A DNA stretch of 64,000 nucleotides from Echinicola soli (GTDB taxonomy: Bacteria > Bacteroidota > Bacteroidia > Cytophagales > Cyclobacteriaceae), in assembly GCF_006575665.1 (NCBI RefSeq), contig NZ_CP041253.1:5273501-5337500 (forward strand), in the 5' to 3' direction. How positions within the stretch are numbered: the stretch's first letter is position 1; each line of letters opens with the position of its first letter. The notes under the pieces were generated by a model. That model was not told where the DNA came from. It searched no databases and worked only from the letters and a program-made list of their open reading frames with translations. Shown piece after piece: positions 1 through 64,000 of this stretch. The position numbers and the translations under genes were made by a program.

Positions 1-89
1 TCGCGAATGAAGTAACCAAGCTTTAATATCTAACAGCATTAGATAGAGCTCCCTCTTCATTTTTAGTAATTCACCCTCTTAGGGAGCAA

Positions 90-345
90 GGGGGTAAAGT
101 TACGCAACCCCGTATAATGAACACTCCACCACATCCAGAAGGACTCGCCTTCGGAATAGGAGACTGCCACATCCTCCTTCGTCGGATTCGCAGTGACGTA
201 ATAGAAAATCGTCATTGCGAACGAAGAGCAACGGAGTTACGCAATCCCGTGTTGCTATAATTTCGTCGCGAATAGAATGAAACGATCTTCTATACCGAAA
301 ACGAGATTGCTTCACTTTGCTATCACATCCGTTCACTATGACGAT
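90..345. repeat. Degenerate non-coding repeat cluster at the left edge
   Basis: No believable gene lies in the first 376 bases. The stretch holds internally repeated words: a 15-base unit of the form GTTACGCAAYCCCGT occurs at 99-113 and again at 236-250. Phrases such as GTCATTGCGAACGAAG (211-226) and GAGATTGCTTCACTTTGC (303-320) resemble the 'GTCATTGCGA ... GAAGCAATCTC' dispersed repeats I associate with Cytophagales intergenic regions (recollection, not searched). It lies directly downstream of cysQ and may include its 3' end, but I see no clean terminator hairpin. Confidence 0.45.
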
Positions 346-376
346 AGGGGATATCGGAAAAACGCATGGCATTGAG

Positions 377-1156
377 TCATTCCTCTTTCAAAGCGACAGT
401 ACTTGCAATAAAAGAAGGATTCAATAAATTCTCCTTATTATATTCCAATGGTCTATTATTTTCTACCTGCACCACTTGCCCGCCCATGGCCAAAACCACT
501 CCGTGGGCTGCTGCGGTATCCCACTCCATGGTGGGCGCAAAACGGGGATAAACCTGTGCCTTACCTTCTGCAAGCAACATGAATTTCAGGGAACTGCCCA
601 TGCTGATGATATCAGCTTCTGGATAATTCTCCATAAAGGACTTGGTTTCCGGGCTTTGGTGGGACAAGCTCACTACCAGGGTTTTTATCTCATCCTCCTC
701 CGGAAAAGTTAATGGTATGGGTTCCTGGCCACCTTCCTGCTTCCATCCACCTTCTTTCCCATTTCCCCAGTACATCCACCCAAGGACCGGTGCATACACC
801 ACACCAATTACTGAGCGCCCTTGATGGATCAGTGCGATGTTTACTGTAAATTCACCACTTTTCTTGATAAATTCCTTGGTGCCGTCCAATGGATCCACCA
901 TCCAGAAGTAATCCCAATCCTTACGGGTTTCATACGGGATATCCTTTCCTTCCTCCGAAAGCACCAGTATTCCTGTGTCCTTCAGATAAGCCATGATGGC
1001 ATCATGGCCTGCTTGGTCGGCTTTGGTCAGCGGTGAATCATCCTTTTTGTATTCCACGCCGAAATCAGTAGAACGATAAACGTTCATAATCTCCTTTCCT
1101 GCCGACTGAGCTGCAGTGACTGCTATTTTGGTCAGTTCCTCTAAATCAATATGCAT
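377..1156 (-). CDS. cysQ: 3'(2'),5'-bisphosphate nucleotidase CysQ
   Basis: Inositol-monophosphatase-fold enzyme of 259 aa that dephosphorylates 3'-phosphoadenosine 5'-phosphate, the by-product of PAPS-dependent sulfation or sulfate reduction. The metal-binding motifs are intact: S67-E-E-G, then V87-D-P-L-D-G-T93 (the DPLDGT signature), and late in the chain MEWDTAAAH, matching the family WDxAA box. The length is normal for CysQ and the protein has no signal peptide, so it is cytoplasmic. It is the last gene of a minus-strand block of nucleotide-sugar genes, 196 bp downstream of the mannose-1-phosphate guanylyltransferase. This placement suggests recycling of PAP during polysaccharide sulfation rather than cysteine synthesis. 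That is inference, because no sulfotransferase or cysDNC gene is inside the window. Confidence 0.93.
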   Translation of the reverse strand: MHIDLEELTKIAVTAAQSAGKEIMNVYRSTDFGVEYKKDDSPLTKADQAGHDAIMAYLKDTGILVLSEEGKDIPYETRKDWDYFWMVDPLDGTKEFIKKSGEFTVNIALIHQGRSVIGVVYAPVLGWMYWGNGKEGGWKQEGGQEPIPLTFPEEDEIKTLVVSLSHQSPETKSFMENYPEADIISMGSSLKFMLLAEGKAQVYPRFAPTMEWDTAAAHGVVLAMGGQVVQVENNRPLEYNKENLLNPSFIASTVALKEE

Positions 1157-1352
1157 AAGTGCAAATGTAGTACGGTTTAATACAAATGGTCCTGAAAATT
1201 AATTTAAGGTTATCACAAAATAAGCAAGCCCAACAAACCTACCGTTGATCCTTCAAAATACCTTTTGATCCAGATATAAATTCAAGCCCAACCCAATGGT
1301 CAACCTCCTGCTCCTCTAGGCAAATGCCAACTTTACAAAAAGCCTCATATGG

Positions 1353-2351
1353 CTAATTCACCAATTCAGGTTTGTCCTTCTCCAACTTTTCGAATACTTT
1401 TTTCACCTCCTGTGCGCTTTCCTTTTTCAGCACCAGGATCGCATCTTTTGTCTGTACCAAAATGGTATTTTCCAATCCTACAAACTCGGTATGGACATTG
1501 CTGCCGATGATCATGTTTCCGTTCTCATCTGGCTGGTAACCATGCTGCTCCATATATTCAAAAACAGATTCGAACGAGCCCATATCCGACCATCCAAACG
1601 AGGAGGGCACTACCTTGATCTTTTGGGTGCGCTCCATCACGGCATAATCCACCGAAATGGAAGGGATCTTCATGGACATTTCCTGGTCCAAGAAACCATC
1701 CTCTGCTGCTGCCATGGCTTCCTGGGAACGACGGAAAACTTCGGGTTCGTAACGCTCCAGCTCGGAAAGGAATACTTCGGCCTTGAAGCAGAACATGCCT
1801 GAGTTCCAAAGAAAATTCCCCTTTTCCAAAAACTGCTCGGCAGTCGCCAGATCCGGTTTTTCCCTGAACCCCTTCACCGATTCGCCATCTGCCTCTATAT
1901 AGCCAAAGCCGGTCTCCGGCCGGGTAGGTTTTAGTCCAAAGGTCACAATATGATCTTCCTTCGCAAGGGCAATGGCCCTTTCCACACTTTTGGTATAGCT
2001 ATCGCCCGTAGTGATCAAATGGTCCGACGGGGTGACAAAAAGAATGTCCTCTGGCCTGGAGCGGAAAGCCGCAAAGGCAATGGCCGCCGCCGTATTGCGG
2101 GGACAGGCCTCGATCACTTCCATATACCCCTCAATTCCAAGGCCTTTAATATCTTTTCTGGACAGTTCATAATTGGCCTGGTTGCCCACGATCATCAGTT
2201 GGTCACACAGCTTTTGGTTCCGCTCCACGGTCTTTTGGAACAGTGTCCGTTCCTCAAAAATTGGCAAATATTGCTTTGGACAGCTTTTCCGTGACAGGGG
2301 CCAAAGCCTGCTCCCTACCCCTCCTGACAATACAATATTTATTATTTCCAT
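1353..2351 (-). CDS. manC: Mannose-1-phosphate guanylyltransferase (ManC-type, single domain)
   Basis: Makes GDP-mannose from mannose-1-phosphate and GTP in the cytoplasm. The N-terminal nucleotidyltransferase signature GGVGSRLWPLS is at residues 10-20 and KQYLP follows at about 26-30. Further matches are FVTPSDHLI, FGYIEA, FLWNSGMF and SVDYAVMER, all typical of the family. The protein is 332 aa, so it has only the guanylyltransferase domain and lacks the C-terminal phosphomannose isomerase cupin of bifunctional AlgA/ManC. I chose the ATG at 2351; an in-frame TTG two codons earlier is less likely. It lies 31 bp downstream of the epimerase gene, in the same direction, and supplies the mannose donor for the exopolysaccharide locus. 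Confidence 0.93.
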   Translation of the reverse strand: MEIINIVLSGGVGSRLWPLSRKSCPKQYLPIFEERTLFQKTVERNQKLCDQLMIVGNQANYELSRKDIKGLGIEGYMEVIEACPRNTAAAIAFAAFRSRPEDILFVTPSDHLITTGDSYTKSVERAIALAKEDHIVTFGLKPTRPETGFGYIEADGESVKGFREKPDLATAEQFLEKGNFLWNSGMFCFKAEVFLSELERYEPEVFRRSQEAMAAAEDGFLDQEMSMKIPSISVDYAVMERTQKIKVVPSSFGWSDMGSFESVFEYMEQHGYQPDENGNMIIGSNVHTEFVGLENTILVQTKDAILVLKKESAQEVKKVFEKLEKDKPELVN

Positions 2352-2382
2352 GGTCAATGATATTCTTTTCTGTTAAAAATAC

Positions 2383-3465
2383 TCAAGATACTGTGGTATT
2401 GGTGTCTTTAAAACTATCCCAGTACCACTCACATGCCAATTTCAGCCCCTGCTTTACGGAATATTCAGGATCATACCCCAGCACCATTCTGCCCTTGGTG
2501 ATGGATGCCAGCGAATGTGGCACATCCCCGGCACGCTGCGGTCCATATTCGAAGGGAATTTGTGCAATGCGCTCCTCATATTTGGCCAGCTCCTGCTTCA
2601 GGTAGCCTCCCAGTTCGTTCAGGTTTACCCGCTCCCCGAAAGCCACGTTGAATACTTCCGAGAGGACGGAGTCCTTGTTGAAGGGCTCGCCAATTTGGGC
2701 ATAGTACTCCGCAAGGTTTGCCTTCAATACCGATGAACCGGTCGCTGCAGCTTTGATATTGGCCTGGATGACATTATCGATATAGGTAAAGTCCCTGGAA
2801 AAGGACCCATCGCCATTGATCTTGGGGGATTCTCCTGCTACCAGACAACGCACAAATTTAGGGATGACCGCTGCATAGGCCCCATCAGGGTCCTGTCTCC
2901 TGCCAAAGACATTGAAATACCTTAGTCCGATGGTCTCCAGGCCATAGGTGTCGGCAATGTTTTTGGCGAACAGTTCGTCCACATATTTGGTAATGGCATA
3001 GGGTGAAAGGGCATTGCCGATGAGGTGTTCCACTTTGGGAAGGCCTGGATGGTCCCCATAGGTAGAGGAACTGGCAGCATATACTACCCGCTTTACACCG
3101 GCCTCCTTTGCGGCAAACAGCACCTTGACAAAGCCGCCAATGTTCACATCGGTGGTGGTCATGGGATCGGCGATCGATCGTGGCACGGATCCCAATGCCG
3201 CCTGATGGAACACCACCTCACAGCCTTCCACGGCTTGCTGGCATGTCCGGTAATCCCGGATATCGCCTTCTATAAAGGTAAAATTGGCCGATGTAAGGGC
3301 TGCTTCCAAGTTTACAAGCTTGCCTGTCGAGAAATTATCAAGGCACACCACCTGGTTTCCGGCCTCCAATAATGCATCGATCAGGTTGGAGCCGATAAAA
3401 CCGGCCCCGCCCGTGACCAATACCTTTGCTCCGGAGAGCCGATGTGTTGTAGTCGTTTCTTTCAT
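2383..3465 (-). CDS. NAD-dependent UDP-sugar 4-epimerase (WbpP/TviC type)
   Basis: Extended short-chain dehydrogenase of 360 aa. The Rossmann motif GGAGFIGS is at residues 19-26 and the catalytic Y156-A-I-T-K160 pair sits in the usual place, with ASSSTYG just before it. Conserved RYFNVFGRRQDPDGAYAAVIPKF and the overall length match UDP-GlcNAc / UDP-N-acetylglucosaminuronate 4-epimerases of the WbpP/TviC group better than GalE. The substrate cannot be fixed by eye. The start is well supported by AAAGGA seven bases upstream of the ATG. The gene is preceded by a terminal-inverted-repeat element (3489-3686) that separates it from the UDP-glucose dehydrogenase gene. Together with that enzyme it could make UDP-galacturonate-type or 4-epimerised amino-sugar donors. 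Confidence 0.9.
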   Translation of the reverse strand: MKETTTTHRLSGAKVLVTGGAGFIGSNLIDALLEAGNQVVCLDNFSTGKLVNLEAALTSANFTFIEGDIRDYRTCQQAVEGCEVVFHQAALGSVPRSIADPMTTTDVNIGGFVKVLFAAKEAGVKRVVYAASSSTYGDHPGLPKVEHLIGNALSPYAITKYVDELFAKNIADTYGLETIGLRYFNVFGRRQDPDGAYAAVIPKFVRCLVAGESPKINGDGSFSRDFTYIDNVIQANIKAAATGSSVLKANLAEYYAQIGEPFNKDSVLSEVFNVAFGERVNLNELGGYLKQELAKYEERIAQIPFEYGPQRAGDVPHSLASITKGRMVLGYDPEYSVKQGLKLACEWYWDSFKDTNTTVS

Positions 3466-3488
3466 GGTATATCCTTTCCTATTATACT

Positions 3489-3686
3489 TTTAACCCGGAT
3501 TATGCACTAGGAATCGTAGTAGCCTGTCCCGAAAAATGTCGGGAAGAACTGAAAGTGCAATAAAATCAACTAGTTTGGAGGTGTGGGCGTAGCACCGCTA
3601 CGGTTACACCGAAAACCAAAACGTAGCGGCTGATTTTGAAGCAATTTCAGGTCGCAACAGATAGGCTAATGCATACTTCGGGTTTA
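3489..3686. repeat. MITE-like terminal-inverted-repeat element, full copy A
   Basis: About 198 bp of non-coding DNA between ugd and the epimerase gene. The left end reads TTAACCCGGATTATGCACTA and the right end, reverse-complemented, reads TTAAACCCGAAGTATGCATT, so the termini form imperfect inverted repeats of over 20 bp. The interior contains GTCCCGAAAAATGTCGGGA (small hairpin), GGCGTAGCACCGCTACG and TTTCAGGTCGCAAC. The same order of ends and interior words recurs at 54901-55112, and parts recur at 24012-24070 and 41364-41450. No open reading frame. Mobilisation would need a transposase in trans. Confidence 0.8.
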
Positions 3687-3698
3687 AGGTAAGCATTA

Positions 3699-5015
3699 TT
3701 ATATTCCGATACCATAATGGGTAAAGCCCATCTCTGCCAGGTATTTCCGGTCATAGATATTCCTGCCGTCAAAAACCACCTTATTGGTAAGCAGCTTGCC
3801 CAGGGCACTCCAGCTTGGCATTCTGAACTGGGACCACTCGGTCACCAACAGCAGTGCGTCTGCGTCCACACAGGCATCATAGGCATCGTCACAATAGGTG
3901 ATCTTATCACCCACATAGACTTCCTTGGCCTCTTCCATGGCAATGGGATCATAGGCTTTCACCTTGGCTCCCGCCGCACGGAGTTCGTTGATCATCACAA
4001 TCGCCGGGGCTTCACGCATATCATCTGTATTGGGCTTAAAGCTCAGTCCCCACATGGCGAAGGTCATGCCGCTGAGGTCATCGCCAAAGTGCTTTTTGAC
4101 CTTTTGTACCAAGCGGTGTTTTTGGTCATCGTTGACCGCTTCCACCGACTGGAGCACGCGCAGGTCATAGCCATAGGTCTTGGCGGTCCTGATGATGGCC
4201 TTGACATCTTTTGGAAAGCAGCTGCCGCCATAGCCCACACCAGGGTAAATGAATTTATTACCGATCCTTGGATCCGAGCCGATTCCTGCCCTGACCATAT
4301 TGGCATCCGCACCTACCAGTTCACAAAGGTTGGCGATGTCGTTCATAAAACTGATCTTGGTGGCCAGCATGGCATTGGCGGTATATTTTGTCATTTCCGC
4401 TGAAGGAATATCCATGTAAATGATCCGGTCACCGCTCAACTGGAAAGGTTTATAAAGGCGCTTCATGATCTCCTCGGCCCTTTCGTCCTCTACGCCGATA
4501 ACGATCCTGTCCGGTTTCAAAAAGTCTTCCACAGCGGCCCCTTCCTTCAAAAATTCCGGATTGGAGGCTACTGCAAAGGGCAGGTCGCTCTTGCGCTTGT
4601 CCAAGGCATTCTGAATGGCTTCCTTTACTTTACAGCCTGTTGTGACAGGAACGGTACTTTTGGTGGCCACCACGATATAATCGGACATGGTTTTGCCAAT
4701 TTCATCGGCCACGGCCAGCACATATTTCAAATCAGCGGATCCATCCTCTCCCGGAGGGGTTCCCACGGCAATAAAGGCCACTTCAGATCCCTGGATGGCC
4801 TCACCCAGGTTGGTAGAGAAGGACAACCGGCCGTCTTTATAATTCCTGGTGACGATTTCTTCCAGACCAGGTTCATAAATGGGCATGATCCCGTTTTTAA
4901 GCTTATCAATTTTCTTTTGGTCAATGTCCACACAGACTACTTCAATGCCCACATTGGCAAAACAGGCTCCAGAAACCAAGCCTACATATCCAGTTCCTAC
5001 TACAGTAATTTTCAT
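3699..5015 (-). CDS. ugd: UDP-glucose 6-dehydrogenase
   Basis: Oxidises UDP-glucose to UDP-glucuronate with two NAD+. The protein is 438 aa, normal for the bacterial family. The N-terminal NAD-binding motif GTGYVG is at residues 7-12, followed by CVDID. The central helix contains [20 protein letters not shown]. The catalytic cysteine lies in YGGSCFPKD at about residue 263, and the C-terminal UDP-binding domain has [16 protein letters not shown]. It is cytoplasmic. Upstream (167 bp) is the SDR gene of the same operon; downstream is a TIR element and then the UDP-sugar epimerase. UDP-GlcA is a likely acidic component, or precursor to UDP-GalA, of the exopolysaccharide. Confidence 0.96.
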
Positions 5016-5182
5016 TTTTCTAGCTGTTATTTGTTAAATAATCGATTGTTATATAGTAAGGTTATGTAAAAATCCATTGTATTGACTTTTTTATGGTCCT
5101 CGACGGCCGAAAACAGCACCAGCATCTTCCTATATCAAACCTGGTACCAATTTGCCATAGAACCAACACCCTTTCTTACTGG

Positions 5183-6061
5183 TCAATCCCCTTTCAGTCC
5201 CAGGCTTCTGCCGCCATCAACCTTGAAGTTTTGCCCGGTAATAAATTTACCTTCTTCCCTGGTGAGGTAGGCCACCATTTCGGAGATATCCTCTGGTCGT
5301 CCATAGGCATTCATATAATTTGTCTTCTTCAGTTTGGCCATCTGCGCTGGCGTTATCGTTCCCCGTTGGACAATACCCGGCGACACGCAGTTGGCCGTGA
5401 TGCCCAAGTTCCCCAGTTCCATGGCTATGGACTTGGTAAAGGCAATGATCCCTGCCTTTGCTGCCGCATATTCCGAAAACTTGGCCTTGCCATGCTCTCC
5501 AATTACAGAGGTTACCGATATAATGGCCCCACTTTTGGCCTCTACCATCATTTTGGAAGCCTCCCGCGTACAAAGCATCGTCCCCCGGAGATTGACGTGC
5601 AATGTATTGTCTATCGTCTCTGTCTCCAGCTCATAAATTGGCCTACTGGCCTGTCTTGCACTTCCGCCGGCGCAATTTACCAAAATATCCAACTGCTGGT
5701 AGGTATCTTTCAGCCATTGGTAGAATTCACTGATCTTTTCCTCGCTCGAAATATCAAGTTGCTTCATCACTGCCTGGCCGTCATTAGCCTTGATTTCATC
5801 TACCACCCCTTGCATCTTATCATGGCTCATGCCACATACCACCACCATGGCACCGTCGGCGGCGAGCCGACAGCAGATGGCCCTGCCAATGGCCCCGCTT
5901 CCTCCTGTCACCACGGCTACTTTTCCTTCCAGCAGTCCTGGTTTGGACACCTGTATAGTATATGGCACGGCAACGGCCATACCACCTGAATTGCCAGGAG
6001 CCATGCTCTTTAACTTATTCCTCATTCCTTTTGGGAGCAATCCCTTGATGAAATTTTTCAT
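5183..6061 (-). CDS. SDR-family oxidoreductase in the exopolysaccharide operon
   Basis: Classical short-chain dehydrogenase/reductase of 292 aa. The dinucleotide-binding motif TGGSGAIG is at residues 52-59, NAGG is replaced by NCAGG near 129-133, and the catalytic triad is S185, Y198 and K202 (YAAAK). The C-terminus has VSPGIVQRG and a GQNFKVDGGRSLG ending. An N-terminal extension of about 45 residues, basic then Gly/Met-rich, precedes the fold and has no clear signal peptide. The start codon overlaps the flippase stop by four bases (ATGA), indicating translational coupling. Substrate unknown. Lying beside a ThDP-dependent MenD-like enzyme and a flippase, it plausibly reduces a keto intermediate used to modify the glycan or its lipid carrier (inference). 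Confidence 0.88.
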   Translation of the reverse strand: MKNFIKGLLPKGMRNKLKSMAPGNSGGMAVAVPYTIQVSKPGLLEGKVAVVTGGSGAIGRAICCRLAADGAMVVVCGMSHDKMQGVVDEIKANDGQAVMKQLDISSEEKISEFYQWLKDTYQQLDILVNCAGGSARQASRPIYELETETIDNTLHVNLRGTMLCTREASKMMVEAKSGAIISVTSVIGEHGKAKFSEYAAAKAGIIAFTKSIAMELGNLGITANCVSPGIVQRGTITPAQMAKLKKTNYMNAYGRPEDISEMVAYLTREEGKFITGQNFKVDGGRSLGLKGD

Positions 6062-7587
6062 TTCTTACGTTTTCCCAATATTTTCTTGACAACGATATTA
6101 TTGATAAAATTCCTTTCCTGTTTTGAAAGCCCAACCAGGTAGACGGCTGCAAGAACAGTGGCACAGGCACTAAGCACCTTGATAATAAAGTTCCCCAGAT
6201 TCGCCGGTATGGCATAATAGAGGTACCCCGGTATGGGTATGGCCAATAATATGACGACCAAAGAAGGCACCAACACGCCGACCAGAAAATCCCTGAACTT
6301 AAATCCTATGGACTTTCTCAGGAACGACACCCTGATAAAACTGATCAATGCGGACAAGAGAATGGCCACTACCAAGGTAGATTCAGGCTCAAATCCCATG
6401 GTAAGCATAACATAACTGATCGGCAGGTTCAACAACCCTATTATGCTTAGCGTAATGTGGTAATTTCTTACTTTTCCTGTCGCCGACTGGGCAGTGGCCA
6501 CTGGATTGGCATAGGATTCGATCAATGCTTTGACCATCACCAGCCTGACGAACACCACAGTATGTTCGGGCACCTCCCCCAGCCAGAGCTTCAGGATAAA
6601 AGGTGCTTCGATGAATATCGGCAGCGAGATCAGCAGGATCAGGAAAAAGGACATCTTCACACTGGTGACCAGTAGTTTTTTCATTCCCGTCAGATCACCG
6701 GCTGCATATTGCTTGACGATCTGCGGGTTCACCGCCTGGGTAAAGTTCCTGGCAAAGGTCGTTACCACTGTATTGATCTGATTGGATATCCCCTGGGCCG
6801 CGTTCACCACTGTTCCGAAGAACATGTTGAGCACCACTGCAATCCCCTGGTTACGGAGCACTACCGAGATACTGCTCAGCATCGTCCATCCGGAGAATCC
6901 CAACATTTTTTTATAGAACGCATCATCCTTGCTTACGCCTACCTGGCATTCTTCAAAATTCTTCCTGGAATACCACCGCACGGCCATTCTGACCACAAAG
7001 GTGACACAGAAGGTCAGGAACCCGTACAGTATCAGCTTGTCCATCATAAACAGCTGAAGCAGATAGACAATCAACAGTTTCAGTACCACGTCTATCACAC
7101 TGATGTAGGCAAAGGCGGTCATGCGCTCGTTGGCAATGATGGCCGCATTATAGGGCACATTGACCACGGTCAGCACAAAGGACAGTATGGAAAACTGATA
7201 GACCCAGTTGGCGGCCACCATCCTTCCCTCCGGGATGTTCAGCCGGGTATTCAAAAACCAAAGACCTGCCGTTTCTGCCAATACCAATACCACCAGCGCA
7301 ATAAGGTAATGGATATAAAGGCTGGTACTGAACACCTTTTTCAGGCTGTTGTCATCCTCGGTACCTTGCTCATAATTCAAAAACCGCTGGGTAGCCGAAG
7401 CCATTGTGCCGCTCAAGAAGGAAAACATCGTTACCACTCCACCGACTACTGTATTCAGCCCGTAATCACTGACCCCCAGAGTCAGCAATACCACCCTTGC
7501 GGTGTAGAGCGAAACGCCCATCGTTATCAGCATCCGAAGATACAGGGACAACGAATTCTTGGCGATCCGCGTATTCTTTGATGACAT
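6058..7587 (-). CDS. Polysaccharide/oligosaccharide flippase (Wzx-like)
   Basis: Integral inner-membrane protein of 509 aa with about 12-14 hydrophobic helices. It starts MSSKNTRIAKNSLSLYLRML, typical of the MATE/MOP polysaccharide-exporter superfamily, and includes VVLLTLGVSDYGLNTVVGG, the family's conserved early loop. It is expected to flip lipid-linked oligosaccharide repeat units to the periplasmic face. It overlaps the SDR gene by four bases and starts 13 bp after the MenD-like gene, so all three are one transcriptional unit. A polymerase (Wzy) and glycosyltransferases are not in this window. They may lie left of position 1 or elsewhere in the genome. Confidence 0.9.
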   Translation of the reverse strand: MSSKNTRIAKNSLSLYLRMLITMGVSLYTARVVLLTLGVSDYGLNTVVGGVVTMFSFLSGTMASATQRFLNYEQGTEDDNSLKKVFSTSLYIHYLIALVVLVLAETAGLWFLNTRLNIPEGRMVAANWVYQFSILSFVLTVVNVPYNAAIIANERMTAFAYISVIDVVLKLLIVYLLQLFMMDKLILYGFLTFCVTFVVRMAVRWYSRKNFEECQVGVSKDDAFYKKMLGFSGWTMLSSISVVLRNQGIAVVLNMFFGTVVNAAQGISNQINTVVTTFARNFTQAVNPQIVKQYAAGDLTGMKKLLVTSVKMSFFLILLISLPIFIEAPFILKLWLGEVPEHTVVFVRLVMVKALIESYANPVATAQSATGKVRNYHITLSIIGLLNLPISYVMLTMGFEPESTLVVAILLSALISFIRVSFLRKSIGFKFRDFLVGVLVPSLVVILLAIPIPGYLYYAIPANLGNFIIKVLSACATVLAAVYLVGLSKQERNFINNIVVKKILGKRKK

Positions 7588-7600
7588 CTATACCTTACCC

Positions 7601-9337
7601 TTAATGGTTTTTATTGACAAACTTATCGATCTTCTGGGATACCTTAAGCTTCGCCTTATCAAATTTTGTTTCCCTGTTCAAGCTGCCAAAATACTTTTTG
7701 AGGATCCTGATGTCCACCTCTTTTTTGGTAAAGACCTCAAGTACCATTGGTCCCTGTTCATTGGGATCCGACAGCCATTCCACGGCAGTGTTACATTCCT
7801 CCTCTGTTCTGACGGCATTATATTTCATGCCCAGGGATTCTACCCACCCCTTGGCAGATGTCTGATGTCCGGCAGAAATATGCTTGGAAAGGACATCGGC
7901 AAGTGAATCTTTCAGTGGCAGGTGCATGATGGCACCGCCTTCGTTGTTGAGCAGCAATATTCTCAAATTGGAAGAAAGGTGTCTGTTCCACAAGGCATTC
8001 ATATCATAGAAAAAGGTCAAATCACCGATCACCAAATACACCGGTTCGTCTGCTGCTGCGGCAAAACCTACCGCTGCGGACATACATCCATCGATACCGT
8101 TGACCCCACGGTTACAGTAAGCGTTAATGGATTCATCGGTCACAAATAGATTTGCCATTCTTGCCGAGGCACTGTTGGCTATGTGCAGGGAAGCTCCCTT
8201 CGGCATTGATTTCATCAATTGGCCCACTGCATACAGCTCACTGAAGGGCACTTGCGGTTCAATAATCCGTTGTGAGATGGCCTTCAGACTGGCCAGGTAA
8301 CCAGTACCACCTTGGTAGGACGGGGTGGCCATTTTCCTGAAGAAGAAGCCTTCGTCCATTTCAAATACATCGGTGAGCTTGTGGAAAGGATCGATGATGT
8401 CCCCGCTTGGTGCCACGCTCCAGTGCTCACATTTCGGAGAGAACCTTTTGATGTACTTTTTGATATTATTGTTAAAAATATAATTGGCAAATACGGTAAC
8501 CACCACATCCGGCAGTCGCTTGGCCCCTTCGTCAATGGAAAAGTTCCGTAAGGTGACAAAGGCATTGTCAATGGCATATTCATGACGGCAATTGGAGGTC
8601 TTGTCACAAAGTATTGCGCAGTTGTAGCTTTCACAAAAAGCATCCAGTGATCTGCGCAATTGCTCGGACATGGGAGCTGCCTGGCCCCAAATGATCAAGA
8701 TCCGCTTGTTTTTCAACCGCTCGGCATATTCTCCCCACTGGAGATCCTCGAGGTCTGCCCGCGTACGGGTAATCTTCCTTACTTTGGGCAAGGTTGCCGT
8801 ACCGAAGGTATCACCTTGGTGTGATTCGATCGGGATGTTCAGGTGGACAGGTCCTGGGCCACGGGAGGTCAATGACAATAGTCCCTCATTGATCACACGG
8901 TTACAATACCATTCGTCAAAACCGTTCTTGATCTCTTTTAGCTGGCCTTCAAATTTGACGAAATTCCGGAACACATCATCCTGCTTGAACATCTGCTCCT
9001 CCATTTGGTTTAGCAGTTCGGGAAGACGGTCTGCTGTCAGCAGCAGCAAGGGCAAATGCTGGTAAAAGGCCTCGATTACCGCAGAACCGTAGTTGATCGT
9101 CGATGTACCAGAGGTACAGGCCACTGCAACAGGTTCATTGGATTGCTGGATCAACCCCAATGCAAAAAATGCCGCACTCCTTTCATCTACCACCGAATAC
9201 AGCTGAAAAAAGCTGTCCTTTTCCATGGAATGGATAATGGAAAAATGCCTACTTCCCGGCGAAACAACTATTTTCCTTACATTGAATTGTTTTAGGAGAG
9301 ACAATAATTGAAGAACTAACCTATCATCTGAATACAT
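7601..9337 (-). CDS. MenD-like thiamine-diphosphate-dependent enzyme of the exopolysaccharide operon
   Basis: A 578-aa ThDP enzyme related to MenD (SEPHCHC synthase). Family landmarks are IVVSPGSRH near the N-terminus, VDERSAAFFALGL (the MenD-type catalytic Glu helix), ACTSGTSTINYGSAVIEAF, LLLTADRLPELL, and the C-terminal ThDP-binding stretch VIGDLTFFYDMNALWNR (GDL-x-F-x-xDxN). The usual MenD genes (menF, menH, menC, menE) are absent nearby. The neighbours are a flippase and an SDR. I therefore read it as a paralogue recruited to glycan modification, not as menaquinone MenD. I chose the ATG at 9337 (MYSDDRLVLQLL), with AGAAAG a few bases upstream, over a start 23 codons earlier that lacks family similarity. 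It is the first gene of the operon. Confidence 0.82.
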   Translation of the reverse strand: MYSDDRLVLQLLSLLKQFNVRKIVVSPGSRHFSIIHSMEKDSFFQLYSVVDERSAAFFALGLIQQSNEPVAVACTSGTSTINYGSAVIEAFYQHLPLLLLTADRLPELLNQMEEQMFKQDDVFRNFVKFEGQLKEIKNGFDEWYCNRVINEGLLSLTSRGPGPVHLNIPIESHQGDTFGTATLPKVRKITRTRADLEDLQWGEYAERLKNKRILIIWGQAAPMSEQLRRSLDAFCESYNCAILCDKTSNCRHEYAIDNAFVTLRNFSIDEGAKRLPDVVVTVFANYIFNNNIKKYIKRFSPKCEHWSVAPSGDIIDPFHKLTDVFEMDEGFFFRKMATPSYQGGTGYLASLKAISQRIIEPQVPFSELYAVGQLMKSMPKGASLHIANSASARMANLFVTDESINAYCNRGVNGIDGCMSAAVGFAAAADEPVYLVIGDLTFFYDMNALWNRHLSSNLRILLLNNEGGAIMHLPLKDSLADVLSKHISAGHQTSAKGWVESLGMKYNAVRTEEECNTAVEWLSDPNEQGPMVLEVFTKKEVDIRILKKYFGSLNRETKFDKAKLKVSQKIDKFVNKNH

Positions 9338-10039
9338 ACTTTCTATTTTTAGATGCCTAATATTTTTTGTTATACTATTTGCTTGGTCGGGAAGGTAAAA
9401 CAGCATACAACAGCCTAGACTGGTACAAGGTTGCCACCCGTTTTGCTCCAGGTCCTTCTACAGGGAGATCTTTGGGATAACCCGAAAAATGGACCTGGCC
9501 TCCTGACGCTTGGTTTCAAAAGATTGATTAAGGTATTCTGGGTTCGTTGCATTTTTTTTAGCATGGCCATCTTCCTTCCTACAAAATCTACCGTTACACC
9601 TTTCTCTCCACCAGGTTCCAGGCCATGGATTACCAAACAATAATTCCGGCATATCAAAAATTCCCTCTATTGGACTTTCTCTGGTATTGGCAAGTCCAAT
9701 ATTGCGGAACTCTCCCTCCATTGCATTCTATGTTGGGGAATACCTCATCCTTCGGGTCAACTCACTTCATCTTTACTTCATTTACGCCCTGTTTCATTTG
9801 ATGTTCTAAAAGTAGGTCATTTTATTTTAAATACAAAAAATTGTTTTTAAAAATTTGATTAATGTATTTCAGATATACAAAAAGCTGTTTCACCTTTTCT
9901 TTTCCCAGCCTCACAAGACCGGGGCCCATTTGGGTAAATATGGCCATTTTAGCAGCTGTATATGCCCAAAGGATCGCAAAAAAAGCTTGGTAATGCCCCG
10001 ATATATTAGCATTTTTGAATTTTTAAACATAAAATCAAC
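9338..10039. promoter_or_regulatory. Divergent leader/promoter region between the exopolysaccharide operon and upxY-like gene
   Basis: About 700 bp without a convincing gene between two divergent starts. It contains a perfect 10-bp inverted repeat TATTGGACTT / AAGTCCAATA (9668-9677 and 9692-9701, 14-nt loop) on the operon side. If the minus-strand transcript starts to the right of it, the leader would carry this hairpin. Upstream of the UpxY-like gene is a possible Bacteroidota promoter: TTG at 9987-9989 and CATTTTTG at 10010-10017 (one mismatch to TAnnTTTG), about 20 nt apart. Short open frames in 9415-9721 have no recognisable similarity and I do not call them. Confidence 0.45.
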
Positions 10040-10543
10040 ATGAATCCAGATAGTAATTGGTACGTCATGTACACCGCCCCAAGAGCTGAGAAAAGGGTGG
10101 CACAACGATTGGAGGAAAAAGGAGTGGAAGTCTATCTTCCCATGATCGAGGAGGTTCGGCAATGGAGTGACCGAAAGAAAAAGGTCAAACGCCCACTTTT
10201 CAATGGCTATATCTTTGTCCGTTCCGAAAAAAGCAGGCTTTGGGAAGCCTTACAGGTACAAGGAGCGGTCAAATTCGTCAACTTTTCCGGCGACCATGCC
10301 GTGGTCAGGGACACTGAAATAGAAGCGATCAGGCGAATTGTGGAAACCGGCGTGGCCGTAGAGGTGGAAACTACCCATATCGACGAAGGCCAGCAGGTAA
10401 AGATCGTCGGCGGTCCGCTGCAGGGCTTCGAAGGGGAATGTATCCAGAAGGGCAACCAAGACTTCTTTATCATCCGCGTGCCGAGTATCCATCAAACGGT
10501 CATGGTCAATATTCCCATGAAATTCCTAGAAGTGGTCCATTAG
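10040..10543 (+). CDS. UpxY-family (NusG-like) transcription antiterminator
   Basis: A 167-aa NusG paralogue. The NGN domain begins NWYVMYTAPRAEKRVAQRL and continues through KKKVKRPLFNGYIFVR (about residues 5-65). A KOW motif is present in VKIVGGPLQGFEGE (about 122-135). Length and architecture match the Bacteroides UpxY / RfaH-like specialised NusG proteins that let RNA polymerase read through long capsule operons. In Bacteroides, upxY is normally the first gene of the capsule operon. Here it is divergent from the polysaccharide block, so it would act in trans on the leader at 9338-10039 or on a locus elsewhere. The start codon is the first ATG, in the AT-rich context typical of the phylum. 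Confidence 0.9.
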   Translation: MNPDSNWYVMYTAPRAEKRVAQRLEEKGVEVYLPMIEEVRQWSDRKKKVKRPLFNGYIFVRSEKSRLWEALQVQGAVKFVNFSGDHAVVRDTEIEAIRRIVETGVAVEVETTHIDEGQQVKIVGGPLQGFEGECIQKGNQDFFIIRVPSIHQTVMVNIPMKFLEVVH

Positions 10544-10856
10544 ATCTACCGGCCTATTGAAATGGGCCATTGCGGATCGAGCAATATGTATGGGGTAAAT
10601 AAAATTCGTGATTCTTTTTAATCCAAATCCTCCGAAAAGCTGGAAAAAATGTATTTGCGTAAAGCTACCCAATCAGTGGTACCTGTCCCGCCGAGGGGGA
10701 TTCGTCCCCACTCAAAACCGACTTCGACACTAACTGGTGTTTAGACAGGTAAGCCACGACCTCCCAATTTATCGATTGGTCCATCATTGCCTTTACGACT
10801 GAAAGCCAGCCAAAAAAACCATTTCAGGCCTTTCTGGCAAAACTGGAAAGGGATCA
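10544..10856. other. Intergenic, convergent gene ends
   Basis: About 310 bp between the convergent ends of the UpxY-like gene and the small membrane protein gene. The only structure I see is a short stem GGGGA-TTCG-TCCCC at 10696-10709 with a UUCG-type tetraloop. It lacks a U-tract, so I do not call a terminator. No gene supported. Confidence 0.4.
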
Positions 10857-11228
10857 TTACCGGTCAAAATAATATGGGGTGCTACGCTCGAATAATTTAC
10901 GGAACCTGTTGCCTGCAAGGGCACTGAACCCACCGATCAAAAATCCCAGCAAAGCTGTTATCAGCATTAGCACCTCTCCCTTGCCCATTCCCATGATGGT
11001 GGCCATTTGGTCTGGCAGCTGCGAGGTGGTGTCCACCGTAATCCAATAACACTGTCCCAACCAACCCAGCCCCACTCCGAGCGCCGCAGCAAAAAACACA
11101 TGGCTGCCCTTTCCCCCTATTGCCGCTCCCATGACGGCCCACACCAACATCATCATCCAATAGGTAAGCCATGGCCCCATCAAAACCGTTGCAATCACGT
11201 AAATCAATAGCCAAAGTGTGAATTTCAT
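10857..11228 (-). CDS. Small multi-pass membrane protein, unknown function
   Basis: A protein of 123 aa starting MKFTLWLLIYVIATVLMGPW, with three to four hydrophobic helices (about 3-20, 25-45, 47-65, 83-105), a glycine-rich GAAIGGKGSH turn and a basic C-terminal tail. I do not recognise the family. The ATG I use lies one base after the TGA of the penicillin-acylase gene (TGATATG), so translation is probably coupled to it; a TTG three codons earlier would overlap that gene instead. Its conserved-looking hydrophobic pattern and tight coupling support a real gene. The context suggests an envelope accessory protein, but no function should be assigned. Confidence 0.7.
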   Translation of the reverse strand: MKFTLWLLIYVIATVLMGPWLTYWMMMLVWAVMGAAIGGKGSHVFFAAALGVGLGWLGQCYWITVDTTSQLPDQMATIMGMGKGEVLMLITALLGFLIGGFSALAGNRFRKLFERSTPYYFDR

Positions 11229-11229
11229 A

Positions 11230-13665
11230 TCAATCAATGGGGTTTAGGGTGGTGGTAAACAATACATTTGCTGCATCCTGCTTTGACCTTAGGCCAATGT
11301 CAATATAATCCCCCTCGGCCCAGGTTTCTAAAAGGTTGTCATAGAACCTGCTCCCGGGATTCCCGGATTGGCCTCCCGGATAGATTCCCTGAGCCTTGAT
11401 TTCTGGTCCCAGCTCCACTAGCATCCTCCAGCTGGCACCATGCCGTTCACTGGTAGCATTGACGATGCTGCGTCCGCCGCCTGTAAAAATGCCCTCTCTG
11501 CTAAAGGCGGTGAAATTGGGCACCAAATGCCGGATGGTGGTGTTCTTGTATGATGCCCAGACCAGGTCTTCGCCCTGATCTGCTTTCATGGCCTGATACT
11601 CCAGGGAAGCCTGTTCAAAACTGGTCTGCAGATGGTGTACGACTGTTTCTGTTTGTCCCGTAGTGCCTGGTATGTCAAATATGCTATCGTTTGGCACCTC
11701 CCGCATGAGTGAGGTGGTCATAAAATTGTCAGGGTAGACAACAGGCCTGTCCCCTTGGTCCAGCCAGTTCCAAACACTTCCCTTAAAGGCCTCCCACCAT
11801 AGCCCAAAGGCCACGGGGCCCTTCACATCGGGATCGGCATAGTAGTCCCATTTTTCCAGCACCACCAAAAAGGCCTGCTCTTTGGCATCAAACTTCCTGG
11901 AAGTATCCTGTTTCAGCTTTTCCAACATGAGGGGAAGCGCCTCGGAGGCATGCAGGTCGAAATCGTCAAACTGCAAGGCCTTCATATCTTCCAAGGTAAT
12001 GTTCTCCATTTCCCCTAGCCGGCTGTTGATCCTTCTATTACGATAATCCTCAAAGCTGTTGTCAAAGATATAATAAGGGTAGCTTTCCCCCACCGAATAC
12101 TGGTTGGCAGAGCTTACAAAGCCCCGCTCCGGATTCAGTGTCGAGGGATTATGCCCAAAAGGGATATAGCCGCTCCACTCAAATGCGGGGTTGTTCCCAT
12201 CCATGAGGTATTTTCCCTGCTCCGGCCATTTCAGGGGGAACTTCCCCTGTACCTTCATGGCGATATCTCCCTGTGAAGAGGCAAAAGCAAAGTTTTGGGC
12301 GGGGGCAGTATAATGGTCAAGTGCAGCGAGGTAGTCATCATGGTTGCGTGCCACATTCAGGTCCAGAAAGGTCTGCTGCTCATTGGAACCCTCATGGGCG
12401 GTCCACTTGAGGGCAAAATTCATCTTCTGGCTATTGGGATGGAAACTTTCATCATAGACTACCGGTCCGTAGTGGGTATAAATCACCGTGTCAAGATAGG
12501 TCACATCCCCTTTCACGGCAATCTCCTCTACCCGCACCGAACTCTGGATCCATTGGTCATTGTATTGGTACTCCAGCCGGCTGTGGTCCTTAAAGGTGAT
12601 GGCATACCAGTCCCTGACATCCCGGGTGGCATTGGTCACGCCCCATGCCACTTGCTCATTGAATCCACTGATGACACCAAGCGCCCCGGGAAGGGTTGCC
12701 CCTTTCACGGTATATTCCGGTGTACTCAACTGCATGGCATACCATAAACTCGGTAAATTCAAGCCCAGGTGAGGATCATTGGCCAGGATGGGATGTCCAC
12801 TTTTGGTTTTCTTGCCCGCTACTGCCCAGTTGTTGGATCCTGTGCCGGGCTCCGGGGCAGGCACGGGATCGATGAGCAGGGAAAAATCAGGGTACACCGC
12901 ACTGTCCGGTTTATGGACAGGCAAGGGGGCAAAATCCCAAACATGGTCCGCTTCGATCACCGGATCATTGCTTGCGGGAATATCGGGAAAGAGCCGGTTG
13001 ATCATGGACTCGCCCAGGACATGGCGCAAGTTGGTGAATTCGATATCCTTGTCGCCGACCAGCATATCGGCCATATACTTCAATAAAAGCACGGTCTTAT
13101 AAGGTGTCCATTGTTCGGGCCTGTAGTCCAAAATCTTGTATTCCACAGGTAACCGGGAAAGGCCCAGTTGGTCGATGTACTGGTTGACTCCTTTGGTATA
13201 GGCGGTAATCAGCTCCAGGGTAGCCGGTTCCTTCTCCTTAATGTACTGCAGTCCCATTTCGGCACCATAGCCCAGCCCTTTTCTTCGCTGCATCCTGTCA
13301 AAGTCCAGTGCGGCACTGCCCACGATTTCTGAAATACGCCCTGCCGCCGCCCTTGTCTGAAATTCCATTTGCCAAAGGCGGTGTTTAGCGGTCACATAGC
13401 CTTGGGCCATCATCAGGTCGGCCTTGTTTTCTGCAAAAACATGGGGGATCAGGTTGTTGTCATAGACCACTGTCACGGGTGCCCGAAGCCCTTCCAATGT
13501 CAATGTTTCTTTGGCAAGCTCATCCTCACTGTAGGCATTTTGCCAAAAACCGTGATAGGGATCCATCAAATATCCCAAAGGGGGGACTTGGCCGAGATTA
13601 ACCGAAAGGCCTACTGCCAACACAAGGGAAATGATAAATACAATTAAAAAACCAAAATATTTCAT
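11230..13665 (-). CDS. Penicillin-acylase-family (Ntn) hydrolase
   Basis: An 811-aa member of the penicillin G acylase / acyl-homoserine-lactone acylase family, periplasmic or inner-membrane anchored through an N-terminal helix (residues 4-22). The precursor is expected to self-cleave before the N-terminal nucleophile serine, visible as Ser277 in TGSNNWAVAGKKTKSG. Downstream ANDPHLGLNLPSLWYAM carries the conserved NDPHL motif and GFNEQVAWGVTNATRD the oxyanion-region Asn. The length suits alpha-linker-beta organisation. Substrates of this group include beta-lactams, N-acyl-homoserine lactones and cyclic lipopeptides, and sequence alone does not choose among them. It is followed at once by a coupled membrane-protein gene. 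Confidence 0.92.
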   Translation of the reverse strand: MKYFGFLIVFIISLVLAVGLSVNLGQVPPLGYLMDPYHGFWQNAYSEDELAKETLTLEGLRAPVTVVYDNNLIPHVFAENKADLMMAQGYVTAKHRLWQMEFQTRAAAGRISEIVGSAALDFDRMQRRKGLGYGAEMGLQYIKEKEPATLELITAYTKGVNQYIDQLGLSRLPVEYKILDYRPEQWTPYKTVLLLKYMADMLVGDKDIEFTNLRHVLGESMINRLFPDIPASNDPVIEADHVWDFAPLPVHKPDSAVYPDFSLLIDPVPAPEPGTGSNNWAVAGKKTKSGHPILANDPHLGLNLPSLWYAMQLSTPEYTVKGATLPGALGVISGFNEQVAWGVTNATRDVRDWYAITFKDHSRLEYQYNDQWIQSSVRVEEIAVKGDVTYLDTVIYTHYGPVVYDESFHPNSQKMNFALKWTAHEGSNEQQTFLDLNVARNHDDYLAALDHYTAPAQNFAFASSQGDIAMKVQGKFPLKWPEQGKYLMDGNNPAFEWSGYIPFGHNPSTLNPERGFVSSANQYSVGESYPYYIFDNSFEDYRNRRINSRLGEMENITLEDMKALQFDDFDLHASEALPLMLEKLKQDTSRKFDAKEQAFLVVLEKWDYYADPDVKGPVAFGLWWEAFKGSVWNWLDQGDRPVVYPDNFMTTSLMREVPNDSIFDIPGTTGQTETVVHHLQTSFEQASLEYQAMKADQGEDLVWASYKNTTIRHLVPNFTAFSREGIFTGGGRSIVNATSERHGASWRMLVELGPEIKAQGIYPGGQSGNPGSRFYDNLLETWAEGDYIDIGLRSKQDAANVLFTTTLNPID

Positions 13666-13804
13666 AAAACAGGCTTCAAGGAGGTAATATCAGGGCAACA
13701 ATTCCCGAATTTAAGCCTTAAAAGTGTATTTTCAATTTATCACAGCGGTAATATTTGTAAATCATCAAATTCACTGTGTTTTTACCTGGTCAAGTGATAT
13801 TCCC

Positions 13805-13836
13805 ACAAAAAAAGCCCCGGTCTTCCGGAGCTTTCT
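13805..13836 (-). terminator. Rho-independent terminator after the DUF2911 gene
   Basis: On the minus strand the sequence reads GCTCCGG-AAGA-CCGGGGC followed by seven T's. The stem is about 7-10 bp with a 4-nt loop. It lies 31-62 bp past the stop of the DUF2911 gene (13867), exactly where its terminator is expected. Confidence 0.8.
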
Positions 13837-13866
13837 TTGTGCATCATCACCGAGCATTGCTGCTTC

Positions 13867-14445
13867 CTATTGGATGGCAATGGGCAAGCGGAGCTTTTCC
13901 CAGCGAATGACCATCCCAGGATCTTCCACGGTGATTTCCAGTTGCTCCTGATTTTCGTCCAACCATTCCGGCGTCACCTGTACCCTGAGCACATCATGTT
14001 CCTCTTTATACTGGTAATGGCCATGCTCAAGGTCCCATTCGGAATTGAAGATCACCGTCCAGTCACCTTCCTTCATCGGTACGGTAAATATGGAATACTT
14101 TCCTGCCGGCAATGGCTTGCCCTCGACGGTCACGTCATCAGAGATTTCCACAAAGGTAGCTTCATTTGCCCCGGTTCGCCATACTTCTCCATAGGATTCC
14201 AAATTTCCCCAAATCTGACGTCCGTTTACCGATGGTGCGCCGTATTGGACGGCCAATGTCTTTTCACCGACCTTTCCCTCCGCTTTTTGGAGTGGGCTGG
14301 GCCGCTCCTCTTCTTTCATTTCCATCGCCTGGGCCGCCTCTTCCTTGGCCGTTTCTTCTTCATTGTTCCCAGAACCTCCACAACTTGACAGCAACGACGC
14401 CATCAAAACGCAACCCACTAAAAGTAAATTGTCAAACTTTTTCAT
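13867..14445 (-). CDS. DUF2911-domain lipoprotein
   Basis: A 192-aa exported protein. The N-terminus KFDNLLLVGCVLMASLLSSCGG contains a lipobox ending at Cys22 followed by Gly/Ser and acidic residues, so it is probably a lipoprotein. The mature region has the DUF2911 hallmarks: VQYGAPSVNGRQIWG, GEVWRTGANEATFVEIS, LPAGKYSIFTVP, and WTVIFNSEWDLEHGHYQY. The biochemical function of the family is unknown; it is common in Bacteroidota. A low-complexity EEE/KEEAAQAMEMKEEE linker joins lipid anchor and domain. The gene stands alone, with its own terminator and 344 bp of upstream intergenic DNA shared with the divergent EEP gene. Confidence 0.88.
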   Translation of the reverse strand: MKKFDNLLLVGCVLMASLLSSCGGSGNNEEETAKEEAAQAMEMKEEERPSPLQKAEGKVGEKTLAVQYGAPSVNGRQIWGNLESYGEVWRTGANEATFVEISDDVTVEGKPLPAGKYSIFTVPMKEGDWTVIFNSEWDLEHGHYQYKEEHDVLRVQVTPEWLDENQEQLEITVEDPGMVIRWEKLRLPIAIQ

Positions 14446-14789
14446 AGAGAATACAATTGTTGATTTAAGACGAATTTATACATTTTTTCCACTATCGCTT
14501 ATTTTTTGCGCAAATAATTCCACTTCTCCTGCTCTTGGAGCCATTCACCTCCTGTCCCGACTCCTGCACCCATTGCCTTATCCCTCAATGGCTTTCCTCC
14601 TTTAGGTCCCAAGACTTCTTTCCGGAATAGCCGTTCACCGATCGGAATAAATCCGATATCCCTACCAAAGCCCCTGCTTACGCACAAGCTAATTGGACTA
14701 ATTTCATTGATTTTGTTCCTATCTCCTGTAAACTTCTTGATATTCGTTTAATCTTCTGCTATTTTCGCTATCCTTTACTTAATGTATAT
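14446..14789. other. Divergent intergenic region
   Basis: 344 bp between the divergent DUF2911 and EEP-family genes. It should hold both promoters. TAAATTCG at about 14468-14475 (minus strand) is a weak match to the Bacteroidota -7 element TAnnTTTG, but I found no matching -33 box. No gene or repeat recognised. Confidence 0.35.
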
Positions 14790-15851
14790 ATGAGGTTTCT
14801 GGTATCTGTTGTGTTTTTTGTTTCGGTCGTTTTGTTTTTTGGTGTAAACATCTCACCGGAACAGCTTTCCTATGCCGGGCTGGTACCTGTGCTCATCCCT
14901 GTATTTCTCCTGATCAATTTCATATTACTGATCATATTGATCCTGTTGAAAAGAAAACTCCTTGTTCTCCCTATTGTCGCCATACTCCTCGGGTGGCGGT
15001 TCATTGGAGTAACCTTAACGTGGAATACTCCTGCTGACGGCGAAGGCCTTTCGGTCATGAGCTATAATGCCCATATGTTCAGTTATGAAAAATACAAGGC
15101 CGATGATCCCAAGGTCACTCCAAACATCTACAACTGGATCCGGGAGCAGAATACCGACATCATAGGCATTCAGGAGTTTTACCAGGACAATACCACTCCA
15201 TCGAGAAATGCCATTAAGCTCATTGGCAAGGAGGGGAATTACCATTGCTCCGCCCATTCAGTCGAAGAGCGTAAAGGGAAGCGCTTTTTTGGCCTGGCCA
15301 TTTTTTCCAAGTACCCTATCATCAATGAAGGAAAACTGTTTGACAACCGAAAGACCAACGGGGCCATGTTTGTGGACCTCAAAATACAGCGCGACACCAT
15401 CCGCGTTTACAACGTGCATTTGGAATCGATGAGCATCCCTGCCGACCAACTGGACAATATTGACGGCATCAAGGAAAATTACAGGGAGACCTGGAGAAGA
15501 CTTAACCGTGGCGTGGTCAGCCGTGCCAGCCAGGTGGATGTATTGGCCGAACATATTAAAAACAGTCCACACCCTTCCATCCTGATGGGGGACTTCAATG
15601 ATGTTCCCTATAGCTACACCTATTTTACCATCAGGTCGATCTTAAAAAACACTTTTGAAAACGCAGGCAAGGGATTCGGTTTTACCTTTAACAAGGTATT
15701 GTTTTTCCTGAGAATCGACAATATCTTTTACCATCCCTCCCTTAGGCCGCTACGCTTCAATACCCTCCGGGAAGTGGATTATTCCGACCACTACCCGATC
15801 AAAGCGGTATTTGATATGGATCCGCTTATTGACAGGGTCCCTGCACCATAG
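14790..15851 (+). CDS. Membrane-anchored endonuclease/exonuclease/phosphatase (EEP) family protein
   Basis: A 353-aa protein with three N-terminal transmembrane helices (about residues 3-20, 28-50, 55-75), then an EEP (DNase I-like) fold facing the periplasm. Catalytic motifs are intact: VMSYNAHMF (Asn), IGIQEFYQD (metal-binding Glu), YNVHLES (His), ILMGDFNDVPYSYTY (Asp and Asn) and DYSDHYPIKAVF (terminal Asp-His). The family hydrolyses phosphodiesters or phosphomonoesters of nucleic acids, phospholipids or sugars; the membrane-anchored Bacteroidota type has no assigned substrate. It stands alone on the plus strand. Confidence 0.9.
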   Translation: MRFLVSVVFFVSVVLFFGVNISPEQLSYAGLVPVLIPVFLLINFILLIILILLKRKLLVLPIVAILLGWRFIGVTLTWNTPADGEGLSVMSYNAHMFSYEKYKADDPKVTPNIYNWIREQNTDIIGIQEFYQDNTTPSRNAIKLIGKEGNYHCSAHSVEERKGKRFFGLAIFSKYPIINEGKLFDNRKTNGAMFVDLKIQRDTIRVYNVHLESMSIPADQLDNIDGIKENYRETWRRLNRGVVSRASQVDVLAEHIKNSPHPSILMGDFNDVPYSYTYFTIRSILKNTFENAGKGFGFTFNKVLFFLRIDNIFYHPSLRPLRFNTLREVDYSDHYPIKAVFDMDPLIDRVPAP

Positions 15852-16164
15852 CGCCCTCCACCAGGCAGGAAAGTCCTTGCCCTTCTTGGCAATACAAGAA
15901 GATGCTTCCCTAACGGATACGACACTACAACAATGGAGAGGCCTTGTCAAAACATACGAGATCAATCAACTGGTCTTTACTGTCCCATAACTTCATAATT
16001 GGCCATAAAAGAAGCACAGGATACTGAACCTCCTGTGCTTCCATGCCCTGTCCTTCGGTCCATTACCAGAACAGGCGAAAGGACATTCCCCATTTCCCCA
16101 TACGGCATTGATGCTCAAGGCCAATTCAGATTGGGAACCATTTCCAAGCAATGAGCAGCAATGG
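15852..16164. other. Convergent intergenic region
   Basis: 313 bp between the convergent EEP and FAS1-SusD genes. Apart from the terminator hairpin at 16011-16041 I see nothing that looks like a gene, repeat or RNA. Confidence 0.4.
16011..16041 (-). terminator. Terminator hairpin downstream of the FAS1-SusD gene
   Basis: GAAGCACAGGA ... TCCTGTGCTTC is a perfect 11-bp inverted repeat with a 9-nt loop. Read on the minus strand it is followed by TTTTAT, so it fits the FAS1-SusD gene ending at 16165. On the plus strand it has no U-tract. Confidence 0.7.
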
Positions 16165-18222
16165 TCAGTAACCCCTGTTTTGCATCATTTCGAAATGGTC
16201 ATCGATCACCACCTGGGGAATGGGCAGGTAGGTGTTTTTATTGGCATTAAATCCACTGTGGTACAGGTATTCATACTCCTTTTCCCATCTGCGGATGGCC
16301 GTAAACGTGCTTCCTTCCCGGGCAAGCTCCTGGAACCATTGCTCCTCAAAGACCTTTCGCAGTCCCTCTGTTTCAATAACGGGAGACTGACCGGACCTGT
16401 CTCGGAGCAAGTTGATAATATCCATGGCTTCCAGGGCGTCCTGGCGGGCAAGTCTGCTTTCGGCAAGCATCAGGTGTATCTCTGTCAACCTAATGGGCGC
16501 CCAATACTCCCTGCCAAAAAAGTAATCCTGCACATAGGAGTGGTTATAGTTGCGTGCACTCCAAATATTCTCTCTGCTGACTGGATTAAAAAGGGCCAAA
16601 CCCTGTTCAAGTTGAAACTGTTCACTGCCCAAAATCTCCCTGCACAGGTCGGTGGTTTTCCGGGAGTCCCCTTGTTCCATGCTTATCCGGGCAAGGAGGG
16701 TTTTTGCGCCATAACGTGTCATCAGCCCATATCCTTCCATTTGCCGTGGCAGTAACTCTGCCAATTCCCCAAGTTCCTCAACCAGGTAATCAAACATGTC
16801 TTCTTTGGGGACCTGATTGGCATACTGCCCTTTTTCCAACATGGGGACATTTCCAAAATATTGGCTTAGCTGCAAATAGACATAGGCTCTCCAGGCCCTG
16901 GCCTGGAGGGCTTCCTCAGCTGCTCCGGCCCCGGCATAGGCAATGGTAAAGTCCAGTAAGGTAATGGAATCATAGGCACGTTTCCACACCTGGGCTATGG
17001 CCGGATCCTGGGGACCAAAACGAAATCCCAAAATGGAATGGAAAATGGACGGCAGGCCATCGTTGGTTGCCTGGTTCACCATCAGCCCATCGATGATGGC
17101 CAGGTCTTTCCAGAACAGTTCAAGGGAGACTTCGCCCAGCATTGCCTGGGCCTCTTCTTTGTCCAGTTCCAAACGGGGGTTGCCATCAGGGTAGCCGATA
17201 TAGATCTTGGCATCCCAATTATGGCCATTATAATAGCCGAAATATTGTCCGGGCATGGAAATCCGGTCCTGATCATCTATAGTACCGTCCTGGTTCTGGT
17301 CTTTCCAGCGAATCCCTCCCAGTTCCATGGATTTTTGGCTGGGATACCTTTGGATCTGGTCCAGGTTACTGAATATTCCTGCGGCCTCCAGGCCCGTAAT
17401 CCTTTCCCATTCCGGCCGTGAAACCGGGTCGAAGATATTGGATTTTTCCCCATGGACCACTTCCACATAGTGGTAGCGGTTTTCAAGTCCCCTGATGGTA
17501 CAGTGTCCTTCCTGGTTGGTATAGGATTTCAGGATGTACTCACCGTTAAAATAATCGGATTTGGACCGGTAAACACGCACTTCGGCACCGGAAACGGGCA
17601 ACCCATCCAAGTTGATCGGGCTCCATTCGGTAGCATCCATTACGGTAATGTTCATGACCGTTTCCCTGATAGGCAAGTTGATATCAAAATCGGTCAGTGG
17701 AGAGGGAAGCAGAAAAGCCTGGCTTTTGGGGACCTTTGTGCTAAGGGGAGCGATCACCTGTACACCATTTAGGTAAACCAAATCGTCCTGACGGGAAACC
17801 CTTACCTGCTTTCCGCTCAGGGCGGTGAGCAAATGGCCGTCTTCAAGCGAGAACAGGTCCACCTCTCCAGAAATGACATGGTCTTCCACCGAAAAATCAA
17901 CGCTCACCCGTGAAGATTCTCCTGTTGCAGCCTGTCTGTCTTCTTCCGACTCGGTCTGCTGATCGATCGGAACAATCAAGGTCAGTCCATTTATGACCTG
18001 ATCATCATCCAACGATAGGGAAGAAAACGATCCGGCAAACTGCTGGATACTGTCCACTTGGGAGAGGTATCCCATCAGGTCTTCGGTGGTCTGCTTGGCC
18101 GTCCTGATGTTGTTGTCCGTGGGGGGATCTGTTTCGGTTTCCGTAGAGCAGCCTATCAATATGACCGCAAAGACCAGCATGATGAGCGGCCCTTTCAAAT
18201 AGAGGAATAAATAGTGTTTCAT
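16165..18222 (-). CDS. Lipoprotein with FAS1-like, Ig-like and RagB/SusD-like domains (fusion)
   Basis: A 685-aa lipoprotein: residues 1-25 are a signal peptide ending in the lipobox ILIGC25. Residues of roughly 45-165 resemble a degenerate fasciclin (FAS1) domain (LSGKQVRVSRQDDLVYLNGV matches its 'g..l.v...g.v.vNGa' hairpin). About 190-260 looks like a carboxypeptidase-regulatory Ig-like domain (PVSGAEVRVYRS ... YTNQEGHCTIRGL). Near 315 is an EF-hand/dockerin-like DQNQDGTIDDQDR. The rest is RagB/SusD-like, ending with APIRLTEIHLMLAESRL, INLLRDRSGQ and YLPIPQVVIDDHFEMMQN. SusD proteins bind glycans with a SusC TonB receptor, but no SusC is adjacent. The start at 18222 fits the signal peptide and has AAAGAA upstream. 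The gene is divergent from a PAS-LuxR regulator across an IS element. Confidence 0.78.
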   Translation of the reverse strand: MKHYLFLYLKGPLIMLVFAVILIGCSTETETDPPTDNNIRTAKQTTEDLMGYLSQVDSIQQFAGSFSSLSLDDDQVINGLTLIVPIDQQTESEEDRQAATGESSRVSVDFSVEDHVISGEVDLFSLEDGHLLTALSGKQVRVSRQDDLVYLNGVQVIAPLSTKVPKSQAFLLPSPLTDFDINLPIRETVMNITVMDATEWSPINLDGLPVSGAEVRVYRSKSDYFNGEYILKSYTNQEGHCTIRGLENRYHYVEVVHGEKSNIFDPVSRPEWERITGLEAAGIFSNLDQIQRYPSQKSMELGGIRWKDQNQDGTIDDQDRISMPGQYFGYYNGHNWDAKIYIGYPDGNPRLELDKEEAQAMLGEVSLELFWKDLAIIDGLMVNQATNDGLPSIFHSILGFRFGPQDPAIAQVWKRAYDSITLLDFTIAYAGAGAAEEALQARAWRAYVYLQLSQYFGNVPMLEKGQYANQVPKEDMFDYLVEELGELAELLPRQMEGYGLMTRYGAKTLLARISMEQGDSRKTTDLCREILGSEQFQLEQGLALFNPVSRENIWSARNYNHSYVQDYFFGREYWAPIRLTEIHLMLAESRLARQDALEAMDIINLLRDRSGQSPVIETEGLRKVFEEQWFQELAREGSTFTAIRRWEKEYEYLYHSGFNANKNTYLPIPQVVIDDHFEMMQNRGY

Positions 18223-18331
18223 TTCTTTGGATACTGAGTAAAAAGATAGGTGCGGTCCCATTAGGGAACCATCAACCACAAATTTCGGGGAACTCGGCTT
18301 ATAAAAAAATACCCTTTTTAGGGGATATTTA

Positions 18332-18340
18332 TCCTTATGT
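18332..18340. repeat. IS target-site duplication, left copy
   Basis: TCCTTATGT, repeated exactly at 19676-19684 on the other side of the IS element. A 9-bp duplication is in the range reported for IS4-family elements. Confidence 0.85.
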
Positions 18341-18361
18341 CAATAGCGTCCTAAATAAAAA

Positions 18362-18429
18362 ATGAGAGGTTCTATTTTTTGCCCAAAAAAGTTATTTTGG
18401 GTTTGCACCAAAAAACACGAACCTCTCAT
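18362..18429 (+). promoter_or_regulatory. Hairpin covering the transposase start codon
   Basis: ATGAGAGGTTC (18362-18372) is perfectly complementary to GAACCTCTCAT (18419-18429), and an inner pair CCCAAAA / TTTTGGG (18382-18388 with 18395-18401) extends the fold. The right arm contains the first two bases of the chosen ATG (18428) and the region just before it. An RNA begun outside the IS would fold and hide the start, as known for IS10 and IS50; an RNA begun inside the loop would not. Confidence 0.6.
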
Positions 18430-19609
18430 GTGTAATATTACATTGTTTTCACAGATTATTAAAAAGATAGACCGATCAATTTTCAAGAAATTGGTCAAGG
18501 AAAAGCAAACCGATAAGGGCTGCAAGGGATTTGACAGCTGGACGCATCTTGTCTCGATGTTGTTCTGCCATTTTGCCAAGAGCACCTCGGTAAGGGACAT
18601 TTCCAACGGACTCCGGTCTGCTACCGGGAACCTTAACCATCTTGGTATTGCCAAAGCCCCCTCCAAATCAAGTATCAGCTATCAGAACAAACGAAGGGAT
18701 TCGGACCTGTTCAGGGACCTTTACTATTCCCTACTGGGAAGTTTAGGACAGCAGGCAGCTGTCAAGAGGTCCAAACTCAGGATCAAGGTCCCCGTTTACC
18801 TGCTCGATGCCACGGTGATCAGCCTTTGTCTTTCGGTGTTTGACTGGGCTACTTTCCGTACCAAAAAGGGAGCTGTAAAGATGCACACCCTGCTGGAATA
18901 TGACGGGAAACTCCCTGTTTACGTGAACATTACCGAGGGGAGTGTCGGGGATAATAAAGGAGCTTACGACATTCCCTTGGAAAAGGGCTCGGTGATCGTC
19001 GCCGACCGGTATTACAATGACTTCCCCATGCTCAACGTCTGGGACAGCAAAGGGGTGTTCTTCGTGATCAGGCACAAGGGAAACCTTGCCTTCAGCACCG
19101 TCGAAGAACGGGAGCTGCCCGAAACAACCGCCCAACATGTGCTCAAAGACGAAGAAATCGAACTGACCAACCCACAATCCAAAACCAAGTATAAGGGAAG
19201 GCTCAGAAGAGTGGCCGTGTGGGATGAGGAAAACCGGCAGACCATTGAACTGATCACCAACAACTTTGCCTGGGCGGCCCAGACCATTGGGGACCTCTAC
19301 AAATCAAGATGGGAGATTGAGGTGTTTTTTCGGGACATCAAGCAGCTATTGCATATCAAAACCTTTATCGGAACCTCTAAAAATGCAGTAATGATCCAGA
19401 TATGGACGGCTTTGATCACCATCCTGCTGATCAAAGTCATGAAGGCAACAGCTAAATTCGGCTGGCACCTGTCCAATCTGGTGGCCTTTATCCGGCTCAA
19501 TATATTCGTGAAAATCGAACTGCAAAAATGGCTTGATAGCCCATTTACGGAACCCGAAAAACCACCCCTGAAAATAGTACAGGGGGATCTGTTTGCTCAA
19601 ACTCCTTAA
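18428..19609 (+). CDS. IS4-family transposase with DUF4372 N-terminal domain
   Basis: A 393-aa DDE transposase. The N-terminal 75 residues (MCNITLFSQIIKKIDRSIF ... FDSWTHLVSMLFCHFAKSTSVRDI) match the DUF4372 domain of IS4-family transposases. DDE residues are visible in YLLDATVISLCLSVFDW (first Asp), VIVADRYYNDF (second Asp) and the Y-x2-R-x3-E-x6-K signature in YKSRWEIEVFFRDIKQLLHIK. There is no frameshift or internal stop, so it is probably active. I use the ATG at 18428; an in-frame ATG at 18362 would start inside the hairpin arm and adds 22 non-conserved residues. Confidence 0.92.
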   Translation: MCNITLFSQIIKKIDRSIFKKLVKEKQTDKGCKGFDSWTHLVSMLFCHFAKSTSVRDISNGLRSATGNLNHLGIAKAPSKSSISYQNKRRDSDLFRDLYYSLLGSLGQQAAVKRSKLRIKVPVYLLDATVISLCLSVFDWATFRTKKGAVKMHTLLEYDGKLPVYVNITEGSVGDNKGAYDIPLEKGSVIVADRYYNDFPMLNVWDSKGVFFVIRHKGNLAFSTVEERELPETTAQHVLKDEEIELTNPQSKTKYKGRLRRVAVWDEENRQTIELITNNFAWAAQTIGDLYKSRWEIEVFFRDIKQLLHIKTFIGTSKNAVMIQIWTALITILLIKVMKATAKFGWHLSNLVAFIRLNIFVKIELQKWLDSPFTEPEKPPLKIVQGDLFAQTP

Positions 19610-19675
19610 TATGTCCCCAATTTGCTTTCAAATACAGACTAAAGGGTAAATCAAAAATTATTTAGGACAGCATTG

Positions 19676-19684
19676 TCCTTATGT
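19676..19684. repeat. IS target-site duplication, right copy
   Basis: TCCTTATGT, identical to 18332-18340. It lies 63 bp upstream of the PAS-LuxR start codon. Confidence 0.85.
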
Positions 19685-19746
19685 TATTTGAGGAACAGTC
19701 CAAAATCCTTATTTTGTTCGACAAATTTGTGTATCAACAGATAATA

Positions 19747-20511
19747 ATGGAAAAACTAATTCTTGATGAGGCCAGGCAAATCTGGAGGGAAATTGCCCAG
19801 CACAAAGCCCCTGGAAAGCTGGAACTGGAGGTAGACTTATACAAAAAGCTCATCAACTTCTTTCAGGTCGGCGACTATTACTATATGGTCTTCAATCCAC
19901 CTGAAATGACCATTGAATTCACCAGTGAATCCATTGCCGATATCCTGGGTTATCCACCGGAGGATTTCACCCTGGAACTACTTACAACCATCATTCATCC
20001 GGATGACCTTCCCCATTTCATCAACTTCGAGGCTACCGTCACCCAATTCTGGGGAAAACTATCCCCTGATAAGGTCTTCAAATACAAAAGCCGCTACGAT
20101 TACCGGGTAAAAAAGGCAAACGGAAAATATATCAGGATACTACAACAGATCATCACCATCCAAAGCGATGAACAGGGAGCTGTGTTAAGGACCTTTGTGG
20201 TACATACCGATATCAGCCATTTGAAAAAGGACCATAAAATGGTCCTGTCCTTTATCGGCTTGGAGGGAGAACCCTCCTATTTGGATGTCCGGCCTATCGA
20301 AAAACTAAAACCCGCCAAAACCGTACTTACCAAAAGGGAAATGGAGGTCCTCGGATTGTTGGCACAAAACCACCGTTCCAAGACCATCGCCCAGCTGCTG
20401 TGTATCAGCAAGGAGACCGTTTCCAGCCACCGGAAAAACATGCTGAGAAAAACCGGCACCCATACCGTGCTCCAACTTGTCACCCATGCCCTTGAAAGAG
20501 GCTGGATTTAA
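19747..20511 (+). CDS. PAS domain - LuxR-type HTH transcriptional regulator
   Basis: A cytoplasmic regulator of 254 aa. Residues of about 40-160 form a PAS fold (YYYMVFNPPEMTIEFTSESIADILGYPPEDF ... IIHPDDLPHF ... KANGKYIRILQQIITIQ) with a PAC-like end (VVHTDISHLKK). The C-terminal 65 residues are a LuxR/GerE helix-turn-helix: LTKREMEVLGLLAQN, SKTIAQLLCISKETVSSHRKNMLRKTG. No membrane segment or receiver domain, so the PAS domain probably senses the signal directly. The ATG at 19747 starts the conserved part; an upstream in-frame ATG at 19681 begins in the IS target duplication and is unlikely. Divergent from the FAS1-SusD gene, which it may regulate; the IS now separates the two. Confidence 0.87.
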   Translation: MEKLILDEARQIWREIAQHKAPGKLELEVDLYKKLINFFQVGDYYYMVFNPPEMTIEFTSESIADILGYPPEDFTLELLTTIIHPDDLPHFINFEATVTQFWGKLSPDKVFKYKSRYDYRVKKANGKYIRILQQIITIQSDEQGAVLRTFVVHTDISHLKKDHKMVLSFIGLEGEPSYLDVRPIEKLKPAKTVLTKREMEVLGLLAQNHRSKTIAQLLCISKETVSSHRKNMLRKTGTHTVLQLVTHALERGWI

Positions 20512-20642
20512 CCCACAGCACATCCCTGAACTTCCCGCCCTTTGGGAAAAAAGAAAATGAACACACAGCGCTTGACTGAATAGCCTCCTCCTTCCGTTTC
20601 TTGGCTCACTGACCTTCCTTAGGAGTATTTTTCGGCAATTCC

Positions 20643-21170
20643 CTAGAAGTTCTCCATGCATAATTCCTGAAAGCTCCTCCAGAAAACGGTCTCCGGTTTT
20701 TGAAGTAAGATTAGCGGCAACTGCTCTTTGGGATGTTTCAGGGCAATGACCTCTAATTTAACATGTTGTCTGTCGGTTTCCTGACAGGCATAAAAATGAT
20801 GCAGGGAAAAGGCGAACACTCCTGCTCTTTGGCTCGAACCATCCATTCCATTGATCAGGCTCAGTTCAATTTTGGGGGGTCCACAGGCATTACTAATGGT
20901 ACGATAGCACTTGGGGATTTCCCTTAGCAAAGATTGTTTGGGCCCGACCAGGATGGTACTGAGCAATTTGAGGTCCTTTTTCTCCTCTCCAACAGGGAAA
21001 TGGCCCTTTCTATCTTTAAAACCCTGCAACAGCGCCTGGTACAACATTAATTCACTGTTGGAGCTAGATACTGACATGAATGATTTATTAGTAGGGTGAA
21101 TGACTGTTTTTTGGAATGACGGACAGGTGACACCGACATCCAGGATTATTAAACCTTTATCCATCATCAT
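20643..21170 (-). CDS. Hypothetical protein
   Basis: An open frame of 175 aa with plausible composition (LIILDVGVTCPSFQKTVIHPTNKSFM ... ILVGPKQSLLREIPKCYRTIS). I recognise no domain, signal peptide or membrane segment. AGAAGG lies nine bases upstream of the ATG at 21170, which decides the start over two ATGs and a TTG just before it. It is convergent with the PAS-LuxR gene, and the 131 bp between them hold nothing else. It could be a diverged or species-specific gene; a pseudogene or chance frame cannot be excluded. Confidence 0.5.
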   Translation of the reverse strand: MMMDKGLIILDVGVTCPSFQKTVIHPTNKSFMSVSSSNSELMLYQALLQGFKDRKGHFPVGEEKKDLKLLSTILVGPKQSLLREIPKCYRTISNACGPPKIELSLINGMDGSSQRAGVFAFSLHHFYACQETDRQHVKLEVIALKHPKEQLPLILLQKPETVFWRSFQELCMENF

Positions 21171-21409
21171 CTTCATCAACCTTCTCGACAAAGCGAGGCC
21201 AGTATCCGGGCAAGCACAAGCCTACTGGGTGCCTGATTGCCAATCCTTTGGCTAAGTCGGTGAATTCAACAATCGTGCCTAAAAAAGCCTAACGGGGGCG
21301 ATGGGTGAAACGCCCTTTACAGACCTGAAGTGGTTTTGGCAAGTTGGATGATCCAATATTATCCCAAAGCAAACTTAAGCCCTTTGGGTGAGCGGGGCTT
21401 TCCGATGGG

Positions 21410-21724
21410 CTACAACTGCGTGGTGAGGTGGTTTTGGCGGCTCACCTCGGCCACGCGCTGCAAGGAATCAAAGGAAATCAGGATTTCTACTGCTGTGGTC
21501 AGGGGAACTAGATACCGGTAGGTACTGTCCAGACCGTTTGGGACCACCTCATCGGGGCTTCCCATTACCCGAATGGTCTCCATTTTATCCGTGCCCACGT
21601 GGATATCATATGATTTGGCAACGTTCCTCCACTCCACTTGCCGCTTTAGGTGATAGCATTTCCAGGCAATGGCAAGAACAACCGCACATAGTATTCCCAG
21701 CGGTAAGGGGGCAATTTTTATCAT
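21410..21724 (-). CDS. Small membrane-anchored hypothetical protein
   Basis: A 104-aa protein. Residues 5-22 (APLPLGILCAVVLAIAWKCY) are a single N-terminal transmembrane helix or uncleaved signal. The rest is a small soluble domain with MGSPDEVVPNGLDSTYRYLVPLT, reminiscent of the 'lG.Pdev' turn of BamE/SmpA-like envelope domains, but too short to assign. The start at 21724 is the first ATG. It is unlinked to clear partners and divergent from the M1 peptidase gene. Flanking stretches (21171-21409, 21725-21977) hold no other gene I can support. Confidence 0.55.
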   Translation of the reverse strand: MIKIAPLPLGILCAVVLAIAWKCYHLKRQVEWRNVAKSYDIHVGTDKMETIRVMGSPDEVVPNGLDSTYRYLVPLTTAVEILISFDSLQRVAEVSRQNHLTTQL

Positions 21725-21954
21725 AAACAAGGTTGATTATCGTTTAAACAAAAAAACTCCAGGTGTGAGGGAATTGTTTAAAATTGTTATAAAAAATAAC
21801 TGCAGGCCAGCAATCACGGTAAAACTTTCCCTATAACCTGTTCTTGGCTGCCTCTGGCAGCATTTCTTTTCCCCCATTCTTTCTCACGCCCGGTTTTTAT
21901 CCAGATACTGCCCAAGCTTTGATAAGTGGTTTAGGTGTTTTTTAGTTTTTCTTT

Positions 21955-21962
21955 TACTTTTG
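21955..21962 (+). promoter_or_regulatory. Candidate -7 element of the M1 peptidase gene
   Basis: TACTTTTG matches the Bacteroidota -7 consensus TAnnTTTG exactly, 15 bp before the start codon. The -33 box is poor (TTTA about 21 bp upstream). Confidence 0.45.
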
Positions 21963-21977
21963 AGAAAATTTATAACT

Positions 21978-23834
21978 ATGAGATTAATACGTTCAACCGC
22001 TTTATTGGCTTTCGGTTTATGCTGTACGATAGGCCTGAAAGCCCAGACTACCCGCTGGCAGCAGGCCGTAAACTATGAAATGGACGTCGAAATGGACGTC
22101 GACAAGCACCAGTATGAAGGCCGCCAAACCCTTGAATACACCAACAATTCACCGGACACCCTCACCCGGGTCTTTTACCACCTATATTTCAATGCCTTCC
22201 AGCCCAATTCCATGATGGACGTGCGGTCACGGACCATTGCAGATCCGGACAGACGGGTACAGGACAGGATTGCAAACCTCAGCCCTGAGGAGATCGGCTA
22301 CCTTAAAGTCAACCGACTCAAGATGAATGGCAAAAAAGTGGACTATGAGCATGTAGGCACCATATTGGAAGTATCATTGGAAGAGCCTATCCTGCCGAAC
22401 AGCACGGTAGAATTCTCCATGGACTTCGAAGGACAGGTACCATTGCAGATCAGGCGTTCAGGCCGTGACAGCAAGGAGGGCGTACGCTATTCCATGTCCC
22501 AGTGGTATCCCAAAATGGCCAATTATGACGACCAAGGCTGGCATGCCAACCCCTATGTGGGCAGGGAATTTTATGGCATTTGGGGTGATTTTGACGTAAA
22601 GATCACCATCGATAAAGCCTACATCCTTGGAGGCACCGGCTACCTGCAAAATCCCGAAGAAATCGGTTATGGCTATCAAGAAGAAGGCCAGAAGGTGAAA
22701 AGACCAAGGGGCAAAAAACTCACTTGGCACTTCAAAGCACCTCAGGTGCATGATTTCATGTGGGCCGGCGATCCGAAATACACCCACGACAAAATCCAAA
22801 TGGACAATGGCATCACCATCCACCACTTGTACATCAAAAACAGCAAAACGGCCGGTAACTGGGAGAAGCTCAAGGAGTATTCCCCAAAATCCATGGCCTT
22901 TTTGAGCGAACATTTTGGTGAGTACCCCTATAAGCAATATTCTATCATCCAGGGCGGTGATGGCGGCATGGAGTATCCCATGGCCACCCTCATTACCGGA
23001 GAGCGTTCCCTGCCTAGCCTGGTCGGAGTAACCGTCCACGAAATGGCCCACAGTTGGTTCCAAGGGGTATTGGCCAGCAATGAAGCCCTTTATCCATGGA
23101 TGGACGAAGGCTTTACCACCTATGCCACCAACCTTACCATGGCCAATATCTTCTCCGAAGAGCCTTCTGATTTCCCACAACGGGGCGCCTATGCGGGCTA
23201 TGAAAGATTGGCAAAATCCGGTAAAGAGGAGCCGATGACTACCCACTCTGACCATTACCACACCAACTATGCCTACGGTTCTGCAGCCTATTCCAAAGGT
23301 GCGGTCTTTATCGCCCAGTTGGGTTATATCATTGGGGAAGAAAACAGGGACCGGGCCATGCTGAACTACTTCAACCACTGGAAGTTCAAGCATCCCAAGA
23401 CCAATGATATCATCCGTGAAATGGAAAGACAAAGTGGCCTTGAACTTGATTGGTACAAGGAATACTGGGTAAACAGCACCAAATCCATTGATTATGCCGT
23501 AAAATCCGTAGAAGCTGCGGGTGACGGTACCAAGATCACCTTGCAGCGTGACGGTCTGATGCCCATGCCTGTCGACCTGGTGATCACCTATCAGGACGGC
23601 AGCCAGGAAATGGTTTACCTTCCCCTGGTCATCCAGCGGGGAAGCAAACCTGAAGAAGCAGGCATGCCTAAACGTATCCTGACCCAACGCTGGCCATGGA
23701 CAAACATCACCAAAGAAATCACGATCGAAAAGCCATTTTCCAGTATCAAAAAAGTGGAAATCGATCCAAGCCTGAGAATGGCCGATATTGATCGGGAAAA
23801 CAATACGTTCTCCACCGAAACCAAAGAGGAATAA
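21978..23834 (+). CDS. M1-family metallopeptidase (aminopeptidase), secreted
   Basis: A 618-aa zinc metalloprotease of the gluzincin M1 family. A signal peptide, MRLIRSTALLAFGLCCTIGLKAQ, is cleaved about residue 23. The zinc site is complete: VHEMAHSWF (HExxH) with the third ligand Glu 18 residues later in WMDEGFTTYA. The substrate-binding GGMEYP motif (M1 GxMEN variant) precedes it, and the catalytic Tyr is likely in YGSAAYSKGAVFI. It is expected to trim N-terminal residues from peptides in the periplasm or at the outer membrane. I use the ATG at 21978; an upstream TTG would add six residues before the signal peptide. Monocistronic, with its own terminator. Confidence 0.93.
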   Translation: MRLIRSTALLAFGLCCTIGLKAQTTRWQQAVNYEMDVEMDVDKHQYEGRQTLEYTNNSPDTLTRVFYHLYFNAFQPNSMMDVRSRTIADPDRRVQDRIANLSPEEIGYLKVNRLKMNGKKVDYEHVGTILEVSLEEPILPNSTVEFSMDFEGQVPLQIRRSGRDSKEGVRYSMSQWYPKMANYDDQGWHANPYVGREFYGIWGDFDVKITIDKAYILGGTGYLQNPEEIGYGYQEEGQKVKRPRGKKLTWHFKAPQVHDFMWAGDPKYTHDKIQMDNGITIHHLYIKNSKTAGNWEKLKEYSPKSMAFLSEHFGEYPYKQYSIIQGGDGGMEYPMATLITGERSLPSLVGVTVHEMAHSWFQGVLASNEALYPWMDEGFTTYATNLTMANIFSEEPSDFPQRGAYAGYERLAKSGKEEPMTTHSDHYHTNYAYGSAAYSKGAVFIAQLGYIIGEENRDRAMLNYFNHWKFKHPKTNDIIREMERQSGLELDWYKEYWVNSTKSIDYAVKSVEAAGDGTKITLQRDGLMPMPVDLVITYQDGSQEMVYLPLVIQRGSKPEEAGMPKRILTQRWPWTNITKEITIEKPFSSIKKVEIDPSLRMADIDRENNTFSTETKEE

Positions 23835-23849
23835 TCACGACCGATTACA

Positions 23850-23878
23850 AAAGGCAAGCAGAAATGCTTGCCTTTTTT
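23850..23878 (+). terminator. Rho-independent terminator of the M1 peptidase gene
   Basis: AAGGCAAGCA-GAAA-TGCTTGCCTT followed by TTTT: a perfect 10-bp stem with a GAAA tetraloop, 17 bp after the stop codon. Confidence 0.92.
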
Positions 23879-24705
23879 CATTTCCATCCGCAGTTGTCAT
23901 CCATCCATTTTATCCGCCTTGATCTGGAAACCGAACTGGTCCAACCATGAAATCCATTTATTTGCATTGAAGGTCGCTCTCGCAAGTTCAAAAAGTTGGA
24001 AGATTGATCCATTTTAAACCCAAAATATCCCTTAACCTATCTACGCCGCGGCGCACAAGTGTTGCGGCCTGAAACTGGGTCAAGTGAAAAAGTTGGGGAG
24101 GGGGTTAGACTTGATTCCGATAGCACGCAGATGGCGCTTGTTAATAAGATTTTTGCTGATTTTTTTTTATACTTGAGCACGCATTCCTATTGCTAAATTA
24201 GATTCTATATGATTTACTATTATGGGTAAACTGAGCGCTAGCGGGCTATGGAGATCGAAGCATCGCGTGGACGGATGAATTTGGGTGCCCATGCTCCTGA
24301 TGCAGTCGATAATCATATGTTTTCCTTGCCCATGGTCAGTACCTACGGCACTGTTAGGATGCTGTATCCAATTTCTGTTAACAAGCTAATGCTCCTAACG
24401 GAGCATCCCTGCGGACACTTCTGTCGGGTAAAATAGTGAGAAGGGAGTCCTGGCCAATGCCACTAGGCATTTAAGCCTGGTAAAATCAGGTTGCCTCCAG
24501 GGGGCTTTGTGCCGTAGGAACAAAACTATTCCCCTGATCTATCCGCACAAGTGGGACAGTCCTGTGAATAATTTACCCACAGTATTCCATATAGAACCAA
24601 AAATTAAAGAGAAATATGCCTACCATAGCCACCTAGAAATCTCTCATCCCACAGAAAAATTGCTTGGTCCCTGAAACTGCTTCAACATTAGCCGCTGGTA
24701 AAATA
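23879..24705. other. 827-bp intergenic region with repeat fragments
   Basis: No supportable gene. It contains a partial inverted copy of the MITE-like element (24012-24070), a 7-bp stem ATGCTCC-TAAC-GGAGCAT (24389-24406), and GTGCCGTAGGAAC (about 24509-24521). The last two resemble dispersed 'GTGCCGTAGGNAC / GGAGCRTCCC' repeats that I associate with Bacteroidota intergenic DNA (recollection only). A 62-codon frame at 24248 lacks any family resemblance. The region reads as a graveyard of small repeats between the M1 and efflux genes. Confidence 0.45.
24012..24070. repeat. Partial MITE-like element, inverted orientation
   Basis: TTTTAAACCCAAAATATCCC followed by TTAACCTATCTACGCCGCGG and TGTTGCGGCCTGAAA matches, in order, the reverse complement of the right end of copy B (55054-55112). 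Only about 60 bp of the right end is present; the left half is missing. Confidence 0.7.
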
Positions 24706-24736
24706 AAAACCTCCGGGACATTGCCCCGGAGGTTTT
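24706..24736 (-). terminator. Terminator of the RND efflux operon
   Basis: AAACCTCCGGG ... CCCGGAGGTTT is an 11-bp stem with a short loop. On the minus strand it is followed by TTATTTT, and it lies 43-73 bp beyond the stop of the RND pump gene. Confidence 0.85.
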
Positions 24737-24778
24737 AACACTTAAAAAACCACCAACCTTTAAATAAATCTATACAAA

Positions 24779-27700
24779 CTATTTTCTTCGAATAGCTATA
24801 TTGATTTTGTCTGCCAGTAAATACATGACAGGTACAATTACTAACGTTAAAAAGGTCGCAAAGGTTAACCCAAATATCACGGTCCAGGCCATTGGTCCCC
24901 AAAAATCTGCGTTATCGCCACCTACGTAAAACTGAGGATCGAAATCCGACAGCAGCGTAAAGAAGTCAATGTTCATTCCGATCGCCATTGGGATCAATCC
25001 CAGAATGGTCGTAATGGCGGTCAGCAGCACGGGACGAAGACGGATCTTGCCCCCTTCCACGATACTTGCCATCAGGTCCTCATAGGTCAGGTGTTCGTCC
25101 TCGCCCAATCCGCGATCCGAGCGCTTCCGCTCCCTCACCAAGTTGGTGTAGTCGATGAGTACGATGGCATTGTTTACCACCACCCCTGCCAGGGAAATAA
25201 TACCGATACCGGTCATGATCACCACAAAGTCCATATTGAAAATCGATAGCCCGATAAATACCCCGATGGTACTCAGGACCACCGAACACATGATGATAAA
25301 CGGTGTCATCAGGGAATTGAACTGTGCCACGATGATCAGGAAGATGGCCGCTACGGCGATCATCATCGCCCGCATAAGGAATTCCATGGATTTGGCCTGC
25401 TCTTCCTGCTCTCCGGTAAATTTGATATCGATACCATCCGGCAATTCATAATCCTCTAATCTCGACCTGATCCTGTTGTTGATCTCCGTCGGATTGAATC
25501 CTTCGTTGACGTTGGAGTAAATGGTGATCACTTTGTCAAGATCTTTCCGCTTTACCGAACCGTAGGTAGAACTGTATTCAAAGTTTGCTACAGAAGTAAT
25601 CGGTATATGCCTTTTATTGCCGAATTTGTCCATGAAATAGATCTTCTTGTTGACCAAGGCATCAACATCATAGCGGTATTTTTCGGCAAGCCTCAATTCG
25701 ATCGGGTAGTCATCCTCTCCTTCTTTGTATTTGCTAACTTCCAGCCCAAAGATTGCCGTTCTCAGCTCATTGGCAATCGTAGAGGTGGACAGGCCAAACC
25801 TACGAGCCTTTTCCCTGTCGATGTTGACAATCAGTTCCGGTTTTCCGGTCTGCAGGTCCATCTTCAGCTCTTCGATTCCTTGGATGTTAGCCCCTTGGAT
25901 AAACTCCCGGATATCTTCCACCTCTGCGACCAACTTCTCATAATCCTCACCGTTCACCTCTATGTTGATCGGTTTTCCTACAGGAGGGCCATTTTGCTCT
26001 TTGTCCACGGTGATCTGTACGCCGGGGTATTTTGCCATAGCCTCCCGGAGTTCTTCCATGATCTTTGTGGTGTTCTTGCCGTCCCGGTACTGGTATTCGA
26101 CAAAACTCACCGTCAGCATCGCCTTGTGCGGGGTTACCCCCATACTCGGCCCTTCGGAAGGATCGCTCGTGCCTTCCCCTACCTGGGCGATAAAGGCTTC
26201 CACAATATCCCGGTGCGGCTTGATCAACTCCATCACCTCGTCCTCCACTTTTTTACTAAATTCATTGGTAGCTTCAATGTCGGTACCAATGGGATATTCT
26301 ATAAAAATATTGACATAGTTAGGATCACTGCTTGGGAAAAATTCCACCTTAGGTGATCTTACCATCAACAGTACCAGTGAAAATATCAACACACCGAACA
26401 TGCCAAAGAAAAACAGGTACGGCTTTCGGCCACGGAGGGCAAAAGAAAGCAGCATTTCATATTTCTCTTCCAACCAAACCAAAAACACCTGTTGAAACCA
26501 CCTGATGGCCTTTTTCATGAAGATGGCATTGACCAGCGTGATGATGGCTGCGATCAGGGCTATATTGGCCATGGTAAACACCTGGGCGATATAGCAAATC
26601 GCTGCAATGGTCAACAAAGTCCCTGCAATGATAAAGGACCGCTTCTTGGGCTTGACATTGTCCAAATCCTGGATTTTCATTAACATCGCCGTCACCACCG
26701 GATTGATCACCAGTCCCACAAACAAGGATGATGAGAGCACGATGATCAAGGTAATGGGAAGGTATTTCATAAATTCCCCCATGATGTCCTGCCAGAAGGC
26801 CAGCGGGATAAAGGCCGCCACGGTAGTGGCCGTAGATGTAATGATCGGCCAGGCAACTTCACCTACCCCTTCCTTGGCCGCACGGATAGGGGTCTTCCCT
26901 TCCTGCATGAGCCTGTATACATTTTCGACGACCACGATACCGTTATCCACCAACATCCCCAGTGCGAGGATCATGGAAAACAGCACCATCATGTTCAGGG
27001 TCACTCCAAAGGCATTGAGGATCATAAAGGAGATGAACATGGAAAGCGGAATGGCGATCCCTACAAAGAGCGCATTCCTAAAGCCCATGAAAAACATCAG
27101 TACGATGATCACCAGGATGATCCCCGAGATGATACTGTTCTCCAGGTTGGCCACCATGCTGCGGGTCACTTTGGACTGGTCATTGGTGATGCTGACCTTC
27201 AGGTCGGAGGGAAAATGGTTATTTTCGGCTTCCTCCAGGATTTCCTTGATCTTATCACTGGCCGCCAAAAGGTTTTCCCCACCTCTCTTGATCACATTGA
27301 CGGTAACCACGGGAAGCCGGGAGGCGCGGGCATAACTTTCACGCTCCTTATACGTGTCCCTTACTTCGGCTACATCCCTGAGGTAGATGATATTTCCTCC
27401 TTCGATCTTGACGATGATGTCGTTGAGCTCTGAAGGATCTTCAAACTCTCCTGTAATCCGCAGCGCCCTCCTGAAATCACCGCTGAGGATGTTCCCTCCT
27501 GAGATCGTCACGTTTTCCGAAGAAATCGCATCGGCGATATCCCCAAAGCTCACCTCCATGGCCTCCATTTTGAACAGGTCGGCATTTACTTGGATCTCAC
27601 GGTCGATGGTACCGGTAAGGTCCGCACTGGATATCTCGGGCAGGGCCTCTATTTCATCTTCCAGGTACTCGCCAAACTCCTTCAGCTCTTCTTGTGAGTA

Positions 27701-28180
27701 ATTCCCCGAAAGGTTCACAAACATGATCGGCATTTCCGAAAAGTCGAGCTCAAAAATATTCGGATCCTGATCCAGGTCGGTGGGCAATTCGCTCTTGGAC
27801 TTGTCCACCGCATCCTTGGTATCCTGCAGGGCCCTGGAAATATCCACTCCGGGATTGAACTCGATGATAATGGTGGAGTAATCCTGTATGGAAGTAGACT
27901 CAATGGTCTTCACATCCTTGAGCGATTTAAGCTCCTTCTCAATGGGACGTGTGATGAGGTTCTCCATATCCACCGGGGAGTTTCCCGGATAGCTGGTCCC
28001 TATATACACGGTAGGGATGACAATTTCGGGAAAACTCTCCTTGGGCATCGTCCGGTAGGCATACAGGCCCATAAAAGTGATGATCAGCGAAAGGATGATC
28101 ACACTGGTCTTGTTATTGACCGCCAGCGAGGATAGCCCAAATTCCCTGGTTACATTCTTATCTTGTTGTTTTTCTGCCAT
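24779..28180 (-). CDS. RND-family efflux pump inner-membrane permease
   Basis: A proton-driven AcrB/CusA-type transporter of 1133 aa, the usual size. It has a transmembrane helix at about 27-45 (TSVIILSLIITFMGLYAY), a large periplasmic porter domain, a helix block 340-530, a second porter domain, and a final block about 930-1125. Proton-relay region residues are visible in MILALGMLVDNGIVVVENVYR (helix 4, paired Asp in LVDN). TPIRAAKEGVGEVAWPIITST and the C-terminal GVVVNNAIVLIDYTNLVRE are family signatures. It is the last gene of the tetR-tolC-adaptor-RND operon, 2 bp after the adaptor gene. Likely substrates are hydrophobic compounds rather than metals, but this is uncertain. Confidence 0.95.
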   Translation of the reverse strand: MAEKQQDKNVTREFGLSSLAVNNKTSVIILSLIITFMGLYAYRTMPKESFPEIVIPTVYIGTSYPGNSPVDMENLITRPIEKELKSLKDVKTIESTSIQDYSTIIIEFNPGVDISRALQDTKDAVDKSKSELPTDLDQDPNIFELDFSEMPIMFVNLSGNYSQEELKEFGEYLEDEIEALPEISSADLTGTIDREIQVNADLFKMEAMEVSFGDIADAISSENVTISGGNILSGDFRRALRITGEFEDPSELNDIIVKIEGGNIIYLRDVAEVRDTYKERESYARASRLPVVTVNVIKRGGENLLAASDKIKEILEEAENNHFPSDLKVSITNDQSKVTRSMVANLENSIISGIILVIIVLMFFMGFRNALFVGIAIPLSMFISFMILNAFGVTLNMMVLFSMILALGMLVDNGIVVVENVYRLMQEGKTPIRAAKEGVGEVAWPIITSTATTVAAFIPLAFWQDIMGEFMKYLPITLIIVLSSSLFVGLVINPVVTAMLMKIQDLDNVKPKKRSFIIAGTLLTIAAICYIAQVFTMANIALIAAIITLVNAIFMKKAIRWFQQVFLVWLEEKYEMLLSFALRGRKPYLFFFGMFGVLIFSLVLLMVRSPKVEFFPSSDPNYVNIFIEYPIGTDIEATNEFSKKVEDEVMELIKPHRDIVEAFIAQVGEGTSDPSEGPSMGVTPHKAMLTVSFVEYQYRDGKNTTKIMEELREAMAKYPGVQITVDKEQNGPPVGKPINIEVNGEDYEKLVAEVEDIREFIQGANIQGIEELKMDLQTGKPELIVNIDREKARRFGLSTSTIANELRTAIFGLEVSKYKEGEDDYPIELRLAEKYRYDVDALVNKKIYFMDKFGNKRHIPITSVANFEYSSTYGSVKRKDLDKVITIYSNVNEGFNPTEINNRIRSRLEDYELPDGIDIKFTGEQEEQAKSMEFLMRAMMIAVAAIFLIIVAQFNSLMTPFIIMCSVVLSTIGVFIGLSIFNMDFVVIMTGIGIISLAGVVVNNAIVLIDYTNLVRERKRSDRGLGEDEHLTYEDLMASIVEGGKIRLRPVLLTAITTILGLIPMAIGMNIDFFTLLSDFDPQFYVGGDNADFWGPMAWTVIFGLTFATFLTLVIVPVMYLLADKINIAIRRK

Positions 28181-28182
28181 GA

Positions 28183-29346
28183 TTAACTTTCAACGATTTG
28201 AACTTTGGAACCTTCAGCTACTTCTCTGAATCCTTTGTCTATCAGCACTTCCCCGCCTGAAAGTCCTTCCTTGATTTCGGAAACCCTGTGATAGGTCTCT
28301 CCCTTCGTGATGTATTGTTTCTTGGCCTGTCCGTTGTCCACCACAAAGACGTACTCGCCTTTGTTATCACGTTGGATTAGGTTGGTAGGAACGGTCGTCG
28401 CCGCTTTATTTTCATAATCCTTGATCCGGAGCACCGATATCATATTCGGTTTGATATGCTTCACGCTCGGCAAGAACACCTCCACTTTGAAGGTTCTGTT
28501 ATTGGGATTGATGATGGCTCCCACTGCGGTCACTTTGGTATTAACCTCACGGTCCAGTGAAGGGAATTGCACTTTTACCGAATCTCCTTGCTCCAACACC
28601 CCTACATAGGCCTCGGAAATATCCGCTTCGATGTACAGGTCGCTTTCCCCGACAAAGTTGATGATCGGCATGCCCGGCTGCACCAGCTCTCCCAGTTTTA
28701 CCATCACCTCTTCCACAGTACCATGGTACGGAGCACGGATGGTGGTTTTATCCTTCTGTGTTTTTAGGGTTTCCAGGTTCTTCTCCAGCGACTCCACCCT
28801 GTTTTTTGCTTCGAGGTACTGCACTTCGGTGCCGATTTCGCGTTCCCAAAGGCGCTTCTGCTTTTCATATAGGGTAGTGGCCAGGTCCAGCTGTGTCTCC
28901 AGTTCGGAGATATTGTTATCAATGGATTCCCCATCAATGCTCACCAATACCTCTCCTTTGGAAGCCCGCATCCCTTCATGCACATCGATCTGCTCTATCC
29001 TTCCGGACACTTCGGAACTGATGTTGACATTCTTTTTGGAAAGTACCGATCCGGTCACTTCCAGGTAATGTTCAAAGGCTTGGTTCTGGGCCTTGACAGT
29101 GGTCACCAAAACGGATTTTCTATTGCTCCTTGCAAAAGTAGAGTCCTCTGCGGAAATCTCCTTTTCGAGCGCGGAGATATTATCCTTCAGCTCATGGTAC
29201 TGATCCTTGTATGCTTTCAGCTGGGCTTTTTTTGCCTCCAGCTCAGATTCTTGCGGGCCGCAGGAAAAAGTCATTGCGGCCGCTAATGCCAATGATAATC
29301 TGGAAAAGGTTTTCATATTGCTATAATGGTATATGTATTTTTTCAT
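28183..29346 (-). CDS. RND efflux periplasmic adaptor (membrane fusion protein)
   Basis: A 387-aa HlyD/AcrA-type adaptor. The signal peptide ends in a lipobox (LALAAAMTFSC), so it is probably lipid-anchored in the periplasm. After it comes a coiled coil (ELEAKKAQLKAYKDQYHELKDNISALEKEI), then the barrel-sandwich/lipoyl half (GRIEQIDVHEGMRASKGEVLVSID), a second helical hairpin (about 140-200), and the beta-barrel (IRAPYHGTVEEVMVKLGELVQPGMPIINFVG). The start overlaps the TolC-gene stop (ATGA); an internal ATG at 29316 would give a shorter signal peptide and is an alternative. It bridges the RND pump and the outer-membrane TolC protein encoded in the same operon. Confidence 0.93.
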   Translation of the reverse strand: MKKYIYHYSNMKTFSRLSLALAAAMTFSCGPQESELEAKKAQLKAYKDQYHELKDNISALEKEISAEDSTFARSNRKSVLVTTVKAQNQAFEHYLEVTGSVLSKKNVNISSEVSGRIEQIDVHEGMRASKGEVLVSIDGESIDNNISELETQLDLATTLYEKQKRLWEREIGTEVQYLEAKNRVESLEKNLETLKTQKDKTTIRAPYHGTVEEVMVKLGELVQPGMPIINFVGESDLYIEADISEAYVGVLEQGDSVKVQFPSLDREVNTKVTAVGAIINPNNRTFKVEVFLPSVKHIKPNMISVLRIKDYENKAATTVPTNLIQRDNKGEYVFVVDNGQAKKQYITKGETYHRVSEIKEGLSGGEVLIDKGFREVAEGSKVQIVES

Positions 29347-30698
29347 CTTAATATTCCTAATGCTTTTTCAAGATCCACCTTGGAGATCAAAGCGTCGTAC
29401 AATGCACTGTAATAATTGATCTCGGCTTCCACAAGGTCGGAGTCCGCCTCCACTACCTCAAAGTTGGAGCCCACACCTTCGGTATACTTGATCCGGCTGA
29501 TTTCGTACACTTCGCTGGCAAGCTCCATGTTTTCCCGCTGGACATCCAGTGTTTTGAGGTTGTTCTGCAGGTTTGTCCTCGCCTGGAAGCGTTCGACCAC
29601 AATGTTATCATCCAGCATGTCGATCTGGTTTTCGATCTGCTGCAGCTGGATACGGTTTTGCTGGATCCGCTTGGCCTTGGCCAGTCCATCAAAAATGGGC
29701 ACGTTCAGCGTGAGCCCGACAAAGGCACCCGTAAACCAATTTTCACCATCCCATAGCGTGTTGAACTGCTGTCCTGCACCGTTCCGCTGGTAGGTGAAGT
29801 TCGCGTTGAGACTGGGCAGGTACTGTACCGTATTGTTTTTCAGGTCCAGTTTCACCAGTTCCCAGTTGGTCTGTAGCTGGTCCATTTCTACCCTTCGGTA
29901 ACCTGGGTTGTCCAATAGATCCGTAATTTGCTCCGGCTGGTTCAAATCCCGCAAGCTTTCGGTCATGCGGATCTCATATTCAATCGGCAGGCCCATCTGG
30001 ACCTTTAGCAGTTGCTTGCTGATCTCTGAGGCGGCATTGATCTTATCCAGCTCGGTCCTGATGTTATTGTACTGCACCTTCACACGGGAAACTTCGATCT
30101 TCTCGGCAAAGCCTTCCTCATACAGGGCCGTAGTTTCCTGGAGCAGCGTGTCGATCCTTGCCAGATTGGCCTCGGCGAGCTGCTGCCGCTCCTCGTTGAC
30201 CAGCACGGTAAAAAAGGCCTTTTTGACATTCTCGATGACATCATTTTCGGTTTTTTCCTTATCAAACTCGCTGAGCTGTCTGTAGGTACGTGCTGCCTTT
30301 AGTCCCACAAAGTACGATCCGTCAAAGATCATCTGGTTCACCGTTACCGATATGCCACTCTGGTAGTTGACGCCAAACTGTACCGGAATCACATCCGAAG
30401 GGTTGTCCGGATCTGCAAAAGGTCCCTCGTTGGGCAAAAACATCACCGGAATGGATACGTTCTTGGTAAAATCAAAACTGCCATTGATCTGGGGCAGTCC
30501 CTGAGCCACCTGCTCTCCTACCGAAGCTTTTGAAGCAAAAGTCTCCAGCAAGGCATTCTTGGCATCGGCGTTGTTTTCCAAAGCGTACTGGACGCTTTCC
30601 TCTAAAGTAAACTCCAATACTTCCTGGGCGGATACCCGACCTGCCAGCAGGCAGGTGAGCAGGACGCCAAAAAGGGAGAATCTGGTTGTTAAACGCAT
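29343..30698 (-). CDS. TolC-family outer-membrane efflux protein
   Basis: A 451-aa outer-membrane channel. Signal peptide MRLTTRFSLFGVLLTCLLAGRVSAQ is cleaved near residue 25. The mature protein shows the two OEP repeats: LEESVQYALENNADAKNA and later SEVYEISRIKYTEGVGSNFEVVEADSDLVEAEINYYSALYDALISKVDLEKALG. These form the long coiled alpha-barrel. It lies between tetR (3-bp gap) and the adaptor gene (4-bp overlap), completing a tripartite pump. Confidence 0.94.
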   Translation of the reverse strand: MRLTTRFSLFGVLLTCLLAGRVSAQEVLEFTLEESVQYALENNADAKNALLETFASKASVGEQVAQGLPQINGSFDFTKNVSIPVMFLPNEGPFADPDNPSDVIPVQFGVNYQSGISVTVNQMIFDGSYFVGLKAARTYRQLSEFDKEKTENDVIENVKKAFFTVLVNEERQQLAEANLARIDTLLQETTALYEEGFAEKIEVSRVKVQYNNIRTELDKINAASEISKQLLKVQMGLPIEYEIRMTESLRDLNQPEQITDLLDNPGYRRVEMDQLQTNWELVKLDLKNNTVQYLPSLNANFTYQRNGAGQQFNTLWDGENWFTGAFVGLTLNVPIFDGLAKAKRIQQNRIQLQQIENQIDMLDDNIVVERFQARTNLQNNLKTLDVQRENMELASEVYEISRIKYTEGVGSNFEVVEADSDLVEAEINYYSALYDALISKVDLEKALGILR

Positions 30699-30701
30699 GA
30701 A

Positions 30702-31307
30702 TTAATCCTGATTATTGATTTTATAAAATAGTTCTCTTCCTTTATCGGTCAAAATACCGTGGATAAAATGATCCATGATCGCCATCTGAACTTCCATAAC
30801 ATTGAATTTCGATGGCGGGAATTTTTCCGAATCAAATGTACTGGCAATCTGGTCCATTCTGACCAAGGCCAGGATATTTGCATCAATTTCCGGCCTGAAG
30901 TACCCTTCTTTCTTACCTTTCTCCAAGACGTCAGAAATGGTCTTGATGGCACAGTTTTGCCTAAAATCCTCAAACAATTTCCAACAACTGGGATAATACC
31001 GCTGGATTTCACTGAATACCACAGGGTTGATATTGGAAAACCTTGAGCGGATGTATTTGGACACCTCCACAAAATGCCATATCGCCCCTTGGTTTTCATC
31101 ATAGAGATTCATAAAAAACTCCTGGTCCTCCAGCATTTTGTTTTTAAAGGCCTCCAGCACCAACTGCGCCTTATCCTTGAACTCCTGGTATATCGTCTTC
31201 TTCGAAACACCAGCAGCCCGGGCTATATCATCCACGGTCACATACCTTACCCCCAAACGGGCAAATTGGTCCATGGCGATTGTCAATATCTTTTCGCGTG
31301 TCTCCAA
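30702..31307 (-). CDS. TetR/AcrR-family repressor of the efflux operon
   Basis: A 201-aa regulator, first gene of the efflux operon. The N-terminal DNA-binding domain shows the TetR pattern: REKILTIAMDQFARLGVRYVTVDDIARAAGVSKKTIYQEFKDKAQLVLEAF (about residues 4-55). The rest is an all-helical ligand-binding domain with no similarity I can use to predict the inducer. A 9-bp inverted repeat overlapping the promoter at 31339-31375 is the likely operator, so the protein probably represses its own operon. The downstream tolC start is 3 bp after its stop. Confidence 0.92.
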   Translation of the reverse strand: METREKILTIAMDQFARLGVRYVTVDDIARAAGVSKKTIYQEFKDKAQLVLEAFKNKMLEDQEFFMNLYDENQGAIWHFVEVSKYIRSRFSNINPVVFSEIQRYYPSCWKLFEDFRQNCAIKTISDVLEKGKKEGYFRPEIDANILALVRMDQIASTFDSEKFPPSKFNVMEVQMAIMDHFIHGILTDKGRELFYKINNQD

Positions 31308-31338
31308 AATCTCAGTCCACTTCTAAATTTCACTCACG

Positions 31339-31375
31339 CAAAACTGCGGAAACTTTATGAAACCTCAAAGTTTCC
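31339..31375 (-). promoter_or_regulatory. Promoter and operator of the efflux operon
   Basis: On the minus strand: TTTG (31369-31366), exactly 19 bp, then CAGTTTTG (31346-31339), one mismatch from the Bacteroidota TTTG-N19-TAnnTTTG promoter, ending 31 bp before the tetR start codon. A perfect inverted repeat GGAAACTTT / AAAGTTTCC (31348-31356 and 31367-31375, 10-bp spacer) spans the -33 box and spacer, an ideal place for TetR repression. Confidence 0.75.
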
Positions 31376-31379
31376 GGCG

Positions 31380-31784
31380 TTTTATTTCCACTCCCTGGTG
31401 CCTCTCATCAAAAACCCTACAAAAACCAAAACCACCCCGGGTAGGGTATCCCGGCCACTTCGAAAGACCGCACTGTACGCATATGGTCAATGCATTGTCC
31501 ATAACCGGACGACAGACTAACCTTTTATTCTTCATCAAAGGTATTGGGCGAATAGCAAAAGTCCCCACGTGTTTAGGTTATCTTTATTAAATACTCGGTG
31601 AAGCCCCCGCTTTTATCGGTAAGGCTTTGATCCCCCGGCAACTTTCCTGAACCACCTCTCCTCGACGGTGTTCTCCCCTCTGATATAACGTGTAGAAAAA
31701 CTCCAAAACCATTGTGCTGACAAGCCGTTCCCGTACAGCCAATATAAAATCCAACGGGCTCTTCCAAGTTTTCAACCATTTGCG
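31380..31784. other. Divergent intergenic region, upstream of purL
   Basis: About 400 bp between the tetR promoter and the purL -7 element. I see no gene, RNA or repeat. Short open frames on both strands lack recognisable features. Confidence 0.35.
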
Positions 31785-31792
31785 TACCTTTG
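31785..31792 (+). promoter_or_regulatory. Candidate -7 element of purL
   Basis: TACCTTTG matches TAnnTTTG exactly, 34 bp before the purL start codon. I found no TTTG at the ideal -33 distance, so promoter strength may depend on other contacts. Confidence 0.55.
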
Positions 31793-31826
31793 CTCCTTAA
31801 TTTATGGTCATCCAATAACAGCGGAC

Positions 31827-34800
31827 ATGATTCTCTTTTTCCAATCCCCACAAAAAAACACCATCTACGCTCTAGAAGCCAAACAACCTGTCGCACCTGA
31901 GGACCTCCAAAAGCTTTCATGGCTCTTTGGCGAAGCCAGCCAGCTCGCACAGGAAAAGGTGGAAGGCAGCTATGCCGGCCCCAGAAAAGAAATGATCACT
32001 CCCTGGTCTACCAATGCAGTGGAAATCACTGCCAATATGGGCATCTCGGGAATCCTTAGAATTGAGGAGTTCAGTCTCCTGGAGGAAGGCCAGGAAATTG
32101 ACCCTATGCTCCAGGCCAAGTACGATGGACTTGGGCAGGACACCTTTACCATCGACCTGAAACCAGAAGAAGTGCTGTCGATCACCGACATCAAATCTTA
32201 TAATGTACAGGAAGGCCTTGCCCTGAGCGATGAGGAAATCGGATATTTGGAAAAGGTCAGCAAAAGTCTTGGCAGGCCACTGACCGACAGTGAGGTTTTC
32301 GGCTTCAGCCAAGTGAATTCCGAACACTGCCGCCACAAGATATTCAATGGCACCTTTGTCATCGATGGAGAGGAAAAGGAAAACACCCTATTCCAGTTGA
32401 TCAAAAAAACCTCTATCAAGCATCCGAATAAAATCGTTTCTGCCTATAAGGACAATGTGGCCTTCGTTAAGGGACCAAAGGCGCAGCAATTTGCCCCCAA
32501 AAGCCAGGATAAAGCCGATTATTTCCAGCCAGAAAGCATCGACACCGTCCTTTCGCTAAAGGCGGAAACGCATAATTTCCCCACTACTGTAGAACCTTTT
32601 AATGGCGCTGCCACCGGTTCGGGAGGAGAAATCCGGGACAGGCTGGCAGGAGGAACGGCCTCCATTCCACTGGCCGGTACGGCCGTATACATGACCTCCT
32701 ACTCCAGAAGCGAGGCGGGAAGAAGCTGGGAAAAGGATCTCAACGAGCGAAAATGGCTCTACCAAACCCCAATGGACATCCTGATCAAGGCCTCCAACGG
32801 TGCCAGTGATTTTGGCAATAAATTTGGACAGCCCTTGATCTGTGGAAGTGTCCTTACCTTTGAGCATGAAGAAAACGATAAGCAGTTTGGCTTTGACAAG
32901 GTCATCATGCTGGCAGGTGGTATTGGATTTACCAGGGAAAAATACAGCCTTAAGAACACCCCGGTAAAAGGCAACAAAATCGTCATCATGGGCGGCGACA
33001 ACTACCGCATTGGCATGGGCGGAAGTGCCGTTTCTTCGGTAAACACCGGTGAATTCAGCAATTCCATCGAGCTGAATGCCATTCAGCGCTCCAACCCTGA
33101 AATGCAAAAAAGAGTGGCCAATGTCATTCGAGCCATGGCCGAAAACGACCATAATCCTATCATCTCCATCCACGACCACGGAGCCGGCGGACACCTTAAC
33201 TGCCTGTCTGAACTGGTAGAAGATACGGGAGGAAATATCGACATTGATAAACTTCCCGTGGGCGACCCTACCCTATCTGCCAAGGAGATCATCGGCAACG
33301 AGTCCCAGGAAAGAATGGGATTGGTCATCGGCGAGGAGCATGTGGAAACCTTGAAAAAAATATCCGAACGTGAACGTGCTCCATTCTATGTGGTGGGTGA
33401 AACCACCGGGGACATGCACTTCAGGTTTGAAAACAAAAACTCGGGAGAAAAACCGATCGACTGGGACTTGTCCCATATGTTTGGCAGCTCTCCCAAAACC
33501 ATCCTTACCGACAACAAAGCAACGACACAATATGCAGAGCCTGTCTACCAAACCGCTGATCTGAAGCAGTATATTGCCGAGGTTCTCCAATTGGAAGCTG
33601 TGGCCTGTAAGGACTGGCTCACCAATAAAGTGGATAGATCGGTAACAGGTCGTGTGGCCACCCAGCAGACCACTGGCGCCATCCAGGTACCCCTGAACAA
33701 CGTCGCTGTCATGGCCATAGACTTTACCGGTAAAAAAGGCATCGCTACTTCCATCGGGCATGCTCCCGTGGCGGCTTTGACCAACCCGGAAGCAGGATCC
33801 AAACTGGCCATCGCAGAAGCACTTACCAACTTGGTATGGGCACCGATAGAGGACGGGCTCAGCGGTATTTCGCTCAGTGCCAACTGGATGTGGCCTGCCA
33901 AAAACGAGGGAGAAAACGACCGCCTGTACAGGGCCGTTCAGTCGGTGAGCGACTTTGCCATTGACTTGGGCATCAATATCCCTACCGGAAAAGATTCCCT
34001 GTCCATGACCCAAAAATACCCTGACGGCAAGACCGTCTACTCACCCGGCACGGTCATCATCTCCAGCGTGGGCGAATGTGCCGATATCCGCAAGACGGTC
34101 ACTCCAGACCTGAAACCGGTGACGGGCACCAAACTGCTTTATATAGACTTCTCCAAGGACAATGCTCAGTTGGGAGGAAGCAGTTTTGCACAAGTGGTCA
34201 ATAAAATAGGCAATACACCGCCTACTGTCAAGGACAATGACTACTTCGCAAAAGCCTTTATGGCCGTGCAGCAATTGGTAGCAAAGGGACTGCTCCTTTC
34301 AGGACACGACATCTCCTCTGGTGGTTTGATCACCACGCTACTGGAAATGACCTTCCCTACCAAGGCTTGCGGACTGAATGTCAAAACGGACCAACTCGAA
34401 GAGAAGGACATTATCAAAGCCCTTTTTGCTGAAAATCCCGGCGTGGTCGTCCAGGCCAAGGATGCCAAAACTGTAAAAGCCAACCTGGAAGAACTTGGCA
34501 TTTCCTACATCACCATTGCAGAAGTCACCACTGACGGCAAGGTAACCCTGGAAGGAGTGGACATGTCACTCGATGTGGCCTCACACCGGGACACTTGGTT
34601 CAAATCATCCTACCTGCTGGACCAAAAACAAAGTGGTCAGCGGCTTGCCAAGGACCGATTTGACAATTATAAGCAGCAGCCATTGGAATTTACGTTTGGC
34701 AAGAACTGGGAAGGCACTTACGATGCCTTTAAGCTAAACCCTTACCGGCATGAAGCCAATGGCACCAAAGCCGCCATCATCCGGGAAAAGGGGGTAAATG

Positions 34801-35513
34801 GAGACAGGGAAATGGCCTACGCACTATGGCTGGCAGGGTTTGATGTCAAGGACGTCCACATGACCGACCTTATCACTGGTCGTGAGACGTTGGAAGATGT
34901 CAATATGATCGTTTTCGTAGGAGGTTTCTCCAATTCCGATGTGTTGGGATCCGCCAAGGGCTGGGCAGGAGCTTTCCTGTTCAATGAAAAGGCAAAAACC
35001 GCTTTGGACAATTTCTATGCCCGTCCTGATACGCTGAGCCTTGGTGTATGTAACGGTTGTCAGTTAATGATAGAACTTGGGCTGATCAACCGTGACCATG
35101 ACGTGAAGCCAAAGATGTTGCACAATGAAAGCCATAAATTCGAATCTTCCTTTGTCAATGTGGACATTCCTGAAAACAACACCGTGATGTTCGGTTCTCT
35201 TTCCGGCCAACGGTTAGGGGTATGGGTGGCCCATGGTGAAGGAAAGTTCTCCCTTCCCAAAGAAGAGGAAGCGTACAATATTGGCATGAAATACAGCTAC
35301 CAGGCCTACCCTGGCAATCCTAATGGTTCGGATTACGCCGTAGCCGGTTTGGCCTCACGTGATGGCCGCCACTTGGCCATTATGCCACATATCGAACGCT
35401 CCCTGGCACCTTGGAACTGGCCTGATTACCCCGAGGAACTAATAGATCAGGAAATCACGCCGTGGGTAGAAGCCTTCGTCAATGCCAAAGAATGGGTAGC
35501 TTCCCACCAATAG
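31827..35513 (+). CDS. purL: Phosphoribosylformylglycinamidine synthase, single-chain (PurL)
   Basis: Catalyses the ATP- and glutamine-dependent conversion of FGAR to FGAM in purine synthesis. At 1228 aa it is the large, fused type with N-terminal PurS-like, linker, two AIRS-like synthetase halves and a C-terminal glutaminase. Visible landmarks: [43 protein letters not shown] (ATP/FGAR site), [29 protein letters not shown]. The glutaminase domain has the nucleophile Cys in [15 protein letters not shown] and the His-Glu pair in IMPHIERS. Housekeeping gene, monocistronic, with a -7 box 34 bp upstream. Confidence 0.97.
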   Translation: [1228 protein letters not shown]

Positions 35514-35521
35514 TGGATCAC

Positions 35522-35560
35522 CCCTTGGAGTCAGTACTTTTTTTTTACTGACTTCAAGGG
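35522..35560 (+). terminator. Long hairpin after purL (unusual terminator candidate)
   Basis: CCCTTGGAGTCAGTA (35522-35536) pairs with TACTGACTTCAAGGG (35546-35560) over all 15 positions, one of them G-T. The 9-nt loop is CTTTTTTTT. It begins 8 bp after the purL stop. The U-tract sits in the loop rather than after the stem, so ordinary Rho-independent action is doubtful; it may protect the 3' end or act on the opposite strand. Confidence 0.5.
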
Positions 35561-35597
35561 ACTTACAAAAAACCCTCAAAAAAACTTTAAATCAGGG

Positions 35598-35628
35598 TTT
35601 GCATTAAAAAAAAAAGCACATACCTTTG
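35598..35628 (+). promoter_or_regulatory. Promoter of tRNA-Gln
   Basis: TTTG (35598-35601), 19 bp, then TACCTTTG (35621-35628): an exact match to the Bacteroidota TTTG-N19-TAnnTTTG promoter, with an A-rich spacer. The tRNA begins 40 bp further on. Confidence 0.85.
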
Positions 35629-35668
35629 TGTCACATTTAAGGCAAACACGGCCTTAAGCACATAAAAA

Positions 35669-35741
35669 TGACCCATGGTGTAACTGGCAACACGTCTGAT
35701 TTTGGTTCAGAAGAGTCTAGGTTCGAGCCCTAGTGGGTCAA
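35669..35741 (+). tRNA. tRNA-Gln (anticodon UUG)
   Basis: Full cloverleaf by eye: acceptor TGACCCA / TGGGTCA with discriminator A; D-stem around GTGT...ACAC; anticodon stem TCTGA / TCAGA with loop TTTTGGT, giving anticodon TTG (Gln); T-arm CTAGG-TTCGAGC-CCTAG. The CCA end is not encoded. It is followed directly by a terminator and by the left copy of a direct repeat that recurs 2.4 kb downstream, so its 3' end seems to have served as an integration site. Confidence 0.95.
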
Positions 35742-35810
35742 CAAAAGCAAAAACCGCATTACGAAATGCGGTTTTTGCTTTTTAAAAGAAACCAGTTTTC
35801 AGTTTGCCTT
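35736..35810 (+). repeat. Direct repeat, left (attL-like), at the tRNA-Gln 3' end
   Basis: Starts with the last bases of the tRNA. The first 26 bases (35736-35761) are identical to 38132-38157; then AATGCGGTTTTTG and CAGTTTTYAGTTTGCCTT also recur in the same order, ending at 35810 / 38207. It includes the tRNA terminator. Confidence 0.8.
35743..35782 (+). terminator. Terminator of tRNA-Gln
   Basis: AGCAAAAACCGCATT-ACGA-AATGCGGTTTTTGCT followed by TTTT: a perfect 15-bp stem with a 4-nt loop, starting 2 bp after the tRNA. Confidence 0.93.
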
Positions 35811-35991
35811 AAATGCCATCTATATTCATATTTTTTATGACCCTTTCTTTTTATCTCGAATTATTTCATTTAATAGCTCCCGAAAATTTAAACGCTTAAC
35901 TTTTTTCTTGAATTAGGTCGTTTATCTGACCAATGATTCTTTCTAGAATAATATTTGTTACTTACATTAAGTGCTTTAATATAGAATTCAT

Positions 35992-36306
35992 ATGAAATCC
36001 ATAAAATCAAATACAGCATATCCAAACCTACCTCAAAGGTTGTTCTGGGATTTCGATTTCGATAAACTGGATTGGGATAAAAGCTATCGAACAGTCATCG
36101 AAAGGGTAATTGAGCGGGGTACTAAAACTGAATTGACTGAAATGACGAGGTATTATGGCAAAAACTTAATTAAGTCTGCTTTAAAAGACGAGATCAATTA
36201 TCTTCCTGAATATGCCATTGACTTGGTTGAACAAAATTTTGGCTTAAAAAGAACCCAACTCAAATGCTACAAAAAGACACAGTCTCGGCATCAACATTGG
36301 CTTTGA
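35992..36306 (+). CDS. DUF6922-like small protein, associated with AbiEii systems
   Basis: A 104-aa cytoplasmic protein. The N-terminus LPQRLFWDFDFDKLDWDKSYRTVIERVIERG and the middle RYYGKNLIKSAL ... YLPEYAIDLVEQNFGLKRTQLKCYKK match my memory of DUF6922 proteins, which in Bacteroidota often sit beside AbiEii/AbiGii nucleotidyltransferase genes. It lacks catalytic motifs and resembles a small HTH-like or adaptor protein. It lies 208 bp upstream of the AbiEi gene, in the same direction, inside the tRNA-borne element. Role in the toxin-antitoxin module unknown. Confidence 0.75.
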   Translation: MKSIKSNTAYPNLPQRLFWDFDFDKLDWDKSYRTVIERVIERGTKTELTEMTRYYGKNLIKSALKDEINYLPEYAIDLVEQNFGLKRTQLKCYKKTQSRHQHWL

Positions 36307-36463
36307 TTAATGAAAGATGAGAAACGTCAAGGATTTCTATTTTTAGCAGGCTATGCCGCCACAGCTCTACGACTTTGATCTCCTATATCTTATCATAACT
36401 TTTCTTACCCTCACCTGAATTCCTTCATTCATTTAATAGTTTACATTTTGTAACAATATCAAA

Positions 36464-36492
36464 AGATAATCGGATATTTTTCGATTATCTTA
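36464..36492 (+). promoter_or_regulatory. Palindromic operator candidate upstream of abiEi
   Basis: A perfect 10-bp inverted repeat, AAGATAATCG (36464-36473) and CGATTATCTT (36483-36492), with a 9-bp spacer, ends 21 bp before the abiEi start codon. AbiEi antitoxins are known to repress their own operon through inverted repeats, so this is the natural operator candidate. Confidence 0.65.
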
Positions 36493-36513
36493 TTTATTTT
36501 ATACATTTATGAT

Positions 36514-37149
36514 ATGGATGTAAACCAGCAAATACGTAATCATTCCCATGCGCCCATTTCCCACCAATTACTTATCCATTGGTTAAAAGGATATAAAAGG
36601 CCAAATGATAAAATCATGCATTTAAAGACCAAAGGAATATTGAGCCAAATAAAAAAAGGGCTCTATACAGCTGGTCCAGGATTGACCAATGATAAACCTG
36701 ACCTGATCCTGCTGGCAAACCACATTCTTGGCCCAAGTTATGTCTCCATGGAAACCGCCCTATCACATTATGGAATGATCCCCGAAAGGGTCTTTGAGAT
36801 TACCTCCATGTGTACCAAAAGCTCCCGGGAATTTCATACTCTCTACGGAACATTTTCCTACAGGCAGCTACCACTTACCTACTATGCTTTGGGAATAAGA
36901 TCAACCCCTGTTTCAACGAACCAGTTTGCACTAATGGCCACTCCAGAAAAGGCTATATGTGACAAAATCGTCACTACTCCAGGCACTATCAGAAGCATAG
37001 CTTCGGCTTATAATTTCCTTGTTGAGAACTTACGAATGGACGAATTCCAGCTTAGAAAACTTGATTTAGAATCAATCCGTAAATGGTTGGTAGTATCCCC
37101 CAAAAGCAGTAGCATTTATTACATAATAAAAATGATTGAGCGGTTATGA
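36514..37149 (+). CDS. Type IV toxin-antitoxin system antitoxin, AbiEi family
   Basis: A 211-aa protein. The N-terminal winged helix-turn-helix shows ISHQLLIHWLKGYKRPNDKIMHLKTKGILSQIKKGLYTAGP (about 16-57), the usual AbiEi pattern of a DNA-binding wing ending in 'kGlY'. The C-terminal antitoxin domain includes SYVSMETALSHYGMIPE, GIRSTPVSTNQFALMATPEKAICDKI and LRKLDLESIRKWL, all standard for the family. It overlaps the toxin gene by four bases (ATGA), the coupling normal for AbiE. AbiEi neutralises AbiEii without stable complex formation and represses the operon. A 10-bp palindrome lies just upstream. Confidence 0.9.
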   Translation: MDVNQQIRNHSHAPISHQLLIHWLKGYKRPNDKIMHLKTKGILSQIKKGLYTAGPGLTNDKPDLILLANHILGPSYVSMETALSHYGMIPERVFEITSMCTKSSREFHTLYGTFSYRQLPLTYYALGIRSTPVSTNQFALMATPEKAICDKIVTTPGTIRSIASAYNFLVENLRMDEFQLRKLDLESIRKWLVVSPKSSSIYYIIKMIERL

Positions 37150-38000
37150 TCAAAGATTGGTTAAATACATATAATCCCGGAAATGAGCAAGAAGCTAAAG
37201 ACGCATTGAGGGAAATTATGCAAGAAATTGCTCTTTCAGGGCTCTATAGATCAGGGTTCTTCGAAAAAGCGGCTTTTTACGGAGGGACAGCTCTTAGGAT
37301 ATTCTATGGCTTGGACAGGTTTTCTGAGGACCTCGATTTTAGTCTTTTGAAGGAGGACACTTCATTTTCCATTGCCAAATACGAAAATGCAATCATCGAC
37401 GAATTCGCATCTCTGGGAATGAACGTATCGATAAAGGAAAAAAACAAAACAGCAGACAGCAACATTAATTCGGCCTTCCTGAAATCGGAAACAGTGTGGA
37501 AGGAACTTATTTTGGAAGGAATAATCCCCCAAAACGGACTTAAACAAATGGCAAACATAAAGATAAAGCTTGAGATCGACACCAAGCCACCATTGGGCTT
37601 TGATACCGAAGAAAAGCTATTGTTAAAACCCTTTTCCTTTTACGTCAAATGTTTCTCCATTTCCGATCTGTTTGCAGGAAAAATGCATGCTCTTTTGTTC
37701 AGAAGATGGGGCACCAATGTAAAAGGGAGGGATTGGTACGATATGGAATGGTATATCCGGAGAGATACCAAATTGAATTTATCTCATTTTGCCGTTCGGG
37801 CAATGGATAGTGGTGACTGGAAGAAAAACCAAATATCAGAAACTGAGTTTCTTGAATTATTAAATAGAAGAATAGACACTGTAAATATGGATTATGTCAA
37901 AAGGGATATACGTAGATTCATAAAAACACCAAGCGTTTTGGATATCTGGAACAAGAATTATTTTAAAGATTTGATAAAGCATCTACAATTCACCACCTAA
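37146..38000 (+). CDS. Type IV toxin-antitoxin system toxin, AbiEii nucleotidyltransferase
   Basis: A 284-aa member of the AbiEii/AbiGii family, DNA-polymerase-beta-like nucleotidyltransferases that block growth, in characterised homologues by modifying tRNA ends. The catalytic motif is intact: FYGGTALRIFYGLDRFSEDLDFSLL (GG[ST]-x9-DxD) at about residues 42-66. Downstream, KLEIDTKPP carries a third acidic residue, and DLFAGKMHALLFRRWGTNVKGRDWYDMEWYI is the conserved KxxAl..R...KgRD.yD motif. No truncation, so toxin activity is likely. Translationally coupled to AbiEi. Expected role: abortive infection, that is, phage-triggered growth arrest. Confidence 0.92.
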   Translation: MIKDWLNTYNPGNEQEAKDALREIMQEIALSGLYRSGFFEKAAFYGGTALRIFYGLDRFSEDLDFSLLKEDTSFSIAKYENAIIDEFASLGMNVSIKEKNKTADSNINSAFLKSETVWKELILEGIIPQNGLKQMANIKIKLEIDTKPPLGFDTEEKLLLKPFSFYVKCFSISDLFAGKMHALLFRRWGTNVKGRDWYDMEWYIRRDTKLNLSHFAVRAMDSGDWKKNQISETEFLELLNRRIDTVNMDYVKRDIRRFIKTPSVLDIWNKNYFKDLIKHLQFTT

Positions 38001-38108
38001 AAACCAAATAACAGCTAGTTGCATCTACCCATCTCGATCCAATCAATAGATCTTTATTGAAGCTGGAATTTGAATCAATTCCAATGCCATTTCCAAATCC
38101 TCCACAAA

Positions 38109-38207
38109 CCGGTTCGAAATAAGTACCAAGTGGTCAACAAAAGCAAAAACCGCATTATGTAATGCGGTTTTTGTTGTTTTATAGCCTATCAGTTTTTAGT
38201 TTGCCTT
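38109..38207. repeat. Direct repeat, right (attR-like), with tRNA remnant
   Basis: From 38132 it repeats the tRNA-Gln 3' end plus terminator (26 bases identical, then about 50 diverged). Just before it, CCGGTTCGA at 38109-38117 looks like a decayed T-arm of the same tRNA. This is the far boundary of the AbiE-bearing element. Confidence 0.7.
38142..38180. terminator. Bidirectional terminator between abiEii and the ABC permease gene
   Basis: CAAAAACCGCATTA / TAATGCGGTTTTTG (38144-38157 and 38160-38173) is a perfect 14-bp palindrome with T-rich flanks on both strands. It is a copy of the tRNA-Gln terminator and lies between the convergent ends of the toxin gene and the permease gene. Confidence 0.75.
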
Positions 38208-38257
38208 TAAGGTAACCATTTTCCCACCTTACTATAACTTGGGATACAACTATTTCT

Positions 38258-40645
38258 TTACTCATCCTTCAATACATTGACAGGATTGGTAATCGCAGCT
38301 CGGTAACTCAAGCCGCTGATGGTCAGCAATGCCACGCAAAGGGTAAGCAGGCCCGCCAATCCAAAAATCCACCAGTCCAATGTGGTCTTATAGGCAAAGC
38401 TTTCCAGCCACTTGCTCATAAAATAATAGGACACTGGACAAGCTATGGCAAAAGCCACCAAAACCCACCTTACAAAATCCGCATTGAGCAGTACGATAAT
38501 TTCCCTTACCGTGGCACCATTGACCTTGCGCACACCGATTTCCTTTACCCGCTTCTGGGTATCATCCAATGCGATCGCAAACAGCCCAATGCATGAAATC
38601 AAAAGGGCAACTAGCGTAAACAGGATAAAAATGGTACTTAACTGCTTTTCCTTCTGGTAAAGGGCTTGGATTTCATCCTCAAAAAAACGGTAATGGAATG
38701 TTTGCCCAGGGTTTAATTCATCAAACAATCCCTTCACAAAAGCCAGTCCTTCCTGCTCCGCTCCATTATGAAACTTGAGCATAAAATCCCTCTCAAAATC
38801 CTCAAAATACAACATGATCAAAGGCTCCGGTTTCGCAGAAAGGTGTTGATAATTAAAATCCTTGACCACTCCTAAAATCCTATACTCGCCACCCCAGCTG
38901 CTACTTTCTAACGTGGTGGTAGCGATGTCATCAATTTGCCAATATTTTTTTGCCATCTCATTAATTACCACTTTTTTTGAACGTTCCTTATCTTTTTCAT
39001 TGTCAAAAAAACGCCCTTCAGATAATTCCAATCCAAAAACATCTTCATAACCAGGCCCTACCGCAAGCATGTTTACCGTCGAAAATTCCCTTCCTGCTTT
39101 TTCCGTTTTCCAGTCCATTGACGACGGCTCCAAAATAGTCCCTCCCTGTGAAAAAGAAGCAACAGCGGAGTGGGATACAATTTCATTTTTGACATACTGG
39201 AATTTCTCCTTAACCTCCTCATATTTTCTGACCATCTCCTCCCTGTTACCCTTAAACCGGGGCATTTCATTAAAAAGTTTTGTCCGCAGTATATTTTGGG
39301 ACTCTATGCCCAAATCCTTGTCAAGCATAAAATTCAATTGCCTGGAGACCATAAAAGCTGAGATCAACAAGATAAAAGTCAGCGAAAACTGTACGACGAT
39401 TACCAACCTTTTACTGAGTAAAAATCTCCCTCCATCAAATTGTCCCTTCAGACTTTTGGTAAGGGACATTCGTAAGAGAATTGTCATAGGGTACACGATA
39501 GCCAGCGCCCCCATCAATAGCAGTACCACTCCATTGATAAGAATAATTTGCCCCAATGAAGGCAATAACCCTGCGCCAGTCAGCGCATTGAAAAATGGCA
39601 ACACCAAATGATAAGCGCCAATGGCCAACGAAAAGGCTATGACTATTAATATCATTATATTTACCAGCTTTTGATAAACCAAATGCCTGCCTTCTGCTCC
39701 GTAAATCAGGTTGGTAGCAGCTTGTTTTATGGAAACATTGGTCTCTATTACCTGAAGGTTGGAAAAATTCAAGACAGAAATCAGCAAAATAACCCCTATC
39801 ATAATCACTAGGACATAAACCTGAGACCTATCCCCCTTTTTGGACACTCCTGTAGTCCACTTATCGGAGATCTCTGTTGAATAATACAATCCAAGAAAGG
39901 GCTTTATACTGCTCTCACTGTCCTTAAACTGGTGATGTTCCTTTCCGATATCCTTTATTATTGCCTTAAACGCACCTTCATCGAAACCGGACTTGGTAAG
40001 AATATAATCTGTTTCGGACCGGGAAAACACATTGGGATCCTTATGTTGGGGCAAAACAAAATCAAACGCTATGGAACTATTCGATGGAGGATTAGCTAAG
40101 ATGCCTTTTATAGTATATTCCATTTCTCCACGTACATCCACTTTGATCACTTGACCGATAGGATCCTGATGCCCAAACATTTGTTGAGACAACTTTTCTG
40201 TGATCAAAATACCATCTTCCGACCTCATGGCCTCCTTTCCTTCTCCACGCTTTACCTCAAAATCAAAAACATCAAAAAACAAACTGTCCGAAACAATGCC
40301 TTCCGGCATATAGGTTCTTCCTTCATAGATCAACTTTATCTCTTCCTCCCTATATTTCCTAATGGATGTAGCTTTTTCTATGGAAGGATAATTACGATAA
40401 TCAAAATTAAAGAATGAACTGGCTCCAATTGGTGTCCATTCGCTTCCCTCGTTGGCCCTGTTGACTATCGCATAGATATCTTTTCCTCTACTATGGAATT
40501 TATCCATAGAGAGTTCATTATAGACATAGGTAAAAAGTAGGGAGATACAGACCGTTCCCAACAGTAGGGTCAATACACTGCCCAAAGACACGGACAGTTT
40601 GTTCCTGAAATTGCGAAAAGCGTACTTAATGTAATGAAAAATCAT
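38258..40645 (-). CDS. MacB/FtsX-type ABC transporter permease
   Basis: A 795-aa permease with the Bacteroidota layout: one N-terminal helix (about 15-38), a MacB periplasmic core domain, three helices (about 270-400), a fourth (415-440), a second periplasmic domain, then three C-terminal helices (about 675-780) ending with the FtsX signature IGLFAIALDDTQKRVKEIGVRKVNGATVREIIVLL. It does not pump small molecules through the membrane; relatives act as mechanotransmitters that push substrate from the periplasm through an outer-membrane duct. It overlaps the ATPase gene by four bases. A HlyD-like adaptor is encoded just upstream. Confidence 0.93.
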   Translation of the reverse strand: MIFHYIKYAFRNFRNKLSVSLGSVLTLLLGTVCISLLFTYVYNELSMDKFHSRGKDIYAIVNRANEGSEWTPIGASSFFNFDYRNYPSIEKATSIRKYREEEIKLIYEGRTYMPEGIVSDSLFFDVFDFEVKRGEGKEAMRSEDGILITEKLSQQMFGHQDPIGQVIKVDVRGEMEYTIKGILANPPSNSSIAFDFVLPQHKDPNVFSRSETDYILTKSGFDEGAFKAIIKDIGKEHHQFKDSESSIKPFLGLYYSTEISDKWTTGVSKKGDRSQVYVLVIMIGVILLISVLNFSNLQVIETNVSIKQAATNLIYGAEGRHLVYQKLVNIMILIVIAFSLAIGAYHLVLPFFNALTGAGLLPSLGQIILINGVVLLLMGALAIVYPMTILLRMSLTKSLKGQFDGGRFLLSKRLVIVVQFSLTFILLISAFMVSRQLNFMLDKDLGIESQNILRTKLFNEMPRFKGNREEMVRKYEEVKEKFQYVKNEIVSHSAVASFSQGGTILEPSSMDWKTEKAGREFSTVNMLAVGPGYEDVFGLELSEGRFFDNEKDKERSKKVVINEMAKKYWQIDDIATTTLESSSWGGEYRILGVVKDFNYQHLSAKPEPLIMLYFEDFERDFMLKFHNGAEQEGLAFVKGLFDELNPGQTFHYRFFEDEIQALYQKEKQLSTIFILFTLVALLISCIGLFAIALDDTQKRVKEIGVRKVNGATVREIIVLLNADFVRWVLVAFAIACPVSYYFMSKWLESFAYKTTLDWWIFGLAGLLTLCVALLTISGLSYRAAITNPVNVLKDE

Positions 40646-41331
40646 ACGGATGCTGTTTTTTGTTGATTTTCGGTTACAATTTTTCCATCAAAAAGGTTGA
40701 TCACCCTATGGGCAAAACTGGCATCATGATGGGAGTGGGTCACCATGACAATAGTGGTTCCTTCCTTGTTCAGCTCTGTCAAGAGGTTCATGACTTCCTG
40801 CCCGTTTTTGGAGTCCAGGTTACCCGTAGGTTCATCAGCAAGGATCAGCTTGGCATTGGCCACCAAAGCCCGGGCAATGGCCACCCTTTGTTGTTGGCCT
40901 CCGGAAAGTTGCTTTGGGAAGTGCTTCATGCGATGTCCCATTTCCATTCTTTTGAGTACCTCGTGAATTCGCTTTTTCCTATCTGCTGCACTCAGCTTCA
41001 GATAGATCAAGGGGAGTTCTACATTCTCATATACATTCAGCTCATCGATCAGGTTAAAGCTCTGAAACACAAAGCCAATATTTCCTTTTCGGTACTTGGT
41101 ACGGTTATTTTCTTTTAGGTTTCCCACCGATGTACCATCAAAGTGGTAAGTCCCGGAACTGGGATTATCCAAAAGCCCTATGATATTTAACAGGGTAGAC
41201 TTTCCACAACCAGAAGGTCCCATAATTGCTAGAAACTCACCTTTTTTCACATGCAGGTTGATATTGTTAAGGGCAGTGGTTTCTATTTCTTCTGTTCGAA
41301 AAACTTTCGATAGGTTATTTGCTTTTATCAT
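40642..41331 (-). CDS. MacB/LolD-type ABC transporter ATP-binding protein
   Basis: A 229-aa ATPase with all motifs: Walker A GPSGCGKST (about 38-46), Q-loop FVFQSFNL, signature LSGGQQQRVAIARAL, Walker B LILADEPTGNLD and switch VTHSHHD. Size and sequence place it with MacB/LolD/FtsE-type ATPases that pair with FtsX-fold permeases. Its stop overlaps the permease start. The gene is separated from the adaptor gene by 200 bp that contain a partial MITE-like element. Confidence 0.96.
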   Translation of the reverse strand: MIKANNLSKVFRTEEIETTALNNINLHVKKGEFLAIMGPSGCGKSTLLNIIGLLDNPSSGTYHFDGTSVGNLKENNRTKYRKGNIGFVFQSFNLIDELNVYENVELPLIYLKLSAADRKKRIHEVLKRMEMGHRMKHFPKQLSGGQQQRVAIARALVANAKLILADEPTGNLDSKNGQEVMNLLTELNKEGTTIVMVTHSHHDASFAHRVINLFDGKIVTENQQKTASV

Positions 41332-41363
41332 GTATTTATAAGTTTATGTTTATTTTTTTTCTT

Positions 41364-41450
41364 TCAACCCGCATATGCATTGGGGCTTCGTTATAGCCTA
41401 TCCCGAAATCCTTCGGGGAATGTAGAGAAGAGCCGAAAGCACAATACCGG
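41364..41450. repeat. Partial MITE-like element between adaptor and ATPase genes
   Basis: CAACCCGCATATGCATTGGG followed by TATAGCCTATCCCGAAA, CCTTCGGGGAATGTAGAGAA and GCCGAAAGCACAATA follows the left half of copy A (3489-3575) with substitutions. The right half and its inverted end are missing. Confidence 0.65.
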
Positions 41451-41530
41451 ACTTTAAAATATCAGGAATTTACAATGCCCCCTTCTTAAGCTCAGTGGTG
41501 CAAAAGTTTCCATCTTCTATTTCTTTTCCT

Positions 41531-42781
41531 TCACTGCAACACCAATTTTTCATTATCCCCAAAGGCTTCATAGCCCGAAATAATCACTTTTTCTCCAACT
41601 TCTAACCCCTCCAGTACCTCATAGTATTTGGGATTTTGCTTGCCAATTTTAATGCTTCTCTTATATGCATATTCCTCAGAAGGGTCCAAAACATAGGCCC
41701 ATTGCCCGCCTGAACTTTGAAAAAATGCTCCCTTCGGTAATAGTAATGCCTTTTGTGGATCACCCAATTCCAAGTTGATGTAATAACTCTGACCATTCCT
41801 CATTAGGGCAGGTTTGTTTTCCGTAAAGTGCATATCCACCCTAAACTTCCCTTCTTTGACTTCAGGAAATATCTTTCTGATCTGTAATTTATAAATGCTA
41901 TCATTCTTGGTGATCCTGCCCTTCAAAAAAGCATTGACCCGGTCAATATAATGTTCGTCGATCCAGGATTCTATCTTATGGCCGGATAGATCATAAATTT
42001 GGGCGATGGCACTGCCTGAGGCAATTTGCTGCCCCAGTTCTCCTTCGAGCATCGCCAGCTGACCATCCACAGGTGCTTTCACATTAAGATTGTCCAATCG
42101 TTCATAGACCATGTCCAGCGTTCTTTTCATTCTTGCTAAATCGGCATCCAGCTCTTTGACCGTAATCAGTTTGGCCAGTGAGTCTTGCTTGGACTTGATA
42201 CGGCTTACCTCCATCTTTTTTTGGGCCAATTCATAATTTTCCTTGGCCTCAATATAATCTTCCCTCGAAATCAGGTTCCGATCAAACATATATTGCTCTT
42301 GCTCGTAATTCCTCTTGGCCTTCCTTAATAGATATTGGGCTTCTATTTTAGTGGTCTGACTAATGACCAGATCAGATTCGAAATTGAATTTAGTTTGTCT
42401 CAAATCATTTTGTTTGGAAACAAAATCTGCTTCCACATTGAGAATCTCCATGTGAAGCACCCTATTCTCCAATTTCATGATCGTATCTCCTTTCTCCACC
42501 ATGGCTCCTTCTTCCAAGTACTTTTCAACAATTCTCCCTCCCTCATAGGCATGCAAGTAATACGTACTTATTGGCTTTACCTGTCCAGATATGTTGATAT
42601 AATCATCAAAATCCCCAGAAATGACCTTGGCAATACTCAGGTTCTCCCTGTTGACCCGATAGGTAGAAGCCGAACGACCATACACAAGCATCCACACAAG
42701 GACCAAAAAGACCAAACTACCAAGGCTGGTCAAAACATGGGTTAATTTCAACCCTTTCTTCTTTTCAATCTTCCTATCCAT
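41531..42781 (-). CDS. HlyD/MacA-like periplasmic adaptor subunit
   Basis: A 416-aa adaptor. The N-terminus is cytoplasmic and basic (MDRKIEKKKGLKL) with one transmembrane helix (about 16-36) and no cleavage site. Then come the barrel-sandwich half-motif (VKPISTYYLHAYEGGRIVEKYLEEGAMVEKGDTIMKLEN), a long helical hairpin (about 110-210: EAQYLLRKAKRNYEQEQYMFDRN ... ELDADLARMKRTLDMVYERL), the second half (VKAPVDGQLAMLEGELGQQIASGSAIAQIYD) and beta-barrel domains. It is first gene of the adaptor-ATPase-permease unit and divergent from an NtrC-type regulator. Together with a TolC-like protein from elsewhere it would form a MacAB-type exporter. Confidence 0.92.
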   Translation of the reverse strand: MDRKIEKKKGLKLTHVLTSLGSLVFLVLVWMLVYGRSASTYRVNRENLSIAKVISGDFDDYINISGQVKPISTYYLHAYEGGRIVEKYLEEGAMVEKGDTIMKLENRVLHMEILNVEADFVSKQNDLRQTKFNFESDLVISQTTKIEAQYLLRKAKRNYEQEQYMFDRNLISREDYIEAKENYELAQKKMEVSRIKSKQDSLAKLITVKELDADLARMKRTLDMVYERLDNLNVKAPVDGQLAMLEGELGQQIASGSAIAQIYDLSGHKIESWIDEHYIDRVNAFLKGRITKNDSIYKLQIRKIFPEVKEGKFRVDMHFTENKPALMRNGQSYYINLELGDPQKALLLPKGAFFQSSGGQWAYVLDPSEEYAYKRSIKIGKQNPKYYEVLEGLEVGEKVIISGYEAFGDNEKLVLQ

Positions 42782-42935
42782 ATACTTGTCTATACGAAGT
42801 AACTTTCATTTTTTAACTGTTCGCCAAAGCATGCGGAAAAACAACACTTAAAAGCCTCTCCCCTGGATGAAATCTAAAAAGTGGTCATTAGAATCCTTCA
42901 GATCACTTTTTTTAAGACCTGTTTGATCCTCCTAT

Positions 42936-42952
42936 ATTCCATCGCCGTGCCA
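42936..42952 (-). promoter_or_regulatory. Weak sigma-54 promoter candidate for the exporter genes
   Basis: On the minus strand TGGCACG matches the -24 element perfectly, but the -12 position reads TGGAA instead of TTGCW. It lies 155 bp upstream of the adaptor gene and next to an NtrC-type activator gene, which is the only reason to list it. Confidence 0.3.
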
Positions 42953-43025
42953 AACCATGATACCCACTGAACAACAACTACTTACAAAACTCCCTATACT
43001 ATTTTTTTGTCGTTGCTGTAAAATA

Positions 43026-43046
43026 TATTGACGAAAGTGTCAAAAT
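43026..43046. promoter_or_regulatory. Inverted-repeat site upstream of the NtrC-type regulator
   Basis: TATTGAC-GAAAGT-GTCAAAATA: a near-palindrome centred about 70 bp before the regulator start. It could be a binding site for the regulator itself or a promoter element; only the symmetry supports it. Confidence 0.35.
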
Positions 43047-43106
43047 ATTTTACACTCCAACCAATTCATTTCACATTATTCATAGTTTTGACCATGGACC
43101 AGATAG

Positions 43107-44477
43107 ATGGACGACATGGAAGGAAAAATATTGATCGTCGATGACAACAAGTCGATATTAAATGCGCTGGAGTTCTTATTAGAAGGTGAATATGCCTATA
43201 TCACGGCAATATCCAACCCGAATAAGATCACAGGAATGGGAGACATGAGCAGCTATGACGCCGTTTTGCTAGATATGAACTTTTCGGCAGAAGTCAATAC
43301 GGGCAATGAAGGGCTTTACTGGCTCAGGCAAATCAAAGGCAAAGCCCCTGAGCTCCCTGTGATTATGATCACTGCTTACGGGGACATGGATTTGGCCATC
43401 AAATCCCTAAAAGAAGGAGCGGTCGATTTTGTCCTTAAGCCTTGGGACAATCAAAAATTGCTCGCAACTCTCCGGTCAGCTTTCCAACTCGGTCAGTCCC
43501 GGAAAGAGGTAAAAAATCTCAAAAAGGATCAGGCCAACCTGAGGAGCCTTATCAACAATAATGACCAACCGATCATTGGAGAATCCATTGCGGTCAAGAA
43601 TATGCTTACCATAGTGAGAAAAGTAGCCAAAACCACGGCCAATGTCCTCATTACAGGTGAGAATGGTACTGGAAAAGAACTCATTGCCAAAGAAATCCAT
43701 CGACACTCCCCACGAAACAATGAGGTATTTGCGGGAGTAGACATGGGATCCATTCAGGAAAGTCTTTTTGAAAGCGAACTATTCGGTCATATAAAGGGTG
43801 CCTTTACCGATGCCAAAGAAGACAGGATCGGAAAATTCGAAGCCGCCAATGGAGGCACCTTATTTCTGGACGAAATAGGCAACCTTTCTTTTCCACTGCA
43901 GTCCAAACTGCTAAGTTCCCTTCAAAACCGTGAAGTGATAAAAGTGGGCAGCAACAAACCTGTCGCCATAGACATCCGCTTGATCAGTGCCACCAATAGC
44001 AATTTGGACGAAATGGTGGACAACGGTGATTTCAGAGAGGATTTGCTCTACCGTATCAATACCATTCACATTGAGATTCCACCACTTCGGGAGCGTGGGG
44101 ATGATGTACTGCTGCTTGCCGAATTCTTCATAAAAAAATACGGGACAAAATATGGGAAAGGAAAACTCATCATCCATAAAAATGCAAAGAAAAAGCTCTT
44201 GGATTACAGCTGGCCGGGAAATATCCGGGAACTTCAACACACCATAGAACGGAGTGTGATCTTATGCGAAGGAAGCATCCTTCAGGACGATGACATCCTG
44301 TTAAAAGAGAGGTCACACCCTGCTCTAAATGAACTGGAAATGACCTTGGAAGAAATGGAAAGGGATATGATTGCCAGTGCCTTATCCCGTCATGATGGAA
44401 ATTATACGGCCGCCGCTGAACAATTGGGAGTAAGTAGGCAAACGCTCTATAACAAGACCAAACGTTTTGGCCTTTGA
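43107..44477 (+). CDS. Sigma-54-dependent response regulator (NtrC family)
   Basis: A 456-aa regulator with three domains. Receiver (1-125): ILIVDDNKS acidic pair, phospho-acceptor Asp in AVLLDMNF, and LKPWD lysine. AAA+ (about 150-385): Walker A GENGTGKE, sigma-54 contact loop, Walker B GGTLFLDEIGN, arginine region RLISATNSNLDEMVDNGDFREDLLYRIN. Fis-type HTH at the end: NYTAAAEQLGVSRQTLYNKTKRFGL. The loop that is usually GAFTGA reads GAFTDA, a substitution at the fifth residue. The gene is divergent from a MacAB-like exporter and followed by its kinase gene, so the exporter is the probable target. Confidence 0.95.
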   Translation: MDDMEGKILIVDDNKSILNALEFLLEGEYAYITAISNPNKITGMGDMSSYDAVLLDMNFSAEVNTGNEGLYWLRQIKGKAPELPVIMITAYGDMDLAIKSLKEGAVDFVLKPWDNQKLLATLRSAFQLGQSRKEVKNLKKDQANLRSLINNNDQPIIGESIAVKNMLTIVRKVAKTTANVLITGENGTGKELIAKEIHRHSPRNNEVFAGVDMGSIQESLFESELFGHIKGAFTDAKEDRIGKFEAANGGTLFLDEIGNLSFPLQSKLLSSLQNREVIKVGSNKPVAIDIRLISATNSNLDEMVDNGDFREDLLYRINTIHIEIPPLRERGDDVLLLAEFFIKKYGTKYGKGKLIIHKNAKKKLLDYSWPGNIRELQHTIERSVILCEGSILQDDDILLKERSHPALNELEMTLEEMERDMIASALSRHDGNYTAAAEQLGVSRQTLYNKTKRFGL

Positions 44478-44512
44478 TTTTTCACCAGTTTAAACAAAAA
44501 CACACATTGATT

Positions 44513-45880
44513 ATGGCCAGCAAGCACCTTTATTTTCAAATCTGCCTAAGAGTACTCTTGCTTGTAATAACCTCACTTGTATTTGCTCACTTGTACCTAA
44601 AGGAGGATTACATTTTAAGTGTTTATATAGCTATTTTACTTATAACTCAGACGATATTGATAATCAGGTTTTTGAATAAGACCAACCGCAAAATCGCTTA
44701 TTTCTTCAATGCCATAGAAAACAATGATTCGACCATAAGCTTCCCATATGACATTAAAACAGCCTCTATCCGTGAACTAAACTCGAGTCTAAATAGGGTA
44801 AACAACCTGCTTCGGGAGGCCAAAATAAGTATCAAAGAACAGGAACAATATTACCAAACCATTCTGGAAGAGGCTGAAACTGGAATCCTGGTCTTGAATG
44901 AAACAGGGCATATTATCCTTTCGAACAAAACGGCCAAACAGCTGCTCAATTATCAGCACCTCACCCACATTCAGCAGCTTCAGCCCATCAGTGAAAGTCT
45001 TTTCCAAACCCTCAAAAAAAACCATGGTTTTGACCAAAAATTGATCCAAATACCCAATGAACGAGAAAGTATTCACCTCACTGTCAAGGCAAGCAAACTG
45101 ATCATAAAAGAGAAAAATATGCTCATGGTGGTTATTCAGAATATCCACAAAGAACTGGACAACCAAGAAATAGATTCATGGCAACGCTTGATCAGGGTGC
45201 TCACCCATGAAATAATGAATTCCGTCGCCCCGATTACCTCTATGTCTGAAAAACTCTTAGGATACTTCAAAAACAATGGCGAATTAATCAAACCCGAGAC
45301 AATCACACAGGAAAAGATTGTCCAAACAGCTAAAGCCCTGGACACTATCAACAACCAAGGCAAGAACTTAATCAAATTTACCGATTCATATAGGACTTTG
45401 GCAAAAATTCCTGAACCTGACAAAAAACTGTTAAAGGTTCAAACTCTTTTTGAGACAGTAAGGATATTATTAAGTCAGGAAGAAGGTATCGATAGAATAT
45501 CCTTCAAAACATCCATTTCCCCTAATGATTTGGAAGTTTATGCAGACGAAAACCTTATTACTTTAGTCCTCCTCAATCTGACAAAAAATGCTATTCAATC
45601 ATTTATACACCAAAATAATGGGCTCATCGTGCTTTCTGGCAAGAAAAACTACTCAGGAACGGTTACGCTAAAGGTAAGTGACAATGGTCCTGGAATCCCT
45701 GAAAATGAAATGTACAAAATATTTATTCCTTTCTATACTTCCCGAAAAAACGGGACAGGAATTGGCCTTAGTTTATCAAAACATATCATGAAACTCCATC
45801 ATGGCAGTATAGAGGTTAAGTCTAAGCCAAATGTGCAAACAGACTTTTCATTACATTTCCAGCGTGGATTGGGAGGATAA
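44513..45880 (+). CDS. Membrane sensor histidine kinase, partner of the NtrC-type regulator
   Basis: A 455-aa kinase. Two N-terminal helices (about residues 5-25 and 33-53) enclose only a few periplasmic residues, so it probably senses the membrane or an intramembrane partner. They are followed by a HAMP-like linker, a PAS domain (YQTILEEAETGILVLNETGHIILSNKTAKQLL), HisKA with the phospho-His in RVLTHEIMNSVAPI, and HATPase_c with N-box NLTKNAIQSF, DNGPGIP and the G2 box GTGIGLSLS. I take the ATG at 44513; a TTG start 13 codons earlier would overlap the regulator stop. It forms a two-gene operon with the regulator, as in NtrB/NtrC pairs. Confidence 0.94.
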   Translation: MASKHLYFQICLRVLLLVITSLVFAHLYLKEDYILSVYIAILLITQTILIIRFLNKTNRKIAYFFNAIENNDSTISFPYDIKTASIRELNSSLNRVNNLLREAKISIKEQEQYYQTILEEAETGILVLNETGHIILSNKTAKQLLNYQHLTHIQQLQPISESLFQTLKKNHGFDQKLIQIPNERESIHLTVKASKLIIKEKNMLMVVIQNIHKELDNQEIDSWQRLIRVLTHEIMNSVAPITSMSEKLLGYFKNNGELIKPETITQEKIVQTAKALDTINNQGKNLIKFTDSYRTLAKIPEPDKKLLKVQTLFETVRILLSQEEGIDRISFKTSISPNDLEVYADENLITLVLLNLTKNAIQSFIHQNNGLIVLSGKKNYSGTVTLKVSDNGPGIPENEMYKIFIPFYTSRKNGTGIGLSLSKHIMKLHHGSIEVKSKPNVQTDFSLHFQRGLGG

Positions 45881-45948
45881 GTTCTATTCTTTTTCATTGG
45901 CGTCCGAGTAAAGGTTTTGCTTTCGCAGGAAATTCGTCAAAATCTATT

Positions 45949-45999
45949 AAACCAACATCCTAGCAGTAGAATCAGACAGGATGTTGGTTTTTCTTTTTT
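45949..45999 (+). terminator. Terminator of the two-component operon
   Basis: AAACCAACATCCT (45949-45961) pairs perfectly with AGGATGTTGGTTT (45978-45990) across a 16-nt loop, followed by TTCTTTTTTT. It lies 69 bp after the kinase stop. Confidence 0.85.
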
Positions 46000-46113
46000 T
46001 ATCTTCAAGAAATCGATTCGTTAAAAGATTAAGACGAACCACTTGGTTAGTTATATATAATTTATTTGGAGCTAATTTCTAAACAAGCATAAGGCTGAAA
46101 ATTCATTAACGGA

Positions 46114-47205
46114 TTATCCCCTTCCCAGTTGTCGGAGCATTTTCACGTGGTCAAAAAGCGCCATTAGGAACGTTCTTTTCACTAAATAAGGAACATTATA
46201 TTCCATTGCCGTTTTAGAAACTATTTTGGAGAGCTTTCTGTAATGAACGTGGCAAATATTGGGAAACAAATGGTGCTCCACCTGAAAATTCAGTCCTCCG
46301 ATCAACCAGGAAAAAAACCTGTTATTTGGAGCATAATTACTAGTTGAGGCCAATTGGTGAAGCGTCCAGTCGTGGGCTATAACTCCCTTATCATCAGGTT
46401 TGGGGAAAGTAGTGTTTGATACCACATGTGCAGTCTGAAAGACCATGCTAATACTGATCCCGGTCACAAAATGCATGCTTAGAAAGGCCAGAACAATCAT
46501 CCACATAGGCAGAGGAACCATAATCAATGGTAAAACCAATGCATATGAGTAATAAAACAACTTCCAGCCTCCAATCTTCCATATTGCTTTTCTGAACTCC
46601 CCCTTCTTATTGAAAAAGCCCAATTTCCTATATCGGTTCGCCCTGATAAAATCCTTGGCGGTAATCCATGAAACCGTAGAAAGTCCGTAAAACAGCCATA
46701 TATACAGATGCTGAAAACGATGTATCCAATATCGTTTGGCATTTGGGGAAAATCGCAGGAAAAAGGGCGCGTTAATATCATCATCCCCCTGGTCAATATT
46801 GGTATAGGTGTGATGGAGCACGTTATGTTGTATTCTCCAAACGCTGGAATTGGCTCCTATAAGGTTCATGGTATAACCTAAGTACTTGTTGACCAAAGGT
46901 TTTTTGGAATAAGATCCATGGATGGCATCATGCATTACTCCCATCCCTACTCCGGCCATGCCAAAACCACTGGTAATGTACAATGCAAAAAGCAGTAAAG
47001 GATGGGAAACTGCCCCAGTCCCTAAAATGATCAGGGGAACAAAGAAAAGCGTAAGCATAGTAATGGTTTTCACCACCATACTTACAGTTCCTTTTTTGCT
47101 TTTGTTATTTCTCTTAAAATAATTATTCACCCTTGTTCGCAGCGTATCGGCGAATGCAGTATTTTTATTGGATGTAAATTTTAGATTTTTCATGGTAATC
47201 GTCAT
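46114..47205 (-). CDS. Membrane fatty acid / acyl-lipid desaturase
   Basis: A 363-aa di-iron desaturase of the inner membrane that introduces a double bond into acyl chains. The three histidine boxes are complete: HDAIHGSY (HxxxH), HNVLHHTYTN (HxxHH) and QVEHHLFPNICH (QxxHH), interspersed with four to six hydrophobic helices. The QxxHH third box without a fused cytochrome b5 domain fits front-end or linoleoyl-CoA-type desaturases. I use the ATG at 47205 (MTITMKNLKF) because GGGGAAC precedes it; an upstream start at 47298 would add 31 unrelated residues. The leader contains a long hairpin (47281-47322). Membrane-fluidity adaptation is the likely role. Confidence 0.93.
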   Translation of the reverse strand: MTITMKNLKFTSNKNTAFADTLRTRVNNYFKRNNKSKKGTVSMVVKTITMLTLFFVPLIILGTGAVSHPLLLFALYITSGFGMAGVGMGVMHDAIHGSYSKKPLVNKYLGYTMNLIGANSSVWRIQHNVLHHTYTNIDQGDDDINAPFFLRFSPNAKRYWIHRFQHLYIWLFYGLSTVSWITAKDFIRANRYRKLGFFNKKGEFRKAIWKIGGWKLFYYSYALVLPLIMVPLPMWMIVLAFLSMHFVTGISISMVFQTAHVVSNTTFPKPDDKGVIAHDWTLHQLASTSNYAPNNRFFSWLIGGLNFQVEHHLFPNICHVHYRKLSKIVSKTAMEYNVPYLVKRTFLMALFDHVKMLRQLGRG

Positions 47206-47280
47206 TTTTGTTCCCCATACCACCTTTTCCCAGGTTAGCAGTTGAAACCGTTGTCCTTTGCCTCGGCGATTCGCCATAGT

Positions 47281-47322
47281 GACCGAAAAAAAACACAAAC
47301 AAGTGTGCTCATTTTTTCGGTC
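47281..47322 (-). promoter_or_regulatory. Hairpin in the desaturase leader
   Basis: GACCGAAAAAA and TTTTTTCGGTC form an 11-bp inverted repeat enclosing a second pair, ACAC / GTGT. It lies 76-117 bp upstream of the desaturase start. It could be an attenuator, an RNA thermosensor-like fold or an operator; the AU-rich stem makes temperature sensitivity imaginable, but this is speculation. Confidence 0.5.
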
Positions 47323-47428
47323 TACGCAAACACTGAGAGACAGCTTCCACTACTGGAGAGAAAGTCAATATCACCTAACGTAGCATATCAGTCTTTACGT
47401 AATGGCGAAGCTCATTTACGGCAGTGGA

Positions 47429-47665
47429 TTATTTCCATTTCATAAGTGGCCAGTGACGTCTGGTAGCAAACTTGATTTTTGATCTTCCCAATGAGGGAAG
47501 GATCATTTCATTATTCTTTATTTTAAATTTATTTCCAATGTCGGTAAGGACAGGCTGGCCAATGGCAACATATTTGGTAAATTGTTTTCCCAATTCATTT
47601 GCCATTAAATGTATTGTGTTCATAAGGTATGAAACCTTGCGATTTGTTGTGGTAGTAGCGGTCAT
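47429..47665 (-). CDS. Small hypothetical protein
   Basis: A 78-aa frame: MTATTTTNRKVSYLMNTIHLMANELGKQF and onward, basic (many K/R), with no signal peptide or membrane helix. I do not recognise it. It lies upstream of the desaturase gene in the same direction, with the leader hairpin between them. The supporting evidence is only an ATG in an A-rich context and plausible composition; a chance frame is possible. Confidence 0.35.
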   Translation of the reverse strand: MTATTTTNRKVSYLMNTIHLMANELGKQFTKYVAIGQPVLTDIGNKFKIKNNEMILPSLGRSKIKFATRRHWPLMKWK

Positions 47666-47987
47666 ATCTATTTGATCATTTTATCTTAGTTACAAAGGTG
47701 AAGATTCTATGGTTACCATCCGTTACATATCCCTTGGCGGGGATTGCAGATATCCCACATAATTAAAGGCAGGTGCCTCAGGGTGGTTGTAGAGCGGTTG
47801 TTTTAGAATATTAGCCTTTGGATGCTAGGTCACCATTCTGGCGGGAGGCCGTCCCATTCCACTGGTCTACTAGTTTCATCGATGGTTGGCATGTTGATAT
47901 ATAACGGGTAAAAAAATGCCTGGACAAACGGTAAAAATGGTCTTCATTATTGCGCCAACGCTTTTATAATGGTTGAGACCAGGGCAT
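47666..47987. other. Intergenic region
   Basis: About 320 bp between two small hypothetical genes. I see no gene, repeat or hairpin that stands out. Confidence 0.35.
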
Positions 47988-48221
47988 TTAGATCAATAAA
48001 TGTAATGGAAGGTTATTCCTTTTCATTAATTCCATAACGTCATTGGCTCCAATATCCAGCCGTTTGGCTATTCTATCTATTAGTTCGTCCTCCTTGCCAA
48101 ATTCAAAGGATAAATCCATCTCTGTAAGTTGTGGATAGGATTTCTTCATTTGAAAGGCTTGATTAATCCAAAAAACTGTTATGTTAAATTTATCCCTGTT
48201 CTCTAAGCCCAGTACTTCCAT
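47988..48221 (-). CDS. Small hypothetical protein
   Basis: A 77-aa acidic cytoplasmic protein (EMDLSFEFGKEDELIDRIAKRLDIGANDVMELMKRNNLPLHLLI) whose second half looks like two or three amphipathic helices, perhaps a small HTH or a protein-interaction fold. No signal peptide. The composition and regular helix pattern suggest a real gene, but I cannot assign a family. Upstream (48222-48549) is AT-rich intergenic DNA with no recognisable element. Confidence 0.5.
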   Translation of the reverse strand: MEVLGLENRDKFNITVFWINQAFQMKKSYPQLTEMDLSFEFGKEDELIDRIAKRLDIGANDVMELMKRNNLPLHLLI

Positions 48222-48549
48222 AAGCGTTTTTTTTACATGCCAAAACTGATTTCCTGTGGATTGTCATTTAGCTAATGACCCTTACATTACTTTCATGATC
48301 TACCTATTGGTAAACATAGATCTGCCATTTAAATCGCTGCGCTGACCATTCATCATTGACAAAGATCAACATTTCATGGAATTATCTCCTTACATAACTT
48401 CAAGGAAAAATTGTAAATTGACTACCTTTTTTTAAAAAAATTACCTTGGTTTTTTGGTAATCTGTGATATGTGTAATTTAATATTATCTATGTGTTACAG
48501 TGCTATGGGTACATTCCTCTAAATTACGGCAACTTAATTTAAGTAAATC

Positions 48550-48828
48550 ATGAAAAAAACACACCTTATAGTATTTTCCATTATGCTTTTTTGGCTTTCT
48601 CCAAGTATACCTGGTGCAAATGCAAAAAGCAATTACACCCCCATAGTGGTGGAAACCAACGGTATTATCGGGCTACACCACCGAGCTGATAGCCTCCAGG
48701 TAAAATCCCCCGAAACAAAGGAGAACAAAAGAAATAAAAAGGAAGCAAAAAAGAAAAAGGCCAAAACAGGAGGGATCCTAGCTATAGGAGTTCTTTTGAT
48801 TGTAATAGTATTACTAATTGCCATTTGA
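48550..48828 (+). CDS. Small exported protein with C-terminal membrane helix
   Basis: A 92-aa protein with three parts: a signal peptide (MKKTHLIVFSIMLFWLSPSIPGANA, cleavage about residue 25); a short exposed segment; and a strongly basic stretch (KENKRNKKEAKKKKAKTGG, about 57-75) followed at once by a hydrophobic helix (ILAIGVLLIVIVLLIAI) that ends the protein. The layout gives an N-out single-span or tail-anchored inner-membrane peptide. Bacteroidota genomes hold many such peptides with unknown roles. It stands alone with long intergenic flanks. Confidence 0.65.
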   Translation: MKKTHLIVFSIMLFWLSPSIPGANAKSNYTPIVVETNGIIGLHHRADSLQVKSPETKENKRNKKEAKKKKAKTGGILAIGVLLIVIVLLIAI

Positions 48829-49176
48829 GGCAGCATTTAGAGCAGGATAATTAATGATAAATAACGCAGATAAAATATACAGTACAATCACTGACAAACA
48901 ATCCAGCATCTTATAAAGTAACAAAAAACAAGGTCCTCATTCCCTCTTTTCTAAAATCCAAAAGGCTGTGGTGAGGCCAACGAAATGATTTTGGAGGGAT
49001 GCTGGTTTTCACCAACACCGGACAGATAACGGTTTGGTCGGGAGGACGACTATCAAAGACAGGGATTTACACTGCATTCTTTTTTCAAAAGCTCGGGACG
49101 GATTCTCTAATATATTTGCCATTTATCCTAATAATGGCTACATCTCTTTTATCCGGTTTCCGTTGATGATCTAAAT
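48829..49176. other. Intergenic region
   Basis: About 350 bp between the convergent ends of the small exported-protein gene and the cupin gene. No gene, repeat or strong hairpin recognised. Confidence 0.35.
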
Positions 49177-49533
49177 TTATTGGCCCAGCTCCACTTCTTC
49201 ATATCCACTTTTGAAAACAGTAGAGATCATTTTAAATCTATAATTTGCTCTGATAATACTGGACCTATAAGCCGGAATAATTATAGATTGACCTGACTTT
49301 ATCACCTTAGGTTTGCCATCTATGGTGATTTCCGCATTTCCTTCAATAATCTGGACGAAGTTATCATAAAGGTGTTTCTTTTCTGTCAGTTCCTCCCCCG
49401 AATCAAAGGAAAGCGCTGTGACGTTCCCGGTTACTTTTTTCATAATGATCTTCCTCAGAATTGCATGTGGGCTATACCCAATCAATTCTACGAGCATCAA
49501 TACTTCTGATTTTTGCATCCCTAATTGTCTCAT
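49177..49533 (-). CDS. Cupin-domain protein
   Basis: A 118-aa single-domain cupin. The middle LYDNFVQIIEGNAEITIDGKPKVIKSGQSIIIPAYRSSIIRANYRFKMISTVFKSGYE follows the conserved cupin strand order, but the usual metal-binding His pair of motif 1 is replaced (YDNFVQIIEG instead of HxHxxxE...G). It may therefore bind a small ligand without metal. The N-terminal 30 residues are a helical lead-in. No signal peptide. It lies upstream of, and divergent from, the GH130 gene, with an intervening gap of about 395 bp in which I see no gene. Confidence 0.75.
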   Translation of the reverse strand: MRQLGMQKSEVLMLVELIGYSPHAILRKIIMKKVTGNVTALSFDSGEELTEKKHLYDNFVQIIEGNAEITIDGKPKVIKSGQSIIIPAYRSSIIRANYRFKMISTVFKSGYEEVELGQ

Positions 49534-49928
49534 AATAGTTAAAATTCAATTGAAAACCAGGTTATACAATCGCAAGGCAAGACTCGAAAGCGTTACCAAA
49601 ATCTACTCCCCTACGCTGTTACCCTTTTTATCATGTACTCAATTCATCATTTAGTGAATAATAAGTATATATAAAGATGGGCTAACCCCACTGCTATTGT
49701 GCTATAATTGAAACATCATTACTTATACATTTCTCATGTTTTACTGTGTGGAAAGACCACCGTTAAGCGCCAAAAAAAATGCTTTATCATCGGCAGATTT
49801 AAATCAGGCGTTAACGTTTATCTTCAGGAAGCAGGTTTTGCTGAGAGCCTTAATATTGACCAAAATATCCCCAACAAACCCCTGTATTGATAAATATAAA
49901 GGGTATCTTTAGTTTAACCATTAAGGGG
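49534..49928. other. Divergent intergenic region between cupin and GH130 genes
   Basis: About 395 bp. Should hold both promoters. No convincing TTTG/TAnnTTTG pair, repeat or structured RNA recognised; short frames are not called. Confidence 0.35.
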
Positions 49929-51416
49929 ATGAATATTGACAAAATGAAAGTATCGGTATGTAGAAAAAACTTCAAGTTTTTACCCGACTCCAGCAGAGTT
50001 GTGGCCAGGTTTTTCTGGAACGGGCAAGACCGTACAGAAAAAATGATCAACAGGGTACTTTCAATGGACGAGGAACAGGTCAGCTTAATTTTAGAGCAAA
50101 CTTTACGGGATTTCGCCAGCCGCCATCGAAATATTTCCAGGATTTTCTCCAAACATTTCAGAAGGATCCAGGAAATGATTGGAAATGAGGAAGGGTTTCA
50201 TGAAGGACTCAGTGAAGCTCAAAGAATGCTGATTGGTTCCTACTGTACCATGGAATATTCCATTGAATCAGCAGCCATGTTCAATCCATCCATCGTCAGG
50301 GACTTTGACCAGTCCTATCTTGAGGAGGGAGAGATGAGAGTGATCCTGTCATTCAGGGCCACTGGCGAAGGACATATTTCCTCTATTGTTTTCCGAAGGG
50401 CCATCATTGACAAAAACAACGACCTGCATGTCATGAAATCGGGAGACCAGATCGACCTGGCAGAAGTCACCCATAAAAGGTTATATGACAAAAAGCGTTT
50501 TATCAAGAAGCTTTCTGAAATGAATATTCCCAAAAAATATTCCGATACCATCATGGAAGACCTTCCTGAAAGCTTTGAGTACTATGCGCTAACCACGGCA
50601 GTAGCAAAAATATTAAAGGACGAAACCATCAGCATAGAAAGGAGAATGGCTCTGAACGAGATGACCTGGCTTGTTGACTCTTTTTATGATGTCCAGTTCT
50701 CCATGGATTCTGATCTTACAGAAAGGGTCCTTTTCCCTATATCGCATTCGGAAAGCAAGGGAATTGAAGATGCTCGATTTGTAAACTTTTCTGATGGCAA
50801 TGGTAATGAAAAAATATATGCCACCTATACGGCCTATAACGGGCATACTACCCTACCCAAACTGCTCTCAACAGAGGATTTTTATACTTTCAGGGTTATG
50901 CCCCTTCATGGTGAAGGGGCCCAAAATAAAAACCTTGCCCTATTCCCAAAAAAAATTAAAGGACAATTCGCCATGCTGGCCCGGATTGATGGAGTCAACA
51001 ACTACATCATGTTTTCTGATAAAAGTACACTTTGGAAGGCCCCTATAAAAATCCAGGAACCCCAATTTCCTTGGGAATACACCCAAATCGGCAATTGCGG
51101 ATCTCCATTATGGACAAAAGAAGGTTGGTTGATCATAACCCACGGTGTCGGGCCCATGAGGCGGTATAGCATCGGGGCATCACTTCTTGATTTAGAAGAT
51201 CCTACAAAGGAAATTGGAAGATTGAAAGAGCCTCTTCTTGTGCCCCTGGAAAAAGAACGCGAGGGGTATGTTCCAAACGTGGTCTATTCCTGTGGTGCCA
51301 TCATTCATAATGAGAATTTGATTTTACCTTATGCGGTATCCGATTATTCATCGACTTATGCTGTGGTTTCCATGAAAGAGCTCTTAGGTGCACTAAAAAG
51401 CCCTAAAGTATGGTGA
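49929..51416 (+). CDS. GH130-family glycosidase/phosphorylase (manno-oligosaccharide type)
   Basis: A 495-aa cytoplasmic protein. The first 120 residues (RKNFKFLPDSSRVVARFFW ... FASRHRNISRIFSKHF) are the helical extension seen in long GH130 proteins. The catalytic five-bladed propeller follows, with the acidic residue in GIEDARFVNFSD, TYTAYNGHTTLPKLLSTEDFYTF, GNCGSPLWTKEGWLIITHGVGPMRRYSIGASLLDLEDP, and VVYSCGAIIHNENLILPYAVSDYSSTYA. GH130 enzymes phosphorolyse or hydrolyse beta-1,2- or beta-1,4-mannosides. I chose the ATG at 49929; the next ATG at 49944 starts the recognisable family region and is possible. It is convergent, 4 bp apart, with two glycosyltransferase genes, suggesting turnover of the glycan they make. 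Confidence 0.9.
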   Translation: MNIDKMKVSVCRKNFKFLPDSSRVVARFFWNGQDRTEKMINRVLSMDEEQVSLILEQTLRDFASRHRNISRIFSKHFRRIQEMIGNEEGFHEGLSEAQRMLIGSYCTMEYSIESAAMFNPSIVRDFDQSYLEEGEMRVILSFRATGEGHISSIVFRRAIIDKNNDLHVMKSGDQIDLAEVTHKRLYDKKRFIKKLSEMNIPKKYSDTIMEDLPESFEYYALTTAVAKILKDETISIERRMALNEMTWLVDSFYDVQFSMDSDLTERVLFPISHSESKGIEDARFVNFSDGNGNEKIYATYTAYNGHTTLPKLLSTEDFYTFRVMPLHGEGAQNKNLALFPKKIKGQFAMLARIDGVNNYIMFSDKSTLWKAPIKIQEPQFPWEYTQIGNCGSPLWTKEGWLIITHGVGPMRRYSIGASLLDLEDPTKEIGRLKEPLLVPLEKEREGYVPNVVYSCGAIIHNENLILPYAVSDYSSTYAVVSMKELLGALKSPKVW

Positions 51417-51420
51417 GAGC

Positions 51421-52428
51421 TTATTTAAGCACACCCTTGTAGACTGTGATGTAATTTTCCACCATGGAATCGAGGCTGAACTTTTCCACTGCATGTAAAC
51501 GGCAATCAATAGCATTAAGATCTTTTAAATGCCCAACCTTGTCTATAGCCTCCTCCACATCATTAACCAAATAACCTGTGACACCTTCTTTTATTAACTC
51601 TCTCATACTGCCCCTATCAAAAGCAATGACAGGTGTTCCACACATCATGGTTTCTATCACGCTCAAACCAAATGGTTCCTCGAAATTGATAGGGTGAAGT
51701 AAAGCCTTGGCTCCCGCGAGTAGTCTCCTTCCTTCATCCGGCCCAAGATTTCCCCAATAACTTACCGAATCATCATCGATAAAAGGCTTTACTTTTTCTT
51801 CATAGTAGCCTTGATCTTGAATCAAACCGGCAATAATTAAACGATGACCAGCTCTTTTGGCTATTTCTATTGCGACATGCGTGCCTTTCTCCGGGTGGAT
51901 CCTTCCAAAAAACACCAGGTAATCTTCTTTAATTTCCTGAAAATCAAAAACAAGGGGATCAATCCCATGATAAACAGTGGCCAAATAATCCAGTTCTTTT
52001 GACCTATCGGCATCGGAAATGGATACATAGCCAGTGGTTGCATTGTATTTTTTATACACAGGGAGGATTTGAGGAGATGAAAAGCCATGTATGGTTGTAA
52101 GCATCGGTGTTTTAATCAATGCTGCGTATGTAAGTGGCAGGAAGTCGAAATGATTATGAATGATATCAAAATGATGGGCCTGTTCCATTAGATTGCTGAT
52201 ATGCAAGCATTCTGCTACCTTGGGGTCAACGGTCCTGTCCTCTTCATAAGGAAATGTACCTGCTGACTGTAGTTTTCCTTTTGTAAGGGAATCCACCGTA
52301 GCAAATAGCGTAACATCTAGGCCCCTTTCCACGAGCCCTTCACATATATTGGAAGCCACCTGTTCCCATGGCCCATATTTTTTAGGCGGTGTTCTCCAGG
52401 CAATAGAAGAGAGCATGGCTATTTTCAA
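51421..52428 (-). CDS. Glycosyltransferase family 4 protein
   Basis: A 335-aa retaining glycosyltransferase with GT-B fold. N-terminal acceptor domain: MKIAMLSSIAWRTPPKKYGPWEQVASNICEGLVERGLDVTLFAT, then HNHFDFLPLTYAALIKTPMLTTIHGFSS. C-terminal nucleotide-sugar domain: YLVFFGRIHPEKGTHVAIEIAKRAG and the EX7E motif in EPFGLSVIETMMCGTPVIAFDRGSMRELI. No membrane segment. Its start overlaps the upstream GT gene stop by four bases, and its stop is 4 bp from the convergent GH130 stop. The donor is probably GDP-mannose or another nucleotide sugar; the product is unknown. Confidence 0.93.
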   Translation of the reverse strand: MKIAMLSSIAWRTPPKKYGPWEQVASNICEGLVERGLDVTLFATVDSLTKGKLQSAGTFPYEEDRTVDPKVAECLHISNLMEQAHHFDIIHNHFDFLPLTYAALIKTPMLTTIHGFSSPQILPVYKKYNATTGYVSISDADRSKELDYLATVYHGIDPLVFDFQEIKEDYLVFFGRIHPEKGTHVAIEIAKRAGHRLIIAGLIQDQGYYEEKVKPFIDDDSVSYWGNLGPDEGRRLLAGAKALLHPINFEEPFGLSVIETMMCGTPVIAFDRGSMRELIKEGVTGYLVNDVEEAIDKVGHLKDLNAIDCRLHAVEKFSLDSMVENYITVYKGVLK

Positions 52429-54713
52429 AGGTGTAATTCTTTATTTAGCCAATCAGTTTTCTTTTTGGGCACTTCTGGTTGTTCGCTTTTGTAAAATTCC
52501 TCATGGGCCTGCAGTACAACCAAGTGTGAAACCAGATAAGCCAGGGAACTCTCTGCTCCTTGGTTCCTGTTCACTCCATAACTTTCAAAACCGTCACAAC
52601 AGCCTTTTGTTTCAAAATCATAAAGGCTCATTCTAAGGTCATTTTCTCCTAAAAACCACATAAATGATGTAAATAGTTTTTCCAGGTATTCATTTTCCCT
52701 GGTAAGCAAGAATGCCTGATAGTACATTTGGACCATTGCCAGGGCATCAATGGGTTGTTGGGCATAAACTGATCGATGACCATCTTTTTCATACCACTCT
52801 TTATTTCCAATAATGGATAAAAAACCATCCTTCATGGTATGCTCGGTCAGAAACTCCATGGTCTCCATGGCAATTTCCAGCACTTCATCATCCTCTAATA
52901 TTTCAGCAGCATGCATCAAGGCCAGGGGCAGGATTCCATTATCATAGGTCAAAAGAGACTCAAACCATTTCCAATCAGGTGTGGATTGTCGCTTATATTG
53001 TAAGGTCAGCTTATTTGTCAGTACCCTTAGCATTTCAACCATTTGTTCATCAAGCATATTGGTTTTCAAATAATAGCTTATCCCAATAATCGTATTGGCA
53101 ATACTTCTGATTGATCTAAGGTTTTGAAAATTGGGCACCGCATCAAAAAAAAGCAATCGGCCTGTTTGGAAATAGGCATCATTTGGGGCATTTCCCAAAA
53201 GGTATCCCAATGCCAAAATGGTTCTTCCAAAGGAATCTTCAGAGCCTACTTCATCCAAGAACATTCTGTTGAATCCCAGAAAGTTCTTGAAAGTACCATC
53301 GGGATTTTGCATATAGTGAATATAACTCAGGTAAATAGGCATGTACTCCAGTGCCAGCGGGTCACGTTTCTGCTTATATGCCATTAGCACCATAAAAAGT
53401 GCCCTGGAATTATCATCCAGGCAATATCCCTCTTTGAGATTGGGAATACCGTATTTTGCATGCTGGATAATCCCTGTGTCATCGGTCAGCCGCTTGATAT
53501 GGGCTAGTGAAAACTTGGGCATTAACGGAATATTCAGGATGTTTTTTATCTTATCTGCCTTTATTGGCTGCTCCTCTATAACGGAATTAAAAAGACCTTT
53601 GTACTTTCTGCCTATCTCGGGCCATATTATTGTCTTTCCATAGTCACCTGCCTTTTCTTTCATTGCTTTCAGTTCGTCTGGATGATCAAACAGCCCATTC
53701 AAGACCTTGGAAAGTTCTTCATGGTTTTTAAAACCGAAAATTTTTCCTTTACCATCTGCAAGAAGTTCTTCTGCATGCCAATAGGGCGTAGAAGCGACCG
53801 CACACCCGGCTCCGAATGCATAACTGAGCGTCCCACTGGTTATTTGGGTTTGGCCAAGATAGGGGGTAATATAAATATCACAGGCAGTGAGGTACCTTAT
53901 CAGTTCGTCTTCATCAATAAACTCATTGATAAACATCACATGGTCCTGTACATCCAGGTTTCTCGCTAGGCGATGAAGAAAGTTACGGTACTCTTCGCCT
54001 GCATGTTTGATGATATTAGGATGTGTTTTTCCCAATATTAAATAAATGGTGTTTGGGTATTTTTTGATTACCTCAGGAAGGGATCTGATCACCGTTTCGA
54101 TTCCTTTATTGCGGCTGATAAAGCCAAAGGTCAACAATACCTTTTTTCCATCAAAACGAAACGTTTTTCTCACAACGGCAGAATCGTATTGGATATCGGG
54201 TACACCGTGTGCTATTAACTTTATTTTTTCTATGGGTACAAGGTATATCTCTTCGAGTAAGGTAACGGCCTTATTACTCATGACCACGATCTCTTTGGCC
54301 ATTCTGCATACCTCTTTTAGGATGATCTTTTGATTATAGGAAGGGGTATCAAGAACAGTGTGCAGCGTAACGATAAATGGCATTTCGAGCTTATGCAATA
54401 AAGGAAGAATGTACACTCCACTTTCACCTCCAAAAATTCCAAACTCGTGTTCAAGCACACAAAGGTCCAACCCGCTCAAGTTTATAAAATCAGCAGCTTC
54501 CAGGTAATCAGCCTGCTGGTCCTGTTGCAATGTCATCTTCACCTCTTTGGGATAGATATAGTGATCATTATCATCGCTGAGTGCTATCACAGATCCTTCG
54601 TACTTTATATCACTATCTTCAAACGCCTTTTTTATGGCGAGCTGGAGATTTTGGGTAAAGGTTCCAATTCCACATTCTCTTGGCGGGTAAGTACTAATAT
54701 ATCCTATTTTCAT
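52425..54713 (-). CDS. GT4 glycosyltransferase fused to an all-alpha glycosidase-like domain
   Basis: A 762-aa two-domain cytoplasmic protein. Residues of about 1-385 are a GT4 glycosyltransferase (MKIGYISTYPPRECGIGTFT, LEHEFGIFGGESGVYILPLL, LLTFGFISRNKGIETVIRSLPEV, and a donor-site region GTLSYAFGAGCAVASTPYWHAEELL). From about 410 to the end is an all-helical domain built of (alpha/alpha) pairs, e.g. YCLDDNSRALFMVLMAYK, FLDEVGSEDSFGRTILALGYLLG, GILPLALMHAAEIL, IDALAMVQMYYQAF, reminiscent of the alpha/alpha toroid of several glycoside hydrolases. Fusion of a transferase to such a domain may control chain length or hold the product. First gene of a two-gene operon. Confidence 0.88.
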   Translation of the reverse strand: MKIGYISTYPPRECGIGTFTQNLQLAIKKAFEDSDIKYEGSVIALSDDNDHYIYPKEVKMTLQQDQQADYLEAADFINLSGLDLCVLEHEFGIFGGESGVYILPLLHKLEMPFIVTLHTVLDTPSYNQKIILKEVCRMAKEIVVMSNKAVTLLEEIYLVPIEKIKLIAHGVPDIQYDSAVVRKTFRFDGKKVLLTFGFISRNKGIETVIRSLPEVIKKYPNTIYLILGKTHPNIIKHAGEEYRNFLHRLARNLDVQDHVMFINEFIDEDELIRYLTACDIYITPYLGQTQITSGTLSYAFGAGCAVASTPYWHAEELLADGKGKIFGFKNHEELSKVLNGLFDHPDELKAMKEKAGDYGKTIIWPEIGRKYKGLFNSVIEEQPIKADKIKNILNIPLMPKFSLAHIKRLTDDTGIIQHAKYGIPNLKEGYCLDDNSRALFMVLMAYKQKRDPLALEYMPIYLSYIHYMQNPDGTFKNFLGFNRMFLDEVGSEDSFGRTILALGYLLGNAPNDAYFQTGRLLFFDAVPNFQNLRSIRSIANTIIGISYYLKTNMLDEQMVEMLRVLTNKLTLQYKRQSTPDWKWFESLLTYDNGILPLALMHAAEILEDDEVLEIAMETMEFLTEHTMKDGFLSIIGNKEWYEKDGHRSVYAQQPIDALAMVQMYYQAFLLTRENEYLEKLFTSFMWFLGENDLRMSLYDFETKGCCDGFESYGVNRNQGAESSLAYLVSHLVVLQAHEEFYKSEQPEVPKKKTDWLNKELHL

Positions 54714-54900
54714 GCTTTTCTTCCTACTAAATTTAAAATCGGTTGAGTAATATTATCCTTCATTGCATATCAAAAAGTACATAATGGACTAAAAAACACC
54801 ATCTCCTCCACCGAACAAGAACGAAGAAATATTAATCGCCAATCGAGCGAGTTTTCTGACGCATATTTTTTATTGCAAGAAAAAGGAATATCCATTTTTC

Positions 54901-55112
54901 TTAAACCGGATCATGCATTAGGACCGGCTGATAAATGTCGGAAAGTGCTAAAAATGCAAGAAAACCAGCTAGTTTGAAGGTGCTGGCGTAGCACCCTGTC
55001 TGGCCGTTAGATAGAGTCGAAAACTAACGCATGGTGGCTGATTTTGAAGTACTTTCAGGTCGCAACATTTGTTCGCCGCAGCGTAGATAGGCTAATGCAT
55101 ATTTCTGGTTAA
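54901..55112. repeat. MITE-like terminal-inverted-repeat element, full copy B
   Basis: About 212 bp. Left end TTAAACCGGATCATGCATTA and reverse-complemented right end TTAACCAGAAATATGCATTA are inverted repeats. The interior shares GAAAGTGCTAAAAATGCAAG, CCAGCTAGTTTGAAGGTG, GGCGTAGCACC, GGCTGATTTTGAAG and TTTCAGGTCGCAAC with copy A (3489-3686), with a slightly longer right half (TTTGTTCGCCGCAGCGTAGA). No open frame. It lies in the gap upstream of the fused glycosyltransferase gene. Confidence 0.82.
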
Positions 55113-55206
55113 AACGGCAGGTGACCGTAGGGCCTACAAGGCACCAAGGAACTATCCACCCAATAGCGGTCCTTAGCTACTATTTTTAAAGGTGGATAGG
55201 ACTACA

Positions 55207-55323
55207 TTAATCATTTTCCTCTTTTTCCTTTCTCTTTGCTTCCTTTGCAGCCCTTTTCTCTTTTAAATTTTTCGCAGGCTGTTTTTTATCGGATTTCGCT
55301 TTACCATTTTTTTCCTTTGACAT
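55207..55323 (-). CDS. 38-aa lysine-rich small protein
   Basis: A very short gene: MSKEKNGKAKSDKKQPAKNL begins it, KEKRAAKEAKRKEKEEND ends it. Of 38 residues about 22 are charged, with alternating K/E that should make one long helix. I recall similar 'DKKxPAKxLKEKRAAKxAK' mini-proteins in many Bacteroidota, hence the call. There is no signal peptide, and the positive charge suggests nucleic-acid or ribosome binding (inference). The start codon stands in an AT-rich context. It falls in an otherwise gene-free stretch of 850 bp. Confidence 0.65.
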   Translation of the reverse strand: MSKEKNGKAKSDKKQPAKNLKEKRAAKEAKRKEKEEND

Positions 55324-55577
55324 CTTAGTTGATTTTAGTGTACAGATTAATCTTAGTTCGAAATCTATAAATATCTCATTGGATTAACCTTACAGTAAAA
55401 AAAACAAACTTGCAAATATCACACTTCCTCTACCATCCTAAGTCATTGATTATAGACCGAGTAGGTAAGATGGCAAAAGCTTTAGAAAATACAGGTTTAT
55501 CTAAGACAGCGGTTATCTTTCACAAAGAGACATTAAAAATCATCACAAAAGCCCAGTTTCTTAGTCCACCCTTTACC

Positions 55578-56138
55578 TTATATGTTTTCCAGGTTCTTAT
55601 CCCTTTTTTGTTTTAGTTTCTTATAGTAGGAAGGGGTAAGACCAGTTATTTTTTTGAATTGATTAGAAAGATGGGCCGCACTGCTATAATGCAATTTGTA
55701 TGAAATCTCTGAGAGACTTAGTTCGTCATAAAGCAACAGTTCTTTAATCCTTTCTATCTTGTGAAGAATAATATACTGCTGTATGGTTACCCCTTTTACC
55801 TCTGAAAAAATATTGGCCAAGTAGGTGTAATCATAGCCTAGTTTTTCACTTATATAATCCGAATAATTGGTTTTAGGCAACTCATCTTCATAATGAACCA
55901 TTTCAACTATTAAATTCTTGATTTTTTCAATAAGTATACTCTTTTTATCCTCCAGTAGCTCCAATCCGGATTTTAATAAATTCTTTCCGAACTGATCCCG
56001 CTGTTCTGCGGACATTTCTTCTCGGATTTCTACAGTACCCAATTCGACCAAAAAGTTCTGAAACCCTAATTTACTCAGTTCTTCTCTCACCAACATTTTA
56101 CATCGTAAGCTGACCATATATTTGATAAAGAGTCTCAT
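55578..56138 (-). CDS. AraC-family transcriptional regulator (Bacteroidota stand-alone type)
   Basis: A 186-aa regulator. The N-terminus MRLFIKYMVSLRCKMLVREELSKLGF is the signature of a Bacteroidota AraC subgroup that lacks a cupin sensor. The C-terminal AraC double HTH is clear: YISEKLGYDYTYLANIFSEVKGVTIQQYIILHKIERIKELLLYDELSLSEISYKLHYSSAAHLSNQFKKITGLTPSYYKK. I chose the ATG at 56138 over one ten codons upstream because the family begins there. Monocistronic, target unknown; neighbouring small genes give no clue. Flanks (56139-56621) show no other gene. Confidence 0.9.
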   Translation of the reverse strand: MRLFIKYMVSLRCKMLVREELSKLGFQNFLVELGTVEIREEMSAEQRDQFGKNLLKSGLELLEDKKSILIEKIKNLIVEMVHYEDELPKTNYSDYISEKLGYDYTYLANIFSEVKGVTIQQYIILHKIERIKELLLYDELSLSEISYKLHYSSAAHLSNQFKKITGLTPSYYKKLKQKRDKNLENI

Positions 56139-56168
56139 TTTATTATTTATGTATGCAATGATGAACAA

Positions 56169-56621
56169 ATGGCAAAATGGAGGGGCATGGTCTCTTTTCC
56201 AATATGCAACCTACTTTCTATTGCCTGGTTTTTCAATGGTAGCCTTATCATCCATACCCTTTGGTTTTTTAATCCAAAATAGAGGCTACATTTAAAAAAA
56301 TACACTTTCCAGTCTTCTTCACCTAGAAACTTTTAGACACCCTTGTTTAAAGTAAAGTGGATAAATCATCACGTTAGGGGCACTATGAAAAGGCTTATTA
56401 CCTGTAGACATGTTGGCCATGAAGGGATTTCCATTTAACCATTTCCCTTTCATAAACTTCGCTAGTTTAACCTTTGATATTATTTCGTTGTGGAAATGCT
56501 CACTGAGTAAAGCAGCTTATACCTGCTTGCTTTGTTTGTGTGATCCTTGTAAGTTATATCAAGCCATTTACAGCATACGTTCAGTTAAAAATATACAACT
56601 TTATGTAATTAAAAAAAAATC
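56169..56621. other. Intergenic region upstream of the AraC gene
   Basis: About 450 bp, AT-rich, divergent promoters expected for the AraC-type regulator and the 69-aa protein. An 85-codon frame at 56410 is rich in Cys and without any recognisable pattern; not called. Confidence 0.35.
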
Positions 56622-56831
56622 ATGCGCAAAGAATTCATACAAAACAATTATCATCCCGGGGATATAGTTTATGCAAGGGTAAATCCCAGCACAAAGCTGG
56701 TTATAAGAAGGTATATCGATCGAATATATTACTGTCAAGTGCAGGAGTTTCCCGAAAGAAAAGACTTGGTCTATTTCGAGCGGGAATTTGTGCCCGATCC
56801 AGGTTTAATCGCTAAAAACAAAAAAAGGTAA
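56622..56831 (+). CDS. Small conserved-looking protein, 69 aa
   Basis: A 69-aa basic protein starting MRKEFIQNNYHPGDIVYARV, then NPSTKLVIRRYIDRIYYCQVQEFPERKDLVYFEREFVPDP. The 'GDiVyar.nP...lvVRRYvdriYYC.v..' pattern is one I recall as a common short Bacteroidota protein of unknown function. The predicted fold is an SH3-like small beta-barrel, suggesting binding of nucleic acid or a partner protein. No signal peptide. AT-rich region directly upstream of the ATG, as usual for the phylum. Confidence 0.72.
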   Translation: MRKEFIQNNYHPGDIVYARVNPSTKLVIRRYIDRIYYCQVQEFPERKDLVYFEREFVPDPGLIAKNKKR

Positions 56832-57007
56832 TTAAATCAGGGAGCGGCCATAAATTGGCACAATGAACTGTTGCCAGTCCGGATTCCAGACCTTCCAAGG
56901 GTACTGATTCGGTAGCCACTGCCCTGCTGCATTCGAAAAACCTACCATAGTCAAACCAATAGTGGCGGGTAATCATATTGTCCCTTTCAAAACATCACGC
57001 TTCGCTT

Positions 57008-57188
57008 ATTAAACCCAGATTTAATGCCGTGATAAGAGCAGACAGTGACAAAGTTGTCATCTCGCCGCGGCGAGGGAATCTCGCTTATGAATGAAAATAT
57101 CCTTTCCCGAGCTGTCGGGATCAGAATAGCCTGCCCCGCATGAGGTCGGGGACATACGTTAACGAAACGACATTGATTTCGGATTAAA
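57008..57188. repeat. Diverged MITE-like element
   Basis: Starts TTAAACCCAGATTTAATGCC and ends ATTTCGGATTAAAT; the reverse complement of the end, ATTTAATCCGAAATCAATG, aligns with the start, so there is a terminal inverted repeat similar to that of copies A and B. The interior differs: GTCATCTCGCCGCGGCGAG and CCCGAGCTGTCGGGAT hairpins. It abuts the stop of the FAD-oxidoreductase gene and may serve as its terminator region. The remaining part of the gap (56832-57007) holds nothing I recognise. Confidence 0.5.
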
Positions 57189-57189
57189 T

Positions 57190-58896
57190 CTAAATTCGTT
57201 GGCCGTCTTTGAGCATTTTCGCCCTCAACTTATCATATGACAGATCCTGGACAGCTTCTTCTGCATCAATTGCCATCGCGGCAACCGTGGCTGCAGATTG
57301 CCCCAGCACCATGAACACGGGTTCCATACGAATCGATCCAAATGCGATATGTGAAGCACTTAAGCAGACAGGAACCAGCAAATTTTCGCACTCTTCCTTT
57401 TTGGGCACGATGGACCGATAGCTTATGGGGTAAGGTTTGAAGCCATGAGCTTCGACATTACCTTCGTTCTGGACATACCCATTGGCATCCACATAGCGCT
57501 GCACGTGATGGGAATCCATACCATAAGCAGCCATCCCAACGGGATCCTCCACGACCTTTAATCCCTCACAGTTCTGCTGCGTCATGACATAGTCACTGAT
57601 CATCCGCCTTGCTTCCCTGATATACAGTTGTTGCTGCCATCCATCAGCACTTTCAAACTCGTCCTTTGCCGTACCCCACATGGAGACTTCTTCACGGATA
57701 TCCTGGGGAATTCGTGGGTGGTTGGCCAAAGTCCACATTAATCCCATTTGATAGTTTTTATGTTCTTTAATGATCTTTTCCCTTTCTTGGTAAGAAGCTT
57801 CTGGATACGCATAATTCCCTCCGATATAATCGGTGGAAAACCCAAACCTATTGTTTGTATCGGTCTTCCGGTTCGGCATTTGTGAATTTATCCAGGGGAT
57901 TACTCCACCATAACTGTACATATCTTCCAAACTTCCCTTCCTGGCTTCATAATTTCTAAACAGTAATTCGTAATTTTTTTCATCATAACCGGAAGGTTTC
58001 TGAAAAGGAATACGGTTTTCCGGATGGTCAGTCAGGCACATTCTGAAACAGTAAGCCTGGATCTTTTTATCTGCCTCACCATCAAGCCCCGGCTTTTCAT
58101 TGATATTGGGCAATAAACCACTGGAGGGATCTCCTTTGACCACATAAGGATCCACACTTGGAATCAGGTTGTGTTTGGAAGCGTTATGGGATACCAGACC
58201 AGTCAAAGACCTATTGATCTTATCCAGTTGTATTCCATTTAATGATTCCCCGTAAGCAGCATTGCTCTCACGCCCTACCGTATAGCTTACCCCTGTTGCA
58301 GCCATAAGATCCCCTTCGTAGGTGGCATCTATAAAAACCTTTCCCTCAAATGTTCTTCCTCCTTCCATCGTGATAGCGTGTATCCTGCCTTCAACTATCT
58401 CAACCCCGGTTTCCCTGTTGAGCCTTTCGTTATAAATGACTTCAATATTTTCTGCTGCGATCATTTGCTTGTATACGGCCAGAGCCGCTGAAGGCTCAAA
58501 GGTCCACATGCTGTTTTCCCCTTCCTCCGTTCTTGTTTGTCCACCATCGGAATATTCCGACTTCTTTTGCCATTTCCAGTGGTCGTGATCATCATAGTAT
58601 TCTTTGATATTCTCATAAAACTCCCTTGAAATCCCCCCTATGACCTGCTTATTACCGATATCAGTCTGTCCTAGGCCTCCGGTGGTGAGACCTCCTATTC
58701 TGTTTGTCGGTTCGATAAGCATAACGGATTTCCCCATTCTACTGCTTTGAATGGCGGCCGATATTCCTGCCGAGGTCCCCCCGTAAATAATGACATCCGC
58801 TAGGTTATGATCATTAGTTTTCCCTGACCGGGAAATGAGCGCTGTCCCTGTTAGCAGGATGAGAAAAATCAACAGTATAGACTTATATAGCTTCAT
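57190..58896 (-). CDS. FAD-dependent oxidoreductase, secreted, of a polysaccharide-utilisation segment
   Basis: A 568-aa protein with signal peptide ([22 protein letters not shown]). The FAD-binding Rossmann motif follows at once: [31 protein letters not shown] (GGTxxGxxA variant), then [17 protein letters not shown] and [19 protein letters not shown], hallmarks of the 'xanthan lyase-like' FAD oxidoreductases of Bacteroidota. The C-terminus has [30 protein letters not shown], closing the FAD site. The catalytic substrate is unknown; these genes recur in glycan-degrading loci. I use the ATG at 58896, which starts the signal peptide. Last gene of a run with three sulfatases and an esterase. Confidence 0.9.
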
Positions 58897-58943
58897 ATTA
58901 TTGGTTATTGAGTTTATCATTATATTCTAGAGCTGTTTAAAAT

Positions 58944-60494
58944 TCAGTGGGCCGTTGAACTCCCGGCTAATATTTTATGTAATTCGCTTCTCATCTCCCT
59001 GACTTTACCAGGATACTGCTCGGCAAGATTATTGCTTTCCGAAGGATCGTCTCGAAGATTATAAAGTTCGTAATAAGTGTCCCCGTTTTTTCCAGGAACC
59101 TCAATGATTTTCCATTGCCTGTCCCTCAATCCATAAGCCTTACCACTGGATTGCACTACAATGGAAGTCCTTTTGTTTTCATTTTCACCTTGAAGCACGG
59201 ACAGAAGGTTGAACCCGTCTGTTGTTGATCCGTTTTCGAGTTCATAGCCTGCTACTGGTGCCAGTGTAGCCATGACATCATTGAGTCCTAATAACTGATC
59301 GCTTTTTCCACCGGCAGGAAAATGACCCGGCCAACGGGCGATGAACGGCGTCCGGACCCCTCCCTCCCAGGCCGTGCTCTTTACTCCTCTCAGCGTTCCG
59401 TTAGGATGGTGCACCGAAAGATCCCCAGGCGCACCGTACCTGTTCAGGCTATCCCGGAAATGACCCGGAAGCCGGTTGGTAGCACTGGATGCGTCCATGT
59501 CCCTGGAGGTGGTAAGAAACTGGGAACCGTTGTCACTTGCAAAAAGCACAATGGTGTTTTCCGTTAGTTGTAGACTGTCCAGCACCTGCAAAATGCTTCC
59601 CACATAGTGATCCAGTTCACTTACATAATCTCCGTATGCCCCGCCTTCGGTTGTTCCCAAAAAATCCTTGCTCACCGCAAGCGGTACATGCGGCACATAG
59701 GGAGCATAATAAAGAAAAAAAGGTGCTTGCTGATCTACAGCTCGGTCTTTTAAAAATTCGAGTGTGGCCCCGGTGATCATCGGAAGATAGCTATCCATGG
59801 GGATCATATTGATCTGGTCGCTGCCCGGAGCCTGCTCCACAGTATAGAAGTCATGCTCAAGAGCGCCAATCACCTGCTTGTCTTTCAATACCCATCCCTC
59901 CGATGCACAACTAAAACCTAGCCATTGGTCGAAACCGTGGTCCAGCGGACCGTCATAAACCGGTTGGGCAAAATCCAGGTTTGCCCCATTGTCTTTGGCA
60001 TAAAACTTCCCATGGCCTGCAGGTTGCTCCCCGTCGATAGTGGGAAAAGAAGTCCCCAAATGCCATTTCCCAAAACCGGCCGTTTCATAGCCTGCTTCTT
60101 TGAACATCTGGGGTAAAGTAAGTTGGTCCGGTGCTATCATCGAACGTTCATAATTCTTCATCACCCCGGATTTGTTCCAGCTTCTCCAGGGATAGGTTCC
60201 CGTCATCAGCGCATAGCGCGAAGGAGAACAGACCGCCACAGGACAATACGCTTCTGTCAACATGATTCCCTCTGATGCCAGTTGATCGATATGGGGTGTA
60301 GGAACCTTCGAATGCCGGTTATAGGCACCCACATCTCCGTAGCCCAAGTCATCTGCAAGAATGACGATTACATTGGGTCTAGAGAATTTATCCCGGGAAG
60401 CAGAGCCGCAGGCTACGACCAAAAGTGCCCCAAGCATTCCCAAAGCCCATGTCACTGGAGAGCATGGTGCGAATTTCAATACGGTAAACCTCAT
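58944..60494 (-). CDS. Sulfatase 1, lipoprotein (type I, S1 family)
   Basis: A 516-aa sulfatase. The leader MRFTVLKFAPCSPVTWALGMLGALLVVACGS has a lipobox (LLVVAC), so it is probably anchored in the outer or inner membrane. Metal-binding ILADDLGYGDVGAY (Asp-Asp) precedes the formylglycine motif VCSPSRYALMTGTYPWR (C-x-P-S-R, the Cys to be oxidised). The substrate-binding Lys/His appear in GKWHLG, and VLFASDNGSQ carries the metal-binding Asp-Asn. Expected to remove sulfate esters from a polysaccharide. An anaerobic-type or FGE maturase must be encoded elsewhere. A start at 60533 would add 13 residues before the signal. Confidence 0.94.
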   Translation of the reverse strand: MRFTVLKFAPCSPVTWALGMLGALLVVACGSASRDKFSRPNVIVILADDLGYGDVGAYNRHSKVPTPHIDQLASEGIMLTEAYCPVAVCSPSRYALMTGTYPWRSWNKSGVMKNYERSMIAPDQLTLPQMFKEAGYETAGFGKWHLGTSFPTIDGEQPAGHGKFYAKDNGANLDFAQPVYDGPLDHGFDQWLGFSCASEGWVLKDKQVIGALEHDFYTVEQAPGSDQINMIPMDSYLPMITGATLEFLKDRAVDQQAPFFLYYAPYVPHVPLAVSKDFLGTTEGGAYGDYVSELDHYVGSILQVLDSLQLTENTIVLFASDNGSQFLTTSRDMDASSATNRLPGHFRDSLNRYGAPGDLSVHHPNGTLRGVKSTAWEGGVRTPFIARWPGHFPAGGKSDQLLGLNDVMATLAPVAGYELENGSTTDGFNLLSVLQGENENKRTSIVVQSSGKAYGLRDRQWKIIEVPGKNGDTYYELYNLRDDPSESNNLAEQYPGKVREMRSELHKILAGSSTAH

Positions 60495-60536
60495 ATTTCT
60501 GATTTTAAACTCATTTAACTTTTTCTCTATCACTTA

Positions 60537-62021
60537 TTAAAATCCCCCTTTTTTGTTCGACAGGTCTGCACCTTCTTTTTCTCCCGGCATCTGCCCGCGT
60601 TTCCCGAAATTCTCTTTGATCCTGTTACCTGTATCCCGGGTATACCAATCTTTGGTAAGTTGCTCAGGAACACTGTCCCCGGTTTCTTCCATCCATTCCA
60701 TTAGTACCTCCCTCAGTTCATCGCGGGTATCCAGGATTTGCGTTTTCCTGAGGGGATCATGTAAGACATTGACCACCTGTCGTGGATCATCCTTTACCAT
60801 AAAAAGTTCTTCGGCAGGACGCGGGACCATAAAAACATCCGATTGGGCAGCCGTCAGGCTACCTGCTTTGTTTGCCCTTACCAGGGATCTGAAGGAAGGA
60901 CTGTTGATCGCATCAGCAGGTCCCTGATTGGGCAATTCCGGGCGGAAATTGATAATATAAAGATAATCAGCTGTCCGCACCATCCGCTCATGGGCTTCAT
61001 GGTCGTGCCAGTTGTGCTCGGCAAAAGCATAATTCCTAAAATCCTTCTGCGGATCGTTCAATATCGCTTTAAAGCTTCTCCCCTGGAAAGATCCGGGTGC
61101 CTTGATACCGCAGATGTCCAAAATGGTCGGTGCGATGTCAATGCTGCTGATTAAACTATTGGATTCGCTATTACTTGAAATCCCTTCGGGCCAATGGACA
61201 ATCAACGGGGTCTTGATTCCCGAATCATATACCCTGGTCTTATCCCTTGGAAAAGGTCTTCCGTTATCAGCCATCACAATGATGACGGTATTGTCATAGA
61301 CTTGTTGTTTTTTCAATTCCCTGACAACTTCGCCAATGTAAAAGTCAAATCGCTTGATTTCATCATAATATTGGCGCAGGTCTATCCTCGTACTGTCATC
61401 ATCAACAAGTGTTTTCGGCACTTCGATTTCTTCGGAATCGTGGGTATTGGAGAATTTATTTTCTCCCCATACTCTATGGGCATCCAACGCTGCAAACCAA
61501 AAGAAAAACGGTTTATCCTTATCTCTTTCCTTTAGGGAGGGAATCCACTTTGCTTCACCTCCGTCACCGATCTCCTGGTGTTTTGTATAAATCCGGTCAA
61601 ATCCCCGCTTTAACAACTTCCCCATATGCCATTTTCCGGCCTGCCCAGTATAATATCCTTGCGCTTTAAGTCTGGAAGCAATGGATTCAAAATCGACTTC
61701 CGGCTGGGTATGCAATTCTGCCGCTCCTGTATTATGGGGATACCTGCCTGTGATAATACTTATCCTGCTTGGGCTACAGGAGCTGGCCGTTAAAATAGCA
61801 TGGTTGAATTTTATCCCATGCTTTGCCAAGTTGTCAATGTTCGGCGTCTGAACAAAAGGGTTCCCATAAGCCCCCAGGTCATCGGCACTTACATCATCTG
61901 CTATAATAAGCACTACATTTGGAGGAACGGTTGTTCCTCCTTGTCCCAGTATATTTCCACTATACATGCAGATCAGAAAATAAAGAAACGGCCGGATTTT
62001 AAAACCTATTTTTTTCATCAT
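60537..62021 (-). CDS. Sulfatase 2, SGSH-like (type I, S1 family)
   Basis: A secreted 494-aa sulfatase: MMKKIGFKIRPFLYFLICMYSGNILGQGG is the signal peptide. The active site is complete: LIIADDVSADDLGAYGN, formylglycine motif SCSPSRISIITGRYPHNTGA, GKWHMGK and VIVMADNGRPFPRDK. The compact order and the short C-terminal subdomain resemble N-sulfoglucosamine sulfohydrolase-type enzymes, but the specific linkage is not readable from sequence. I use the ATG pair at 62021/62018 as the start. It lies 36 bp after sulfatase 3 and 3 bp upstream of the sulfatase 1 frame, indicating a tight operon. Confidence 0.94.
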   Translation of the reverse strand: MMKKIGFKIRPFLYFLICMYSGNILGQGGTTVPPNVVLIIADDVSADDLGAYGNPFVQTPNIDNLAKHGIKFNHAILTASSCSPSRISIITGRYPHNTGAAELHTQPEVDFESIASRLKAQGYYTGQAGKWHMGKLLKRGFDRIYTKHQEIGDGGEAKWIPSLKERDKDKPFFFWFAALDAHRVWGENKFSNTHDSEEIEVPKTLVDDDSTRIDLRQYYDEIKRFDFYIGEVVRELKKQQVYDNTVIIVMADNGRPFPRDKTRVYDSGIKTPLIVHWPEGISSNSESNSLISSIDIAPTILDICGIKAPGSFQGRSFKAILNDPQKDFRNYAFAEHNWHDHEAHERMVRTADYLYIINFRPELPNQGPADAINSPSFRSLVRANKAGSLTAAQSDVFMVPRPAEELFMVKDDPRQVVNVLHDPLRKTQILDTRDELREVLMEWMEETGDSVPEQLTKDWYTRDTGNRIKENFGKRGQMPGEKEGADLSNKKGGF

Positions 62022-62075
62022 TATATTTTTTAGCATCAAACTACCGGGAGACCCAAATAGTACAATGTTCTCCCT

Positions 62076-63707
62076 CTATTTCCCCTTCTCGCCTGACAGG
62101 TGATCAAGGTATTTTTTTAGATATTCTTCCTGAATTTCATCCGAATCTCCATATTTCGCTCGCAGGGCATCCAGCTTTCGGTGCAGTTCTGCTTTTATGT
62201 CTGCGTATTCGGGGTCATCATATATATTTTTCATTTCATCGGGATCCTCCTTGAGGTCATACATTTCCCATTCGTCTATATCGTAGTAAAAATGTATGAG
62301 CTTATACCGCTCGGTAGAAATCCCATAATGCCGCTTCACCATATGTACTGACGGATATTGGTAGTAGGTATAATAAACAGCATCTCGCCATTGTTCCGAT
62401 TTTCCGGCCACAAAATCCCGGAACGACAGTCCCTGCATTTCGACAGGAACAGGCACTTTGGCATAATCCAACAGTGTCGGGGCCAAATCCAGGTTCTGCA
62501 CCAATTCGTCAATAACGGTTCCTGGCTTTATTTCCTTTGGATAGCGCACCAATAGAGGTGTACGCAGGGACTCCTCATACATAAAGCGCTTATCAAACCA
62601 GCCGTGTTCCCCTAAATAAAATCCCTGGTCGGATGTATAGATCACAAGGGTATTCTCTGCCAGATCATTTTCATCCAGATAATCCAACAACTCCCCCACA
62701 CCATCGTCCACAGATCTAATGGTGCGTAAATAATCCCTCATGTACCTGTTGAATTTCCACAGCGCAACTTCCCTTTCCCAAGTTTCGACATCCTGGAAGA
62801 TTTTCTTTTCCATAAAGTACTTTTCGATAAAGGCCTTGTTCTTGGGGCCATAAGCTGCTTCCAATTGGGCCCTTTGTCTTTCATTGAGCCGGTTGAGAGC
62901 CTTTCTATAGGTGGTTTCATTTCCATAAGGATCTGTCAAAAACTTAAAATCATGCCCCCATCTGGCATCACGGGCTATTTCCATTTCCTGTGTTTTGGCA
63001 GCAGTACCCCGTCCTTGATATCCAGTTTCGGGATCAAAGAAATTTGACGGGGGAATAAAATCCACCCCATCGTATAAATTCAGGTATTCCGGCGCCGGCA
63101 ACCAATTGCGATGCGGTGCCTTTTGATTGTAGACAAGCAGAAAAGGCTTTTCCTTATCGCGATCTTCTTTTAACCACTTAAGGGCATGTTCTGTAGTAAT
63201 GTCGGTCACATAACCATCAAATCGCCTCATCTCACCATTGACGATAAAATCCGGATTATAATAATGTCCCTGTCCAGGGAGTACCATGGAATAATCAAAC
63301 CCTTGGGGTAGGCCATTTATATGGATTTTACCTATCATGGCGGTAGCATAGCCTGCTTTTTGCAGGGCTTTTGGAAAGCTCTCCTGATCCCAGTCAAAGG
63401 GTTGGATATTATCCACTTTACCATTGATAAAACTGTGTTTGCCCGTAAGTATGACCGCTCGGCTCGGGGCGCAAATAGAGTTGGTTACCATGGACCTGGT
63501 AAACAATGCTCCCTGCTCTGCCAGTTTATCAATGTTGGGAGTTTTGTTTAGACCATGGCCATAAGCACTAATTGCCTTATGAGCATGGTCATCACTCACC
63601 ATCAAAATGATGTTTGGTCTTTTTGTTTCTTCCTGGCACATCGCCTGAAATGACAGTTCAAACACCATGAAAAGTAAAAACAAGAATAAGCCTACTGATC
63701 TCATCAT
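62076..63707 (-). CDS. Sulfatase 3 (type I, S1 family)
   Basis: A secreted 543-aa sulfatase; signal peptide MMRSVGLFLFLLFMVFELSFQAMCQ. Motifs: ILMVSDDHAHKAISAYGHG (metal Asp pair), formylglycine motif SICAPSRAVILTGKHSFING (C-A-P-S-R), MIGKIHINGLPQGFDY and VIYTSDQGFYLGEHGWFDKRFMYEE. The GKIHxxG and 'YTSDQGFYLGEHGWFDKR' boxes are typical of the N-acetylglucosamine-6-sulfatase / S1_11-like group (inference). It stands 116 bp downstream of the esterase gene. The three sulfatases have different active-site neighbourhoods, so they probably remove sulfate from different positions of one glycan. Confidence 0.94.
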   Translation of the reverse strand: MMRSVGLFLFLLFMVFELSFQAMCQEETKRPNIILMVSDDHAHKAISAYGHGLNKTPNIDKLAEQGALFTRSMVTNSICAPSRAVILTGKHSFINGKVDNIQPFDWDQESFPKALQKAGYATAMIGKIHINGLPQGFDYSMVLPGQGHYYNPDFIVNGEMRRFDGYVTDITTEHALKWLKEDRDKEKPFLLVYNQKAPHRNWLPAPEYLNLYDGVDFIPPSNFFDPETGYQGRGTAAKTQEMEIARDARWGHDFKFLTDPYGNETTYRKALNRLNERQRAQLEAAYGPKNKAFIEKYFMEKKIFQDVETWEREVALWKFNRYMRDYLRTIRSVDDGVGELLDYLDENDLAENTLVIYTSDQGFYLGEHGWFDKRFMYEESLRTPLLVRYPKEIKPGTVIDELVQNLDLAPTLLDYAKVPVPVEMQGLSFRDFVAGKSEQWRDAVYYTYYQYPSVHMVKRHYGISTERYKLIHFYYDIDEWEMYDLKEDPDEMKNIYDDPEYADIKAELHRKLDALRAKYGDSDEIQEEYLKKYLDHLSGEKGK

Positions 63708-63823
63708 TAACTGTTTAATATTTAATGCTAATGTTTACGCATTTATAATTTTCCATCGCACCTCCTCAAATCATATAGACCGTCCGGAACAGTCTTTTGA
63801 TAGTTATTCCATTCCAATTTCCA

Positions 63824-64000
63824 TTACTTCGTTATATACCCCAGGGAAACAAGAAATTCCGCTGCCTTCGTTATTGTTTTGTCATAATATTCCCGGTACT
63901 TAAAATTGAAAAAGCCATGTGGCTGTCCTTCATACAGGTATAAATCACAGCGGCTCCCAATTCTCTCCATTACTTTTTTATAATACTGTGCCGTTTCCAC
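63824..64000 (-). CDS. Alpha/beta-hydrolase esterase, C-terminal part (truncated by window edge)
   Basis: Only the last 58 codons are in the window; the gene continues past 64000. The visible end reads VETAQYYKKVMERIGSRCDL, then YLYEGQPHGFFNFKYREYYD and KTITKAAEFLVSLGYITK. GQPHGFFN carries the catalytic His of carbohydrate esterase / acetyl-xylan-esterase-like alpha/beta-hydrolases, where the usual spacing to the C-terminus is 25-30 residues, as here. It probably removes acetyl groups or other acyl esters from the same polysaccharide attacked by the sulfatases downstream. It is likely the first visible gene of that operon. Confidence 0.8.
   Translation of the reverse strand: METAQYYKKVMERIGSRCDLYLYEGQPHGFFNFKYREYYDKTITKAAEFLVSLGYITK

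Follow-up and report, generated by a model that had tools for sequence, protein, structure and literature searches.

Results

The tRNA-Gln locus and its repeated 3′ end

The window, i.e., the whole 64,000-nucleotide stretch of Echinicola soli DNA analyzed here, contains a single tRNA, an intact tRNA-Gln(TTG) identified by ARAGORN. It is followed by a terminator hairpin, a DUF6922 gene, an AbiEi-AbiEii gene pair, and a second copy of the terminator (Table 1). Specifically, the segment 35736-35788 recurs in the same orientation at 38132-38184 with 89% identity over 53 nt. The first 26 bases are identical, as the earlier note on this DNA had observed; a chance repeat is ruled out, since 300 first-order Markov sequences modeled on the 3.2-kb region reached a maximum of 15. 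When searched against its own genome, the repeat also aligned as a 79-nt match (85%, E 1.1e-17) and was found at two places only, both matching on each strand because of the hairpin. Both hairpins are strong (-24.3 and -20.8 kcal/mol). The duplicated parts are the core GGTCAACA and the terminator only; the tRNA itself was not duplicated, contrary to what had been supposed. The description of the intervening DNA as AT-rich holds, the G+C content being 36.6% in 35820-38088 vs 44.9% in the window. A terminator of like kind also follows tRNA-Gln in genomes G009 and G008.

Table 1. Features between the proposed vacant attB (left) and the proposed attR (right), in window coordinates
Feature	Position	Strand	Remark
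tRNA-Gln(TTG), intact; 3′ end proposed as B half-site	35669..35742	+	ARAGORN
GGTTCGA of tRNA-Gln	35720-35726	+	TTCGA to core, 10 bp
Left core GTCAACA, proposed vacant attB	35737..35743	+	
Putative crossover dinucleotide CA	35739-35740	+	From attP dyad and the P site in G007:C12 whose match stops at GTCA
Left terminator hairpin (B′ half)	35743..35782	+	
Conserved leader	35783..35991	+	Strong matches elsewhere: G005, G003, G010 (twice)
DUF6922 gene, probable antitoxin without its toxin	35992..36306	+	Pfam PF21956, 1.7e-22
5′ remnant of a toxin gene, the one located after DUF6922 in relatives	~36310..36342	+	
Perfect 10-bp inverted repeat AAGATAATCG-9-CGATTATCTT upstream of abiEi	36463..36491	.	
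AbiEi antitoxin gene	36514..37149	+	PADLOC PDLC02230, 3.7e-70
AbiEii nucleotidyltransferase toxin gene	37146..38000	+	PF08843, 3.7e-32; PADLOC, 1.8e-120
Open frame through core, FAFVDHLVLISNRFVEDLEMALELIQIPASIKIY and stop; resembles 3′ tail of the tRNA-Gln LSR gene	38043..38147	-	
P half-site	38089..38132	+	GGTTCGA 38111-38117; TTCGA to core, 15 bp
Right core GTCAACA, proposed attR (P-B′)	38133..38139	+	
Right terminator hairpin, B′ half of proposed attR	38139..38178	+	Similarity continues to 38210

Cargo between the repeats

The three genes named previously from the letters alone were recovered by Pfam or PADLOC. AbiEi had no Pfam match and scored 38 bits with the NCBIfam model, under its cut-off of 150. 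The two abiE genes are adjacent with overlapping frames, the arrangement of AbiE type IV toxin-antitoxin (TA) systems, and the pair is apparently intact. It shares with these systems the two genes and an upstream inverted repeat, which is possibly the AbiEi operator; it differs in belonging to a Bacteroidota subtype, for which all 8000 scored candidates matched. None of the other ten genomes of the genus contains a close match to the module. AbiE was rejected as a genus-wide cargo, any match being confined to 2 of 11 genomes, the second at 32% and elsewhere.

In G005 and G003, the DUF6922 gene is followed by an AbiEii-like gene, and its product is probably an antitoxin. In the window's unit, the toxin gene is cut after ~33 bp. 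The same leader precedes different cargo, namely DUF6922 units in G000, G003, G005, and G010 and a ParD unit in G010 (78% over ~155 bp). All its strong matches lie directly right of the half-site described below or of a decayed version of it.

A conserved half-site with altered spacing

The sequence before the right copy, formerly taken for a decayed T-arm remnant, is a half-site (P) shared at 81-94% identity with five congeneric genomes, and a wider scan added further copies, some partly decayed. Scanning 295 genomes of the family matched ten. Eight were from this genus, two of them (G002, G009) through the terminator alone; the two outside it (G023, G250) were short and weak and had no core.

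The distance from TTCGA to the core GTCAACA is 10 bp in 11/11 tRNA-Gln genes, and also in one tRNA fragment. Among P-type sites, it is 15 bp in 13/16 and 16 bp in one, and TTCGA is lost in two. Twelve of these sites came from fetched stretches (11 at 15 bp, one at 16 bp) and four were P-like matches examined afterwards: G010 5410731 (15 bp, changed core ATCAACA), G007:C12 229473 (15 bp, match ending at GTCA), and G006:C11 365677 and G003 4237905 (TTCGA lost). Passages of a study on serine integrases describe a 5-bp offset of the zinc-ribbon motif between attB and attP (PMC3783163). The motif of P lies 5 bp farther from the core than that of tRNA-Gln (15 vs 10 bp), exactly this offset; the right site thus reads as an attP-derived half-site. 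P-type sites also occur near tyrosine-integrase genes (G006:C18, G007:C30) and at other places (G006:C4 and C11, G007:C12 and C29, G003 4237905).

Large serine recombinase islands at tRNA-Gln in relatives

Six of 11 genomes carry at tRNA-Gln the arm of a large serine recombinase (LSR) gene. It is complete and runs antisense into the tRNA in G003, G005, and G010, is split over contigs in G006, and survives as remnants only in G001 and G007. The encoded protein has the Resolvase, Recombinase, and zinc-ribbon domains of an LSR; the zinc ribbon scored 24.9 bits, just under the cut-off of 25.3, which two other scanned LSRs exceeded. P corresponds to the 3′ tail of this gene and marks the island ends at the same tRNA-Gln, and each of the three complete islands has both the LSR and this P end at that target. 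At G005 5837504, the LSR frame passes through the core into P (...STLDRVVDPSVLISNRFVEDLG...NCL and stop), while inside the tRNA it reads ...VVDPLGLEPRLF and stop.

P-bounded units stand in tandem in G005 and G010, with cassettes other than the window's between like junctions; the tRNA-Gln 3′ end is thus a hotspot, in keeping with its earlier designation as an island site. Small P-bounded units measure 0.9 and 1.4 kb, and a leader copy in G003 lies ~1.17 Mb from tRNA-Gln. A relaxase search (PF03432 only, five genomes) gave one relaxase in the 169-kb island of G005, while the intervals of the G003 and G010 islands had none.

In its own genome, the search retrieved no tRNA-Gln LSR and none near the window, the matches being a tRNA-Arg LSR at 50% and one fragment elsewhere. 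A tyrosine integrase for this site was likewise sought and rejected, a PF00589 search of eight genomes giving eight matches in the own genome and none in the window. The earlier proposal to compare relatives was borne out in part: 4 of 10 other genomes of the genus have no LSR arm after tRNA-Gln. In G009, the tRNA and terminator are followed by flanking genes which in G010 stand right of a 111-kb array. However, the FtsX-ABC block right of the window's second repeat was not found beside tRNA-Gln in any of the ten relatives, its best matches (G001:C12, G006:C11) lying on contigs other than the tRNA's, so that the comparison yielded no empty site flanked on both sides as in this genome. All strains compared are different species, and the order of events is therefore loose.

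Related recombinases at other tRNA genes

Among the best 80 of 571 Bacteroidota loci, chosen by similarity, 64 have the LSR antisense in a tRNA 3′ end, vs 0/460 control frames (at least 150 aa, stop to stop). Of the remainder, seven have a GxEP-like tail with no tRNA call inside, seven have neither, and two are open at contig ends. A quick-method tree comprised 95 rows, 79 of them labeled; 17 rows came from the genus and 78 from the 80 named loci, L164 and L228 being left out. The 5-bp shift was present in 5/7 specificities (eight pairs), the pairs having been chosen after LSR tails without tRNA were seen. The tRNA-Glu pair showed a shift of 0; its second copy, which includes a tRNA fragment, is unlikely to be a P site. 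The P of the Arg pair lacked TTCGA and gave no spacing score; the Lys(CTT) pair, the weakest, aligns over a short flank only.

Discussion

The islands at tRNA-Gln in relatives, the 5-bp shift, and the position of P beside the right repeat are all read from sequence. Together they make it likely that the window has a vacant attB with a distal attR 2.4 kb farther along, a relic of LSR islands at tRNA-Gln. On this reading, the lost integrase belongs to the large serine recombinases and not to the tyrosine integrases that usually act at tRNAs. The tRNA-Gln(TTG) gene would serve as attB for such islands in the genus, an LSR dimer recognizing its acceptor end with the core GTCAACA and the putative crossover CA. 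By analogy, the zinc-ribbon domain probably reads the T-loop motif GGTTCGA. The 3′ end of the LSR gene would itself contain the attP, and integration would therefore replace the C-terminal tail of the LSR with a few residues translated from the antisense strand of the tRNA gene.

The right repeat would then be the attR (P-B′) of a former island whose left arm and recombinase are gone, leaving a plain attB in the tRNA. Thus, the repeats described previously as att-like do include an island junction but are not an attL/attR pair. The 2.4 kb between them may be the shrunken relic of a multi-unit array, in which a leader-DUF6922 unit with a cut toxin gene was presumably fused by deletion to the AbiEi-AbiEii pair beside P. 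A unit with B′ on the left and P on the right is beyond simple LSR integration; hence, a deletion or an earlier array has to be assumed. That a minimal 2.4-kb defence island, as formerly envisaged, moved as one unit is doubtful, its left part being a DUF6922 unit with a cut toxin gene, joined to an AbiE module without a close counterpart in the ten relatives. Judging from its family, AbiE has probably been retained for addiction or defence; AbiE of ICESsuHN105 contributes to the stability of its ICE (PMC11062541).

In its present state, the cassette is not expected to excise. According to the passages on serine integrases, attB x attR is a pair these enzymes do not recombine (PMC3783163). As the window's copies are of the attB and attR types and no LSR for tRNA-Gln was found in the own genome, they are unlikely to be excised in trans; of the former view that the integrase was lost or acts in trans, the loss alone stands. 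A new LSR island at the vacant attB would, however, create an attL, and attL x distal attR could then take the AbiE cassette out within a composite.

A different, unlikely possibility is that the leader-to-P units are non-autonomous, integrase-free TA cassettes with conserved ends (terminator-leader left, P right), moved by an LSR in trans. One leader does precede differing cargo (DUF6922 units and the ParD unit of G010), and all five leader copies begin at an att core, which is decayed in G003. The 0.9- and 1.4-kb units and the G003 copy ~1.17 Mb off tRNA-Gln also fit. Yet a P-B′ circle would carry an attR, which by the same source (PMC3783163) is not recombined with attB. Furthermore, the own genome has no LSR for the site, and the window's unit contains a cut toxin gene.

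Far less probable is a tyrosine-recombinase island with a 7-8 bp core direct repeat and an integrase since lost. The core is common to the junctions, tRNA 3′ ends are classic targets of tyrosine integrases, and genes for these stand beside P-type sites in G006:C18 and G007:C30. Against this, the adjacent recombinase at tRNA-Gln is an LSR in 3/3 complete cases, the shift of exactly 5 bp is a hallmark of serine integrases and recurs with other specificities, and the LSR gene runs through the core, an overlap that largely refutes the idea. Decay in place of a second, ancestral tRNA-Gln gene, or of a terminator copied by chance, can be dismissed as the origin of the right copy despite its GGTTCGA, last tRNA bases, and terminator, since P is a conserved motif among species with 15-bp spacing vs 10 in 11/11 tRNA-Gln genes, keeps an open frame, sits at island ends, and matches the tRNA in the core only, not in the acceptor or T stem.

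Returning to the preferred reading of a vacant attB and a distal attR, the islands resemble several known systems. SCC elements with Ccr serine recombinases are alike in using the LSR family and in forming tandem units, also ones lacking a recombinase, at the 3′ end of a single gene. They differ in target, and the attP lies inside the LSR gene here; the Ccr models gave the tRNA-Gln LSR 57-102 bits, far below their cut-offs of 700-900, and integration is in tRNA-Gln rather than rlmH. The A118-type integrases target a protein gene, comK, whereas here the motif is a tRNA T-loop. The tRNA-Gln LSR matches A118-type structures (4kis, 6dnw; E 1.2e-18), and the two share their order of domains and a zinc-ribbon motif offset by 5 bp between attP and attB (PMC3783163). 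With CIMEs and ICE-IME accretion arrays (PMC5704250), the locus shares the loss of integration and transfer genes, the retention of att sites next to a tRNA, TA cargo in tandem units, and possible composite excision. However, those arrays use tyrosine recombinases and a CIME keeps attL and attR, while here the islands are serine-type and an attR on the right faces a plain attB on the left. In streptococcal rumA ICEs with one serine integrase, excerpts of PMC4701971 describe a repeat with one end in the integrase gene, and with 3′ parts exchanged and the C-terminal end altered, likewise here; they target a protein gene, whereas here the new tail is antisense tRNA.

Beyond tRNA-Gln, it seems fairly probable that a Bacteroidota-wide LSR clade finds tRNA and tmRNA genes through the near-universal T-loop GGTTCGA as zinc-ribbon motif, set 5 bp farther out in attP. 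The recombinase's tail would be rewritten with antisense-tRNA codons at each integration, and arrays of a vacant attB and a distal attR, like that of the window, would be docking sites for defence cassettes that leave in cis together with the next island. Because the spacing between T-loop and acceptor end is constant in tRNAs, such an LSR could switch tRNA genes via a change in acceptor-side recognition alone. tRNA 3′ ends are regarded as tyrosine-integrase targets. In Mycobacterium abscessus, 16/23 tyrosine systems are at tRNA or tmRNA genes, and no serine system is mentioned for a tRNA gene in the passages concerned (PMC10654092). We found no earlier description of a tRNA-targeting LSR clade in the open-licence literature searched.

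The odd duplicated terminator of the window thereby becomes a readable history of an island array, and T-loop spacing (10 vs 15 bp in the tRNA-Gln case) offers a simple sequence rule separating attB, attL, attR, and attP. If true, a serine clade with one geometry for many tRNA genes would explain how LSRs can be both tRNA-specific and retargetable. Such a clade would also be a source of tools for unidirectional integration in Bacteroidota, where almost every genome would offer attB sites.

Results

The last bases of tRNA-Gln and its terminator, which the earlier note described as repeated to the right of an AbiE cassette, are indeed present again at 38132 (89% over 53 nt). A search of the E. 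soli genome gave a longer alignment of both copies (79 nt, 85%, E 1.1e-17) and no third copy of this repeat. Exact identity extends over at most 26 nt, against a maximum of 15 in 300 Markov sequences. The DUF6922-like, AbiEi and AbiEii genes were also correctly placed between the copies (table below). The AbiEii protein type is very common (at least 8000 matches, 8000 of 8000 candidates scored). The inverted repeat upstream of abiEi is a candidate operator of that gene. Besides, a perfect 14-nt inverted repeat (35634-35647 and 35802-35815, CATTTAAGGCAAAC and GTTTGCCTTAAATG) flanks tRNA-Gln and the left terminator, and about 45894-45946 lies one copy of a roughly 50-bp dispersed repeat, with at least 16 more copies in the same genome and at least 8 in G009, a congener.

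Features of the tRNA-Gln region in the window
Feature	Position	Context
tRNA-Gln(TTG)	35669-35742	downstream of purL
DUF6922 gene	35992-36306	between repeat copies
Perfect 10-bp inverted repeat	36463-36491	upstream of abiEi
AbiEi gene	36514-37149	between repeat copies
AbiEii gene	37146-38000	between repeat copies

The repeat copy on the right marks an attachment junction. Five further congeneric genomes also carry the 50 bp on its left, with the conserved attP half-site (P); these 50 bp lie rightward of the common purL-tRNA-Gln locus by 169 kb in G005 (at 5837460), 68 kb in G010 (5368526) and 69 kb in G003 (5480788). In these three genomes, a large serine recombinase (LSR) gene is directly continuous with tRNA-Gln through its 3′ end; in G006 it is joined to tRNA-Gln but split over contigs, and G007 and G001 hold remnants. 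This LSR, with Resolvase, Recombinase and zinc-ribbon domains, is similar to the A118 integrase. Its arm is present at tRNA-Gln in 6 of 11 genomes and absent from E. soli, G002, G004, G008 and G009. The LSR search of the E. soli genome found no tRNA-Gln LSR; the sole complete LSR there (50% identity) lies in tRNA-Arg. A 27-nt tRNA-Gln 3′-end fragment lies apart from the gene at G006:C16:607400-607426 (L018), and the purL-tRNA-Gln block is oriented oppositely to its neighbour genes in G000 and G006 versus G001, G008 and G009.

The recombinase gene itself contains the attP site. In G005, at the junction 5837504, the reading frame of the LSR continues across the core GTCAACA into P and ends in STLDRVVDPSVLISNRFVEDLGIILKLSDEINTKNNCL and a stop; the same gene type integrated in tRNA-Gln ends in STLDRVVDPLGLEPRLF, an antisense reading of the tRNA, and a related open frame is kept on the P side in the window (ending in VDHLVLISNRFVEDLEMALELIQIPASIKIY). 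P-P′ forms an imperfect dyad, ACCGAGTGGT-CA-ACAACTCGGT, whose centre appears to be CA, a reading helped by a P site of G007 in which the match stops at GTCA. That site (G007:C12:229473-229520, L129), where P is followed by GTCACCC, is probably a junction at another target and fits a crossover at CA.

Each of the 11 tRNA-Gln genes, and one tRNA fragment as well, has 10 bp between the T-loop TTCGA and the core. Among 16 P-type sites of the genus this spacing is 15 bp in 13 (two with a changed core) and 16 bp in one, TTCGA being lost in two. For a Listeria phage integrase, the zinc-ribbon motif is described as 5 bp nearer the centre in attB than in attP (PMC3783163). When integrated LSRs were scored against relatives with a non-tRNA tail, the shift was exactly 5 for tRNA-Gln, tmRNA (two pairs), tRNA-Lys(TTT), tRNA-Leu(TAG) and tRNA-Lys(CTT); it was 0 for the tRNA-Glu pair, whose second copy contains a tRNA fragment, and the Arg pair had no shift score.

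The tRNA-directed LSRs are a clade, not a single enzyme. Within the genus, members of this family lie antisense in tRNA-Gln, -Arg, -Met, -Lys, -Pro and -Ala and in tmRNA. Among 80 named Bacteroidota loci (the best 80 of 571 candidates), the LSR frame contained an antisense tRNA 3′ end in 64, positioned 1503-1530 nt past the start of the LSR match, as did none of 460 control frames of at least 150 aa in the same 80 loci. A tree built by a quick method from 95 LSRs, 79 of them target-labelled, required at least 22 switches in tRNA type and at least 34 in anticodon class. Shuffled labels required a mean of 61.9 anticodon-class changes versus the 34 observed; therefore, targets are inherited yet often switched.

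Other cassettes at such repeats, which the earlier note proposed to look for in other strains, are present in other species of the genus: G005 and G010 carry different P-bounded units. In G005, tRNA-Gln is followed by the 169-kb LSR island; a 7.4-kb unit in which a broken LSR is accompanied by transposase-like genes and a nucleotidyltransferase/NTase_sub_bind pair; a 1.4-kb unit carrying DUF6922 together with a broken AbiEii-like gene; a 22-kb unit with sulfatase and SusCD-like genes; and P-terminator. In G010, the 68-kb LSR island precedes a 42-kb unit starting with DUF6922 and a Fic gene, a 0.9-kb unit with a ParD-like gene, a P-P′ remnant and the flanking genes. The names SusCD, sulfatase and most transposases in both arrays were read from translations. 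The empty site that the earlier note would look for in relatives was recovered in part: G009 has tRNA-Gln and terminator, then flanking genes shared with the right side of the G010 array, but the genes right of the attR at 38132 were not found beside tRNA-Gln in any of the ten congeners. In G006, an apparent LSR island of 27 kb at tRNA-Gln (G006:C4:66568-93458, contigs C4 and C8) carries SusCD and sulfatase-like genes, a mobile polysaccharide utilisation cargo.

Not all P-type sites lie at tRNA-Gln; two of those elsewhere are near tyrosine-integrase genes. The P sites at G006:C18:458053 (L047) and G007:C30:250497 (L029) have a palindromic other arm, GTACCGAG, and adjoin tyrosine integrase genes and SusCD-like loci; each is an LSR site within or next to another island.

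Discussion

Over 35737-36342, the left part of the cassette, identity to the units that follow P in G005 and G010 is 87%. A further copy, with degenerate P, leader, DUF6922 and toxin fragment, lies about 1.17 Mb from tRNA-Gln in G003 (G003:C1:4237337-4237986; L038, L108), adjoining a tyrosine integrase and an excisionase-like gene. In G005 and G003, DUF6922 is followed by an AbiEii-like gene that is itself broken. In E. soli the cassette region is a fusion, because this toxin gene ends at about 33 bp and is followed by the AbiE pair, for whose AbiEii toxin the ten congeners hold no close match (any match in 2 of 11, the second at 32%). Its origin is most simply a deletion within an array.

The two repeats of the window are B-B′ (attB) and P-B′ (attR). 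According to PMC3783163, serine integrases recombine attP with attB; a directionality factor enables them to recombine attL with attR, and other pairs are described there as not recombined. Therefore, the cassette should be fixed and immobile at present. Were an LSR island to integrate at the vacant attB, attL would be created, and attL could then recombine with the distal attR and free island and AbiE as one; a layout of this kind is present in G005 and G010. The AbiE of a streptococcal ICE is reported to contribute to stabilising its ICE (PMC11062541), and such a stabilising role is a plausible reason for the retention of AbiE in E. soli.
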